This document shows positions 1 through 44,886 of a stretch of 44,886 nt of DNA, piece after piece. The notes under the pieces were generated by a model. It did not search any database and was not told where the DNA came from. It worked only from the letters and a program-made list of their open reading frames with translations. This DNA is from a virus, in IMG/VR virus record IMGVR_UViG_3300050821_003011, positions 1-44,886 of that record; one strand, written 5' to 3'. How positions within the stretch are numbered: the first letter of the stretch is position 1; each line of letters starts with the position of its first letter. The position numbers and the translations under genes were made by a program.

Positions 1-97
1 TCACCTACGGTTCGACGTTGAGCGCGGACACGACCGGCACTTTTGTTGGAATCGCCTTGCAGGGAATCGCGGCCGGTTTGACGGCGATCATCCCGGT
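1..97. repeat. Terminal overlap, left copy
   Basis: Bases 1-97 are identical to 44790-44886. The overlap lies inside one gene, and joining the copies gives an uninterrupted reading frame. This is what a circular or circularly permuted genome looks like after assembly, so the window is a closed molecule cut at an arbitrary point. A true short terminal repeat is less likely because the boundary is in the middle of a virion gene. Confidence 0.95.
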
Positions 98-119
98 GAT
101 GTTGAAGAGCGCAGGCTAA
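1..119 (+). CDS. Capsid decoration protein, 3' end
   Basis: This is the C-terminal part of the gene that starts at 44477 and crosses the junction; the codon phase is kept through the 97-base overlap and the frame ends with TAA at 117-119. The whole protein is about 142 residues, Gly/Ala/Thr rich, without Cys clusters or membrane segments. It resembles DUF2190-type capsid cement proteins in size, composition and position between the protease/scaffold and the major capsid gene. An AAGGAG site for the next gene overlaps its stop codon. Confidence 0.75.
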   Translation, partial: TYGSTLSADTTGTFVGIALQGIAAGLTAIIPVMLKSAG

Positions 120-130
120 GGAGCAATGAA

Positions 131-1552
131 ATGATTGGACTGAATGACGTTGTAAAAAACTGGGGCGACTTCGACACATCGGGGACCTGGCATGCCAATT
201 TCGGAGGAATGCGCGAGGGGCAAGATCCCCGGCGCTTTGCGGCTGTGGACATGGTTCCCGATTCGTCGGGGGCTTTCAGTGCGAGCGACCGTGAACCTGG
301 CTACGGTCGAGTCTCCAACTACACGCGTGCGGTTGTAGCGCAGCGCGGGCGCCGCTACTACGAGTCGCGCATGGCCGAAGCTGCCAGTATCATCTTCCGG
401 GGCTTCAACGGTTCCAAGCGTGACCTCCTGAACCTCCAGGAAGCGATGTCCATCTCGGACTTTCCGAACCTCTTCGGAGACGTGATCGATCGCGCGGTGT
501 TGGCGAATTATCTGGAGACGCCGTACACCTGGAACCTGATCGCGAATCAATCGGAGGTTAACGACTTCCGCCCAGTGAAGCGGTTCCGTATCGACGGCGG
601 AACGGGCCTGATGTCTTCGCTTGATGCAAACGGCAATCTGATCCCGCTGGAACAGGGAGCGCAGTATCCGGAAGACTCGCTGTCGGACGGGCTCTACACT
701 TACCAGCTCCGGAAGTATGGGAAGAGGATGCCGTTCTTCTGGGAGACGTTCGTCAATGACGATTTGAATGCCCTGAAGGATACTCCGGCGCGCTTCGGAC
801 GTGGCGCGCGGCGAACCGAAGAGTATTTCGTCACGAAGCTCTTCGCAAACAACGTCAGTGGAACTGCGGGGCCGAACGGCTTCTTTTTCTACTCAAACGG
901 CAACAAAAACATCGTGAACGCTGCTAACGCGGGCGGCGCTTTCGTGGCCAATAACCCGGCGCTTACCATCACTGCTTTGCAACAGGCAATCGTCGTGATG
1001 ATGAACCAGCTCGACACCACCGGGCAGCCGATCTCGGTTGAGGCAATGACGTTGGTTGTTCCCCCGGCTCTGAAGACCATCGCAATGAACATCCTCAACA
1101 CCGATTACGTGTTCATGGCCGACCAGGGCGGTACTCAGCAGATCAACGGAGCCAATCTCTCGGCAACCGTCGCCCAACAGCTTCACGCGATGAACTGGGC
1201 GAAGAACATCGTCCGGTTGGCGGTGAATTACTATTTGCCGATCGTGGATACCTCGCACGGAACCACCGGCTGGTATCTGTTCTCGAATCCGGAAAACGGC
1301 CGGCCTGCTCTTGAGATGGGCAAGCTTCGCGGGCATCTGACTCCCGAGCTTTTCATGAAGCTGCCGAACTCGGTAGCGATCGGTGAAGGGACCATGGGAC
1401 CGGGACCGGGCGTTATCCCAGGAACTAGCAGCATGAACCCGTTGGAGGGCGACTTCGACACGGATTCGATTCACTACAAGATCCGCAACGTGTTCGGCGG
1501 TGTGCAAGTGGATCCGATCATGACCGTGTATTCGAACGGCACAAACAGCTAA
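131..1552 (+). CDS. Major capsid protein (HK97 fold)
   Basis: A 473-residue protein directly after protease/scaffold and decoration genes, the usual place of the major capsid protein. AAGGAG (118-123) lies 7 nt before the ATG at 131; the ATG at 126 is out of frame. The central part, with a PFFWETFVNDDL segment and a run of aromatic and acidic residues, followed by a C-terminal third with a YLPIVDTS/GWYLFSNP stretch, is like Mu gpT-type major head subunits. No N-terminal scaffold-like delta domain of lambdoid HK97 type is obvious, which fits a separate scaffold encoded upstream. The assignment rests on size, order and general sequence character. Confidence 0.85.
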   Translation: MIGLNDVVKNWGDFDTSGTWHANFGGMREGQDPRRFAAVDMVPDSSGAFSASDREPGYGRVSNYTRAVVAQRGRRYYESRMAEAASIIFRGFNGSKRDLLNLQEAMSISDFPNLFGDVIDRAVLANYLETPYTWNLIANQSEVNDFRPVKRFRIDGGTGLMSSLDANGNLIPLEQGAQYPEDSLSDGLYTYQLRKYGKRMPFFWETFVNDDLNALKDTPARFGRGARRTEEYFVTKLFANNVSGTAGPNGFFFYSNGNKNIVNAANAGGAFVANNPALTITALQQAIVVMMNQLDTTGQPISVEAMTLVVPPALKTIAMNILNTDYVFMADQGGTQQINGANLSATVAQQLHAMNWAKNIVRLAVNYYLPIVDTSHGTTGWYLFSNPENGRPALEMGKLRGHLTPELFMKLPNSVAIGEGTMGPGPGVIPGTSSMNPLEGDFDTDSIHYKIRNVFGGVQVDPIMTVYSNGTNS

Positions 1553-1564
1553 AGGGGAAAGCTT

Positions 1565-2002
1565 ATCTCTTGGACTTACGACTTCACCAACTTCCCCGAC
1601 CTGAGTTTGACCAGGCTGCTGGTGTTCGATACCGATCCAGCGCAGCCGATCTTTCAGGACGCCGAAATCAACGCGGCGATGCAGTTGGAGAGTTCCGGCA
1701 ACATCATCGTGGGGTTGACGGGGTTCAGTCCAGCGGTTCCAGTTCGGCAAATCATCTCACATCGGCGGGCGGCGGCGTTGCTGCTGCGATCGCTCAGCGG
1801 CGGCAAAGCTCGAAACCTCGTGCAGCAAGTCTTGGATGTGAAAATCGACGGCTCGAAAGCGGCATCTTCGCTCAAGGCGTTGGCCGACTCCTACATCAAC
1901 GACGAAATGATGGCCGGGTACTTTGCCGTGAGCGAAATGGTCAACGACACTTTCTCGATGAGAGAGAGACTCTGGAAGCAACTCTACCGGCTGGTGGCCT
2001 GA
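1565..2002 (+). CDS. Head-tail connector protein
   Basis: The frame is open from the end of the capsid gene and reads SWTYDFTNFPDLSLTRLL, then VFDTDP and a QDAEI segment, a pattern common at the N-terminus of phage head-tail connector (adaptor) proteins. No ATG, GTG or TTG precedes that conserved part. The only well-placed initiation site is GGGG (1554-1557), 7 nt before an ATC codon at 1565, so an ATC start is proposed, giving 145 residues. The alternative is TTG at 1607 (131 residues), which loses the conserved beginning. Its stop overlaps the next ATG, so translation is coupled. It probably sits between portal and head completion protein. Confidence 0.72.
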   Translation: MSWTYDFTNFPDLSLTRLLVFDTDPAQPIFQDAEINAAMQLESSGNIIVGLTGFSPAVPVRQIISHRRAAALLLRSLSGGKARNLVQQVLDVKIDGSKAASSLKALADSYINDEMMAGYFAVSEMVNDTFSMRERLWKQLYRLVA

Positions 2003-2418
2003 TGGCTTACCAGGGGATCGAGCAAGACATCAAGGCTGTCACGGTCGAATTTCGCAAGTCCGGACTCCCGGTCTCGTTTTGCAATATTCAAGCTCCCGAT
2101 GGACTGTTGGGACCCTCAGGCGCACCGAGCGGCAATTACGTTGCTGTGGGCGGTTTGCAAAACTTGCTGTGCATGGATGCGCCGAATAGCATCGGCAGTG
2201 TAGCGGCAGACGAAGCGCGCACGGTAGCCGATATCGAGTCGAAGGCTTTGCGGCATGTGACTTTCACGGCTTACTACCCTGCTCTTTCACCAGCAACCAA
2301 CTGGGGAAACATCGGTTGGCGGGCAGTGATCGACGGCGTGACTTACGACATCAAGGGAGCCGATAACGACTCCCACCAGACACAAAGCAGGCTCTGGGTG
2401 CAATTGGTGACACTCTGA
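2002..2418 (+). CDS. Head completion / head-closure protein
   Basis: A 138-residue protein starting at an ATG that overlaps the previous stop by one base; its own stop overlaps the next ATG in the same way. The C-terminal half contains VIDGVTYDIKGADNDSHQTQ, a beta-rich segment like phage head-closure proteins that carry a 'G..YdI.g...D....'-type core. No catalytic motif or membrane segment is visible. Position between the connector and the HK97 gp10-like protein supports a neck role. The exact family is not certain. Confidence 0.6.
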   Translation: MAYQGIEQDIKAVTVEFRKSGLPVSFCNIQAPDGLLGPSGAPSGNYVAVGGLQNLLCMDAPNSIGSVAADEARTVADIESKALRHVTFTAYYPALSPATNWGNIGWRAVIDGVTYDIKGADNDSHQTQSRLWVQLVTL

Positions 2419-2837
2419 TGGGCATCTCGGCTACCGCGACATTCCGGCCACGCTCAGACATCGGGCGGTTCATTGATGTGCTCATCACCCCAGCGGTCCT
2501 GGCAAGCGTTCAGGCTAGCTGCCAGCTCATCGAAGAGCGGGCCAAGCAGTTCTGTCCAGTCGATACCGGGCGCCTTCGGGACTCGATCACTTCGACGGTC
2601 GAGCAGTTGGACAAGACTGTACGCGGATCTGTCGGGCCGAATACCCCGTACGCGGAATACGTCGAGTTCGGGACCGGCCAACGTGGAGCGGAATCCGCAG
2701 GCGCGGGACCGGGGCCGTATAGCGAGCACTGGATTGGAATGCCGGCGCAACCATTTATGCGGCCTGCGATGGATGAATCCCGAGAGACGATCATGGAAAT
2801 ATTTCGCTCTCAGATCGGGGTTGCGTTACATGCATGA
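2418..2837 (+). CDS. HK97 gp10-like tail completion protein
   Basis: 139 residues with the typical layout of the HK97-gp10 family: an N-terminal helix (IEERAKQFCPVDTGRLRDSI), the YAEYVEFGTG core near residue 80, and PAQPFMRPAMDES near the C-terminus, where the 'PVDTGxLRxSI', 'YxxYVEFGT' and 'QPFMRPA' signatures are all present. The family forms part of the connector between head and tail. ATG at 2418 overlaps the preceding stop; the end overlaps the next start by 4 bases. Confidence 0.88.
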   Translation: MGISATATFRPRSDIGRFIDVLITPAVLASVQASCQLIEERAKQFCPVDTGRLRDSITSTVEQLDKTVRGSVGPNTPYAEYVEFGTGQRGAESAGAGPGPYSEHWIGMPAQPFMRPAMDESRETIMEIFRSQIGVALHA

Positions 2838-3253
2838 GCACGCCTCTCGAAGTGAAGCTACGCTCCCAGGCATCCGTTTTCCCGTCCCTGCTCGCGATCC
2901 TCGGCACTATCCCGTTTCGCTGGTACAGAGACCAGCTTCAGCAAGGCTCTGTGTACCCGGCAATCGTGGTGCAGTTGATCTCCGATCCGAAGTCGTACGT
3001 GCTCACAGGACGGATGCCAACCAGCTGGGCACGAGTCCAGTTCACGATCTGGGACACCGATCCAGAGAGAATTCCGACGACCGAAAGCGCTCTCTTGGAT
3101 TTTTTCGATGTCTTCAACGGAGTGGGACCGGGGAATCTTCCATCCTATCCGGTGGAAGTCGTCAACACGCGCGAAACAACCGTGCCGAATCCCGAGCCGA
3201 AACGGTTCACCAGGATGTTGGACGCAATGATTTTCAGCAACGATACTTTGTAG
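2834..3253 (+). CDS. Tail terminator / DUF3168-like protein
   Basis: 139 residues starting at an ATG that overlaps the upstream gene (ATGA overlap). It contains VYPAIVVQLISDP, then WARVQFTIWDTD, spaced as in DUF3168 or gpU-like tail terminator proteins, where a 'YPxIvxqlis' strand is followed by 'xxvqi..w....'. This protein family caps the tail tube at the head-proximal end. Followed after 14 nt by the tail tube gene. The assignment rests on order and weak motif similarity. Confidence 0.62.
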   Translation: MSTPLEVKLRSQASVFPSLLAILGTIPFRWYRDQLQQGSVYPAIVVQLISDPKSYVLTGRMPTSWARVQFTIWDTDPERIPTTESALLDFFDVFNGVGPGNLPSYPVEVVNTRETTVPNPEPKRFTRMLDAMIFSNDTL

Positions 3254-3267
3254 AGGAAAGGTAACAC

Positions 3268-3729
3268 ATGCCCATCACTTCGACTATTGGACCGGCACAG
3301 CAAGTTCGCGGGACACTCTTGAACGTTGGCAACGCGGCTTCGCCCGAGACCATGCAGACCATCGCCAATGCGACGGATCTCAGTTTGCCTGTGATGGCCA
3401 CCACGGTAGATGTGACGAACGTGGGGGACTTGTGGCGCCGGCATATCCCGACCTTGAATGACATGGGCAAGATCGTGTTCAAGGTTTTCTGGATCATGGA
3501 AGAGCCGACGCACCGCAACTCTCCGAACGGCGGAACGGTTGGAGCTGGCTTGCGTTACCTGATGATCAATCAGTTGCTTCGTGATTTCCAATTCGTCTAT
3601 CCGGACGGCAACGCAAGCACCGACGCTTTCCCGGCTTATGTGACTAGCTTTGCAATCACCGGCAAAACGGGCGGTGTGTTCGAGGCCATGGTAGAGCTCA
3701 CAAACAGTGGCGCGCCGCAGCTAGTATGA
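3268..3729 (+). CDS. Major tail tube protein
   Basis: 153 residues, beta-rich, with AGAGGAAAGG about 10 nt before the ATG. The content fits a siphovirus tail tube subunit: an N-terminal QVRGTLLNVGN strand, TTVDVTNVGDLWRRHIPTL in the middle, and a C-terminal SFAITGKTGGVFEAMVELT, which is like the end of the gpV/N tube fold ('f.l.g...G.....v.l...G'). Lies between the terminator and the tail assembly chaperones, where tube proteins normally are. Confidence 0.78.
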   Translation: MPITSTIGPAQQVRGTLLNVGNAASPETMQTIANATDLSLPVMATTVDVTNVGDLWRRHIPTLNDMGKIVFKVFWIMEEPTHRNSPNGGTVGAGLRYLMINQLLRDFQFVYPDGNASTDAFPAYVTSFAITGKTGGVFEAMVELTNSGAPQLV

Positions 3730-3752
3730 TAACGGTCTAGGAGGCCACACGA

Positions 3753-4160
3753 TTGGAAAAGCAAGAATCACCGATCGAGTACCCGAAGATCACAGTACCG
3801 GGTCACGGCGTTTTTATCGTCAAGTTCGGCATGGGAGCGCAGTACACGCTCGAAAAAGAATTGGGCGTGGATTTCATCCAGGTTGCAAAGAACATACAGG
3901 AATGGGTTCCACGGCAAGACGAACAAGGCAACACGATACCGGGGCGAGTCAGTCAATCGTTTCTGTTCGACGTGCTGTCAGCTTGTCTCGCAGGTTCCGG
4001 CCTGAAGATTCCCGCGCGCGACTTGGCCGACTGTTTCACTTGGGAGACTCTTCCCGACGTGGCGAAAGCGGTTGCCGAAGCCTTTGCAAAAACGCAGTGG
4101 CCGACTCGCCCGAAGCTCCAGGAGCCGTCCACCACACAGGAGCAAGCGAAGCCCAACTAG
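3753..4160 (+). CDS. Tail assembly chaperone (gpG-like)
   Basis: 135 residues from a TTG start with a perfect AGGAGG (3739-3744) 8 nt upstream; no ATG is available nearby. It begins with YPKITVPGHGVFIVKFGMGAQYTLEKELG, followed by an Ala-rich helical region, as in chaperones that sit between tube and tape measure. The family binds the tape measure during tail assembly and is not in the virion. A second frame (-1) stays open across its 3' half and continues to 4528, the usual G/GT arrangement. Confidence 0.75.
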   Translation: MEKQESPIEYPKITVPGHGVFIVKFGMGAQYTLEKELGVDFIQVAKNIQEWVPRQDEQGNTIPGRVSQSFLFDVLSACLAGSGLKIPARDLADCFTWETLPDVAKAVAEAFAKTQWPTRPKLQEPSTTQEQAKPN

Positions 4161-4528
4161 CTCCCGAGGAACGTTGGTTGAGGCTCTGGGCCTTCGCGAC
4201 CTCTCGTGATGGGTTGGGGCTTACCTCTGAGCAATTCTGGGCGCTATCAGTGCGCGAATTCAATGCACTCAAGAGAGTCCATCGGGACACGCTTATCCGC
4301 TGGGCGATTGATCGTGCGCAGTTCATGAACGCGCACTTCGTGAAAGCTGGTGAGGAACCTTGGTTGCCGGCTGATTTTCTGGGCGAAGGAAATCGCGAGA
4401 CACGCAACGATGAGAAACAGCTTTCACTAATCGCGGCCGCGCAAGTCAACGCGGAGTTGGCCAAGATAAAGAAGGGCGACCCACCACCAGAAGGACTTCC
4501 CTCATGGGCCACAGGTGTTTATGGCTAG
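4091..4528 (+). CDS. Tail assembly chaperone, -1 frameshift extension (gpT-like)
   Basis: This frame is -1 relative to 3753-4160 and open well upstream of its stop at 4526-4528. It encodes APEERWLRLWAFATSRDGLG and LTSEQFWALSVREFNAL, a typical gpT-type domain of GT fusion chaperones. A candidate slip site is the A-run 4088-4092 (zero frame GCA AAA ACG), where a Lys tRNA can re-pair one base back; the start given here is the first codon after such a slip. The site is not a classic double-slip heptamer. Independent initiation at TTG about 4179, after a weak GAGG, is an alternative. Confidence 0.6.
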   Translation, partial: NAVADSPEAPGAVHHTGASEAQLAPEERWLRLWAFATSRDGLGLTSEQFWALSVREFNALKRVHRDTLIRWAIDRAQFMNAHFVKAGEEPWLPADFLGEGNRETRNDEKQLSLIAAAQVNAELAKIKKGDPPPEGLPSWATGVYG

Positions 4529-7500
4529 CGCTCCCGTTGGTGAGATCCCGGTTTTAATCACAGGCGATTGGTCAGAGCTTCAAACCTCCATTGACCAAGC
4601 GGCGGCAGGTGCTACGGCAGGTGCGCAACAGATTGCCACAGCGTTTTCAGCCGCCGACACTGGCGCGGTGTCGGATCTCGATTCTAAACTCCAGGAACTC
4701 TATGCGCAAGGGCTGAGTGCGGCTGAAGCACTCGCGCAATTGAGCGGTTCGACCGGCGATGTCGCCACGCAACTTGAAGCAATTTCCGGGGGTAGTGACG
4801 CGGCCGCGACATCACTCGGGCAAATGGGCGAGCAGTTGTCGCTACTAGATCCGGATTTGCAATCTCTAGGTGAGTCCATTGATGGCCAGATGGCAATGTT
4901 TGGAGAATGGGGCAACGCCGTTGAGGTTGGCGGGCAGGCTCTGGAAACTGTGGCTCCAGCAGCGGAGGAAGCGGCAACTGCTGTCGAACATGCTGGGGAA
5001 TCTGCTCATGAAGCCGAGGGCGGTTTTGGGGAGTTGGCTGAGCAACTCCTGAAATTCGGTGAAGCTTTAGCGGTAACCGAGGCGTTGAAGGAGTTTGGTG
5101 AGGAGGCGTTGAAAACCTTCGGAGAAATAGAGCAGGTATCCATTTCACTCACAGCCTTGACGGGCAGCGCGTCCGGCGCCAATGAAATGCTTGAAAAGTT
5201 AAAGGCGCTCTCACTCAGTGATGCGTTGTCCTTCCCTGAGGTGGCTAAAGCAGCACAGAAGATGACGGCGCTAGGGTTTTCGACTGAACAAGTTGAGAGC
5301 ACCCTCAAAGCGGCCGCTAATTCTGCGGCCGCGACCGGCAACTCATTCGGAGGCGTAGCCAACGCAATTGATCGTATGGTTCTGTCCGGAACGGCCGGCG
5401 CACGGCAACTCGCAACGCTCGGCATATCGGCAGATGCGCTTGGCAAGCAGATGGATGTATCGGCCAGCGAAGTCAAGAAAGCGTTTCTGGCACTTGATCA
5501 GACAGAACGTCTGGAGGCTATTACGGGTGCGCTCCAAAAGTTCAGCGGCGTAGCCGAGGCGGCAGCGGCTGGAATAACCGGGCAGTGGAAAAACCTTGGG
5601 ACTCAGTTTGAATTTGTAATGGAAGAAATCGGCAAAGCACTCGCGCCAGTGGTAAGTCAGATAATTTCATTCATCAAGATCGATGTGCTTCCGTACATTC
5701 AGCGAATCGCGGAGGCTTTCAACGAATTGCCTGGACCGGTAAAAGATGCAGCGGTGGCCTTTGGTTTGGTGCTCGCTGCGCTTGCGCCGATAGCTGTGGC
5801 CGTAGGTGGTTTTGGATTGGCTCTCGCTGGTATCAGTGCCGCGATTGCTCCGCTTGAAGCTCTCGGAGCGGCTATGGTTGCATTCGCAACCGAAACCGTA
5901 CCAGCGGCGATCACGGCTCTAGGGGAGTTCGCATTGACCACAATCCCGGCCGCGATAGCGGCTGTTGGAGCGTTTGCGACGGCGCTAGTAACTGAGGCGG
6001 TGGCCACGCTGGTGAATTTTGCAACCGTCATTCTCCCGGCTGCCGGGGCCGCACTTGTTCAATTCGGACTGGCTATACCCAAAGCGATAGCGAGCTTGGT
6101 AGCGTTGGCTTCCACAGCGGTTCCGGCAGCGATTGCGGCGTTTACTGAATTCGCCACAACTGGCATAACCGCTGCAACCTCGGCGCTTGCAAGCTTTGCC
6201 GCTACCGCTGTGGCCGGTGTTCGGGCCGCACTCACAACCTTAGCCGCAAATGTTATCCCCATGGCGACGGCCGCACTGGCTGTTTTGGCGTCGGCTGTGG
6301 CACTTGCCGCTGCTGCGTTTGTCGGCTGGCAACTCGGAAGTTGGCTCTATAACAATGTCGGATTTCTTAAAGCGTTCGGTGATGGAATCGCGGACATTAT
6401 CCTGAAAATACAAAGTTGGCTGCTGCAATCTCAGTTAATGACTGAGGTTATGGCGAAAATGGGTAACGCACAAGCGCAAGCCAACCTTGCTACTGAGCAA
6501 CTTGCCGGAAGCGTGTCGGCCTTAGCGCAAAAACTCGCGGCTCACAATGTTGTCATCCAACAAGGCAACATGACGCTCGAACAGTATTCAGTGGCGTTGC
6601 GGGCGGCTGTAGATAACCTCGGGAGACATGCGAACGCGGCTGATATTTCAGCGGCTAAAACCATGGCGCTCAAGATCGCCCAGGAGGGAGCGAACGTAGC
6701 TCTGACGGACGCCCAGAGGGCGCTGGTTGCCGTGGTGGCGGCTTACGACAAACACAACGCTTCAGCGGCCGATGTGAAAATCGCACTCGATAAAGTGAAC
6801 GCAGCAGCGGCGGCGGCTGAGCCAGCCGTCAAGGCTCTCGCACCAGCGCACCAAGCAGCAGCGGAAGCGACGAGCACGCACGCTCGGGCGATTCAGGTAT
6901 TCAACCAGTTCATCGATCCGATGATTTACGAGTTGAATCAGGCTCGGATAGCTGTGATTGGCATCACTCAGGACATGGCTGATTGGTCAATGCGGATGGC
7001 TAACGCAATCACAGGGCTTCAACAAGTGAATGTTGCGGCCAACCTGGTGAATGCTGGGCTTGCGGCCATGGTCGCAGCGGCACTCGCAACCGCTCCACCG
7101 ATAGCAGCCGTAGGGACGGCCGTGGCGGGCGTCGGAACGGCTGCACAAGCGTCTGCTGCCAACTTGGCTTTTTTCGGCACCACAACCGGGAGTGTCAGTA
7201 GCACCATTTCCCAGGTCCCAGCGGCTTGTGTGAAGGCTGGCCAAGGGCTACAGTCCATGGCCCAGATCGGCCAAGCGGCGATTAAGCAACTCGACACCGC
7301 AATAACGAATGACCTTGGCGCGGCGTTTCAGGGGATCATCATGGGGACCGGGAAAGTCGGAGCCTCGTTTGTGAAACTTGGGCAGGACATTTTAAAAGTT
7401 GTGCTTGACACGATTATAAAATCTGCTCTTCAACCTCTGATGACGTCGCTCGATCAGGCGATGGTGAGCATCATGGCAGATTTCGGAGTGGACGGCCTAG

Positions 7501-8423
7501 CCCCCACTACGATGAAAAATGCGGCGGCTTCCATCGGGCAGTCCGGGCAGCAGATGGCGAGTTCCATGCAGGGGGCGGCAAGTTCCATTCAGGCCAGCGC
7601 GGCGTCAATGGTGTCTGGACTCACGGCAGTGGCGGCAGTCGTCTCTGCGATTGCCAGCATCTTTAGCGCAATTGAGTTGATGCACACCAACACGCTGTTG
7701 GATCGCATCGAGCACGAAACCGCGCGTATGGCGATCTACCTCGGAGACTCCGGGAGCAATTCGATCCAGTTCTACACCGGCAAGACTGCCGAATTTCTGA
7801 GCTACATTCACAGCGGAATCGTTTCGATGGCGACCAGCCTTACGGGGATCGGGGAAACGCTCAAGACCATGCTGGGAGTGCTCGCGGCGGGCGGCGGTGG
7901 CGGCGGCGGTGGAGCGGTAGACTTCGCGGCGTTGCAAAAGGAAATCCAAGACGCGCTTGCGGTCTTCAAGGAAGGCCTGGTGGGGCCGTACGGACTCGGA
8001 ACGGCTGTTTCGGGACTCGCCACAGCGACGGGCGCCGCGGCGCAATCAACCAGCTACTTTGTCTCGACCGTCAACCAGGCAGCGACTGCAGCAAGCACTC
8101 TGACCAGCGCTGCAACCGCGGCGGCGCTGAACGTAAACAGCCTCACCGCGGCGGTAGCGAAGGCCGCTACGGCGATTACAGCACCTGTCCAGGGGATCAA
8201 CAGCCTGGTTGCTCCTACCACCCCAGCAAGCCCAGCGGCAGGGCCAGGAGCGGTGGGTTTCAATTCGATGGTGATGAACACCAATCAGCCGACGTTTTCG
8301 GTTACGGTCAACAATTCCGGACCCGTGGTAGGCTCAAACGGTATGAATGAGTTCACCCAAATCATTCAGAACAAAATGGTGACCATGCTTCAAACGCAGG
8401 GTATCAGAGTCACGAGGGGATAA
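4521..8423 (+). CDS. Tape measure protein
   Basis: 1300 residues, the longest gene of the window, placed after the chaperones. The N-terminal 350 residues are Ala/Gln/Glu-rich and helical; residues about 400-610 are strongly hydrophobic with repeated T(V/I)PAAI-type units of about 17-20 residues, as in tape measure membrane segments; a run of eight glycines (about 7890-7915) marks a linker near the C-terminus. The family sets tail length and is ejected at infection; 1300 residues would suggest a tail near 195 nm by the usual 0.15 nm per residue. GTG at 4515 in the same frame is an alternative start; the ATG at 4504 is out of frame. Confidence 0.9.
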   Translation: MASAPVGEIPVLITGDWSELQTSIDQAAAGATAGAQQIATAFSAADTGAVSDLDSKLQELYAQGLSAAEALAQLSGSTGDVATQLEAISGGSDAAATSLGQMGEQLSLLDPDLQSLGESIDGQMAMFGEWGNAVEVGGQALETVAPAAEEAATAVEHAGESAHEAEGGFGELAEQLLKFGEALAVTEALKEFGEEALKTFGEIEQVSISLTALTGSASGANEMLEKLKALSLSDALSFPEVAKAAQKMTALGFSTEQVESTLKAAANSAAATGNSFGGVANAIDRMVLSGTAGARQLATLGISADALGKQMDVSASEVKKAFLALDQTERLEAITGALQKFSGVAEAAAAGITGQWKNLGTQFEFVMEEIGKALAPVVSQIISFIKIDVLPYIQRIAEAFNELPGPVKDAAVAFGLVLAALAPIAVAVGGFGLALAGISAAIAPLEALGAAMVAFATETVPAAITALGEFALTTIPAAIAAVGAFATALVTEAVATLVNFATVILPAAGAALVQFGLAIPKAIASLVALASTAVPAAIAAFTEFATTGITAATSALASFAATAVAGVRAALTTLAANVIPMATAALAVLASAVALAAAAFVGWQLGSWLYNNVGFLKAFGDGIADIILKIQSWLLQSQLMTEVMAKMGNAQAQANLATEQLAGSVSALAQKLAAHNVVIQQGNMTLEQYSVALRAAVDNLGRHANAADISAAKTMALKIAQEGANVALTDAQRALVAVVAAYDKHNASAADVKIALDKVNAAAAAAEPAVKALAPAHQAAAEATSTHARAIQVFNQFIDPMIYELNQARIAVIGITQDMADWSMRMANAITGLQQVNVAANLVNAGLAAMVAAALATAPPIAAVGTAVAGVGTAAQASAANLAFFGTTTGSVSSTISQVPAACVKAGQGLQSMAQIGQAAIKQLDTAITNDLGAAFQGIIMGTGKVGASFVKLGQDILKVVLDTIIKSALQPLMTSLDQAMVSIMADFGVDGLAPTTMKNAAASIGQSGQQMASSMQGAASSIQASAASMVSGLTAVAAVVSAIASIFSAIELMHTNTLLDRIEHETARMAIYLGDSGSNSIQFYTGKTAEFLSYIHSGIVSMATSLTGIGETLKTMLGVLAAGGGGGGGGAVDFAALQKEIQDALAVFKEGLVGPYGLGTAVSGLATATGAAAQSTSYFVSTVNQAATAASTLTSAATAAALNVNSLTAAVAKAATAITAPVQGINSLVAPTTPASPAAGPGAVGFNSMVMNTNQPTFSVTVNNSGPVVGSNGMNEFTQIIQNKMVTMLQTQGIRVTRG

Positions 8424-8424
8424 G

Positions 8425-8838
8425 ATGACCGATCTTTATAAAACGTTCATGCAGGTAGCGATTGGTGGAACCGGGCCTAATCTGAACGGCGGCACGATCA
8501 AGGTTGTGCTGGTGAACATCGCCGGTGGCCACTACGCGGTGAACCTGGACACTGACCAGTTCCTGAGCGCGATCGCATCGGGGGACCGCGTAGCCACGAC
8601 CGCGAACCTCACCGGTACGAGCATCACGAAAGGAACGTTCGGCGCGGCGAATACCAGTTTTGCTTCGGTGACCGGCGCGACCTGTGGGGCTATTGTGATC
8701 TACAACGATACTGGCTCAGCGGCAACCAGCCAGCTCATCATGTACATCGACAATTACGCCGGCTTGCCGATTACTCCAGACGGATCTAACATCAACATCA
8801 GTTGGCCCACTGGCACGGATTTAATCTTCACGATCTGA
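8425..8838 (+). CDS. Tail-tip or virion protein, unknown
   Basis: 137 residues starting 1 nt after the tape measure stop, with GAGGGG as Shine-Dalgarno. The product is Gly/Thr/Asn-rich and probably all-beta, without Cys pairs, signal peptide or membrane segment. Small proteins with this makeup often follow the tape measure in phages of soil bacteria and are presumed structural. I do not recognise a specific family. It is in one transcript with 8846 and 9324. Confidence 0.6.
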   Translation: MTDLYKTFMQVAIGGTGPNLNGGTIKVVLVNIAGGHYAVNLDTDQFLSAIASGDRVATTANLTGTSITKGTFGAANTSFASVTGATCGAIVIYNDTGSAATSQLIMYIDNYAGLPITPDGSNINISWPTGTDLIFTI

Positions 8839-8845
8839 GGCAATC

Positions 8846-9322
8846 ATGGCAAGCGTCAAATCAGCATACGGTTCCAACAATCAAGCCATCACCTGTACGC
8901 TCACAGCGCTTGCGAATGCGGCTCAACGGCAAAGCACGGCTGTGGACAATACCTCGAATGATTTTCTGGATGCGCTGGTTTTCCTGAAACTCAAATCGCA
9001 CGCCTCCAGCACGCTGGCTTCTGGCTACGTGAATGTCTACGCTTATGGCACGGCAGACGGCGGGACGACATACACCGATGGGGCCACAGGCACGGATGGA
9101 GCGATCACGCTCACGGCACCTCCGAACATGCGCCTTATCGGGACAATCAACATAGTGGCCAACTCAGTCACATACGACGGTGGACCGTTCAGCGTGGCCT
9201 CTGCGTTCGGTGGTGTCCTTCCGGACCACTGGGGTATCGTGGTGGAAAATCTAAGTGGTGCTGCCTTCGACGCTTCGGTTGCTTCGGCTTGGTATCAGGG
9301 AGTTTTCGCCACGGTAGCTTAG
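8846..9322 (+). CDS. Virion protein, unknown
   Basis: 158 residues, beginning MASVKSAYGSNNQAITCTL, Ala/Thr/Ser rich and beta-rich. The C-terminal part PDHWGIVVENLSGAAFDAS looks like a jelly-roll-type strand pattern seen in some tail accessory proteins. A CTGAGG sequence precedes the ATG at 8846. It is separated by 7 nt from its upstream neighbour and by 1 nt from the downstream LamG protein, so the three are a single tail-tip unit. No catalytic motif is seen. Confidence 0.6.
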   Translation: MASVKSAYGSNNQAITCTLTALANAAQRQSTAVDNTSNDFLDALVFLKLKSHASSTLASGYVNVYAYGTADGGTTYTDGATGTDGAITLTAPPNMRLIGTINIVANSVTYDGGPFSVASAFGGVLPDHWGIVVENLSGAAFDASVASAWYQGVFATVA

Positions 9323-9323
9323 C

Positions 9324-12152
9324 ATGATTCTGAAGCCGCGATTTCCGGGGCGAACACCGCGGCCGGGCCACGCGGTCAGTAGCGCGTTTTCTCAGGGCCT
9401 TGTACTTCTACAACCGTTCGGTGAGGGCGGTGGTTCGCGAATTCTCGATCCGCACAGCCACAACGTCGGGACCTACCACGGCACAACGTTATCTTGGCAG
9501 TCCAGTCCCATCGGTCCAGCAGTCACGCTTGACGGAGCAACGAACTGGGTAGAAGTTCCAGCCGATTCGAGTTACCTGGTGAATGCGGCGAATGGCTCTC
9601 CGTTTTCCGTTGCGGCATGGGTCAACTGGGTTGCTGATGGGACGGACGCCTACGGGCTGATTTACGGCGAGGAAGACGGCGCAAGCTTCAATCTCACGTT
9701 TCTGATCAAGAGCACAGGCGGAATTGCGCTGTACCCGGCTGGTGGATCAATCGATCCAGTAACCGGAGTCACCCTGACCTCGGGGCTCTGGTATCACCTG
9801 GTGTGGACCTTTGGGCTGAAGTACGGCCAAGCTCTCTACGTCAATGGAATTCAGAAATTCGAGGATGGAAACTTCGGTGGTCCGACTGTTGGCGCTAACC
9901 TTTTCCGCGGGCGTATCGGCGGGAACTCCGTCTTCGGTTCAGGGCGCTTCATTCAAGGCGCCGTCGCTGGTGTAGCGAAGTGGGTCCGGGAACTGAATCC
10001 CAATGAAGTTTCGCGGCTCTACGTTGAGCCGATGTCTCTGTACGTCCCTTACCGGCAGATATGGGGATTCACACCTGGCATTGGAACAATCGACGGCGCT
10101 GGGCATGGACGCCCATCGAGCCGAGCTTTCGGGGCGGGAACGATTGGGCATCCCGGAGACCTGTTTATCGTTGGCGCCGGTCATAGTCGCGTGTCCAGCA
10201 GGAAATTCGGCACTGGAGCACTGGCGGGCGGGAACAAGATCATTGGCAGTGTTGGACGTCCATCGAGCCGTAAGTTTGGCCATGGGCTGATAGCGAGTGC
10301 GAATCTCATCCAGGGCAGCTATGGCCGGAAGTCGAGTCGAGCTTTCGGCGTTGGGGCACTGACCACCAAAGAATTCACGCTCTTTATCTCAGGCGTTGAT
10401 GTCACCAAGCACATGCGGATCAACTCGCTGAACATCACCAATTCGATCAGCCAGACCTCAACCGCAAGTTTTGATTACGGCGGACAGGATCTCACCGGGG
10501 CATTACTGATTTTGCAAGTCGGGCAACCGGTGATCTTCTATCACGGCAACACGCGAATCTTTGGCGGAACGATCGACCAGGCGCTGAATTCGTTTTACGG
10601 CCGTAGCAGCACCGAAGGACCGAACTACATCCAAGTCACCTGTTCGGATTTTTCGCAAATCCTCGACAGACGATACGTCGCGGCGAACTACAACCAATCC
10701 GGATCAGTGTTCGACATGATCAGCATCGTGATTGATCTTGTTGCAACGTACCTATCGAACGACAACATCAAGTACAATTTCGCGAACGGTCAGAACGAAA
10801 GCATCGTGAATCCCGGTGCGATCACGTTCGACTGGATCACGGCTCGGCAAGCTTTTACTCAGCTCGCGAACTTGGTGCAGTGGGATTTCAACGTCGATTA
10901 CTACGGGGTTTTGCAGTTTTGGCCGAACACGCAAGGTTCGGGACCGGCGCCGTTCGATATCCACGACAATGACGGAAACTGGCTCTCTGAACCTCCGATG
11001 ACGGTGCAGGAGTTTCGGACTAGCTATCGGAACCGGCAAGGGGTTAGAAGCGCTTCGCAGTCTTCGGCGTTGTGGACGGATACGTTTTCTACGGCTGATC
11101 CAGGACCGTTTCCCGTCGAGCCACAGCCACCTGATGGGATCCGGCGCGCGTTCATTACCAAATTCGGCATCCCGACAACGCCCTACGTGTTTGTGAATGG
11201 CTCAGCTCAGCGGGTGGTGTCCCTACTCGATATCGGGGCGGCTGGACCTGGCGGATACGACTGGTATTGGATTCCCCCCCAGGGCTTCGCACCTGCTAGC
11301 GGTGTCTTTCAGAACCAGGCTAACCCAGTGCTCACGTCGAGTGACGTTCTGACGGTGCAGTATCAGAGCCCAGTTTCGCCGATCATCTTTGTCGAGTGTG
11401 CTGACCAAATCGCCATTCGCGCGGCCATCGAAGGGAATTCGGGTATCTATGAGGACGTGCAAAACGTTCAGAACATCACGGACCCAGGAGCGTTGACGGC
11501 CTACGCCCAAGGCTTGTTGAATCGATACGGCTGTCTGTACGGGATGCCCAAGCAGGTGATCTACACGACGGACAAGGCGGGACTGTTCGCCGGCATGTTG
11601 CAGACGATCCAGACTACCAATCCGTTCAATCAGGGCTCAGCTCCCTACATGCTTTCGCAAGTGCAGATCCGGGACAAAGATGGAAAGTTCCTCCGTTATA
11701 CGGTCACGGCGGATTCTGGGCTATACCAGCTTTCATCGGCTCAATACCTCGGGCAACTTGTGAATCAAGGGCAATTGGCTCAGCCGTCGAATCGGAACAC
11801 ATACGTTTGGCAGTTAGCTCCGAGCTATCCAGGGATCACCAATCCAGGGCTTTCAAGCGGTCAACTCGCGCAGATTCAGGCGACTCTTGCGACCTCGGAA
11901 GTGCCGTTGTACATGACGATCATCTATCAGACCGCACCAAGCACGCTGGGGCCGAACGTCGAGATAGAAATCAACGGTGCAGGTTTTGGGCAGCAGCTCA
12001 CTTTGCCCTTGACGCCAAACCGGACGTACACGGTTTACTTTCCTACGCAGGCCTTTCCTCAGGGATCGAGCTTGGTCCCGTTATTCCAAGGGGGGAACTC
12101 TGGGATCAAAGACGGGGTGCTTACCTTGGTAACGAGCGTCATCCGAAACTGA
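9324..12152 (+). CDS. Large tail protein with LamG domain and GRxSSRxFG repeats
   Basis: 942 residues. Residues about 25-235 look like a concanavalin A-like LamG fold (AWVNWV, LWYHLVWTF, LYVNGIQ, and a GRIGG segment), typical for glycan binding. Residues about 255-345 carry four short repeats with the core GRPSSRAFG or a variant, spaced by about 25-30 residues. From residue about 350 begins a baseplate or hub-like part (TLFISGVDVT, TRIFGGTIDQ, YIQVTCSDF, ITARQAFTQLANLV) resembling phage tail proteins that bind the tail tip. Probably a host-recognition tail-tip protein. A run of eight C (about 11274-11281) is a possible slippage spot but the frame stays open. Confidence 0.75.
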   Translation: MILKPRFPGRTPRPGHAVSSAFSQGLVLLQPFGEGGGSRILDPHSHNVGTYHGTTLSWQSSPIGPAVTLDGATNWVEVPADSSYLVNAANGSPFSVAAWVNWVADGTDAYGLIYGEEDGASFNLTFLIKSTGGIALYPAGGSIDPVTGVTLTSGLWYHLVWTFGLKYGQALYVNGIQKFEDGNFGGPTVGANLFRGRIGGNSVFGSGRFIQGAVAGVAKWVRELNPNEVSRLYVEPMSLYVPYRQIWGFTPGIGTIDGAGHGRPSSRAFGAGTIGHPGDLFIVGAGHSRVSSRKFGTGALAGGNKIIGSVGRPSSRKFGHGLIASANLIQGSYGRKSSRAFGVGALTTKEFTLFISGVDVTKHMRINSLNITNSISQTSTASFDYGGQDLTGALLILQVGQPVIFYHGNTRIFGGTIDQALNSFYGRSSTEGPNYIQVTCSDFSQILDRRYVAANYNQSGSVFDMISIVIDLVATYLSNDNIKYNFANGQNESIVNPGAITFDWITARQAFTQLANLVQWDFNVDYYGVLQFWPNTQGSGPAPFDIHDNDGNWLSEPPMTVQEFRTSYRNRQGVRSASQSSALWTDTFSTADPGPFPVEPQPPDGIRRAFITKFGIPTTPYVFVNGSAQRVVSLLDIGAAGPGGYDWYWIPPQGFAPASGVFQNQANPVLTSSDVLTVQYQSPVSPIIFVECADQIAIRAAIEGNSGIYEDVQNVQNITDPGALTAYAQGLLNRYGCLYGMPKQVIYTTDKAGLFAGMLQTIQTTNPFNQGSAPYMLSQVQIRDKDGKFLRYTVTADSGLYQLSSAQYLGQLVNQGQLAQPSNRNTYVWQLAPSYPGITNPGLSSGQLAQIQATLATSEVPLYMTIIYQTAPSTLGPNVEIEINGAGFGQQLTLPLTPNRTYTVYFPTQAFPQGSSLVPLFQGGNSGIKDGVLTLVTSVIRN

Positions 12153-12213
12153 CCTCGGGACATTCCCAACTTGTTAGAGGGCAAAACTCCGGTTACATTA
12201 AATTGTTCGGGAC

Positions 12214-12235
12214 ACTTGCGCAACTGTGGTACTCT
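12214..12235 (+). promoter_or_regulatory. Promoter with palindromic operator for micro-ORF
   Basis: ACTTGCGCAACT (12214-12225), one of the recurrent palindromes, is followed by TACTCT (12230-12235) as the likely -10; the next start codon (GTG 12242) lies 6 nt downstream. Here the spacing between TTGCGC and the -10 is only 8, so the palindrome lies between -35 and -10, which is an operator position rather than a -35 position. Confidence 0.55.
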
Positions 12236-12241
12236 GCTGGT

Positions 12242-12283
12242 GTGAGTAGGGTTCATCATTTGCAACCGGGGCGCTTTTGCTAA
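12242..12283 (+). CDS. Leaderless 13-residue micro-ORF (possible leader peptide)
   Basis: GTG AGT AGG to TAA encodes VSRVHHLQPGRFC, 13 residues. It starts 6 nt after the TACTCT element, the same distance as in the other leaderless genes here, and its last codons enter the 5' arm of the terminator stem, with the stop codon in the loop. A ribosome on these codons would block the stem, so it could be an attenuator peptide; without translation the RNA would end after about 64 nt. Whether the peptide has a function of its own is unknown. Confidence 0.4.
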   Translation: MSRVHHLQPGRFC

Positions 12284-12305
12284 CAGGGCGTTCCGGTTCC
12301 TTTTT
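12264..12305 (+). terminator. Intrinsic terminator after the tail operon
   Basis: The arms are 12264-12274 and 12288-12298 (AACCGGGGCGC against GCGTTCCGGTT), 11 pairs with two G-U pairs, a 13-nt loop and then CCTTTTT (12299-12305). This is a strong rho-independent terminator. It would stop the late transcript from the tail genes as well as the short RNA that starts near 12242. Confidence 0.75.
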
Positions 12306-12452
12306 ATGCCACTCAAATGTGTTGGTAAGGATTGTGAAGCAAGAGGCTATCCTCAGGCAGGCTTCGATTTCTACGTGTGCGCTGATTGCTTGGCGGAATT
12401 GGAGTTCTGGTTAGAATTTTTCAGTCAGCATCCGAGACTTGCGCAAGTCTGA
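12306..12452 (+). CDS. Small zinc-ribbon-like protein
   Basis: An open frame of 48 codons with two metal-binding pairs, KCVGKDC near the start and YVCADC in the middle, then a Leu/Glu/Trp/Phe-rich helix. The ATG is the first codon after the U-tract of the terminator and has no Shine-Dalgarno site, so expression would need terminator read-through. The last codons overlap the palindrome that serves the next gene. Two Cys pairs argue for a real gene, but length and missing ribosome site make it uncertain. Confidence 0.4.
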   Translation: MPLKCVGKDCEARGYPQAGFDFYVCADCLAELEFWLEFFSQHPRLAQV

Positions 12453-12467
12453 CGCCTCCAGTACAAT
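12435..12467 (+). promoter_or_regulatory. Promoter with perfect 16-bp palindrome
   Basis: AGACTTGCGCAAGTCT (12435-12450) is a perfect 16-bp palindrome. Its TTGCGC (12439-12444) is followed by exactly 17 bp and TACAAT (12462-12467), a good -35/-10 pair. The GTG of the ribbon-helix-helix gene is 7 nt downstream, at the expected transcription start. The repressor or activator that binds the palindrome would overlap the -35. Confidence 0.75.
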
Positions 12468-12474
12468 TCAATCT

Positions 12475-12648
12475 GTGAAACCAGTCAAGGTATCCGGCTT
12501 CGTCCCACTTTCAGATCACGAACAATTGAAAGAGCTTGCTGAGAAGCGCAAAACCACAATAGGGGTGCTGGTGGCTACCGGCGTACGATTGCTGTTGAAG
12601 ACTCCGAAAGCTCTGCGGGGATTGCCGATGGACGGGAGGCGGGCGTGA
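12475..12648 (+). CDS. Ribbon-helix-helix regulator candidate (leaderless)
   Basis: 57 residues from GTG 12475. The segment KVSGFVPLSDHEQLKELAEK followed by a second helix (GVLVATGVRLLLK) has the strand-helix-helix pattern of CopG/Arc-type DNA-binding proteins: a short strand with basic residues, then two helices with Leu at heptad-like spacing. Such proteins bind short palindromes as dimers. Its own promoter has the best palindrome in the genome, so it may regulate itself and the other sites. TTG 12439 is an alternative upstream start but lies inside the promoter -35. The stop overlaps the next gene's GTG. Confidence 0.6.
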   Translation: MKPVKVSGFVPLSDHEQLKELAEKRKTTIGVLVATGVRLLLKTPKALRGLPMDGRRA

Positions 12649-12866
12649 GCAACTACCCAGCGCAAGCAGCGCCGATAGCAAACCAATCGTCGGCCGTCTG
12701 GGAACTTGTCATCGAAGACATGAAAGCCCGCGATGCCTTCGGTCGCTCGAAGTACGGGACGCCACTCCAGGCCGGAAATGGGCGAGACGCACTCCAAGAC
12801 GCCTACGAGGAAGCGCTCAATTTGGCTGTTTACCTCCGACAGGCAATCGAAGAGCGAAAACGGTAG
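12645..12866 (+). CDS. Conserved phage protein with RDALQDAYEEAL motif
   Basis: 73 residues from GTG 12645, overlapping the stop of the regulator gene (GTGA). Contains AFGRSKYGTPLQAGNGRDAL then QDAYEEALNLAVYLRQAI, a pattern seen in many unrelated phages in small proteins of unknown function; the helical EEALxLxxYL end recalls the MazG-like nucleotide hydrolase fold, but the full set of metal-binding Glu/Asp residues is not clear. Hence no enzyme is claimed. Confidence 0.6.
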   Translation: MSNYPAQAAPIANQSSAVWELVIEDMKARDAFGRSKYGTPLQAGNGRDALQDAYEEALNLAVYLRQAIEERKR

Positions 12867-12907
12867 AATAGAACCTCCGTACTACGACGCTTTCTAGGTA
12901 TCCCTGG

Positions 12908-12939
12908 TACTTGCGCAAGTAGCAAAACTCCCGTAATAT
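12908..12939 (+). promoter_or_regulatory. Palindrome promoter
   Basis: TACTTGCGCAAGTA (12908-12921) contains TTGCGC (12911-12916), a 17-bp spacer and TAATAT (12934-12939). ATG 12946 follows 6 nt later. This is the cleanest example of the shared arrangement: palindrome over the -35, 17 bp, -10, 6 nt, start codon. Confidence 0.8.
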
Positions 12940-12945
12940 CGTTAC

Positions 12946-13134
12946 ATGAAGACGCGCTACCAGCTCTTACAGGACGCGGGCGACACGCTGGACACGTTGA
13001 TTAAACAGCTTGTCGTATTACGCGAACGTGATCTAGCCATCGAAGCCGAACAGCTTCAGAACAAGCTTTCTGAACTCGCGGATGCGTGCTGGAAAGCGGA
13101 GTACGCCGAGCCGGATCTTGAGGAGGTTGCATAA
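12946..13134 (+). CDS. Small helical protein, leaderless
   Basis: 62 residues, mostly helical and charged (ERDLAIEAEQLQNKLSELAD), probably a small coiled coil. There is no Shine-Dalgarno site; the -10 box ends 6 nt before the ATG. It is the first gene of a run of small genes (13137, 13322, 13444, 13590, 13901). I do not recognise a family. The position at the start of the early block suggests a host-takeover or regulatory protein, which is inference only. Confidence 0.65.
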   Translation: MKTRYQLLQDAGDTLDTLIKQLVVLRERDLAIEAEQLQNKLSELADACWKAEYAEPDLEEVA

Positions 13135-13136
13135 CC

Positions 13137-13325
13137 ATGCGCTGCAAATATTGTGGCTACGACGTTGACGTCACGAAAATGACGATGATCGGCGTGTGCG
13201 GTGTGTGTGCGCCGATCGCGCAAGGACTCGGCTTTCGCACGATCACGAGTGAAGCGGTCGCGCGGATCTTGAAGGACACCAGACCCGAGGAAGGCTGGGT
13301 AGCGACCTGGGGGAAAGCCGCATGA
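13137..13325 (+). CDS. Zinc-ribbon protein
   Basis: 62 residues, starting MRCKYCGYDV, with a second pair VCGVC after about 17 residues, so a CxxC...CxxC zinc ribbon at the N-terminus followed by a helical tail with EEGWVATWGK. A GAGG motif about 11 nt upstream of ATG 13137 may serve as ribosome site. The stop overlaps the start of 13322. Several small zinc-ribbon proteins are scattered in this genome; their role may be binding host proteins or RNA. Confidence 0.65.
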   Translation: MRCKYCGYDVDVTKMTMIGVCGVCAPIAQGLGFRTITSEAVARILKDTRPEEGWVATWGKAA

Positions 13326-13504
13326 AACTCACACCGAAGGAAACTCACTGGGCCAAGCGCATCATCAGGTACTACCTGATTTCGTGCGGGCTGTTTTTAG
13401 TGTTCGCTGGACCGGGGCCTACGCCGTCCGCTTCTTGTGGGCCATGGTGTCAAAGGGGCAAGGAGATAATTTGCAGCATGTTCCGTTACTGTCCGAAGAA
13501 TTGA
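13322..13504 (+). CDS. Small membrane protein
   Basis: 60 residues; the ATG overlaps the stop of the upstream zinc-ribbon gene (ATGA). Residues about 14-30 (IIRYYLISCGLFLVFAG) form one likely membrane segment after a basic N-terminus, followed by a Cys/Pro-rich tail. It overlaps another frame (13444-13593) and only one of the two, or both, may be made. No family recognised. Confidence 0.45.
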   Translation: MKLTPKETHWAKRIIRYYLISCGLFLVFAGPGPTPSASCGPWCQRGKEIICSMFRYCPKN

Positions 13505-13593
13505 GCTTTGCCGTAGCCGCGCGGTCTCTTCTGTGCTCGGAGAAATTCTACGCTGGCACAGGTGCGGACGCGGCTACGAGAGGGCTTGAATGA
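13444..13593 (+). CDS. Small protein, unknown
   Basis: 49 codons from ATG 13444 (an upstream GTG at 13384 would give 69 residues). The frame ends with a TGA that overlaps the ATG of the next gene, a coupling seen for nearly all genuine genes in this genome, which is the main reason to list it. It contains LSFAVAARSLLCSEKFYAGT. It overlaps 13322-13504 in a different frame. Confidence 0.4.
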   Translation: MVSKGQGDNLQHVPLLSEELSFAVAARSLLCSEKFYAGTGADAATRGLE

Positions 13594-13892
13594 GTGGCTT
13601 TTATCGTTGGGGTGAACCCGGTTCGGACACGATTGCGCATATCAACACCGGGCGCAAGTCTTCCGGTGAACGTTGCGCTAGTCCGCGCTTCGAAAAAGAC
13701 AATCCTGAATACGGGCCGATGTGCGGTCGCATGTCAGTAGCTTTGTGCGATTTCCCGAAGTGCGACAAGCCGATGTGCGCACTTCACCGCACGAAGCATC
13801 CGACGAAGGCAAACACGGATTACTGTCCAGAGCATCGGGGCATAATTCAGGGCGCTGCTACTCCAGAGCAGCGCAAGACGAAAGAAAGCTGA
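13590..13892 (+). CDS. Cys/His-rich zinc-binding protein
   Basis: 100 residues with many metal ligands: CASP, MCGR, then CDFPKCDKPMC, ALHRTKH and YCPEH. The spacing suggests one or two zinc sites in the C-terminal half. ATG overlaps the previous stop. Such short zinc-binding proteins are frequent in the early region of phages; function unknown. Confidence 0.65.
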   Translation: MSGFYRWGEPGSDTIAHINTGRKSSGERCASPRFEKDNPEYGPMCGRMSVALCDFPKCDKPMCALHRTKHPTKANTDYCPEHRGIIQGAATPEQRKTKES

Positions 13893-13900
13893 GGTTAGCA

Positions 13901-14086
13901 ATGGACCGAATCGAACTTCGAGAAGCGCACGCGAGTCTGATGCTGGAGATAACCGCCATCGGGAACGCGGCACGGCATCTAATGGAAGCGGCTACCGGTC
14001 TGGGGGATGACAAATTGAAACTAGTTCGAACAGAGTTGCAATACAGCGCGGAGCACCTCACAGCGATTTGGAAAAGGCTGAAGTGA
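13901..14086 (+). CDS. Small helical protein
   Basis: 61 residues, helical, with GAGG 6-9 nt before the ATG at 13901. Contains LMLEITAIGNAARHLMEAAT and then a Leu/Lys-rich second helix. The longer upstream frame is a shadow of the zinc protein gene. Its stop overlaps the ATG of a 22-residue membrane peptide. Confidence 0.6.
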   Translation: MDRIELREAHASLMLEITAIGNAARHLMEAATGLGDDKLKLVRTELQYSAEHLTAIWKRLK

Positions 14087-14154
14087 TGCTGACACTCGGG
14101 CTAGCTCTGATGATTATTGGGATGGCGCTCAAACGCAAGAGACGGAGGTTTTAA
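14086..14154 (+). CDS. 22-residue membrane peptide
   Basis: ATG overlaps the stop of 13901-14086. The peptide is MLTLGLALMIIGMALK plus KRKRRRF: one hydrophobic helix followed by a strongly basic tail, like a positive-inside membrane anchor. Immediately followed by the next ATG. Too short for family recognition, but the coupling on both sides and the composition make it plausible. Confidence 0.4.
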   Translation: MLTLGLALMIIGMALKRKRRRF

Positions 14155-14334
14155 ATGTCTGGTGTGGATGTCGTTGTCGTGGTGTTCGCTGGGTTGCTTC
14201 TTGGCTGTGTGTGGCGGATTGCGCGGGCATTAGACAAGATCGCTGCCACAATCGCGGCAGGTGTTGTGAGCGTTCGTGACGTTGAACGGGCGAAGGTCTA
14301 CTCGGAACACTTGGGCGCAAAACTAAAGACTTAG
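14155..14334 (+). CDS. Small membrane protein
   Basis: 59 residues. GGAGG (14144-14148) lies 6 nt before the ATG at 14155. Residues about 4-19 (VDVVVVVFAGLLLGCV) form one membrane helix, then an amphipathic basic part (ARALDKIAATIAAGVV) and a hydrophilic end. It is directly adjacent to the 22-residue membrane peptide, so both may form one small membrane unit. Function unknown. Confidence 0.5.
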   Translation: MSGVDVVVVVFAGLLLGCVWRIARALDKIAATIAAGVVSVRDVERAKVYSEHLGAKLKT

Positions 14335-14395
14335 TACCTTCGATCCATTGCCGTAAGCACGTTCCCAGTTCAGAATCGAAAGCATGGAGGCTCCT

Positions 14396-15538
14396 ATGGG
14401 TTCCACTGAATTAGTCGTTTCCCCGCGCGGTGGCCAGATTGTTTCCGCGTCCGACTTCATGCCGCTGATGAGCGTAGAAGAGGCAATCCAGCGCAAGAAG
14501 CAAATGAACGCTTTCATCCAGGGCGTGATGACGGAAGGCGAAGACTATGGCCCGATGCCTGGTGACAACAAGAAGGAAAAGAAGAAAGTTCTACTCAAAC
14601 CAGGCGCTGAAAAATTGACCAGCATTTTCGGACTGGCACCGCGTTACCTCGATGAGTGCATTATCGAAGACTGGACCGGGCGCGAGCACGCCGGCGAACC
14701 GCTTTTCTACTACCGCTACAAGTGCCAGCTCTACCGTGGCGATCGGTTCATGGGTGAAGCGGTGGGCAGCTCGAACTCTTGGGAAGCGAAGCACCGATAT
14801 CGCTGGGTGTCCAAGGATCAGATTCCCACCGGCCTGGATATCGAGAAGCTCCAGAGCCGTGGGAGCGTGCGCTCGCTATTCGAGTTCATGTTTGCGTTCG
14901 ACAAGCGCGAGACGACGGGGCAATACGGCAAGCCCGAGGAACACTGGGCGATGTTCGAGAAGGCTTTGCAGGATGGGACGGCGCGAAACGCAAAGAAAAC
15001 GACCAAGAAGGGCGAGCAGCCGGGATACGAGATCGACGTTGATACTACGCTCTACCGCATTCCCAACGAAGGCGCGGCGGATGTAGTCAACACCTGCCAG
15101 AAGATTGCACAGAAGCGCGCGCTAGTGGCAGCAGTGCTGATCGTAACGAATTGCTCGGACGCATTCACCCAGGACCTCGAAGACTCCGAGCCTCCGATTG
15201 ACACCGGGGGACATCCGACCGGCACGCAAGCGGCCGCGGACCACGTAGCGCAGACCAAAATAAACGGTGGCAAGATTGACCCGGCGCTGGCTTCGGCGCT
15301 CTCGGCAATCGATAAGAATATCGGAGCGTTTCCAACGGCGTGCGAGTCCCTGTACAAGCTCTTGGCAGAGAAGCACGGCGGCGCCGGGGCGAAAGCCTAC
15401 GATGACATCTGCATGAAGTTCAGCGAGAAATTCCCGAAGGGCTGCAAAGACAAGCAGGCGATGAAGGACTGCATCAAGGATCTGTGGATGGAGTACGAAA
15501 AGCCCGTCGCACAGCCGGTACAAGAGGTACTTTCGTAA
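14396..15538 (+). CDS. Putative single-strand annealing/recombination protein
   Basis: 380 residues from ATG 14396, which has GGAGG 5 nt upstream; ATG 14384, in the same frame, is preceded by TTGCCG, 17 bp and CAGAAT and would be a leaderless start. The N-terminal part has VMTEGEDYGPMPGDNKK and PGAEKLTSIFGLAPRY, and the middle has KIAQKRALVAAVLIVTNCSD then AFTQDLED. This is a well-known conserved phage pattern (in other phages often placed beside exonucleases and called a Rad52-like or recombination protein). It would bind or anneal ssDNA during replication and packaging. The Gp157 family gene and nucleases downstream support this. Confidence 0.55.
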   Translation: MGSTELVVSPRGGQIVSASDFMPLMSVEEAIQRKKQMNAFIQGVMTEGEDYGPMPGDNKKEKKKVLLKPGAEKLTSIFGLAPRYLDECIIEDWTGREHAGEPLFYYRYKCQLYRGDRFMGEAVGSSNSWEAKHRYRWVSKDQIPTGLDIEKLQSRGSVRSLFEFMFAFDKRETTGQYGKPEEHWAMFEKALQDGTARNAKKTTKKGEQPGYEIDVDTTLYRIPNEGAADVVNTCQKIAQKRALVAAVLIVTNCSDAFTQDLEDSEPPIDTGGHPTGTQAAADHVAQTKINGGKIDPALASALSAIDKNIGAFPTACESLYKLLAEKHGGAGAKAYDDICMKFSEKFPKGCKDKQAMKDCIKDLWMEYEKPVAQPVQEVLS

Positions 15539-15759
15539 TGGCTGACACACGCGAGATCGAAGAGTACGATATACGTCGGTGGTTCAGGACGGTGGACCTG
15601 GTACAAGCACGTGACACGTACCGAGTAGTAGAGGGAATCCTCGAAACACGCGAGCAGTTTCAGCCGAAGCGCGCAAAGCGGAAGGACGCCGGCAATAAGC
15701 GAGACGGTATTGACCAAGCGGGCGAAGACAGGCGCCTATTCGAGAGCACGCAAGGATAA
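15538..15759 (+). CDS. Small charged protein
   Basis: 73 residues from ATG 15538, which overlaps the preceding TAA by one base. Very rich in Arg, Asp, Glu and Lys, with no Cys and no membrane segment. Lies between two recombination-type genes, so it may be an accessory factor. No family recognised. Confidence 0.55.
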   Translation: MADTREIEEYDIRRWFRTVDLVQARDTYRVVEGILETREQFQPKRAKRKDAGNKRDGIDQAGEDRRLFESTQG

Positions 15760-15761
15760 CG

Positions 15762-16415
15762 ATGAGCACCCAAAACCTCACACTCTACAACCTGGAAGCC
15801 ACGCTCATGCGGCTGATGTTCGAACGCGAAGAACTTGCGGGCGAAGCTGCTGTGCCTGGTGAGGAAGCACTGCAACGGCAGGCGTTGGCCCAGAAGGATA
15901 TCGAGATCCGCGAATACATCGGGCGCGAGGTAAAGAAGGTCGATGGAATCGCGCATTACCTCCACGAATTTGAAATGCGCGCGACCGTGGCGAAAGAAGA
16001 GGCGAAACGCCTGAAGGCTCGGGCGGACTCCTGGGAAGCTCGCCACGAACGGCTAGAGACGCTGGTGAAAAGCGTGATGCTGATGAGCGGCAAGTCACGG
16101 CTGGACGGCGATTCGAATACGTTAAAGTTGGTGAAGTGCCCGCCTAGCGTTGAGATCACACAGCCGTCGCAACTAACCGATGAGTACCAGCGGATCACAG
16201 TGACAATGCCTATGACGCTGTGGCAGCGGCTTCTAGAGGCAACGTGGAATCAACCTCGGTACGCCGATATAAACTTGCAACTGCGATCGAGCGGCGATGT
16301 GAAGCGCAGCGAACCTGAAGCCGTGAAATCCAAGATAGCCGAAGCGCTGAAACGCGGCGACGGCGTACCTGGATGCTCTTTGGTGACCGATAAGCTGAGC
16401 CTGAGGGTGGAATGA
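15762..16415 (+). CDS. Siphovirus Gp157 family protein
   Basis: 217 residues. The N-terminal 100 residues are a long coiled coil (LYNLEATLMRL, then Glu/Ala/Lys heptads up to KRLKARADSWEARHERLETL) and the next part has the GKSRLDGDSNTLKLVKCPPS segment typical for Gp157, followed by a C-terminal VKSKIAEALKRGDGVPG segment. The family is linked to ssDNA binding and phage resistance in Streptococcus phages, and it often accompanies annealing proteins, as here. 2 nt after the upstream stop; its end overlaps the next start. Confidence 0.78.
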   Translation: MSTQNLTLYNLEATLMRLMFEREELAGEAAVPGEEALQRQALAQKDIEIREYIGREVKKVDGIAHYLHEFEMRATVAKEEAKRLKARADSWEARHERLETLVKSVMLMSGKSRLDGDSNTLKLVKCPPSVEITQPSQLTDEYQRITVTMPMTLWQRLLEATWNQPRYADINLQLRSSGDVKRSEPEAVKSKIAEALKRGDGVPGCSLVTDKLSLRVE

Positions 16416-16705
16416 AACTGACGCGTGTTTACGGTGATGCTGATACCAATACGGCATTGACAGTTCACCAGTTCTTTGGTAAGACCTACGCTGTCCTTTT
16501 GACTGATCCGGCGCCCGGTGACATCGTTCGTGTGTGTGACTTTCTCTGGGAAAATCACATTGGTGACGTAGTGCACAAAAACCACACTGTGCGGGTTATT
16601 AAGGGCGTGGATCGCTCAGTGGTCATGGCGGCACTCGCACGAGATCCACGGAAACTAAGCTTCAAGGTAGCACGCGGGCCATGGTACGAAGTCATGACCG
16701 ATTAG
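16412..16705 (+). CDS. Unknown protein
   Basis: 97 residues from ATG 16412 overlapping the stop of the Gp157 gene. Mixed alpha/beta with segments such as HQFFGKTYAVLLTDPAP and DRSVVMAALARDPRKL. No Cys pairs, signal peptide or recognised motif. Last gene of its operon; the next promoter follows after 1 nt. Confidence 0.55.
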   Translation: MKLTRVYGDADTNTALTVHQFFGKTYAVLLTDPAPGDIVRVCDFLWENHIGDVVHKNHTVRVIKGVDRSVVMAALARDPRKLSFKVARGPWYEVMTD

Positions 16706-16706
16706 T

Positions 16707-16737
16707 ACTTGCGCAACTAGCCTGATAAGAGTATCCT
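16707..16737 (+). promoter_or_regulatory. Palindrome promoter
   Basis: ACTTGCGCAACT (16707-16718), with TTGCGC at 16709-16714, a 17-bp spacer and TATCCT (16732-16737). ATG 16746 is 8 nt downstream, so the mRNA would begin at or within a few nt of the start codon. Confidence 0.75.
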
Positions 16738-16745
16738 GAACACCT

Positions 16746-17261
16746 ATGAGTGATTCAATCCGTTTTACCGGCGTTGTCCTGAAATCCTTCACGCGCAAGC
16801 CCGCGAGCGGCGGCACTGCTGCGTTTCGATCCAACTATCCCACTGAGGCCACTTGTAGATCAATGGGCTGGGGAGGCATGGCTAACGGGCAAACGTCCGC
16901 GAATCTCGAAGGGCGGTTATCTGCTACGCACGCTCACCTACAGCCCAAGGATGGAGAGCTGGGGAAATGGCAGATTGAATTCGACGCTACGGCCGTAGAC
17001 GGATTTGAGGGCGTGCGCTTCGAGGTCGAGGGCAAGCGCGGCAAAGGTCACAGGTTGGAGTTGAACTTCAAAGTTCACTTCGCGGATAAGACCGCGTGCG
17101 CAGCGCTCGAAGCCTACATGACCACGATGGGCGAAGGCAAAGGCGTGTTGACCGTGAGCTACGTCGAGCAGCCCAAGCAGGGTGAATTGTCGATGGAAGA
17201 CGGGAAACAGGAACGGCTGATCAGCGAATCACAAGCCAAGGACACAGCCGGCGATGACTAG
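16746..17261 (+). CDS. Acidic-tailed protein, possibly ssDNA-binding
   Basis: 171 residues, leaderless. Beta-rich N-terminal and central parts (IRFTGVVLKSFTRKPASGGT, RFEVEGKRGKGHRLELNFKV) and a C-terminal hydrophilic part ending in Asp-Thr-Ala-Gly-Asp-Asp. Size, a beta core and an acidic end resemble SSB-type proteins, and the gene lies inside a recombination block, but no OB-fold motif is clear. Its stop overlaps the start of a 29-residue membrane peptide. Confidence 0.5.
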   Translation: MSDSIRFTGVVLKSFTRKPASGGTAAFRSNYPTEATCRSMGWGGMANGQTSANLEGRLSATHAHLQPKDGELGKWQIEFDATAVDGFEGVRFEVEGKRGKGHRLELNFKVHFADKTACAALEAYMTTMGEGKGVLTVSYVEQPKQGELSMEDGKQERLISESQAKDTAGDD

Positions 17262-17343
17262 CAAAGTGAAATGGTGGGTACTTGCTGGTTACCTGGCTGC
17301 TGCCACGCTGGGCCTGATAGCGGCACTGGTGGCCACCAGGTGA
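17254..17343 (+). CDS. 29-residue membrane peptide
   Basis: ATG 17254 overlaps the stop of the previous gene by 8 nt. The peptide starts MTSKVKWWVLAGYLA and continues with a hydrophobic Ala/Leu/Ile stretch; one membrane helix of about 20 residues. It resembles tiny phage membrane peptides. Whether it is translated is unknown. Confidence 0.4.
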   Translation: MTSKVKWWVLAGYLAAATLGLIAALVATR

Positions 17344-17383
17344 CCCACAAGCCCGATCCGTTATTACCCGAGAGTCGAACTCA

Positions 17384-17902
17384 ATGCCTGAAAGCAATTT
17401 TACTGAAAGGCCAGCAGCCCCCGAAGCGATTGGTGTTTGGATTACTCTTACTAAGGGCTTTGTGGCACTGGTGGACCGCGAAGACGAACACCTAGCCGCG
17501 TTCAAGTGGACAGCCTGCGTCCGCCGAAGAAAGAATGGTGGCGTTCGCGTTTACGCAGTGCGGGAGTGGGTTGAGGACGGCAAGCCAATCCGGCAACTTT
17601 TGCACCATGCGGTTCGTCCCCGTTCCGATGTGGACACGGATCACCATGATGGCGATACACTAAACAATCGGCGCTCCAACCTCAGGGATGCGACCCGCAC
17701 GCAAAACAACGCTAATGCCGTAAAGCGCGGTGGCATCTATGGTTCCAGATTCAAAGGCGTCTATCGCTGCGGAAAACGCTGGACAGCGCAGGTACGCAAT
17801 AAGCATATCGGTTGCTTTCGTTCCGAAGTGAATGCGGCCACGGCCTACAACTTTGCAGCGTACGAACTATTCGGCGAATTCTCGCGCGGCAACCTCCCAT
17901 GA
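17384..17902 (+). CDS. HNH endonuclease with AP2 domain
   Basis: 172 residues. N-terminal strands (WITLTKGFVALVD), then LHH (73-75) and the HNH core DHHDGDTLNNRRSNL (86-100) with ATRTQN behind it, then a C-terminal AP2-like DNA-binding domain (SRFKGVYRCGKRWTAQV, IGCFRSEVNAATAYN, ELFGEFSRGNLP, residues 120-172). This is the usual build of free-standing phage homing endonucleases (HNH-AP2). The gene sits between the putative ssDNA-binding gene and VRR-NUC gene and probably is a mobile genetic parasite; it could also nick DNA near the origin. Confidence 0.85.
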   Translation: MPESNFTERPAAPEAIGVWITLTKGFVALVDREDEHLAAFKWTACVRRRKNGGVRVYAVREWVEDGKPIRQLLHHAVRPRSDVDTDHHDGDTLNNRRSNLRDATRTQNNANAVKRGGIYGSRFKGVYRCGKRWTAQVRNKHIGCFRSEVNAATAYNFAAYELFGEFSRGNLP

Positions 17903-18264
17903 AGGTTTTGGAGGCGCACATCGAGCTTGCCGGTACCCAGATCATGGAGTGGGACGGTTGGCGCTCATTCAAGATGGAGCAAAACTTCAGCGAGAAAAAA
18001 CAAAAGAGCGTCGGGGAACCGGGAATGCCAGACCGGTTGTATCTTCGCTACGACTCCGGTGACATCGCTTGGATAGAATGGAAACGCATCAAGGGTAAGT
18101 TGGCAACCAAAGCGCTTCAACACCAGAAAACCTGGCACGCAAGGGAGCGCGCGCGCGGCGGCAAGACCTATATCGCCGGCGAAGACTTTCCGGCCACAAT
18201 CGAGGGATTCAGGAATTGGTATTGCCGTTCTGGGTTGATGCGTAACCAGATACTTAGCCTCTGA
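17899..18264 (+). CDS. VRR-NUC nuclease
   Basis: 121 residues from ATG 17899, which overlaps the stop of the HNH gene; the longer upstream frame is a shadow. It has the VRR-NUC (PD-(D/E)XK) pattern: an acidic N-terminal helix, GMPDRLYL (42-49) with the catalytic Asp, IEWKR (59-63) with Glu-x-Lys, and Q75 in the QHQKTWH helix. Such nucleases cleave flap or branched DNA and work in recombination or resolution. It is the last gene before the presumed origin. Confidence 0.8.
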   Translation: MKVLEAHIELAGTQIMEWDGWRSFKMEQNFSEKKQKSVGEPGMPDRLYLRYDSGDIAWIEWKRIKGKLATKALQHQKTWHARERARGGKTYIAGEDFPATIEGFRNWYCRSGLMRNQILSL

Positions 18265-18450
18265 AAATGCTGTGGAAAACCACGCTTGAATCACAGGAAA
18301 ATTCTGTGGAAAACCTGTGCACGGTTGTGGATAAAAGCGGTTTTCCACAGACCCTCAATGTTTTGCACAGCGTTTTCCTCAAAACTTTCCACAGGGCAAA
18401 TCGATCAGGACACGGACTGAAACCGAGTTTTCCTCGATTTCCACAGCACC
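18265..18450. other. Putative replication origin with DnaA-box cluster
   Basis: A gene-free region rich in DnaA boxes. Matches to TTWTNCACA on either strand: 18271-18279, 18305-18313, 18326-18334 (TGTGGATAA, the perfect R1-type box), 18341-18349 and 18361-18369. Single-mismatch boxes are 18385-18393 and 18437-18445. Five full matches and two near matches within 175 bp cannot be chance. Boxes lie on both strands with the perfect box central. AT-rich bases 18451-18480 follow. Host DnaA is the most likely reader because no phage initiator is seen. Confidence 0.78.
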
Positions 18451-18471
18451 TACTAATTCTGTTAGTATTCT
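18451..18471 (+). promoter_or_regulatory. Inverted repeat with -10-like sequence
   Basis: TACTAA, TTCTG, TTAGTA (18451-18467) is a 6-bp inverted repeat with a 5-bp loop and overlaps TATTCT (18466-18471), a -10-like hexamer. No good -35 is visible. It lies beside the DnaA boxes and may be an operator of the following zinc-finger gene or part of the origin. Confidence 0.4.
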
Positions 18472-18504
18472 GTATCTCTTGAGGCTGGAGAATAAAAGCA
18501 GCAG

Positions 18505-18717
18505 ATGAGGCTTCGAATGTGCGCCTGTGGGCGCTGGATGGGCACCAGGGCGTTGACGACTCATCGGCAGAGCTGCGAGGTTTACCGCAACATCCGAACG
18601 CTGGTGACTGGACGCCGGCCGCACAAGCCCCACGAGATGGCGGGCCGGAAGGGAACGAGGCGCGCGGAATACCTTCGCGAGACGGGACGTGATACGCTTG
18701 AGCGCAGGGAGGCTTGA
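18505..18717 (+). CDS. Small zinc-finger-like protein
   Basis: 70 residues, starting MRLRMCACGRWMGTRALTTH and continuing with RQSC: a C-x-C ... H-x3-C metal site near the N-terminus followed by a strongly basic C-terminal half (about 20 Arg/Lys). It could bind nucleic acid. It is the first gene after the presumed origin. Function unknown. Confidence 0.55.
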   Translation: MRLRMCACGRWMGTRALTTHRQSCEVYRNIRTLVTGRRPHKPHEMAGRKGTRRAEYLRETGRDTLERREA

Positions 18718-18721
18718 CCCT

Positions 18722-18883
18722 ATGAACATTGAGGGCTCAATTATTTGCAGGGTGGCTGCTTTGATCATTTTCGCGATCGGTGCATGGTCGCGCTGGTGGG
18801 GCGTTCCTGGGGATCGGCCGTACTACCCCACTTTGATTTCTCTCGGGCTGTTTTTCTGGGTGCTTTCCACCATCGTGAAGTGA
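18722..18883 (+). CDS. Two-helix small membrane protein
   Basis: 53 residues; GGGAGG lies about 10 nt before ATG 18722. Contains IICRVAALIIFAIGAW and then TLISLGLFFWVLSTIV, two hydrophobic helices. Two membrane segments and 53 residues are compatible with a small holin or a membrane-effector, but nothing proves it. It is followed after 4 nt by the DUF3309-like gene. Confidence 0.5.
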   Translation: MNIEGSIICRVAALIIFAIGAWSRWWGVPGDRPYYPTLISLGLFFWVLSTIVK

Positions 18884-18887
18884 CGCC

Positions 18888-19037
18888 ATGGGATTGATAC
18901 TTTTGATCCTGGTTTTGCTCTTGCTGTTCGGCGGTGGCCGCTACTATCGCTGGGGGATTCAGGGCGGTGGTATCGGGTTGGGAACGATTCTCCTGGTGTT
19001 GCTGGTGGTCTGGATCTTTCGCGGCGGCTTCAATTGA
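18888..19037 (+). CDS. DUF3309-like small membrane protein
   Basis: 49 residues: MGLILLILVLLLLFGGG, then a short Tyr/Arg/Trp/Gly-rich linker, and a second hydrophobic helix with LGTILLVLLVVWIF. This build, two helices around a short 'RyyRWGiQGGGiGLG' loop, is like DUF3309 proteins common in bacteria. No Shine-Dalgarno is evident, but it is closely packed behind 18883. Its role is unknown. Confidence 0.55.
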   Translation: MGLILLILVLLLLFGGGRYYRWGIQGGGIGLGTILLVLLVVWIFRGGFN

Positions 19038-19038
19038 C

Positions 19039-19069
19039 ACTTGCGCAACTAGTACGGAAGTGCTAGAGT
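19039..19069 (+). promoter_or_regulatory. Palindrome promoter
   Basis: ACTTGCGCAACT (19039-19050), TTGCGC 19041-19046, 17 bp, TAGAGT (19064-19069). Unlike the leaderless cases, the start codon is at 19088 with AGAGGAG (19075-19081) in the leader. Confidence 0.75.
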
Positions 19070-19087
19070 CAGCCAGAGGAGAAATAC

Positions 19088-19441
19088 ATGGCATTTGAAA
19101 ACCTGAAAGCGGGGCGCGATTCGCTCAATGTGACGATTCCCCAAGGGAAAGACATCATGAGCCAGATCGTTGCTTCGGGCGCTTCGAAGGGGCAGACGGT
19201 CGCATTGTTCGCTAATCCCACAGGCGGCAACACCGGCGCCTTGATGGTTCCGTTGACTGCTAGCCAAGACAACGGCTCGGCGTTGTGGGTAGATCCGGCG
19301 TCGAATCTGACGGATCTGAAAGTGCCCGACACGGAGCGGATCTTTCTCCAGGTGTGGGTAGAAGCTCATGGGACGTACTACATGGTCGGCGGGATTCTGC
19401 GATCGCTGAAGTACGAGACCATCGCAGAGGCGCTGAGCTAA
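19088..19441 (+). CDS. Unknown protein, possible decoration or accessory
   Basis: 117 residues, good Shine-Dalgarno AGAGGAG 6 nt before the ATG. Beta-rich and Gly/Thr/Ala-rich with GQTVALFANPTGGNTGALMV and then RIFLQVWVEAHGTYY. No membrane segment or Cys. First gene of an operon with the lipoprotein. No family recognised. Confidence 0.6.
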   Translation: MAFENLKAGRDSLNVTIPQGKDIMSQIVASGASKGQTVALFANPTGGNTGALMVPLTASQDNGSALWVDPASNLTDLKVPDTERIFLQVWVEAHGTYYMVGGILRSLKYETIAEALS

Positions 19442-19442
19442 C

Positions 19443-19901
19443 ATGCACACCAAAGCGATTGCTCGAATCCGCTGCGCGCTAATACTTGTTCCGCTGCTGG
19501 CGTTCATGTCCCTGGCGGCCTGTACGAACGCTCTCCAGGACATCGCCAAAGCTGAAGCGGCAATCCCTCAGGCGGTGACCATCGTAGCGAACACGTCTAC
19601 CCAGCTCGTCAATACGGGGGCTATGACGCCGGAGGAAGGCGGGAAGGTGGCTACAATCCTCACCGACGTCATCAACGCCAACGTGAGGGCCGTAGCGGCT
19701 ACAAAGGCCATTGCATCGCTTGACCCGACCAGCAAGGCCACCATTTCTCAGATTGTGAATCCCATCATTGCCGAGATCCAGGGCGCGGTAACGACCGGCG
19801 ATGTTGCGCAAATCAAGAACCCAACAGCCAAAATCGCCATCACGACAGCGCTTTCCGCGCTGAGTACCACGCTGGCTATAATCCAAGCGAAGGTGATCTA
19901 A
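19443..19901 (+). CDS. Lipoprotein
   Basis: 152 residues. The N-terminus has basic residues, a hydrophobic stretch (ALILVPLLAFMSL) and the lipobox LAAC (24-27), so signal peptidase II cleavage before Cys27 is expected. The mature part is Ala/Thr/Ile-rich and helical (QAVTIVANTSTQLVN, IVNPIIAEIQGAVTT), without a catalytic motif. Phage lipoproteins act in superinfection exclusion or as outer-membrane spanins; the latter usually overlap an inner-membrane partner, which is not seen here. Confidence 0.7.
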   Translation: MHTKAIARIRCALILVPLLAFMSLAACTNALQDIAKAEAAIPQAVTIVANTSTQLVNTGAMTPEEGGKVATILTDVINANVRAVAATKAIASLDPTSKATISQIVNPIIAEIQGAVTTGDVAQIKNPTAKIAITTALSALSTTLAIIQAKVI

Positions 19902-19902
19902 C

Positions 19903-20109
19903 ATGGTAGCTCTATTACCTTTGATTACGGCGATTATTGGGCAAGCTCCTGGGGTTGTGAGCCTAATTTTGGGACTGATTCACTCGGACGGAACCACAAC
20001 GATTCAGATCCTCACTGGTGCGGAAACGAACGACGCGGCGGCGATGACGGCGATCGGCCAACTCAATGCGGCCGTAGCGGCAAAGAACGCCGCGGCAAAG
20101 AAGGTGTAA
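19903..20109 (+). CDS. Small membrane-associated protein
   Basis: 68 residues starting one base after the previous stop codon. Hydrophobic N-terminal segment (LPLITAIIGQAPGVVSLILG) then an Ala-rich helix (MTAIGQLNAAVAAKNAAAKK). One membrane helix and a coiled tail may form an oligomer with the lipoprotein. No family recognised. Confidence 0.55.
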   Translation: MVALLPLITAIIGQAPGVVSLILGLIHSDGTTTIQILTGAETNDAAAMTAIGQLNAAVAAKNAAAKKV

Positions 20110-20113
20110 GAAT

Positions 20114-20278
20114 ATGAAAATGTTGAAAGCGATTCTGCTAGGCTGTTTCCTTGTTGCGGGCGTGCTCGCGCTCGAAGATGGATGTGTTCATTCAAAGAGG
20201 TTTCCATCCGACTACATCATCGATCCGGGGTCTGTGGACGTGCCTCCAGGAACGTCTAATCCGCCAAGGCACAAGTGA
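20114..20278 (+). CDS. Small secreted protein
   Basis: 54 residues, ATG 20114. The N-terminus MKMLKAILLGCFLVAGVLAL is a signal peptide, followed by a short Pro-rich mature part. A Cys is in the hydrophobic core, but there is no clear lipobox. It overlaps the start of 20275 by 4 nt. Confidence 0.5.
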   Translation: MKMLKAILLGCFLVAGVLALEDGCVHSKRFPSDYIIDPGSVDVPPGTSNPPRHK

Positions 20279-20388
20279 AGCGGCTCCTGATCCTTGCGGT
20301 GCTGTACAGTTTGGCCCTGGAAGTCAGTTTTGCGTGGCCGTACCTGGACTACCGGGGCGGCCACTGGCATCTGTATTCCAGGAGTTAG
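20275..20388 (+). CDS. 37-residue secreted peptide
   Basis: GTG 20275 overlaps the upstream stop. The peptide starts VKRLLILAVLYSLALEVSFA, a signal-peptide-like region, followed by WPYLDYRGGHWHLYSRS. Translation coupling suggests it is real, but length and the absence of a ribosome site make it uncertain. Confidence 0.4.
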   Translation: MKRLLILAVLYSLALEVSFAWPYLDYRGGHWHLYSRS

Positions 20389-20505
20389 CGAGTTCGCGGG
20401 GGTTGACCCTGGCCACCACACTTTAGAAGAGGGTGGACGGTTTTGCCGGGGTCCCCTTGCGATGTAGGCACTGAAGGTGCGATTTTAAAATGGAGGGAAT
20501 GCAAA

Positions 20506-20787
20506 ATGAGTTGGTCAGCATACGCTACAGGAAAGCCTTCTAAAGTTCGGGCGACCATTGAGGCGAGTTTTGGAGCCTCAAAATGCGCTGAGCCAGAAGA
20601 GACGATCAGGCTTGCTGCAAAGGAAGTGATTTTAGCCGCTATTGCAGGCCAGCGTGAGGACTCCGTGGTTCAGGTGAACGCCTCCGGTTCGATGTCCCAA
20701 ACCTACTCTGATGAGACCAAGAAGTGGGGCGAACCAGTAACAAATAACTTGGAGATCAAGGTCACGTCACTGTGCGTGATTGAGTAA
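20506..20787 (+). CDS. Unknown protein
   Basis: 93 residues from ATG 20506, with TGGAGGG about 10 nt upstream. Alpha-beta protein with GASKCAEPEETIRLAAKEVI and later VNASGSMSQTYSDETKKWG and NNLEIKVTSL. The 117 nt before it hold short inverted repeats (CCACC and GGTGG, followed by TTTT) but no clear promoter. No family recognised. Confidence 0.6.
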   Translation: MSWSAYATGKPSKVRATIEASFGASKCAEPEETIRLAAKEVILAAIAGQREDSVVQVNASGSMSQTYSDETKKWGEPVTNNLEIKVTSLCVIE

Positions 20788-20931
20788 CGACATAACACCC
20801 CGCAAAGAGGGGGCGACGGCGACCAGGGTTGGAACTGGACTGAAGCCCCCGAACCTTACAGCAATTCCCCTTAGTGAAAATGAACCGTTGGTACTCTTTT
20901 CACGCCTGCACGTTTCCCGTACTATCAGGAC
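20788..20931 (+). promoter_or_regulatory. Intergenic leader with -10 element
   Basis: A 144-nt region without a convincing gene. It holds a short hairpin (CCCC, 7 nt, GGGG near 20800), a weak AGGGTT/AACCTT pairing, and TTTTCA, 17 bp, TACTAT (20920-20925) as -35/-10, with ATG 20932 6 nt after the -10. There is no palindrome, so this promoter may be expressed differently from the others. Confidence 0.5.
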
Positions 20932-21141
20932 ATGGAAACGCCAAACACCAACTACCGGGTAACGCGGGAATTCGTTACAGGCTCGCTCGCTGGCTTGAGC
21001 CATACCGGAGTGACTTCGGTTAAGTTCGAAGTTGGACGGGAATACAAGCCGTGCGCTGGTGGTAGCGCGTATGTGGTGACTGGCTGCACTCCGCTGGCAA
21101 CGGCGGCAGATGGATACGACGAAATGGAGCAGGGACGATGA
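20932..21141 (+). CDS. Unknown small protein, leaderless
   Basis: 69 residues, beginning METPNTNYRVTREFVTG. Beta-rich with one Cys pair (CAGGSAYVVTGC). -10 TACTAT ends 6 nt before the ATG. No family recognised. Its end overlaps the start of the next membrane protein by 4 nt. Confidence 0.55.
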   Translation: METPNTNYRVTREFVTGSLAGLSHTGVTSVKFEVGREYKPCAGGSAYVVTGCTPLATAADGYDEMEQGR

Positions 21142-21293
21142 AAAGCTATTGCTGGACAATCATACTTTCGGCTGGTGGGATGTGGTTCAGTTTGGATCAC
21201 GACGCCATGAGCGGCTTTATCGTGTTCCTGGCAGTCTTTACGCTTGCGGTTGCGGGACTGTGGCGCGTTCACACGAAGGGAGAAACGTCGTGA
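21138..21293 (+). CDS. Small membrane protein
   Basis: 51 residues, ATG 21138 overlapping the upstream stop. Hydrophobic stretches YCWTIILSAGGMWFSL and FIVFLAVFTLAVAGLW suggest two membrane helices separated by a short acidic loop. It lies just before the lysozyme block and may be a pinholin-like or anti-holin component, which is inference. Confidence 0.5.
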   Translation: MKSYCWTIILSAGGMWFSLDHDAMSGFIVFLAVFTLAVAGLWRVHTKGETS

Positions 21294-21508
21294 CCTACGT
21301 TCAAAAGCAGATTATCGCCGGGTTGGCGTTCGGGTCTTTCGCCAGCATGTTGCTGGTACTCTTTTCAATTGTCACCGTTCCTGTTCTTGCGACTGCTGGT
21401 GTTGCTGCGGTCGGAGTCGGACTCGGAATCTTCAGTGCATGTTTGGTTACGATGACTTGGGCGACTCAGCCGGTATCGAGTAGCTTTCAGGCTTGGGAGA
21501 TGGCGTGA
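21290..21508 (+). CDS. Two-helix membrane protein
   Basis: 72 residues from GTG 21290, with GGGAGAAA 4-10 nt upstream and a 4-nt overlap with the previous gene. Contains IAGLAFGSFASMLLVLFSIV and TAGVAAVGVGLGIFSACLVT, two hydrophobic helices, then a short hydrophilic tail. Position two genes before the lysozyme fits a holin or antiholin. The longer upstream frame is a shadow. Confidence 0.5.
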   Translation: MTYVQKQIIAGLAFGSFASMLLVLFSIVTVPVLATAGVAAVGVGLGIFSACLVTMTWATQPVSSSFQAWEMA

Positions 21509-21975
21509 TGAACAGTGAAAAGGTGTTGGCGCAGTTCGCGCAGAGTTTTCTTCAGGCGATTGATGCGAGACAGGATTACGGCGCCGCGCTTACCAACCTG
21601 CAGCGTGACGCGAAGGCGTGCTCGCAAGTGTGTCAAGAGTTCACCCAGAGACTGAACCAGGAGCATCCTGAGCTGGTGTGGGAGATCAAGGAAGCTTATC
21701 GACACGGAGAGCGCATCAAGGATGCAATGCAACGGGGCAAGCGTTGGCCGGAATACGATTCAGCAAAAGGAACAACGTACTTGGCGATTTTGTCGGGAGT
21801 CCCGAGCGAACAGCGATCGCCAGAATTAGAAGAGTGTCTGTCGTGGTGGCAAAAATTCGAGGATGCCAGACAAAAGATTGAAGCTCTCTATCCACCGCCT
21901 GATCACTTTAGGTGGAACGGTTCTGAATTAGTGGGGCCGAATCTCTACCCGGATTTCAAACTATTCACGGAGTGA
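21508..21975 (+). CDS. Unknown helical protein
   Basis: 155 residues, ATG 21508 overlaps the preceding stop. Helical and charged; no signal, membrane helix or motif. Sequence features such as QAIDARQDYGAALTNLQRDA and an aromatic-rich C-terminus (FRWNGSELVGPNLYPDF) are not tied to a family. Directly before the lysozyme; the two are in one transcript. Confidence 0.55.
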   Translation: MNSEKVLAQFAQSFLQAIDARQDYGAALTNLQRDAKACSQVCQEFTQRLNQEHPELVWEIKEAYRHGERIKDAMQRGKRWPEYDSAKGTTYLAILSGVPSEQRSPELEECLSWWQKFEDARQKIEALYPPPDHFRWNGSELVGPNLYPDFKLFTE

Positions 21976-21982
21976 GGAAACC

Positions 21983-22384
21983 ATGAACACCCACGAGCTA
22001 GCAGCGGCTTTGATTCGCGTCTTCGAAGGCGTGCGGTTGACGGCCTACCAAGACTCAGGCGGTGTGTGGACGGTGGGCTTCGGTCACACCGGGCCGGAAG
22101 TGGTGCAGGGCTACACGATTACTATGGACCAAGCCGCCCAGCAACTTGCGACCGACGCCTTGCCCCTGTTCACTCTGGTAGCGGCGGAACCGATGATCGC
22201 AGCGGCGGCGTACGTGAGCTTCGGCTACAATACGGGCCGCCACACCTTGGAGCTGGTGCTCGAAGGCAAAGCGAAACTCGAAAACTACATCCACGACCGG
22301 CACGGCAACGTACTCCCTGGCTTGGTAGCGCGGCGCGGACTCGAAGCTGCGCTCATTGCTTCGGTGGGACCGGTAACGGCGTAG
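21983..22384 (+). CDS. GH24 phage lysozyme (endolysin)
   Basis: 133 residues, T4-lysozyme-like muramidase that cleaves the MurNAc-GlcNAc bond. The catalytic triad spacing is complete: E15 in FEG, D24 in YQDSGG and T30 in WTVGFGHT, exactly the 9- and 6-residue spacings of T4 E11, D20, T26. There is no signal peptide, so it needs a holin to reach the wall. GAGGAAACC precedes the ATG. The stop codon is 1 nt from the next promoter palindrome. Confidence 0.9.
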
Positions 22385-22405
22385 TTGCGCAAAAAGGTGT
22401 AAGCT
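22383..22405 (+). promoter_or_regulatory. Weak palindrome promoter
   Basis: AGTTGCGCAAAA (22383-22394), a degenerate copy of the palindrome, is followed by TAAGCT (22400-22405); ATG 22413 is 7 nt downstream. TTGCGC is too close to the -10 to be the -35, so if functional it is an operator. No good -35. Confidence 0.45.
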
Positions 22406-22412
22406 TGAACGA

Positions 22413-23051
22413 ATGAAGCATCCGACAAGTGTTCTAATTCCAGGCGTGGTGGTAATTGCGAGCGCAGTTGGTGGCTTGCTTTTCCTTCAAGGCCAGACCA
22501 GGCCGAACCTCGAACAGCAATCTAGAGCCTCTCCAGCGATCGCGGCCGGTTCTGTGATGGCTGTTACCCCTCAGGCCCAGATCGTTCTTCTGGACATCGG
22601 CTCGAACTGCATCACCGTCACCTATCCGACCGTTCCTGGATCACATGGCAAGCTCGGGTTTAATTCCGCGGCGCCTGGTTGTTCGATTGCTGGGCCAGTT
22701 GGGCCTGCTGGACCGCAAGGGCCTCCTGGTGCCCAAGGTGCCCAAGGTGTCCAGGGCGTGGCTGGTGTGGCAGGGGTTGCCGGCGCGCAGGGTCCGCCTG
22801 GGCCGCAGGGGCCTCCTGGGAACGCGGGGAGCTTTGCTGATGCTGAAGTACCGGGGGGATTGATCAATGGCGTCAATGTCACCTTTACGCTGGCGAACGC
22901 TCCTACGCCGGCCGTTAGCCTGCAACTCACAAGAAACGGGTTGACGTTGACGGCGGGTATCGATTACACCCTTACAGCCTCAACGATCACGTTTCTTGCT
23001 GGAGCGACTCCGCAAACTGGAGATGGGCTGATCGCATGGTATCGCCACTAA
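22413..23051 (+). CDS. Collagen-like protein with N-terminal signal/anchor
   Basis: 212 residues. N-terminal hydrophobic segment ([20 protein letters not shown]) as signal or anchor; residues about 90-140 are collagen-type Gly-X-Y repeats (about 16 triplets, with [10 protein letters not shown] and [10 protein letters not shown]); the C-terminal part is beta-rich ([19 protein letters not shown]) like small fibre heads. Collagen-like segments in phages are normally trimeric fibre shafts. The signal is unusual for a tail fibre and could mean that it is exported to the cell surface. It overlaps the start of the next gene by 16 nt. Confidence 0.65.
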
Positions 23052-23512
23052 AATGGGTGCTCGCGTTCGCCAGCATCGCTCTCGTGCTTTCGGCTACCAC
23101 GATGGTCAATCCGTTTCAGGCGCTGCAAGCTGGTAAGAACCTGCTTTTGACCGGCAACGCTTCAACGGGTTGGTTCATCGACGCCAACACGGCAACGATG
23201 GTAACCAAGACAAAACTGCAATCAGGAGACTGTCAGTTTCTCAAAAGCACCAATGGCACAACTCAGTACACCTACCAGATGGGGACAGCCTGTCAAGCAA
23301 TCTTGGCATACACGCGAGGGATGCGGTTCTGGCTCGTGACTGACAAGCAATGTGCGGCGAATTGCTGGCTCAACATAGACAACGTGTCTCCAACCGGGAC
23401 CTCGATCAAGCGATCAGACGGGCAAACTGATCCCGGTGGGCTGTTCGACTTCACTCAGGGCGTACCGATCTGGTTTGACGGCACGGTATTCAGAATCGAA
23501 TGGCAGCACTAA
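23036..23512 (+). CDS. Secreted beta-rich protein
   Basis: 158 residues, ATG 23036 inside the end of the collagen gene. The N-terminus ([19 protein letters not shown]) is a signal peptide. The mature part contains three paired Cys ([21 protein letters not shown]), so it is disulfide-bonded, consistent with export to the periplasm. No family recognised; may act with the collagen-like protein at the cell surface. Confidence 0.6.
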
Positions 23513-23787
23513 AGTTGTACGGTTCTAAAGACGTTTGGCTGTGGCAGGCTCACTTTGAGCGCGAGCACTACCGGGAGAATCCAAGGAAAGAAAAGCGCGC
23601 GCAATTGATGCGTGACTTTCGGCGCCGGCGAGACGTGACAGGATGGAATCGCCATGCAGCCTGGTTCAGACGCTTGTCTACAACCCAGTTCCGTTCTCAA
23701 TGGATGATCGGCTACGATGGACCCAAGCAAACACCTCAGAGCGCGTGGCCAGAGATCGCGCAGCACGTGAGTCTGTACGGGCTTTAA
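23500..23787 (+). CDS. Basic protein, unknown
   Basis: 95 residues starting inside the previous gene. Very rich in Arg, Trp and Lys (RENPRKEKRAQLMRDFRRRR). May bind nucleic acid or be part of the virion. No family recognised. Confidence 0.5.
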   Translation: MAALKLYGSKDVWLWQAHFEREHYRENPRKEKRAQLMRDFRRRRDVTGWNRHAAWFRRLSTTQFRSQWMIGYDGPKQTPQSAWPEIAQHVSLYGL

Positions 23788-23794
23788 CTTCTGT

Positions 23795-23800
23795 TACAAT
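23795..23800 (+). promoter_or_regulatory. -10 box of leaderless gene
   Basis: TACAAT (23795-23800) lies 6 nt before ATG 23807. There is no clear -35 at 17 bp and no palindrome. Confidence 0.55.
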
Positions 23801-23806
23801 CACGCC

Positions 23807-24103
23807 ATGGCTTTTCCGGTTGATCCAGCCGTATCTTTGCCTGCCACGACAACAGCACAGCAAGATATCACGACTGCGGGGCAACGTCGCGTCAATCTGA
23901 TCTGGGAATTCACTCAGGCCGCTATCGCGATTTTGATCGTTGTGGCGAATGTGATTGTGGAAGTGGCCGGTAAAGACACCAAGGGCTCAACGGTTCTCTC
24001 TTCAGCGATGTTCTTGGTAATTGGTTTCTATTTCTCACGAACTAATCACTCGGCGATCGGCGGAATCGGATCCAAGCCCATTCAGGACTATCAAGGCCGG
24101 TAG
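23807..24103 (+). CDS. Holin candidate, leaderless
   Basis: 98 residues with a hydrophilic start, then FTQAAIAILIVVANVIVEV and STVLSSAMFLVIGFYFS, two membrane helices with a loop between them, and a hydrophilic tail SKPIQDYQGR. Topology, size and the lysozyme gene 1.4 kb upstream fit a class II or III holin. RRVNLIWEFTQAAIA resembles proteins with 'QaxIAl' cores found in several phages that are thought to be holins. Confidence 0.55.
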   Translation: MAFPVDPAVSLPATTTAQQDITTAGQRRVNLIWEFTQAAIAILIVVANVIVEVAGKDTKGSTVLSSAMFLVIGFYFSRTNHSAIGGIGSKPIQDYQGR

Positions 24104-24113
24104 TACGTTTGGT

Positions 24114-24144
24114 ACTTGCGCAACTACAGCGACTGCGTTAGCAT
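24114..24144 (+). promoter_or_regulatory. Palindrome promoter
   Basis: ACTTGCGCAACT (24114-24125), TTGCGC 24116-24121, 17 bp, TAGCAT (24139-24144), then 6 nt to GTG 24151. This promoter probably drives the whole glycosyl/methyl block that follows. Confidence 0.8.
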
Positions 24145-24150
24145 TTGTAC

Positions 24151-24390
24151 GTGCTCTACCGATTAATTCGAATACTTCCCTACCAGCAAGGCTCCGCACA
24201 AGCGTGCGAGCTGGAGACGTGGCTTTCACAAGGCTGGAAGCTTTTCGGCTCGCCATTTACTGCAAAGCCAGATGAATACTTTCAAGCTGTGATCCGTCTG
24301 GCGACACCGGATGAGCAAAAAGGTGGACCCGGTGCCCAGGTTGCGTTGAAAGAAGTGACGGGGACGGGCGGAAGTCTGAGCCATGGCTAA
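24151..24390 (+). CDS. Unknown protein, leaderless
   Basis: 79 residues from GTG 24151. Contains YRLIRILPYQQGSAQACELE, a sequence with an aromatic start and an alpha-beta middle (LETWLSQGWKLFGSPFTA), similar in style to small DUF1737-like proteins. The first gene of the 24-30 kb operon. Overlaps 24383 by 8 nt. Confidence 0.55.
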   Translation: MLYRLIRILPYQQGSAQACELETWLSQGWKLFGSPFTAKPDEYFQAVIRLATPDEQKGGPGAQVALKEVTGTGGSLSHG

Positions 24391-24625
24391 GGTATACGCG
24401 CGGGCGCTTCGCGACGTCGGCCACGAACTAGATGGAGCGTTGCGAAAATTCAAACGCTTCAACTCTGCGCATGAAGGCTACGCAGTGATCTTGGAAGAAG
24501 TCCGGGAATTGGAACGTGAGATTTTCAAGCGGCAGAAAAAGCGCAAGCCCGCGAAGATGCGGGCGGAAGCGGTGCAGGTCGCGGCAATGGCGGTGAGGTT
24601 CATCCTTGATGTCTCCGACAAATAA
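24383..24625 (+). CDS. MazG-like or small conserved phage protein
   Basis: 80 residues, helical: NSAHEGYAVILEEVRELERE, then a basic loop and AEAVQVAAMAVRFILD. The pattern 'HEGYAVIlEEvxELexEi' with 'EAxQvAaMAvRf' is well known in many phages and looks like a MazG-type NTP pyrophosphohydrolase helix pair, though the full set of acidic residues is not complete. Would remove odd nucleotides. The end overlaps the glycosyltransferase start. Confidence 0.55.
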   Translation: MAKVYARALRDVGHELDGALRKFKRFNSAHEGYAVILEEVRELEREIFKRQKKRKPAKMRAEAVQVAAMAVRFILDVSDK

Positions 24626-25355
24626 CCCCCAAGTGTGTGCGATTTGTCTCACAGCAGATCGGCAGGCTCTCACTGATCGTGCGGTGCGCTGCTTTCTCGC
24701 GCAAACCTACCGGCCATCAGTCTTGCTGATTTACGATACCGGCAAAAAGAAATACCAGACGCAAGGGCTAGCGACTTCGCGAATCGTGCATGTGTACGAC
24801 GGACCCGAGATGTCTGGGCCAATCGGCAAACTGCGCAACACGGCCAACAGTCTCACGATTCCGACAACAGAAGTGCTGATCCACTGGGATAGCGATGACC
24901 TAAGCGGGCCGTATCGCATCCAGGATCAGGTAGCGAGCTTGCAGGAATCGGGGCGTGATTGCGTCGGGTATAATAACGTGCTGTTCTGGCGACGGATCAT
25001 TGGGCAGAATGACGAATCGCACGAAGCTTGGGTCTACAATCGCATCAACCCACCAAAACCTATCGGAGGATCACTCTGCTACTGGAGACGTGTCTGGGAG
25101 CGCGTCAAGTTCCGTGACGACTATCCTAGACCAGGTGGGGGAATGGGCGAAGACACGGCATGGCTGCAATTCGTGGACTCGAAAGCGTACTCTACACTTC
25201 CAGAGCGCGATACGTCAAATCTTCCACTGGTGTGCGAGATTCACGGCGGCAACACAACGTCGTACGACATCGAAGCTCAGAAGGAACGCGGCGATACGTG
25301 GTGGACAAGAGTACCCGACTGGGACGCGCGGCTTCAAAGTCTGATGGCTTTATGA
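24609..25355 (+). CDS. Glycosyltransferase family 2-like
   Basis: 248 residues, GT-A fold: N-terminal VCAICLTADRQALTDRAV segment, FLAQTYRPSVLLI, and the nucleotide-sugar/metal-binding DSDD at residues 94-97. Downstream GGSLCYWRRVWERVKF is the acceptor-side part. ATG 24609 overlaps the end of the upstream gene. First of several transferases in this operon; it would add a sugar to an unknown acceptor (host glycan, virion protein or DNA). Confidence 0.8.
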   Translation: MSPTNNPQVCAICLTADRQALTDRAVRCFLAQTYRPSVLLIYDTGKKKYQTQGLATSRIVHVYDGPEMSGPIGKLRNTANSLTIPTTEVLIHWDSDDLSGPYRIQDQVASLQESGRDCVGYNNVLFWRRIIGQNDESHEAWVYNRINPPKPIGGSLCYWRRVWERVKFRDDYPRPGGGMGEDTAWLQFVDSKAYSTLPERDTSNLPLVCEIHGGNTTSYDIEAQKERGDTWWTRVPDWDARLQSLMAL

Positions 25356-25687
25356 TTCGGCGCACAGCAGTAAAGAAGCGACGGACGAAGCCGCGGCGCG
25401 GGCGTGTGATCGATAAGCCGTTCCTGGCGTGGATGCACGCTCAGCCGTGCGCAGTGCGGACGATGGCGTGGCTGTGTAGCGGAGAGATCGAGTTCCATCA
25501 CGTCAGGGATTTTGGTTCACCGAAGAATGACCGGCGCGGATTGCCGCTTTGCACTGGCCACCATACTGCAGGCGAGACGGCAATTCACAAACTTGGGAAA
25601 CGTACATTTCAAGAGGTTCACGGCATTGACATCGAAGGAATGATCGCAACGTACAACAGAGATTACGAAAGCGAGCGTGCGGCGTGA
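25352..25687 (+). CDS. HNH-type / DUF968-like nuclease
   Basis: 111 residues from ATG 25352, overlapping the GT gene. Strongly basic N-terminus (RRTAVKKRRTKPRRGR), then FHHVRDFGSPKNDRRGLPLC, TGHHTAGETAIH and FQEVHG: an HNH-like metal site (HH...N/D...CxxHH) typical of DUF968/NinG-type phage nucleases that act on recombination intermediates. Lies alone among sugar enzymes; ends overlapping the next GTG. The longer upstream frame is a shadow. Confidence 0.65.
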   Translation: MIRRTAVKKRRTKPRRGRVIDKPFLAWMHAQPCAVRTMAWLCSGEIEFHHVRDFGSPKNDRRGLPLCTGHHTAGETAIHKLGKRTFQEVHGIDIEGMIATYNRDYESERAA

Positions 25688-26415
25688 GCGTTTTTTTAAC
25701 GATACCTTCGGCTCGACCTCCCGAAGAGGCGAAGCGAACTCTCCAACTATGGAGGGATGCCGGTTATAAAATCGCGCTCTGGCTCGACACCCCGGAGCTT
25801 GAGACCTTCGCAGACTACTCCATCACCTGTCAGACGTATCCTGGGTATTCATTAGCAGTGAACCAACTAATTGCGCAAGTGCGAGCCAACTACGAAGACG
25901 CCGAATGGTTCGTGATTGGTGGGGACGACGTGGAACCCGATCCGAACGACACGGCGGAAGAAATCGCGCGTCAATGTAGCAGTCACTTCGGTAGTGTGCA
26001 TGATACTCCGAACTACGAGTGTTCAACCTTCGGCGTCACGCAGCCGACCGGGGATAGGGCATTCGAGGGCTCCATCGATAAAATCTGCGGTTCAGCTTGG
26101 ATCGGCCGAGAATTCGCGCGACGGATGTACCAGGGCAAAGGTCCACTCTGGCCGGAGTACACGCGCTTTTTCATGGATCAAGAGCTACAGGAAGTCGCGA
26201 TTCAGTACGGCGTCTTTCAGCAGAGGCGTGACCTGATTCATCTGCATCGCTGGTACGGACGTGCGAATGACGCGATTGATTCTGGGACTGTGACAACAGA
26301 ACTGCCAGCACACCTAGCGCATCAAGAGAAGCTGTTTCAGCCAGAGCGGGATATTTTCAATCGACGGAAACACGCGAGGCCTACGCCGTTTCCTGGATCG
26401 GAGCCGATAGCGTGA
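25684..26415 (+). CDS. Glycosyltransferase-like protein
   Basis: 243 residues from GTG 25684. GT-A-type features: a conserved start (FLTIPSARPPEEAKRTLQ), a metal-binding GGDD (79-82) followed by VEPDP, then IDKICGSAWIGREFA and FFMDQELQEVA, with the DQE triplet in the position of a catalytic base. Similar proteins are seen in phages beside FkbM/TylF methyltransferases. The acceptor is unknown. Coupled both upstream and downstream by stop/start overlaps. Confidence 0.65.
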   Translation: MSVFLTIPSARPPEEAKRTLQLWRDAGYKIALWLDTPELETFADYSITCQTYPGYSLAVNQLIAQVRANYEDAEWFVIGGDDVEPDPNDTAEEIARQCSSHFGSVHDTPNYECSTFGVTQPTGDRAFEGSIDKICGSAWIGREFARRMYQGKGPLWPEYTRFFMDQELQEVAIQYGVFQQRRDLIHLHRWYGRANDAIDSGTVTTELPAHLAHQEKLFQPERDIFNRRKHARPTPFPGSEPIA

Positions 26416-26642
26416 CGCTCAGTGAACTGAAGCCACGCGGCTACCATCTATCGGACGTCGAGCCAGACTTTCGCGGAATGCCAAGGTTTGAATGGTGGCA
26501 CAAGATGATCACGAGCCAGTGTGATGCGTTTCTCGAAAGCCCGAAGGCAAAACACTGGGGCGACGGGCCAGGCAAGAAATGGCGAGAGCGAGCGGTTGTA
26601 ACGCCGACCTCGCGAGATAAGTACGGAATAAGGAGCATGTGA
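26412..26642 (+). CDS. Unknown protein
   Basis: 76 residues from GTG 26412, overlapping the preceding gene. Rich in Trp, Lys and Arg; no signal or membrane part. Contains PRFEWWHKMITSQCDAFLES. GGAG near its end forms the ribosome site of the next gene. No family recognised. Confidence 0.5.
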   Translation: MTLSELKPRGYHLSDVEPDFRGMPRFEWWHKMITSQCDAFLESPKAKHWGDGPGKKWRERAVVTPTSRDKYGIRSM

Positions 26643-27274
26643 TCCAGACCATTGAGAACATCGCCGAAGCCGCGCTGTCCAGTTTGGAAACGTGCCGCTC
26701 AACGTATGCGATCGCGCGGCAAGCTCTGGAGGAAGGCGTATCCGGAGACTTCGTAGAGTGTGGGGTTTACGCCGGCGCCCAAGCGGCAATCATGGCAAAG
26801 GCAATCTGCTGTGTCGCTGAGCGGCCATGGGAGCCACGGCGGCGCGTTCACCTGTTCGATAGCTTCGAAGGCTGTCCATTTCCAGGGCCGAAGGACAAAG
26901 AATTTCTCGACGCGGGGCACAAAAACGGGCAAGCGAGCTGCACGCTGGAGGGTGTAAAAGCGAACATGGCTCAGTGGGGGATACCGGACGAACTGCTGAT
27001 TTACCACCGAGGATGGTTCAAGGATACTGTTCCGCCGTTTCACGGAATGCCGATGGTTGGCTCGGCACCGGCTCACAACAATATCGCGGTGCTAAGGCTG
27101 GACGCGGACCTGTACGAATCAACGATGACTTGCTTGGAGCACCTTTACCCGCTGCTCTCACCTGGTGGTTTTCTGATAGTGGACGATTACGCGCTCTCAG
27201 GAGCAAGGCAAGCGGTGGAGGATTACTTCGATGAGCACGGCGGGCGTGGACCCATGTACATGAGAAAATCATGA
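26639..27274 (+). CDS. TylF/MycF-type O-methyltransferase
   Basis: 211 residues from GTG 26639 with AGGAG just upstream. Family marks: GDFVECGVYAGAQA (36-49) as the SAM-binding region, HLFDSFEG (71-78), IAVLRLDADLYEST (149-162) with the metal-binding Asp residues and IVDDY (180-184). TylF-type enzymes O-methylate sugars of natural products or surface glycans with SAM and a metal. It stands between glycosyltransferases, so a sugar is the likely acceptor. Confidence 0.85.
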   Translation: MIQTIENIAEAALSSLETCRSTYAIARQALEEGVSGDFVECGVYAGAQAAIMAKAICCVAERPWEPRRRVHLFDSFEGCPFPGPKDKEFLDAGHKNGQASCTLEGVKANMAQWGIPDELLIYHRGWFKDTVPPFHGMPMVGSAPAHNNIAVLRLDADLYESTMTCLEHLYPLLSPGGFLIVDDYALSGARQAVEDYFDEHGGRGPMYMRKS

Positions 27275-27975
27275 AGCGATACTCGCAATTCTCGGAGCAG
27301 GATTACATCCTGCAAGCGTTTCCTGATCCAAACGAACTGAATTCGTTTCTCAAGACGGGGCGCTTTTTGGACATAGGCTCTTGGGACACGGTTACTTTCT
27401 CGAACACGCGCGCGCTTTATGAGTTGGGCTGGGCTGGTGTGATGATCGAGCCTTCACCAGGGCCGCTTGTTGAAATGCTACGTTGCTGCACGAAGTGTGC
27501 GACTCCGATTGACGACCGCGAGCATGAGCCTTGGGGAAAGCGAAAGCAACCCGAGTGCCGGGTGTGCGGAGGGACGCGCTACGGCTTTGAGAAGCGCATC
27601 ACGTTCGTAGCGGCGGCGGTGGGGCTGGAGCCTGGCTTCGTATCGATTGACGTGACAGACGACGCGCTCTCGACCTCGGACGTTGGCTCGCGCGAGAAGT
27701 GGGACGCACTCGGGGGATTTTACGGAACGCTGATGGTTCCAGTAATCACGCTTGAAGACATCGGCAACCGGTTTGGAGGTTTCGATTTTATCAATATCGA
27801 TGTGGAGGGACACTCAACCGACTTACTTCTGAAGATGCTGGAACTGGACTGGCAACCGTCCTGCATCGTGGTTGAGACGGACGGCCGGGATGCGGCGATA
27901 CTGGCGGCGGCAACTCCAAAGCACTACTCATGCGTGTACGGTAACGGGCAGAACATTGTTCTGGTGCGCAAATGA
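27271..27975 (+). CDS. FkbM-type methyltransferase with inserted zinc ribbon
   Basis: 234 residues. FkbM family marks: SQFSEQDYIL at the start, FLDIGSWDTVTFSNTRALYE (32-51), ELGWAGVMIEPSP, SIDVTDDALSTSDVG and FDFINIDVEG (171-180). Between the SAM-binding strand and the next beta strand is an unusual segment at residues 72-100 with two Cys pairs (CCTKC and CRVCGG), a zinc-ribbon insertion that is not part of usual FkbM enzymes. Stop-start overlaps bind it to its neighbours. It probably methylates a sugar hydroxyl together with the TylF-type enzyme. Confidence 0.82.
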   Translation: MKRYSQFSEQDYILQAFPDPNELNSFLKTGRFLDIGSWDTVTFSNTRALYELGWAGVMIEPSPGPLVEMLRCCTKCATPIDDREHEPWGKRKQPECRVCGGTRYGFEKRITFVAAAVGLEPGFVSIDVTDDALSTSDVGSREKWDALGGFYGTLMVPVITLEDIGNRFGGFDFINIDVEGHSTDLLLKMLELDWQPSCIVVETDGRDAAILAAATPKHYSCVYGNGQNIVLVRK

Positions 27976-28199
27976 CCGTGGTCCACATTGCGGCTCCCCC
28001 AGAAGCACAGATCCAGCGTTGTTCGCGGTGCCAAGAGATTCTTATTGACGTGCGAAACGCGATGGTCCCCATCGGTTCCCCTGGACCTGGTTGCTGGGGT
28101 GTTGGCTGCTACGTCGGTGTAGAAGGGAATCGCTCTTACGTGAGAGACTATGACGCCAATGGACCGGACGAAATGCCGTGCAATAGGAGAATTCAATGA
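27972..28199 (+). CDS. Cys-rich small protein
   Basis: 75 residues; starts in the overlap with the FkbM gene. RCSRC near residue 17, then CWGVGC and MPCNR at the end: five or more Cys, so a zinc site is plausible. Placed next to the FkbM gene that itself has a zinc ribbon; it may be a partner protein. Function unknown. Confidence 0.5.
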   Translation: MTVVHIAAPPEAQIQRCSRCQEILIDVRNAMVPIGSPGPGCWGVGCYVGVEGNRSYVRDYDANGPDEMPCNRRIQ

Positions 28200-28831
28200 A
28201 GCGCGTCGTGGTGAACGTCTCGACCGGGCGGTACGTGGCGGGGCAGGCTCGCTTAACAGAAGCCCTCGCACTTCTGGGCGAAGATTACATGCTCTGGCGT
28301 GACGAACTCCCACCAGGGAGCCCGAGCCATCAGGAGACGCCCTACGCGTTCAAGAGTTGGGCGCTTGAAGCGGCGCGGCAATCGGGCCACACGTTACTGC
28401 TTTGGGCGGATGCGAGCATTATCCCGATAGCGAGCTTGGAGCTGATCTGGGCTTACGCAGAAGCGCATGGGGTGTGGTTGTCGGATAACGGCTACCGTAA
28501 CGATGAATGGACATGCGAAGCGGCTTACCCACTGCTCGGCGTCACGAAAGAAGAAAACCACAACATCAAGCATGTGGTAGCAACGGCGTTCGCGGTCGAT
28601 CTCTTGCACCCGGTTGGGGCGCAATTCTTTGTTGAGTACTTCAGGCTGGCAAAGAACGGAGCTTTCAAGGGACCGTGGAAAGGTGGCGTCGGAGTTCAGC
28701 ATCGCCACGATCAGACCTGTGCATCGGTGATAGCCCACCGGCTGCGCATCCCGTTGACGAATCCACCTAGGTTTTTCGCGTACGATGGCGGGCAGACTGA
28801 AGAGACAATCCTGATTGCGAAGGGCGTATGA
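28196..28831 (+). CDS. GT-A-fold transferase-like protein
   Basis: 211 residues. KRVVVNVSTGRYVAGQARL at the N-terminus, LLLWADASIIPIASLE (67-82) with a D-x-D-like pair and a C-terminal HRHDQTCASVIAHRL (169-183), the 'HxxDQ' signature of some GT-A sugar transferases. The acceptor is unknown. Overlaps neighbours at both ends. Confidence 0.6.
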   Translation: MKRVVVNVSTGRYVAGQARLTEALALLGEDYMLWRDELPPGSPSHQETPYAFKSWALEAARQSGHTLLLWADASIIPIASLELIWAYAEAHGVWLSDNGYRNDEWTCEAAYPLLGVTKEENHNIKHVVATAFAVDLLHPVGAQFFVEYFRLAKNGAFKGPWKGGVGVQHRHDQTCASVIAHRLRIPLTNPPRFFAYDGGQTEETILIAKGV

Positions 28832-29082
28832 TAACACTGGTTATCGCGTTTCTGCTGGCGCACGATCCGTGCCACTACATCATCCAGGGCGCACGCGTCG
28901 AGCAACTTCGAAGCCTGAACCAGCAAGGGCGCTGTATCTCCTGGGAGGCGTACGCGAAGTATCCGGATCACCTGAAGGCGCTTCGAACGTACCGGGCGGA
29001 AGTGGAAAAAGCTTGGCCTGGGAATATGAAGCGCTGGGACCTGAAACGCGATTTGGCAATCATCGACAGCGAGGGCAAATGA
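28828..29082 (+). CDS. Small protein with N-terminal hydrophobic segment
   Basis: 84 residues, ATG 28828. Starts MITLVIAFLLAHDP, a short hydrophobic stretch, then CHYIIQGARVEQLRSLNQ and a charged helix. Could be a small membrane-linked subunit of the glycosylation set. No family recognised. Confidence 0.5.
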   Translation: MITLVIAFLLAHDPCHYIIQGARVEQLRSLNQQGRCISWEAYAKYPDHLKALRTYRAEVEKAWPGNMKRWDLKRDLAIIDSEGK

Positions 29083-29981
29083 AACTGATTGGCTGCATGG
29101 CTGTGCGAAACGAAGCCTGGTGTCTCGGGTTGACGTTGCGGGCCGCGCTTCAGTGGTGCGATGAAATGGTGGTGCGAATTCACGGCTCGACGGACCAAAC
29201 CGAAGACATCGTGTATCAGATCACGCGGGAATACTCAGGAAGAGTGGGTGTCTATGTTAGCGACAATCCAGAATGGGCAGAGATGCAGCACAGGCAGCAG
29301 ATGTTAGATGAAGCGCGACGAAAGGGCGCAACCCACATAGCCATAGTAGACGCAGATGAGCTTGCGACCGGTAATATTATTACAGAACTTCGCCCAGGCA
29401 TCCTGAACAACTTGCCGAAAGGTCATTGCCTACAACTCCCGATGTACCAGCTTCGCGGCTCACTCGACCGATACCACTCAAACGGCATTTGGGGAAACCG
29501 CTGGCTCTCAGTAGCGTTTGCGGACGATCCGCGGCTCTCGTGGAGCGGCGACAAGTTCCACAGCCGCGAACCGGGCGGGATGACACTGAAACCGTATCGA
29601 CCGATTGCGCACGGACAAGGGGGAAGCTTTCACCTGTGGGGGCTTAGCGCGCGAAGACTGCGGGCGCGTCATGCGATGTACAAGGTCACGGAGCGGCTAC
29701 GATGGCCGGATCGCGCGGTGCGGGAGATCGAATTGATGTATAACGATTGGCGCTCACCAGCGGATAACGCCGCACACTATCCCGAGATAAAGCGCTATCA
29801 CGAACCATGGACCTTTGCTCCGATTCCGCGCGAATGGTGGACACCGTACCAGCATCTGCTAACGGCTCACTTGGACCCGGTAGACTTCAGCGAACCATGG
29901 CAAGAGCGGGCGGTACGGGAGTTACTTCAGGTCCATGGACATGAACACTTCAAGGGGTTAGATCTGTTCGGGGTTGCATGA
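29079..29981 (+). CDS. Glycosyltransferase family 2
   Basis: 300 residues from ATG 29079; the longer upstream frame is a shadow. GT2 marks: KLIGCMAVRNEAWCLGLTLR (a classic start of these enzymes), HGSTDQTEDIV (35-45), and the nucleotide-binding DADE (91-94). Conserved W residues in the C-terminal region (HLWGLSARRLRARHAMYK). ATG overlaps the upstream stop. It transfers a sugar from a nucleotide donor to an unknown acceptor. Confidence 0.82.
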   Translation: MKLIGCMAVRNEAWCLGLTLRAALQWCDEMVVRIHGSTDQTEDIVYQITREYSGRVGVYVSDNPEWAEMQHRQQMLDEARRKGATHIAIVDADELATGNIITELRPGILNNLPKGHCLQLPMYQLRGSLDRYHSNGIWGNRWLSVAFADDPRLSWSGDKFHSREPGGMTLKPYRPIAHGQGGSFHLWGLSARRLRARHAMYKVTERLRWPDRAVREIELMYNDWRSPADNAAHYPEIKRYHEPWTFAPIPREWWTPYQHLLTAHLDPVDFSEPWQERAVRELLQVHGHEHFKGLDLFGVA

Positions 29982-30553
29982 AGCGCGTCACTTACCCTGT
30001 CGAGGTCCTGTGGTGCGCGAATCGCCGGGGCAAAGGCTGGACATTCCCGGTTGAGGTTCGGAAGCGCCTGCAGGCGGATTTCGCCGGCAAACGAATCCTC
30101 CAACTCTTTGGCGGTCGCTCCACCTTTGGCCTGAGACTCGACATTGACCCGATAGTGAGACCGGACGTTATAGCAGACGCCTGGTTACCGCCCTTCGGCC
30201 GCGATAGCTTTGATGTGGTGATTTTGGACCCGCCCTACACGCGATTCAATGCACAGGAAAAGAACGCCATTTTTCGCAATGCGGCGTGGATGGCGACTGA
30301 GCATGTGGTTTGGTTCCACACAGTGTGGAGCTCGAGTTGCCAAGGCCTCGAAATGGATCGGGCTTGGCTGGTTCGCGTCGGGGACCAATGTCACGCCCGC
30401 GTGCTTCAATATCTCCGGATCCGGCGAAAGCCAGACGGGCCATGCCTCTACCACAAGCGCGGTCCGGCACTGAGGTACAACCGCTGGCTTCAAAACCCGA
30501 ATTCGCTGAACCTTCAAGACGTTGAACCGGCGCCGGTGTTAGTATGCCCATAG
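29978..30553 (+). CDS. DPPY-type DNA methyltransferase
   Basis: 191 residues, ATG 29978 overlapping the previous stop. Contains ILQLFGGRSTFGLRLDID as SAM-binding part and DVVILDPPYTRF (79-90) with the DPPY catalytic motif of N6-adenine or N4-cytosine methyltransferases. Short for a full enzyme (no clear target-recognition domain). No partner endonuclease is present, so it is an orphan that protects phage DNA or changes gene control. Directly before the terminases. Confidence 0.7.
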   Translation: MKRVTYPVEVLWCANRRGKGWTFPVEVRKRLQADFAGKRILQLFGGRSTFGLRLDIDPIVRPDVIADAWLPPFGRDSFDVVILDPPYTRFNAQEKNAIFRNAAWMATEHVVWFHTVWSSSCQGLEMDRAWLVRVGDQCHARVLQYLRIRRKPDGPCLYHKRGPALRYNRWLQNPNSLNLQDVEPAPVLVCP

Positions 30554-30554
30554 T

Positions 30555-30890
30555 ATGCCTTTCCAGAAGGGTCACACCAAGATCGGTGGCAAGAAGTCCG
30601 GTTCTCACAACAAGATAACTCGTGACATACTAAGCTTGCTGGATCAGTTGAAATGCAACCCCATCGAAGGCCTCGCGCGAATTGCGACCGATGCCAAGAT
30701 CGAAATCGGTATCCGGCTTCGCGCTTACTCAGAACTGGCCAAGTACGTTCATCCGCAACTGAAAGCAATTGAGCACTCAGGAAGCATTACCGGTGGTATC
30801 GCAGGACCTGTTGAGTCCGCGCGCCAACGAATCCTTCGAAAGCTTTCTGAAGCGGCTGCCCCCCAACCTCCGGGAAATAGCCCTCTCTGA
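30555..30890 (+). CDS. Terminase small subunit-like protein
   Basis: 111 residues. Starts MPFQKGHTKIGGKKSGSHNK, the DUF5681-like 'GqfkkGxsGNpxGrxxGsxNK' type of DNA-binding terminase small subunits, followed by a helical region (ILSLLDQLKCNPIEGLARIA) and a helix with RLRAYSELAKYVHPQL. Overlaps the large terminase by over 100 nt, as in some siphophages. The family recognises the packaging site. No Shine-Dalgarno is clear. Confidence 0.7.
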   Translation: MPFQKGHTKIGGKKSGSHNKITRDILSLLDQLKCNPIEGLARIATDAKIEIGIRLRAYSELAKYVHPQLKAIEHSGSITGGIAGPVESARQRILRKLSEAAAPQPPGNSPL

Positions 30891-32199
30891 TTTCACCGAC
30901 GAAGAGTTAGACCGGCTGGAATGGGATTGGCCTGGTTACCACGCTCGACCAAACCAGATCCTACCTGGCACGGAAGGCGCCGCGGACTCACGGGGCGATT
31001 GGTTGTTCTGGCTCTTGCTCGCTGGACGTGGCTTTGGGAAGACCAGGACGGGCGCTGAGACGGTCAAGGAATGGGCACGGAACCCAGCAGAGCGGATTCT
31101 GATGATCGCGCCTACCGCCTTAGACGTGCGGGAAACCATGATTGAGGGGCCGTCTGGATTGCTGTCATGTTATCCCGAGGGCCAAAAGCCGCATTGGAAT
31201 TCCAGCCGGCATCTGGTGAAGTTCCCCTCGGGGGCCATCGGAATCACGAGATCGGCTGAAGAGCCTGAACGGTTGCGTGGTCCACAGTTCGGCAAGTTCT
31301 GGGCTGAAGAGCTTTGCGCTTGGAATTACCTCCAAGACGCCTGGGATCAGTTGATGTTCGGTTTTCGCGTCAAGGGTAAGCGATTGCAGGGCGTCATCAC
31401 CACGACGCCAAAGCCCCACAAGGTTCTGAAGGAACTGAAGGCCGATCCATCGACAGTTGTAACTGGAGGATCGTCGCACGATAACCGCGAAAACCTGTCA
31501 GACATCTGGTACGAAAAGGTCATCAAGCCATTCGAAGGTACACGGCTAGGCCGGCAGGAAATCTATGCCGAGATCCTGGAAGACGTCGAAGGGGCGCTGT
31601 GGACCCGGAAGCTCATTGACGATGGCCGTTCGGGTTCGGCACTTGATCCGAACGGCTACGCGCGTATCGTGGTAGCGATTGATCCAAGCGTGACAGCGGG
31701 GCCGACGTCGAGCGAATGCGGGATTATGGTCGTCGGGCTTCGCTGGGATGGGCATGTGGATGTGCTCGAAGACGGCAGCGCGAGGATGTCACCAGGCGAA
31801 TGGGCGCGGAAAGCGATAAACCTGTACCTGAAGTGGAAGGGAGACTGTATCGTCGGTGAGGTGAACAACGGCGGTGACTTGGTGGAAGGGAATCTCAGAA
31901 GCGTTAACCCGACAATCCCGTTTCGCAGCGTCAGAGCGTCGAGAGGAAAGCTTGTGCGCGCGGAACCTGTTGCAAACCTCTATGAGCAAGGGCGGGTGCA
32001 TCACTGGGTCAATCCAAACGATCCGAAACACCTAGGAGCGCTCGAAGACCAGATGGTGACCTATGTTCCCTTGGCTGGAATGGATTCACCAGACAGGATG
32101 GATGCATTGGTTTGGGGGATCACGGAACTGCTGATAGATACTGAGGAGATGCCAAGCCAGCGGTCATTGGTGGTACCAGTACGAATCTCTCGCTATTGA
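30769..32199 (+). CDS. terL: Terminase large subunit
   Basis: 476 residues as the full open frame from TTG 30769; TTG 30811, with AGGA 5 nt upstream, is an alternative that removes 14 residues. Walker A at LLAGRGFGKT (83-92), Walker B-like FGKFWAEELCAW (174-185), coupling motif and the C-terminal RNase H-like nuclease with VAIDPSVTAG (about 302-311) and GEVNNGG. ATPase and nuclease motor of DNA packaging. The gene overlaps the small subunit. Confidence 0.92.
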   Translation: MSTQEALPVVSQDLLSPRANESFESFLKRLPPNLREIALSDFTDEELDRLEWDWPGYHARPNQILPGTEGAADSRGDWLFWLLLAGRGFGKTRTGAETVKEWARNPAERILMIAPTALDVRETMIEGPSGLLSCYPEGQKPHWNSSRHLVKFPSGAIGITRSAEEPERLRGPQFGKFWAEELCAWNYLQDAWDQLMFGFRVKGKRLQGVITTTPKPHKVLKELKADPSTVVTGGSSHDNRENLSDIWYEKVIKPFEGTRLGRQEIYAEILEDVEGALWTRKLIDDGRSGSALDPNGYARIVVAIDPSVTAGPTSSECGIMVVGLRWDGHVDVLEDGSARMSPGEWARKAINLYLKWKGDCIVGEVNNGGDLVEGNLRSVNPTIPFRSVRASRGKLVRAEPVANLYEQGRVHHWVNPNDPKHLGALEDQMVTYVPLAGMDSPDRMDALVWGITELLIDTEEMPSQRSLVVPVRISRY

Positions 32200-32205
32200 A
32201 ACGAG

Positions 32206-32220
32206 TTGCGCAAGTATAAT
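32206..32220 (+). promoter_or_regulatory. Promoter with operator core
   Basis: TTGCGCAA (32206-32213) lies just before TATAAT (32215-32220), a perfect -10; GTG 32227 is 6 nt downstream. The operator core is between -35 and -10, so a bound protein would block polymerase. Confidence 0.7.
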
Positions 32221-32226
32221 TGAACA

Positions 32227-32847
32227 GTGCGGAAGCCGTTGTGCATCGATTTGTTTGCTGGGTTAGGCGGTTGGGCCGAAGGTTTCTTGAGCGAGGGGTA
32301 CGATTGCATTGGCTTCGACATCGAGCGCCACGATTACGGGACAGGCGGCTATCCAGGGCAGCTTGTCTTGCAAGATGTGACCACGCTACATGGCTCGCAG
32401 TTCCGCAATGCGGATGTGATCATGGCGAGTCCGCCGTGTCAAGCGTACAGTTACCGGGCGATGCCGTGGAAGCGTGCGAAGGCGCTGGGGCCACCGGATA
32501 ACACGCTGTTCGAGACGTGCTTTCGATTGCAGCGGGAAGCATCGGAAGCGGCGGGGCGATACATTCCGCTGGTGGTTGAGAACGTGCGTGGGGCTGAGAA
32601 GTGGACGAATCCAGCGGCGTGGCATTGGGGGCCGTATTACCTTTGGGGAGATATTCCGGCATTGATGCCCATCAAGTTGCCAAACGAAGGAACGAAAGGA
32701 CGACCGAAGAGGAAAGACGGAACCACAATGAGCCGCACATTTTGCAGGAACGGCGGCGGCAAAGGCTTGGCTCTAAAGCAGGCGGCTCAGATAGCCAAGA
32801 TTCCCTTTCCGCTGGCTCAGCATATCGCCAGAGTCTTCAAGCCCTGA
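32227..32847 (+). CDS. C5 DNA methyltransferase (Dcm-like), leaderless
   Basis: 206 residues from GTG 32227. DLFAGLGG (8-15, motif I), MASPPCQ (66-72, motif IV with catalytic Cys71), VVENV (116-120, motif VI) and KIPFPLAQHIA at the end (motif X). A usual enzyme of this type is longer; a target-recognition domain is missing or very short. It methylates cytosine, probably to avoid host restriction. It lies between the terminase and portal modules. No endonuclease partner. Confidence 0.85.
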   Translation: MRKPLCIDLFAGLGGWAEGFLSEGYDCIGFDIERHDYGTGGYPGQLVLQDVTTLHGSQFRNADVIMASPPCQAYSYRAMPWKRAKALGPPDNTLFETCFRLQREASEAAGRYIPLVVENVRGAEKWTNPAAWHWGPYYLWGDIPALMPIKLPNEGTKGRPKRKDGTTMSRTFCRNGGGKGLALKQAAQIAKIPFPLAQHIARVFKP

Positions 32848-32864
32848 TATACTTGCGCAAGTAT
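32848..32864 (+). promoter_or_regulatory. Promoter with 16-bp palindrome
   Basis: ATACTTGCGCAAGTAT (32849-32864) is a perfect 16-bp palindrome and overlaps TATACT (32848-32853), a -10-like hexamer, and even the ATG at 32863. An operator in this position could repress both transcription and initiation. The -35 is not clear. Confidence 0.6.
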
Positions 32865-33303
32865 GCACCATCACAAACACAACACCTTCGTGGCTATCGA
32901 AGCTGGGACCGGGGACGTGACTTTCCAGGAGGCTATAGACCTCTTGGTGCATCTAGTACAATTGGTGCTCGGGAGATCTTCCATGCAAACCTTTACCCAC
33001 AACGTTGGGGAAACTCACAGATACCAACTCGCCGTCTTGAAGCAAGACGGGACGACACCAGGAACCACAGCAACGCCGGTAGTCTACAGCGTTGACAACC
33101 CCGCAATCGCAACCGTGACGCCCAATACGGCCGTCGCACTGAACCTTCAATTTGACATCGCCTACTTGGCACCAGGGACCGCGACCGTCACAGCAACCGG
33201 CACGAATGAAGCCGGGAATCCATTCTCGACGCAATTTCAATTCGTTGTTACCCCGGTTCCACCGGATCTGTCCGCTAGCTTTGTAGCGACGGAAATCAGC
33301 TAA
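32863..33303 (+). CDS. Ig-like (BIG2) domain protein
   Basis: 146 residues from ATG 32863 (alternative ATG 32983, which begins MQTFTHNVGE). The C-terminal 100 residues have the pattern of bacterial Ig-like domains: VVYSVDNPAIATVTPNTAV, then GTATVTATGTNEAGNP. Phage Ig-like domains bind carbohydrates weakly and are often on capsids. No signal peptide. Located before the portal. Confidence 0.65.
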   Translation: MHHHKHNTFVAIEAGTGDVTFQEAIDLLVHLVQLVLGRSSMQTFTHNVGETHRYQLAVLKQDGTTPGTTATPVVYSVDNPAIATVTPNTAVALNLQFDIAYLAPGTATVTATGTNEAGNPFSTQFQFVVTPVPPDLSASFVATEIS

Positions 33304-33356
33304 GAAAGGAGAGTGGCTGGAAATCCAAGAGCAAGACCTGATTCCTTAGAAACGTC

Positions 33357-33393
33357 ACGGCCTGGGGCAACCTGGGCCGTTTCGTTGTATGCT
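33357..33393 (+). promoter_or_regulatory. Hairpin and -10 of the portal gene
   Basis: ACGGCC (33357-33362) and GGCCGT (33375-33380) form a 6-bp stem with a 12-nt loop, followed by TTTCGTTG, a poor terminator. Overlapping it is TATGCT (33388-33393), the -10, 6 nt before ATG 33400. The hairpin may attenuate the upstream transcript before the portal gene. Confidence 0.5.
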
Positions 33394-33399
33394 TGACCC

Positions 33400-35289
33400 A
33401 TGCAGTGGCTCGATAACTTTGTAGCCCGCCGTGCCGGTAAAGTTCCTTGGATTCGAGAATTTCTCTCCAAGGCTTCAGACGCCATGCGCGAAGCTCGATC
33501 CCTCCAGCGAGACTCCGGTGTAGACGAATCCATGAAGATGGAATTCGAGCTACAGCTCTCCAACTTTCGCCGGCGCGCGCAAGACCTGATCGACCTTCGC
33601 CGTGCTGAACTCGCGTGCGTCGATCCAAAAGCAGCGGAAGGATTATCCGAGTCGGGGCCGGTGCGCAGTGCGGTGCAACTCAAGGAGCGGCTGTGGGAGC
33701 TGGAACTCGCGTTAGAGGATCGCGGCTGGATTCGCGAAGTCACACTCGCGGCTCTGGAGTTTTCGCGCATCGGAGTTCAGCAGCTTATTAAAATCTGCCG
33801 AGTCTACGCCATCAAAAACCCGCTCATCAAACGCACAGCGGAAATCTGTATGTTGTACGTTTTCGGGCGTGGTTTTGAGATCCGCTCGGACGACGACGCG
33901 GAAGACGATGCGGTACAAGAATTTCTGAAGCTCAACGAAAACGTGTTGGGACACGTCGCAATTGCGCAACTGGAAACCTCGATCCAGACAGATGGCGCTT
34001 TGTACTTCGGCTGCGAGACGTTACCGGATGGCACGGTGAAGCTCAACATGATCGAGCCATTGGAAATGATGGACATCATCTGCCGAGAGAACGATAAAAG
34101 CATCCCGCGCTACTTCTATCGGCAGTGGACGGCTGAGACATTTGATCCAGTGAAGGGTAAGGGAATCGAGAGCAAGAAGGTTTGGTACCCGGCGCTCGAA
34201 GAAGTGATGAACGAAGACCCGAAGCGCGGGCCAATTCCGAAGACCATTCAGGACGCACCCGTAAACGACAACATGCCGATACTGCGGGTGAAAGTCGGTT
34301 CACCCCGGTTCTGGCGATGGGGACTGCCGCCGATTTACGCTTGTATCGACTGGGCGCGGGCGTACAAGGATTTTCTCGAAGACTGGGCGACGGTCCAGCG
34401 AGCACTTGCCCGCTTTGCTTTGATGGTCGAGACGAAAGGTGGGCCCGGTGCGATTGCAGCTTACAATGCTCTATTCAACACAACCTTTGCCGATTCCAAC
34501 GCAACGCAGATTGAGAAAAATCCACCGCCTAATGTGGCCTCCGCGCACATTTCTGGGCCGGGTAATCAGATTCAACCCTTTAAGACGGCTAATGCTCAAA
34601 CGTCTCCTGAACAAGCAAGGCGCGTGCTACTCATGCACTGTGCCGGGGCAGGGATGCCCGAAACATTCTTCGGAGACGCGAGCACTGGGAGCCTTGCAAC
34701 TGCAATTTCGTTGGACCGACCCACCGAACTGAAATTCACCGAGATCCAACGGCGCTGGACTTCGACCATCACAATGCTGCTCGCGTACATGCTGTTCGTC
34801 GCTAAGGCCACGCCTAAATCTAAGCTGCGGGAAGCGCGCGCGAAAAATCCGGCGCCACAGCCGACCGAAGTCTACATCAAGTTTCCCAATGTGGTGGAGC
34901 ATGACATCCTGCAAATGATTCAAGCGATCGTGGATATCGGGACTGGAGGCGGCAGGCAGGGGATTTTCGCCGGCATTGTGGATCGGCGAACGATCACGGA
35001 ATTGCTACTCGCTGAGATCGGCTACGAGAAACGAGCGGCATTGCTCGAAAAGATTTACGGCACGAACTACGATGCAGCGGCAGACGTCACAGACCAGCGC
35101 TCGCAGGTGCCTCCGCAAGCGATCAAGGTCGCAACTGGCAAAGCTCTGACCGATCTGAGCATCCCTCCACCACTTCCCGAGCCTGCACCGGCTCCTGTGC
35201 CCGTTCCGGGAACACCGAACCCGGCAATCGAGCGGGCACGCGCTGAACTGACAGAGGCCATCAGAGCGCTGGCAAAGCACGCGGCGTGA
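33400..35289 (+). CDS. Portal protein, leaderless
   Basis: 629 residues. Long helical N-terminus, AEICMLYVFGRGFEIRS followed by QLETSIQTDGALYFGC, then the wing region and GAGMPETFFGDASTGSLATA typical for portals of siphophages (the loop 'Gxp..ffgd.s.g.'). Ends in a Pro-rich tail with PPPLPEPAPAPVPVPG. The TATGCT -10 is 6 nt upstream. The dodecameric portal is the packaging channel; here it does not directly precede the protease gene as it usually does. Confidence 0.85.
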   Translation: MQWLDNFVARRAGKVPWIREFLSKASDAMREARSLQRDSGVDESMKMEFELQLSNFRRRAQDLIDLRRAELACVDPKAAEGLSESGPVRSAVQLKERLWELELALEDRGWIREVTLAALEFSRIGVQQLIKICRVYAIKNPLIKRTAEICMLYVFGRGFEIRSDDDAEDDAVQEFLKLNENVLGHVAIAQLETSIQTDGALYFGCETLPDGTVKLNMIEPLEMMDIICRENDKSIPRYFYRQWTAETFDPVKGKGIESKKVWYPALEEVMNEDPKRGPIPKTIQDAPVNDNMPILRVKVGSPRFWRWGLPPIYACIDWARAYKDFLEDWATVQRALARFALMVETKGGPGAIAAYNALFNTTFADSNATQIEKNPPPNVASAHISGPGNQIQPFKTANAQTSPEQARRVLLMHCAGAGMPETFFGDASTGSLATAISLDRPTELKFTEIQRRWTSTITMLLAYMLFVAKATPKSKLREARAKNPAPQPTEVYIKFPNVVEHDILQMIQAIVDIGTGGGRQGIFAGIVDRRTITELLLAEIGYEKRAALLEKIYGTNYDAAADVTDQRSQVPPQAIKVATGKALTDLSIPPPLPEPAPAPVPVPGTPNPAIERARAELTEAIRALAKHAA

Positions 35290-35528
35290 GACTCGCACGA
35301 AAGGATCAGATCGCGGTCCACCGCACCAAGCGCAAAGTCGATGGGGATCCGGCAGACTTACTCGAAGTCGAGCACGTGGAAAGCGGGGAAGTGGTGCTGA
35401 AATGTTTCATCGGCGATGATGAATCGGTGGAACGCATTGCTGACTTTCTGAGTTCGAAGCGATACCCGGAAGCTGCCGAGCGTGTCAGACAACTTGTGCG
35501 CGAAGCTCGACGGCCTGTGGTACGATAA
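35286..35528 (+). CDS. Unknown charged protein
   Basis: 80 residues from GTG 35286, overlapping the portal stop. Very charged: KDQIAVHRTKRKVDGDPADL and later RVRQLVREARRPVVR. No motif. The sequence ends 90 nt before the next gene, with a strong hairpin between. Confidence 0.5.
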   Translation: MRLARKDQIAVHRTKRKVDGDPADLLEVEHVESGEVVLKCFIGDDESVERIADFLSSKRYPEAAERVRQLVREARRPVVR

Positions 35529-35546
35529 GCCCAATTCGTACATCAG

Positions 35547-35595
35547 AGACGCGCTCGGGTTGAAAGTTCTGGGATGGACGACTCCGAGCGCGTTT
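35547..35595 (+). other. Strong intergenic hairpin
   Basis: ACGCGCTCGG (35549-35558) and CCGAGCGCGT (35584-35593) are perfectly complementary over 10 bp, extended to 12 with one G-T pair and A-T; the 25-nt loop is GT-rich. No U-tract follows; instead AAAGGAGAG, the ribosome site of 35619, is 6-15 nt downstream. It may be an RNA-processing site, a weak terminator or a cis-regulatory structure for the next gene. Confidence 0.6.
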
Positions 35596-35618
35596 GAAAA
35601 AGGAGAGAAGGTGTACTC

Positions 35619-36071
35619 ATGAAAGTCTTGCTGCTGATATTTATTTTGACGGTAAGCTCCTACGCTCAAGCGAGCATCACAGATATTCTGAGCGTCATCG
35701 ATGCCACGCGGGCCACACAGAACGTCGTCTTGACGGTCACCGCGTCCCAAGGTGATGGAACGGTTTGCACCATCACTAAGTACGCCGGGGCAACTCCGCA
35801 CATTGGGCTGCGATGCATTCCCGGAGACGGCAAGAGCCAATTGAGCCAAGCAAATCTTAGTCTCGGCACAACCCTGCAAACGATGTTTTGGGGATACGGG
35901 GACGTCGCTTGTCTGCTGGTAGTCAATCCTACAGCGGCCGCGATCACGGTGGGGAGCCTGGGAAGTGTTCCCGCTACGTCGTTAGCATGGTCTTGTTCGA
36001 CAAATGTCGATGTTGCAGGCGTCCCAGCAAGTCAGACGGCTATCGTTTCGGGCTCAGTTGCATGGCCATAG
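35619..36071 (+). CDS. Secreted protein, unknown
   Basis: 150 residues. Signal peptide MKVLLLIFILTVSSYAQA with a likely cut after Ala-Gln-Ala. Mature part beta-rich with three Cys (VCTITKY, RCIPGD, CLLVVN) and repeated Thr/Val strands. GGAGAG before the ATG. Virion proteins do not need signal peptides, so it probably works in the periplasm or at the cell surface. Confidence 0.6.
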   Translation: MKVLLLIFILTVSSYAQASITDILSVIDATRATQNVVLTVTASQGDGTVCTITKYAGATPHIGLRCIPGDGKSQLSQANLSLGTTLQTMFWGYGDVACLLVVNPTAAAITVGSLGSVPATSLAWSCSTNVDVAGVPASQTAIVSGSVAWP

Positions 36072-36082
36072 GGGACAGATTA

Positions 36083-37453
36083 ATGAAATTCTTGTTGATG
36101 ATTTTTCCGTGTGCGCTGAGCTTCGCTCAGTCTGTGAATTGGGTCCAGCCCAACCATACGCAAGGTTGGCCTGGTGCAAATGGATTTCTTCAATGGCGCT
36201 ACGATCCGGCTTCCTCCCAGACTATTCTCTATGGCGTCGTGGCTGGATCGGTGGATATTTACTCGACTGATGTCTTCGGGTATAATTCCGCGAGCAACAC
36301 CTTCACTCACATCAACGGCGTCGGAAGTCTCGAAGATTTGTGTACTCTTGACACGCCTACGCTACCCGGAGAGCGGCAATTCAGCGGGCAGATAGCGGTC
36401 GATACCAAGCGCGCCTCGATGCTGCTGTACGGAGGCGCCAATCAAAGTTGCACGATGCTAGTGAATGCGGACGGATCGCAAACGATCAATAACAGCGGGC
36501 AATTCACCAACTTTGTCGTCGGGGTGAATTGGGTGGGGCGTTCCATAAACATTGGAGCCAGCCGGACGCCATCGCAGAATCCAACTTACACCATTGTGAG
36601 TGTCACAGACAAGCACCATGCCGTGGTGGATCGACCGATTTCGGCGGCGAACGGCCTGTATGCTGCGTTTCCTCCACCGGATCAGTCCGCTACAGGAGTC
36701 CACCAGAAAGCTGACACATACTCACTGGCCTTGAATGTGGACAACACGTTGGATAGCTGGGTTCAATTGAACGCGCCTCATGGGCCACCGCCCTATTTCG
36801 TCGGTGTGGCTGCATATGACCAGGATGACGATATCATCTTCCATTTCGGATACGACGGCGGTCCGGCCAAACAAAACAACTGGGTCTATTGCAGTACGAT
36901 CGGGAATCCTACCCCGGGTGTTCTTACTGCGCCTCAGTCGGGTGCAGGTTGCGTCAACCCAGACGATTGGAGTCTTGTCGCCATCGCCTCTTGCGTAGGC
37001 AACTGTAATGCGTACAAAAGCCCGAAAGGTTCAACCTTTCCCTCGATGATCTACGACACGACAGATCATAAGTTCATCCTTTATGGCGGAAACTTCGGAG
37101 CAAACAACCCGGTCAATGAAACCTGGGCCTTCGACGCTCCCACGAAGTCTTGGACGCAGCGTTGCATCAGTCCATGCTCACCTCCACCGGTGACAAAGGT
37201 ATCGCGAGCCGGTCCGCCCATTGCTTACGTGCCTTCGCTCAATAAGGTGCTTTACCACCATTTGGACGGCCCGAGCGATTACGCCTATGACTATCCAGGC
37301 GACACGTGGACCCTCTTGCTAAGCAGTGGCGGCGGGGCGACATATTCCAGCACACCTTCCGGACAGGCGCTTGCCTACGATCCAATCGCCAACGCTCTGA
37401 TAGGTTGGAACGAAGGGACGTCTGCGACTTTGTGGATAGGTTATCTGCAATAG
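36083..37453 (+). CDS. Secreted Kelch-like beta-propeller protein
   Basis: 456 residues. Signal peptide MKFLLMIFPCALSFAQ. The rest shows propeller-blade elements: MLLYGGANQSC, then later HKFILYGGNFGANN with NETWAFDAPTKSWTQ, spaced as in Kelch motifs (glycines, then W, then Y-x-W/F). Multiple Cys pairs suggest disulfides. Kelch propellers bind proteins or glycans. With 35619 and the beta-helix protein it forms an unusual block. Confidence 0.65.
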   Translation: MKFLLMIFPCALSFAQSVNWVQPNHTQGWPGANGFLQWRYDPASSQTILYGVVAGSVDIYSTDVFGYNSASNTFTHINGVGSLEDLCTLDTPTLPGERQFSGQIAVDTKRASMLLYGGANQSCTMLVNADGSQTINNSGQFTNFVVGVNWVGRSINIGASRTPSQNPTYTIVSVTDKHHAVVDRPISAANGLYAAFPPPDQSATGVHQKADTYSLALNVDNTLDSWVQLNAPHGPPPYFVGVAAYDQDDDIIFHFGYDGGPAKQNNWVYCSTIGNPTPGVLTAPQSGAGCVNPDDWSLVAIASCVGNCNAYKSPKGSTFPSMIYDTTDHKFILYGGNFGANNPVNETWAFDAPTKSWTQRCISPCSPPPVTKVSRAGPPIAYVPSLNKVLYHHLDGPSDYAYDYPGDTWTLLLSSGGGATYSSTPSGQALAYDPIANALIGWNEGTSATLWIGYLQ

Positions 37454-37462
37454 GAATTTAGC

Positions 37463-39790
37463 ATGGCGATTGCAGCCACAGCAGTCTGGGAAGTTCGCAC
37501 CACCGGATCCGACAATAACGGCGGCGGCTTCGACTCCGCGCTTGGCGGCACGGACAACTCGATGCAGACTAGTGCCCAAGTCAACATCAACAATTCGACT
37601 GTGACGGCTACAGTCAACGGATCAGTCATCACCTTCACCGGTGGGACTTACACGGTGCTCGCTGGCGACGTCGGTAACATCGTAAACATCATCACGGCGA
37701 GTGGGGGCACACCTCCTACCCTGAAGCGTTATGAGATCACGAGCGTAGGAGTTGGGCTCAATGGCACATGGACCCTTGACAGCACCACAAGCGCTGTAAC
37801 GAGTACGATCACATCGGCACTGATGGGCGGATGTTTCGCGACGTTCGGGAAAGCGATCACATCGGTGGTTGCGGGAAACGTGGTGTACGTCAAAGGCACG
37901 GCTATTTACAGCATTGCCGCGTCTACGAACTTCGCCACGTCCGGAACGTCCGGCTTGCCAATCTCTTGGATTGGATACACCACGAGCCGCGGCGACAATG
38001 GACAAGTGACGATTCAGGCATCCACCACTGCGGTGGACTGCTTTAAGGGCAATGGAGCCTTTCAAAGGTTCTACAATTTCATCGGAGATGGGAACCTCAA
38101 AGGCACATCTCGGGGCTTCAATCTTGGCGGTGGGCAGCTTGTAATGCAAAACTGCAAAGCGATCAATTCCACCGTAACGGGGTTTTTGATCGCGGGCAAT
38201 CAGGGCCTCTTTATCAGTTGTGTCGCGAGCGGTCAGACATCGGCTGCCACTGGCGGTTTTCTCATTACTGCGTTCGGAAATGTGTTCGTTGGATGCCGTG
38301 CGACTGCCAATGCTTGCCCCGGAGTGGTGGATCAAGTGTCGTCTGCAACTGCCAACAATCAGTATGCGAGTTGCATTTTTGATAACAACACCGGAGCTTC
38401 TTCGGATGGTTTTCAAAAGACCGCATCCGGTGGCACTCTCTTCCAAAATTGCGCGTTTTATACCAATGCTCGCGACGGACTTCGCATAAGTGCGGCCGGT
38501 GGTGTGGATATGTTGCTGGCCAATAATAATGCTTTTGTGAACAATACAGGAGTTGGGATCAACTCCACGGTGACAAATTGGGGCACACAAAGCTTCACGA
38601 ACTCGCTCGACTACAATGCTTTCTTTGGAAACTCTTCACCGCGTACCAACGTTCCAGCGGGGACACACGACGTCACACTGACAGGTGACCCGTTCGTCAA
38701 CGGAGCTTCGAACAATTTTGCGCTTAACAACACGGCTGGATCTGGCGCGGCTTGTCGTGCGGCTGGTTTTCCCGGTGTGCTGCAATCCGGCGGAACTGGC
38801 TTCCAGGACATCGGCGGGCTTCAGCACCTAGATTCACCGGCCATCATCAGCGTCAAGAAGTACTCAGCTCCCCCACCAGATGATGACTACTTGTGGGATC
38901 TGACGCCGAACATCCGTAGGCCGTTTATCTCCGTCACGAGCGGTGGCTCTACAACAAATAACTACGTGTTTCCGCGAAGGATCGAGTATGCAGCGGAAGA
39001 AATTCCGGAAGCGATTCGACGCACCCCGGTGCTGTTTTTCTCCATGGTGCGTTTTTCCGTGCATCGCTTCCAACCGCTGGAATATTCTGAGCCCGACGTA
39101 ACGCCACGGCGCAACGTTGTTCTCTTTTCTACTTCGACAACGGTGACTTCCAACGTGTTCGTTCGCCGCCCAGCGCTCACCGAGGAAATCGAAGCCGAAA
39201 TTCCTGTGCGTCGTGCGCCCTTGTTGTTTTTCTCGACCGTCAACGTCTCTGTGCGTCGGTCTCAGTCGGTAGAGGATTGTGAGCCTGATCTTGTACCACG
39301 TCGCAATGTCGTCTTGTTCTCGACCGCGACGACGGTAACATCGAACGTCTTTATTCGCCGGCCAACACTCACAGAAGATATCGAGCCGGAAGCTTTCGCG
39401 CGGCGCGCGCCATCGATTTATGCTCCGGTCACCAACGTTACCAACACCACCACCGTGATCGTGCGGCGCGCAGCTCAGTTCGAGGATTTGTCTGATAGTG
39501 ATTCGGCGCCGCGCCGTACTTTCGTGTTCAGTACGGTGCAACCTATCTTCGTCCGTAGAACCACCGAGGTTGAGGCAGAATTGCCCATCACGAGCAGGCG
39601 TCCATCGGTGATCTATTCGCCAACGATTGCAGGGGCGACGACTTTGGTGATAGCACGGCGTCCAGTTCAGTGGTATGATGTCGAAAACGTGTTGAGCAGG
39701 AGAGTTTTCATTTACGCACCGGTCACAAACATCAACGTGACGTCTGTCCTCAACCGGGTAACCAATCAGTATTTTTACGAGGAGGCCTAA
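37463..39790 (+). CDS. Beta-helix protein with C-terminal RR...E repeats
   Basis: 775 residues. N-terminal 480 residues: parallel beta-helix of pectate-lyase type (repeated NNxA/G-rich turns such as NNAFVNNTGVGINS, CIFDNNTGASSDGF, CKAINSTVTGF), typical of tail spikes. Residues about 500-770 have a different make-up: repeats of about 36 residues with RR, an acidic patch and FFST or LFST strands, for example VRRPALTEEIEAEIPVRRAP against IRRPTLTEDIEPEAFARRAP. No signal peptide. Probably a tail spike or depolymerase-like fibre with a repeated C-terminal part. Confidence 0.65.
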   Translation: MAIAATAVWEVRTTGSDNNGGGFDSALGGTDNSMQTSAQVNINNSTVTATVNGSVITFTGGTYTVLAGDVGNIVNIITASGGTPPTLKRYEITSVGVGLNGTWTLDSTTSAVTSTITSALMGGCFATFGKAITSVVAGNVVYVKGTAIYSIAASTNFATSGTSGLPISWIGYTTSRGDNGQVTIQASTTAVDCFKGNGAFQRFYNFIGDGNLKGTSRGFNLGGGQLVMQNCKAINSTVTGFLIAGNQGLFISCVASGQTSAATGGFLITAFGNVFVGCRATANACPGVVDQVSSATANNQYASCIFDNNTGASSDGFQKTASGGTLFQNCAFYTNARDGLRISAAGGVDMLLANNNAFVNNTGVGINSTVTNWGTQSFTNSLDYNAFFGNSSPRTNVPAGTHDVTLTGDPFVNGASNNFALNNTAGSGAACRAAGFPGVLQSGGTGFQDIGGLQHLDSPAIISVKKYSAPPPDDDYLWDLTPNIRRPFISVTSGGSTTNNYVFPRRIEYAAEEIPEAIRRTPVLFFSMVRFSVHRFQPLEYSEPDVTPRRNVVLFSTSTTVTSNVFVRRPALTEEIEAEIPVRRAPLLFFSTVNVSVRRSQSVEDCEPDLVPRRNVVLFSTATTVTSNVFIRRPTLTEDIEPEAFARRAPSIYAPVTNVTNTTTVIVRRAAQFEDLSDSDSAPRRTFVFSTVQPIFVRRTTEVEAELPITSRRPSVIYSPTIAGATTLVIARRPVQWYDVENVLSRRVFIYAPVTNINVTSVLNRVTNQYFYEEA
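39000..39760 (+). repeat. Tandem amino-acid repeats in the beta-helix protein
   Basis: The region codes for about seven units of about 36 residues. At DNA level the pair around 39103-39210 and the one around 39295-39400 (72 codons apart) is similar: both have CCACG(G/T)CGCAA and (A/G)TTCGCCG(C/G)CCA. Synonymous changes are frequent but the protein pattern is kept, so the duplication is old and under selection. Confidence 0.7.
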
Positions 39791-40264
39791 ATGGCAAGAG
39801 TCTATCGTGTCACGTTCGAAGGTGTGCTGGTATCCGGCGCAACCAACGATTTGCTTGAACTAAAAGGCGCTGCCGGAAAGAGTCTTCGGGTGAAGCGCTA
39901 CTGGGCCGGAAACACCGACACCACGCTTTCAACGGCACAGATGATGCAGACGCGCTGCCGTTTTCTGCCTGCGACTGTCACGGACGGTTCTGGCGGAACT
40001 ACCCCGACTCCACAGAAGACAGATCCGGGCGACGCGGCCGCGAGTGCAACGGCTTTGGCGAACAACACCACCAAGGCGACGACGAGCGGCACGGCGGTGA
40101 CAATCGATGAGCAAGGCTGGCAGATTTATGCCGGTGTTGATATCTCCTATCAAGCTCCTCCGATTGTCGGCCCATCTGAGGCGTTTGTCTTCGAGTTGCT
40201 GTCTACGGTCACCGGAACGGTTCACCTGTCGGGCGGAATCGAGTTCGAAGAAATCGGCGGCTAA
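39791..40264 (+). CDS. Virion protein, unknown
   Basis: 157 residues. GAGGAGG ends 5 nt before ATG 39791. Beta-rich, with GKSLRVKRYWAGNTDTT, TTKATTSGTAVTIDEQGW, and a C-terminal HLSGGIEFEE, like jelly-roll accessory proteins in the same position in other phages. No signal peptide. Overlaps the next start by one base. Confidence 0.6.
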   Translation: MARVYRVTFEGVLVSGATNDLLELKGAAGKSLRVKRYWAGNTDTTLSTAQMMQTRCRFLPATVTDGSGGTTPTPQKTDPGDAAASATALANNTTKATTSGTAVTIDEQGWQIYAGVDISYQAPPIVGPSEAFVFELLSTVTGTVHLSGGIEFEEIGG

Positions 40265-40440
40265 TGATCGTCCAGATCATCCTTTCGGTGCGGGATTATC
40301 TTCCTGTGCCGAAAGGAAAGGGCTGGATGTTCTTTGTTCCGCCCGTACCTGGAATCGTTATCCGTCCTATCGGATTCGCAACGAACATCGGGCCAACGGG
40401 AACGGCTGCGAACGCGGGGCCTGAAGTTAAGGTGATTTGA
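40264..40440 (+). CDS. Small unknown protein
   Basis: 58 residues from ATG 40264, overlapping the previous stop. Hydrophobic segments (MIVQIILSVRDYLPV, MFFVPPVPGIVIRP) and a Gly/Ala tail. Ends at the TGA that overlaps the next ATG. Small structural or membrane-linked peptide. Confidence 0.5.
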   Translation: MIVQIILSVRDYLPVPKGKGWMFFVPPVPGIVIRPIGFATNIGPTGTAANAGPEVKVI

Positions 40441-40799
40441 TGCTCTCGCTTTCGATGATCCAGAACAAGACCGGCATTTTCTTTCTCAGCGTCTACCAGT
40501 TTGACGGTGTGACGCCTCAATCGCTTGTCGGGTCAACGCTCTGGTTTCATGCAGCCTATACGCCGGCTGGATTTGTGGTCAACAAAAACTCGTCGGGTTC
40601 AGGGATCACGATTCAGAACATTGCGGGCGGTCTGAATTGCGCAACTCTCCAGATCGAACCTGGCGACACTACGTCTCTTGCGCTTGGCGCGGAGGCCGTA
40701 GCTGCGATGGATTGTGAGCTAGTCCTCCAAAACGGTGTGGAGAGCTACGAGTTAGACAAGGGGACGCTCACGGTAACCGGCAACGTGGGAACGCCGTGA
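40440..40799 (+). CDS. Beta-rich virion protein, unknown
   Basis: 119 residues from ATG 40440 (an upstream TTG at 40437 is an alternative). Contains IQNKTGIFFLSVYQFDG, GSTLWFHAAYTPAGF and a C-terminal Thr/Val-rich strand. No Cys cluster. Probably a small fibre or accessory protein. Overlaps the phosphatase GTG. Confidence 0.5.
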   Translation: MLSLSMIQNKTGIFFLSVYQFDGVTPQSLVGSTLWFHAAYTPAGFVVNKNSSGSGITIQNIAGGLNCATLQIEPGDTTSLALGAEAVAAMDCELVLQNGVESYELDKGTLTVTGNVGTP

Positions 40800-41404
40800 A
40801 TTTGTTTTTGATGCGCCATGCAGAAGCGGAATCTGGTGCCCAGATGGACCCGACGCGCAGCTTGACTCCCACCGGCAAAGACCAAGCCAAGATGATGGGG
40901 AAATGGCTCAAGCGGCAAGATCCGAGCCCGAGCCTGCTACTCCAGTCCAATTTCAAACGCTCGCAATCGACGGCGAAACGGGTAGGTAAAAAGCTTGGCC
41001 TTGAACCGGTGACCTGTGGCGCACTGGACCCTGAGGGAACGCCAGAGAACGCCTGGGACACGATCAAGAAGCTTGCGGTGGAAGCTGGGGAGCAAGACGT
41101 GATTGCGATCAGCCACGGGCCGCTAGTCGAGAATCTGCTGGCCTATCTGACGGGATCGGATTTACCCCAGCAATTTCACTTCGCTCATGCGGCCGTAGCG
41201 CATTTTGAGACGACAACCGGGAAGCGTGGAATCATGCACTGGTTGGTAACGCCAAACGTGGTAGCGCGGGATCAGGACGAAATGGATTTAGTTAGGAGCG
41301 ATGCGCAGAAAGCGGTGGAAGCGGCGCTGAAGTATGCGGAAGCCTGCATGTCAGCGGGTGAGGCTCAATCGGCGGTCGAGACCACGAGTGCGCTAGGGCT
41401 CTGA
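40796..41404 (+). CDS. Histidine phosphatase (SixA-like)
   Basis: 202 residues from GTG 40796, overlapping the upstream stop. FLMRHAEAE (4-12) gives the RHG-type motif with H8; SLTPTGKDQAKMMGKWL follows; the second catalytic His is H107 in AISHGPLVENLL. This is the two-His arrangement of SixA-type phosphohistidine phosphatases, which remove phosphate from His-containing phosphotransfer proteins. C-terminal 60 residues are helical and extra. Such an enzyme is rare in a virion block; it might control a host signalling or PTS protein. Confidence 0.8.
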   Translation: MNLFLMRHAEAESGAQMDPTRSLTPTGKDQAKMMGKWLKRQDPSPSLLLQSNFKRSQSTAKRVGKKLGLEPVTCGALDPEGTPENAWDTIKKLAVEAGEQDVIAISHGPLVENLLAYLTGSDLPQQFHFAHAAVAHFETTTGKRGIMHWLVTPNVVARDQDEMDLVRSDAQKAVEAALKYAEACMSAGEAQSAVETTSALGL

Positions 41405-41544
41405 TCAGCCCAACCGAAGAGCATCCCGTCGCCACATTCTGGGCACACCAGCACTAGCCATTCAAGGGCCGTGGAATATTCAACTTTCCAATACGTGCAG
41501 TCAGAAGCTTCTTTGCAGATCGGGCACGTTAGAGTGTGGATCAT
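41365..41544 (-). CDS. Small zinc-ribbon protein
   Basis: 59 residues on the minus strand, ATG at 41544-41542, coupled to the end of the upstream gene (ATGA overlap). CPIC near residue 7 and VCPEC near residue 33 make a zinc ribbon with a Trp/Tyr-rich middle (CTYWKVEYSTALEWL). It runs 40 nt into the end of the phosphatase gene on the other strand. Confidence 0.6.
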   Translation of the reverse strand: MIHTLTCPICKEASDCTYWKVEYSTALEWLVLVCPECGDGMLFGWADQSPSALVVSTAD

Positions 41545-41765
41545 GCAGCGTGGATACTCCGGTTCCGCAACTCAGCTAGCACGATTCGCTTCGCCGGGAT
41601 GTCAGCGACCGGAACCCCGGCAGTAAAAACCACCGTGCGCCATTGAGCCTCACTCATGATCGATACCATCTTGGAAAGCTGAAAGCGCGTTACCCCGGCT
41701 TGCTCGGAGCAGGAGAGCAGAAGCTTCACGATCTTGCGGGCTTTCGCTTTCTGGTATCCGTTCAT
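41541..41765 (-). CDS. Small basic helical protein, leaderless
   Basis: 74 residues from ATG 41765. The longer frame starts at 41843, inside the plus-strand promoter, and lacks its own promoter. The promoter proposed here, TTGCGT, 17 bp, CACAAT, ends 6 nt before this ATG. KARKIVKLLLSCSEQAGVTR and FQLSKMVSIMSEAQWRTVV have a helix-turn-helix-like feel. It is co-transcribed with the zinc ribbon. Possible regulator. Confidence 0.55.
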   Translation of the reverse strand: MNGYQKAKARKIVKLLLSCSEQAGVTRFQLSKMVSIMSEAQWRTVVFTAGVPVADIPAKRIVLAELRNRSIHAA

Positions 41766-41771
41766 GAGTCT

Positions 41772-41800
41772 ATTGTGGCTCTGGAAGGTGTAGGACGCAA
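41772..41800 (-). promoter_or_regulatory. Minus-strand promoter
   Basis: Read on the minus strand: TTGCGT (41800-41795), 17 bp, CACAAT (41777-41772), 6 nt, ATG 41765. It diverges from the plus promoter at 41813. Confidence 0.65.
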
Positions 41801-41812
41801 TGGTACTTTTGT

Positions 41813-41843
41813 ACTTGCGCAAGTGCTCTTTTGAGGGTAGCAT
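41813..41843 (+). promoter_or_regulatory. Palindrome promoter
   Basis: ACTTGCGCAAGT (41813-41824), TTGCGC 41815-41820, 17 bp, TAGCAT (41838-41843), 6 nt, GTG 41850. The palindrome lies between two divergent promoters and could control both. Confidence 0.8.
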
Positions 41844-41849
41844 TGAACC

Positions 41850-42077
41850 GTGGATAATGTTTTCACGATTCGGACCGGTCTCAAGGTTTTGCTAATCGTC
41901 AAGCGCCACGACGGGGGCCTTAAAGTGGAACTGCGGACGACTCGCGCACCAACTGAAGCCGAAGTTACAGAAGCCTGGGAGATAGCCGACATAATTTTGA
42001 AAGCCGGTGGTTGGTACAGCGACGATCCTACACCGACCGGGTTTCGTTTCGTCCACGGCGGAGAACTTTCCAATTGA
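41850..42077 (+). CDS. Small unknown protein, leaderless
   Basis: 75 residues from GTG 41850. N-terminal beta strands (NVFTIRTGLKVLLIVKRH), then ELRTTRAPTEAEVTEAWEIA, a helix, and a C-terminal WYSDDPTPTGFRF. No metal site, no membrane helix. Followed by a second promoter for the ubiquitin-like protein. No family recognised. Confidence 0.55.
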   Translation: MDNVFTIRTGLKVLLIVKRHDGGLKVELRTTRAPTEAEVTEAWEIADIILKAGGWYSDDPTPTGFRFVHGGELSN

Positions 42078-42095
42078 CCATTTGTCGGATATACT
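42067..42095 (+). promoter_or_regulatory. Promoter of the ubiquitin-like gene
   Basis: TTTCCA (42067-42072), 17 bp, TATACT (42090-42095). Leader of about 13-19 nt with GGGAGG before ATG 42115. No palindrome, so control differs from the palindrome promoters. Confidence 0.55.
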
Positions 42096-42114
42096 GACCT
42101 CGGGAGGAACCACC

Positions 42115-42399
42115 ATGGAAACCAAGACACACGAAGCACCGGATCCACAGGCTGACCAGAAGAAAGCACCGGGCCGCGAAAAGCAACCCGAAGGCTCGAA
42201 GCGCCTCACGGTCATGAACCACGGCGTACCGGCTGGCATTGAAGTGCAACCCGGCACGATGACTTCAGACGTCATGGCGCAACTCTCGGCCAAGGGCAAG
42301 CTTTCCAATACCCCTGGTGGAAGCGGGCGAGCGTTCGGAGCGACCGAAAAGCTTTTCGACCTGGTGAAAGATCAGGACACCCTGTACATTACCGGGTAG
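42115..42399 (+). CDS. Small beta-grasp-like (ubiquitin-like) protein
   Basis: 94 residues, with GGGAGG before the ATG. Residues 1-30 are charged and disordered. Residues about 31-94 have a ubiquitin-like order: strand KRLTVMNHG, strand VPAGIEVQPGT, helix TSDVMAQLSAKG, then a Gly-rich turn, LFDLVKDQDTLYITG, ending in a C-terminal Gly. The pattern is like prokaryotic ThiS/multiubiquitin-type folds; no structural proof. It precedes parS and lies in the middle of virion genes. Confidence 0.5.
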   Translation: METKTHEAPDPQADQKKAPGREKQPEGSKRLTVMNHGVPAGIEVQPGTMTSDVMAQLSAKGKLSNTPGGSGRAFGATEKLFDLVKDQDTLYITG

Positions 42400-42421
42400 T
42401 TGCAAAAGTGACACGTTTGCC

Positions 42422-42458
42422 ACACAAACATTGGTGGCCAGATTACTACAGTTTGTGT
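42422..42458. other. Inverted repeat next to parS
   Basis: ACACAAAC (42422-42429) and GTTTGTGT (42451-42458) are complementary; the second arm overlaps parS. Inside lies GCCAC/GTGGC (42419-42423 and 42434-42438), a short hairpin. It could serve as a terminator for convergent genes or as a ParB accessory site. Confidence 0.5.
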
Positions 42459-42471
42459 TTCACGTGGAACA
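42456..42471. promoter_or_regulatory. parS: parS-like centromere site
   Basis: TGTTTCACGTGGAACA; on the other strand TGTTCCACGTGAAACA, which matches the canonical bacterial chromosomal parS at 16 of 16 positions (TGTTNCACGTGNAACA in general form). It lies exactly between the stop codon of 42472 (minus) and the upstream plus gene. ParB of a host binds this site as a CTP-dependent clamp and ParA then segregates the DNA. No ParA or ParB gene is visible here. Confidence 0.88.
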
Positions 42472-42726
42472 TTAACTTGCGGGCTGGAGGTTCTTCACGA
42501 GTGCACGGCGCGCGGTGACTTCGTAAGGCTCCTGCCCGGTGACTCGTTCGAGCAGGCGGGCCATCTGGTAGCCGGTTAAAGCTTTGTCCGCTCCCCGCTC
42601 GCGAATCACTTTCACGCAAGCCTCAACCCCAGCCCTGAATCCTTCGTCCCGCGCTTCCCGTTCGTTCATTGGTTTCACGGTTTTGCGATACCCTCGGTAG
42701 TACTCGGCTCGGCTCTTTTCTGCCAT
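42472..42726 (-). CDS. Small basic protein, minus strand
   Basis: 84 residues from ATG 42726; the longer frame from 42813 lacks a promoter. Helical and charged: EKSRAEYYRGYRKTVKPMNE, then FRAGVEACVKVIRERGADKA and TGYQMARLLERVTGQEPYEV. Upstream, on the minus strand, TTGCGC of the palindrome at 42751 is 16 bp before ACGATT, 6 nt before the ATG. It could bind DNA; parS touches its 3' end. Confidence 0.6.
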   Translation of the reverse strand: MAEKSRAEYYRGYRKTVKPMNEREARDEGFRAGVEACVKVIRERGADKALTGYQMARLLERVTGQEPYEVTARRALVKNLQPAS

Positions 42727-42750
42727 GCTGGCAATCGTAACACAATAAAT

Positions 42751-42762
42751 TGTTGCGCAACA
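42751..42762. promoter_or_regulatory. Palindrome at divergent genes
   Basis: TGTTGCGCAACA (42751-42762) is a perfect 12-bp palindrome with the same TTGCGCAA core but different flanks. It lies between the minus gene at 42726 and the protease gene at 42804. The minus-strand -10 is weak (ACGATT); a plus-strand TAAGCT is at 42790-42795, 8 nt before GTG 42804. Confidence 0.55.
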
Positions 42763-42803
42763 TTCGTGTACGCAATCCCTAGTGGGGCGTAAGCTACTGA
42801 AAA

Positions 42804-44480
42804 GTGGCTGCAACTCTCACTCCTGGAATTAAGGTGCTCGCGCACAAGATCCAGGAAGCTGGGATGATGCAAAGCGATGTCTGCAAATCGCTTTCTGACT
42901 GCATCCGGGACTACCACCGCGATTCATCGGCGTACGGGTACTATATTGATCACGACGGCGATGGAACTGAGGGAAACGTCGTCTACTGCTGCAATGGCGA
43001 CATTAAGCAGGCTCCCTATGAGATCGGCGGGGTAGCGGGAAAAGCTCCGGAAGCCAGCATCGATTTCGACAGCGCGATTGATGTTTTGCCGGTGACCACC
43101 TACGTTCCCGAGGCCGATGACCAGGACCACTATGCGTCGATGGAATCCGAACGGCTCTACGCGGCGGTTCCGGTATACGAGCGGTTCATCTCGGCCAAGA
43201 CGCGAAAGGCGGCGGATTCCGGAAGTTTCGCCGGCAAGGGCAAGAGCTTCCCGATCCTGAAAGCCGAAGACGTCAGTGCAGCGTTGCACTCGATTGGACG
43301 GGCCGGTCCGGGGAACTATTCGAGCGACGTCATCCGAGCCAACATCAAAAAGATTGCGAAGGCGAAGGGATTCGCGTTGCCGGATTCGTTGAAAGACGAC
43401 AGCGACAGTAGCGAACGCTCGACATGGAAGCCGGAAGGCATCCTACTGGTGGAAAGTTCGCACTTCTGTGAGGCGCCAAAACTCCAGGAGGCCGCAACAG
43501 CGGACTTTCCTATCAAGCTTATTTCGCCGGGCCGGGGATCATCGGGCTACTACACTCCCGAGGTTCTGAAGAAAGCCGCCGAGTCCAACGTGTTCAAGGC
43601 CGGGACTCAGATGTTTTGGAATCACGATACCGACGCCGAAGAGTCTGCGCGACCGGAAGGCGACTTAAACCGCTTGGCAGCCGTGACCACCACGAACGCG
43701 CAGTGGAACGAATCGGGCCACGATGGGCCTGGACTCTATGCGCGCGCGAAGGTGTTCGGCGATTACGTTGAAAAGGTCCGCGAGATGGGGCCGCACATCG
43801 GACTATCGATTCGAGCAGGTGGAGAGCGTTCCGAAGCCGCAGTAGCTCCGGACGGAAAACCGCGAGTCATCACCCAATTGAAGAACGCGGCAAGTGTGGA
43901 TTTTGTCACCAAGGCAGGCAGGGACGGGAAGATTTTCACGGAGTCAGCAACAGAGGGAGACGATATGGACAAGGCAGAAATTCAGGCTCTTTTGAAAGAG
44001 TCGTTGGCGCCTATCGAGGCGAAGCTCACTGAAGCGCAGAATGAAAACAAGAAACTGCGCGAGCAGTTGGCAATGGCGAATGCTCCGGGGCTGATCCTCG
44101 AAGCGCTGAAAACCTTTCGTCTACCCGACGCCGGTAAGAAGCTGGTTGTCGAGCGGCTCATTCCCCAGATGGGCGGCGCGATTCCGGACGAAGCTAAGCT
44201 CAAGACCTTGGTCGAAGCGGAAGCCGCCAGCGTGGCGAAGTTCCTCACCGAACTCGGTTTCACTGGTGGGGCAGGTTTCGGTGCTCGGATGACCGAAGCC
44301 GAAGTGACGCAGTTCACCGAAGCGGATGGTAAAGCTCTGACGGAGCGTTACCAGCAGTCCATGGAACGGTTGACGGATATCTTTGTGGGACCGAAGCTCC
44401 CGAAGACTCCGGAAACCATGGCAGCGCGTGAAGCGCGGAAGACAGCCCGCAAGGCCTTCCAGGAAGGGCGTGCAGCGTGA
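42804..44480 (+). CDS. Capsid maturation protease with scaffold domain
   Basis: 558 residues from GTG 42804; no Shine-Dalgarno, TAAGCT 8 nt upstream. An N-terminal part with an AGKGKSFPILKAEDVSAALH segment and a helical turn (VIRANIKKIAKAKGF) often found in front of phage proteases; protease core with YYTPEVLKKAA, MFWNHDTDAEE (catalytic His candidate), and PHIGLSIRAGGE (Ser candidate), as in Mu I- or S78-type serine proteases. After residue about 388 comes a coiled coil (LTEAQNENKKLREQL) and helical tail, the scaffold. It processes the prohead; the coding of a scaffold in the same frame is typical. Confidence 0.82.
   Translation: MAATLTPGIKVLAHKIQEAGMMQSDVCKSLSDCIRDYHRDSSAYGYYIDHDGDGTEGNVVYCCNGDIKQAPYEIGGVAGKAPEASIDFDSAIDVLPVTTYVPEADDQDHYASMESERLYAAVPVYERFISAKTRKAADSGSFAGKGKSFPILKAEDVSAALHSIGRAGPGNYSSDVIRANIKKIAKAKGFALPDSLKDDSDSSERSTWKPEGILLVESSHFCEAPKLQEAATADFPIKLISPGRGSSGYYTPEVLKKAAESNVFKAGTQMFWNHDTDAEESARPEGDLNRLAAVTTTNAQWNESGHDGPGLYARAKVFGDYVEKVREMGPHIGLSIRAGGERSEAAVAPDGKPRVITQLKNAASVDFVTKAGRDGKIFTESATEGDDMDKAEIQALLKESLAPIEAKLTEAQNENKKLREQLAMANAPGLILEALKTFRLPDAGKKLVVERLIPQMGGAIPDEAKLKTLVEAEAASVAKFLTELGFTGGAGFGARMTEAEVTQFTEADGKALTERYQQSMERLTDIFVGPKLPKTPETMAAREARKTARKAFQEGRAA
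43965..44480 (+). CDS. Nested scaffold protein (internal start)
   Basis: In-frame ATG 43965 with GAGGGAG 6-12 nt upstream. It would give a 171-residue protein beginning MDKAEIQALLKESLAP, followed by a coiled coil and a tail: the scaffold part alone. This is the lambda Nu3 / Mu Z arrangement, where a large excess of free scaffold is made from a nested start within the protease gene. Confidence 0.65.
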   Translation: MDKAEIQALLKESLAPIEAKLTEAQNENKKLREQLAMANAPGLILEALKTFRLPDAGKKLVVERLIPQMGGAIPDEAKLKTLVEAEAASVAKFLTELGFTGGAGFGARMTEAEVTQFTEADGKALTERYQQSMERLTDIFVGPKLPKTPETMAAREARKTARKAFQEGRAA

Positions 44481-44886
44481 CCAATAAATACTACGAACGC
44501 TTTGCAACGATCCAGGTAACGCAGCCCGCGGGCATTGCGATTACCTCGGGGGCGCTGTATCTGTTTGGCCGTGGTACTCACGTGATGGTCGGAGTTGCGG
44601 CGGAAGCGCAACCGGCGAGCGGTACGCAGCCGTTCGATTCGAACTCCGGATTTTTCGTGCTCGACTGCGACGGCGCTTTCAATTTGACCGTCCATGCCAC
44701 TACGCTGGGTTCGCCTTCGGCTGGTGCGCAGATCCGGCCTGGTGATGCGGTGTACGCCGATGGTGGGACGTACGACGTTACAACCGGTATCACCTACGGT
44801 TCGACGTTGAGCGCGGACACGACCGGCACTTTTGTTGGAATCGCCTTGCAGGGAATCGCGGCCGGTTTGACGGCGATCATCCCGGT
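44477..44886 (+). CDS. Capsid decoration protein, 5' part (continues at base 1)
   Basis: GTG 44477 overlaps the protease stop (GTGA). The frame runs to the window edge and continues at 1-119, making about 142 residues. Reads NKYYERFATIQVTQPAGIAI, then GVAAEAQPASGTQPFDSNSG and TVHATTLGSPSAGAQIRPGD, similar to DUF2190-type capsid cement proteins. It would bind the outer face of the capsid. Confidence 0.75.
   Translation, partial: MTNKYYERFATIQVTQPAGIAITSGALYLFGRGTHVMVGVAAEAQPASGTQPFDSNSGFFVLDCDGAFNLTVHATTLGSPSAGAQIRPGDAVYADGGTYDVTTGITYGSTLSADTTGTFVGIALQGIAAGLTAIIP
44790..44886. repeat. Terminal overlap, right copy
   Basis: Identical to bases 1-97. See the left copy: it marks closure of a circular molecule, so the unique genome is 44,789 bp. 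Confidence 0.95.

Follow-up and report, generated by a model that had tools for sequence, protein, structure and literature searches.

A predicted host-DnaA-driven replication origin resembling acidobacterial oriC in a tailed phage genome

Region 18271-18470 of the phage genome analysed here is probably a replication origin driven by the DnaA protein of the host and built as a compact imitation of an acidobacterial oriC. The initial annotation of the window, i.e. the whole stretch of DNA that was analysed (44,886 bases), had read a cluster of DnaA boxes as a host-driven origin. This reading is supported by a basal unwinding system (BUS) located behind the boxes, by conservation of the site in related phages and by its identity to acidobacterial oriC. 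We infer that the site would be the only origin of the phage and that the host would be an acidobacterium.

The phage genome and its early genes

Since the two ends of the contig have 97 bp in common, the contig represents a whole phage genome, assembled as a circle of 44,789 bp. It encodes terminase, portal, maturation protease, capsid, tape measure and endolysin, and nearly all genes of the window lie on one strand. The site is preceded by a set of early genes:

14384..15538, plus strand: probable single-strand annealing protein of the early module (phrog_10048; RecT/Rad52/ERF-like fold)
15762..16415, plus strand: early-module Sipho_Gp157 / Gam-like protein
16746..17261, plus strand: conserved early-module protein kept in relatives, function unassigned
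17899..18264, plus strand: nuclease/resolvase-like gene directly ahead of the origin (weak matches to phrog_93 and phrog_5702)

These genes constitute a recombination module rather than an initiation module. The product of the gene at 14384 is probably a single-strand annealing protein, since its alignment-based model (mean pLDDT 74.5) has RecT/Rad52/ERF-like structural neighbours, with weak TM scores; the fold predicted from the single sequence was uninformative. The RecT/Rad52/ERF-like fold of the alignment-based model ruled this protein out as an initiator candidate.

The early genes also include an HNH endonuclease gene next to the origin (17384-17902), possibly a homing endonuclease. Other genes were recorded along the genome. 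Glycosyltransferase-like and methyltransferase-like genes are located between the early and late genes (24606-29981), in an order kept in relatives, and 40796-41404 is a phage gene similar to the phosphohistidine phosphatase SixA (NCBIfam TIGR00249, above the cut-off).

The DnaA-box array and the basal unwinding system

The array consists of the following boxes, the leftmost three pointing leftward and the remainder rightward:

18271..18279, minus strand: DnaA box TTTTCCACA, exact
18305..18313, minus strand: DnaA box TTTTCCACA, exact
18326..18334, minus strand: DnaA box TTATCCACA, perfect
18341..18349, plus strand: DnaA box TTTTCCACA, exact
18361..18369, plus strand: DnaA box TTTTGCACA, exact to TTWTNCACA
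18373..18381, plus strand: weak box TTTTCCTCA, 1 mismatch
18385..18393, plus strand: weak box CTTTCCACA, 1 mismatch

The five exact matches to TTWTNCACA reported initially, one of them perfect, were all recovered (18271, 18305, 18326, 18341 and 18361). They are the only ones of the entire window and all fall within 18271-18369, where about 2.0 would be expected in 44.9 kb. In 300 Markov-simulated genomes, a maximum of 2 exact boxes was reached in any 200-bp stretch, and a Poisson estimate puts five exact boxes in a stretch of this length at about 2e-8 per genome. The one-mismatch boxes reported alongside them also exist, although they number three (18373, 18385 and 18437) and not two. The region had further been called gene-free. 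This holds in substance, as the 71-residue open reading frame that mechanically spans the cluster (18267-18482) matched no family and the core of the site is read in another frame in a related phage; strictly, an open reading frame does overlap the cluster. Rfam gave no match, and nucleotide searches with the origin returned nothing from plasmids and chance-level matches only from phages.

The initial annotation missed a tandem box at 18428, a GCAC spacer and seven DnaA-trios (18450-18470) located behind the array:

18428..18436, plus strand: upstream tandem BUS box TTTTCCTCG, 2 mismatches, 13 bp from the trios
18437..18445, plus strand: BUS DnaA box ATTTCCACA, 1 mismatch
18446..18449, plus strand: BUS spacer GCAC, 4 bp, directly after the box at 18437
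18450..18470, plus strand: seven DnaA-trios CTA CTA ATT CTG TTA GTA TTC, predicted melting site

Many bacterial oriCs are opened by a BUS (PMC8287927). Its definition calls for a DnaA box and, no more than 16 bp away, three or more NAN trios read on the opposite strand, of which the first is ideally 3'-GAT-5' (Pelliciari et al., PMC8287927), and the commonest published spacing between the upstream tandem box and the trios is 13 bp (PMC8287927). In our test, boxes with at most 2 mismatches were accepted 0-16 bp ahead of the trios. The box ATTTCCACA at 18437 stands ahead of the trios with its 4-bp spacer. Where at least three consecutive trios beginning with CTA (3'-GAT-5') were sought, seven were found, the first two being CTA. 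The chance of meeting seven trios, the first two of them CTA, no more than 16 bp from a given point was estimated at about 5e-6 by simulation and at 2e-4 against the window's own background. The 18437 site is the top-scoring box-plus-trio site in the window, and AT content reaches 62% over 18440-18499. Judged by its sequence, 18428-18470 is a basal unwinding system.

This element resembles the BUS of Bacillus subtilis and other bacteria (PMC8287927) by its tandem boxes, short spacer, CTA-first trios, 13-bp spacing of the upstream box and neighbouring array. It differs from them in that it belongs to a tailed phage whose genome has no dnaA, and in that its trios are less regular than the chromosomal ones. 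In the window the downstream box of the tandem pair (18437) is better than the upstream one (18428, 2 mismatches), whereas the upstream box is usually the better; it is perfect in the related phage L307.

Conservation in related phages

Searches of IMG/VR with single proteins (nuclease, annealing protein, terminase) yielded no relatives. These were found through profile searches, the annealing-protein profile leading to 13 IMG/VR loci. The locus L307 belongs to a 45.9-kb contig (G097, IMGVR_UViG_3300044515_000006) that has 26 genes in common with the window, at 32-78% identity. Its intergenic region 10960-11169 contains six boxes; two of them are exact, and that contig has no other exact box. 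In the alignment of the cores, L307 reads TTTTCCACATTTCCACAGGACCTACTAATAC where the window reads TTTTCCTCGATTTCCACAGCACCTACTAATTC, and ATTTCCACAG-ACCTACTAAT is common to both despite the divergence of the proteins. The open reading frames overlapping the conserved core are read in different frames in the two phages, so it is the DNA that is conserved and not a protein. L307 has three trios in register only and a weaker box array than the window, and its origin is preceded by RusA and a methylase where the window has the nuclease gene.

The core pattern TTTCCACAGNNCCTACTA was found in 16 IMG/VR stretches, among them four contigs sharing genes with the window phage: those of L307, L376, L377 and L306 (G096). 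In L377, a nuclease homologue, boxes and BUS follow each other in the same order as in the window, with the nuclease gene directly ahead of the origin. In G096, a wHTH gene and a tandem-box BUS are no more than about 150 bp apart (contig positions 23603-23958, L384-L387); DnaA and a phage protein may act together in some relatives.

Other relatives have no BUS and carry replication genes at or near this place, a contrast that speaks for a DnaA-driven origin in the window. L309 encodes a DnaB helicase, L310 and L311 encode Phage_rep_org_N-like proteins scoring below the Pfam curated cut-off, and L312 and L313 have wHTH genes with a box pair in front, that of L313 matching HTH_36. In L333 (G101), a relative that has a Phage_rep_org_N-like protein, three TATCCACAG/TATGCACAG boxes stand in tandem at intervals of about 20 bp (901-950).

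The box pair was present in none of 47 records of terminase relatives, so the trait does not track the terminase. The second-best terminase relative (L219) bears a Chloroflexi label, which was set aside as host evidence because this relative is a 3.6-kb contig in a bin.

Match to acidobacterial chromosomal origins

In a broad sample of Acidobacteriota, TTTCCACAGNNCCTACTA occurred in 7 of 199 genomes against 8 genomes for the reversed control. Three of these matches lie immediately behind dnaA, at base 1584-1607 of the first contig; in this sample the signal comes from the location beside dnaA and not from the count. In the acidobacterial class to which one of these genomes belongs, the core occurs in 25 of 118 genomes and the reversed pattern in 3; the 25/118 is a descriptive figure since the class was picked after the first matches. 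None of 299 Pseudomonadota genomes matched.

In 15 of the 16 acidobacterial loci inspected, dnaA is located 242-505 bp upstream of the core on the same strand, and most dnaA-linked loci have box arrays and CTACTACTACTA trios. Except for two spacer bases, the aligned core is invariant between phages and chromosomes. The 9-mer ATTTCCACA is identical in the phages L307 and L377 and in most of the aligned acidobacterial oriCs. The exact 18-mer of the window, TTTCCACAGCACCTACTA, is found in the chromosome of G647, and the 18-mer of L307 in G658 and G663. In the acidobacterial class concerned, TTTCCACAGNNCCTACTA is the predicted BUS of the chromosome, next to dnaA.

The chromosomal origins located 3' of dnaA (L343-L349, L359, L361-L367) and the phage site share this core, an upstream two-way TTTTCCACAG array and a tandem box in front. 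They differ in that the chromosomes mostly have TTTTCCACATTTCCACAG and CTACTACTACTA whereas the window has TTTTCCTCGATTTCCACAG and mixed trios. As in a chromosomal oriC, the window combines a box array with an unwinding site; a chromosomal oriC also has dnaA adjacent on the chromosome, while here the record contains no DnaA and the contig is a phage. The site would work like an oriC but is not a chromosomal oriC.

Because the element is identical to oriC, DnaA binding, melting and helicase loading can be proposed by analogy. Host DnaA would bind the box array and extend from the tandem boxes 18428/18437 onto the adjacent trios 18450-18470, the duplex would melt at the trios, starting from 18450, and replication would pass to the helicase loader, DnaB and replisome of the host. 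The phage would supply recombination proteins (annealing protein, Gp157/Gam-like protein, nuclease) and, as far as seen, no initiator. On balance we favour the view that a group of tailed phages of Acidobacteriota without a phage initiator carries a faithful miniature of oriC, unwinding element included, fired by host DnaA alone, and that in relatives replisome-organiser-like, wHTH or DnaB genes have replaced this module at or close to the same position.

Replication genes, GC skew and origins of the P1/F type

The initial annotation had seen no phage initiator, helicase or polymerase, and none could be recognised here either: six-frame searches of the record with DnaA, DnaB_C and DNA_pol_A gave no match, and among the window proteins scanned no replication family or known phage initiator was identified. 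About half of the window proteins have no family, so that an unrecognised initiator could hide among them.

A GC-skew switch had been expected near 18.3 kb. The raw cumulative skew is uninformative: with almost all genes on the same strand, it just keeps rising. At synonymous sites, the minima fall near the expected place (18210 for third codon positions, 18546 for fourfold sites) but are not significant (permutation p 0.05-0.34). GC skew neither proves nor refutes the origin, the agreement in place being only suggestive.

The alternative that best withstands these data, although we consider it unlikely, is an origin of the P1/F style in which DnaA only helps the opening and initiation proper is the work of a phage protein that escaped recognition. 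The P1 (oriR) and F plasmids are mobile elements whose origins contain host DnaA boxes as the phage site does, together with a Rep protein (PMC4980987, PMC5043065); they encode this Rep initiator, whereas none was recognised in the phage, the comparison being drawn from reviews and not from sequences. Several small genes of the window without assignment, and the wHTH genes that adjoin boxes or BUS in G096, L312 and L313, would fit such an initiator. Against it, the wHTH, replisome-organiser-like and DnaB proteins of the relatives have no homologue in the window or in G097, the family scans point to no replication gene, and 18200-18600 contains no obvious iterons beyond the boxes.

DnaA boxes in other viral contigs

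DnaA-box clusters had been described as rare in phages. This was contradicted by IMG/VR, where two TTTTCCACAG boxes within 30 bp occur in at least 119 stretches and the reversed control pattern in 9. A DnaA gene was absent from all 50 box-cluster records tested. The presence of DnaB or Pol A showed no clear difference between contigs with and without box clusters, these contigs being fragments. Several unrelated viral groups have box arrays, some of them beside terminase genes, so the roles of such arrays may differ.

This diversity, and the fact that boxes alone suffice for a decoy, are what speaks for a datA-like array titrating DnaA against host initiation, or for a regulatory site that is not an origin. 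Such a role is improbable at 18271-18470: the parts that a decoy could do without, namely spacer and trios, are the best kept between phages and chromosomes, and the site showed no sigma-70-like promoter. A signal comparable to the injection stop of T5, which consists of repeats and palindromes and is reported to hold DnaA boxes (PMC13250531), is hardly credible given an end repeat of only 97 bp, a site in mid-genome and a BUS core matching chromosomal oriC; general PHROG scans of about 50 proteins named no A1/A2, the proteins that go with two-step DNA transfer in T5. A chance cluster without function, for which nothing was found to speak, is equally negligible in view of the box-cluster statistics, the conservation in related phages and the identity to oriC.

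That DnaA boxes occur in origins of mobile elements is already known. Among the papers searched that mention both DnaA-trios and phages, no phage origin with a complete host-matching box-spacer-trio element was found. With a complete oriC-type element and a link to a host group, the present findings exceed what the initial annotation had claimed. A phage origin driven by host DnaA would provide a natural and compact test of which oriC parts are enough for DnaA to open DNA, and raises the question of how such a phage escapes DnaA's once-per-cycle control. The BUS match points to a host group for phages without cultured relatives, and suggests that box-plus-trio scans could locate the origins and hosts of many uncultured phages.

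Two further kinds of array were observed among the viral contigs. In the GC-rich contigs L085 and L046, and probably L023 and L064, arrays of exact boxes lie just ahead of the terminase and portal genes. L046 has 7 exact boxes and L085 has 9, mostly of the TGTGGATAAC type, and a packaging site, an origin or a decoy are all possible. A box array with a common GTGATCTTGGCCCCC centre recurs in low-GC phages (L009, L045, L099, L036, L015, L024) and seems to form a second family of box-array origins, unrelated to the one described here.
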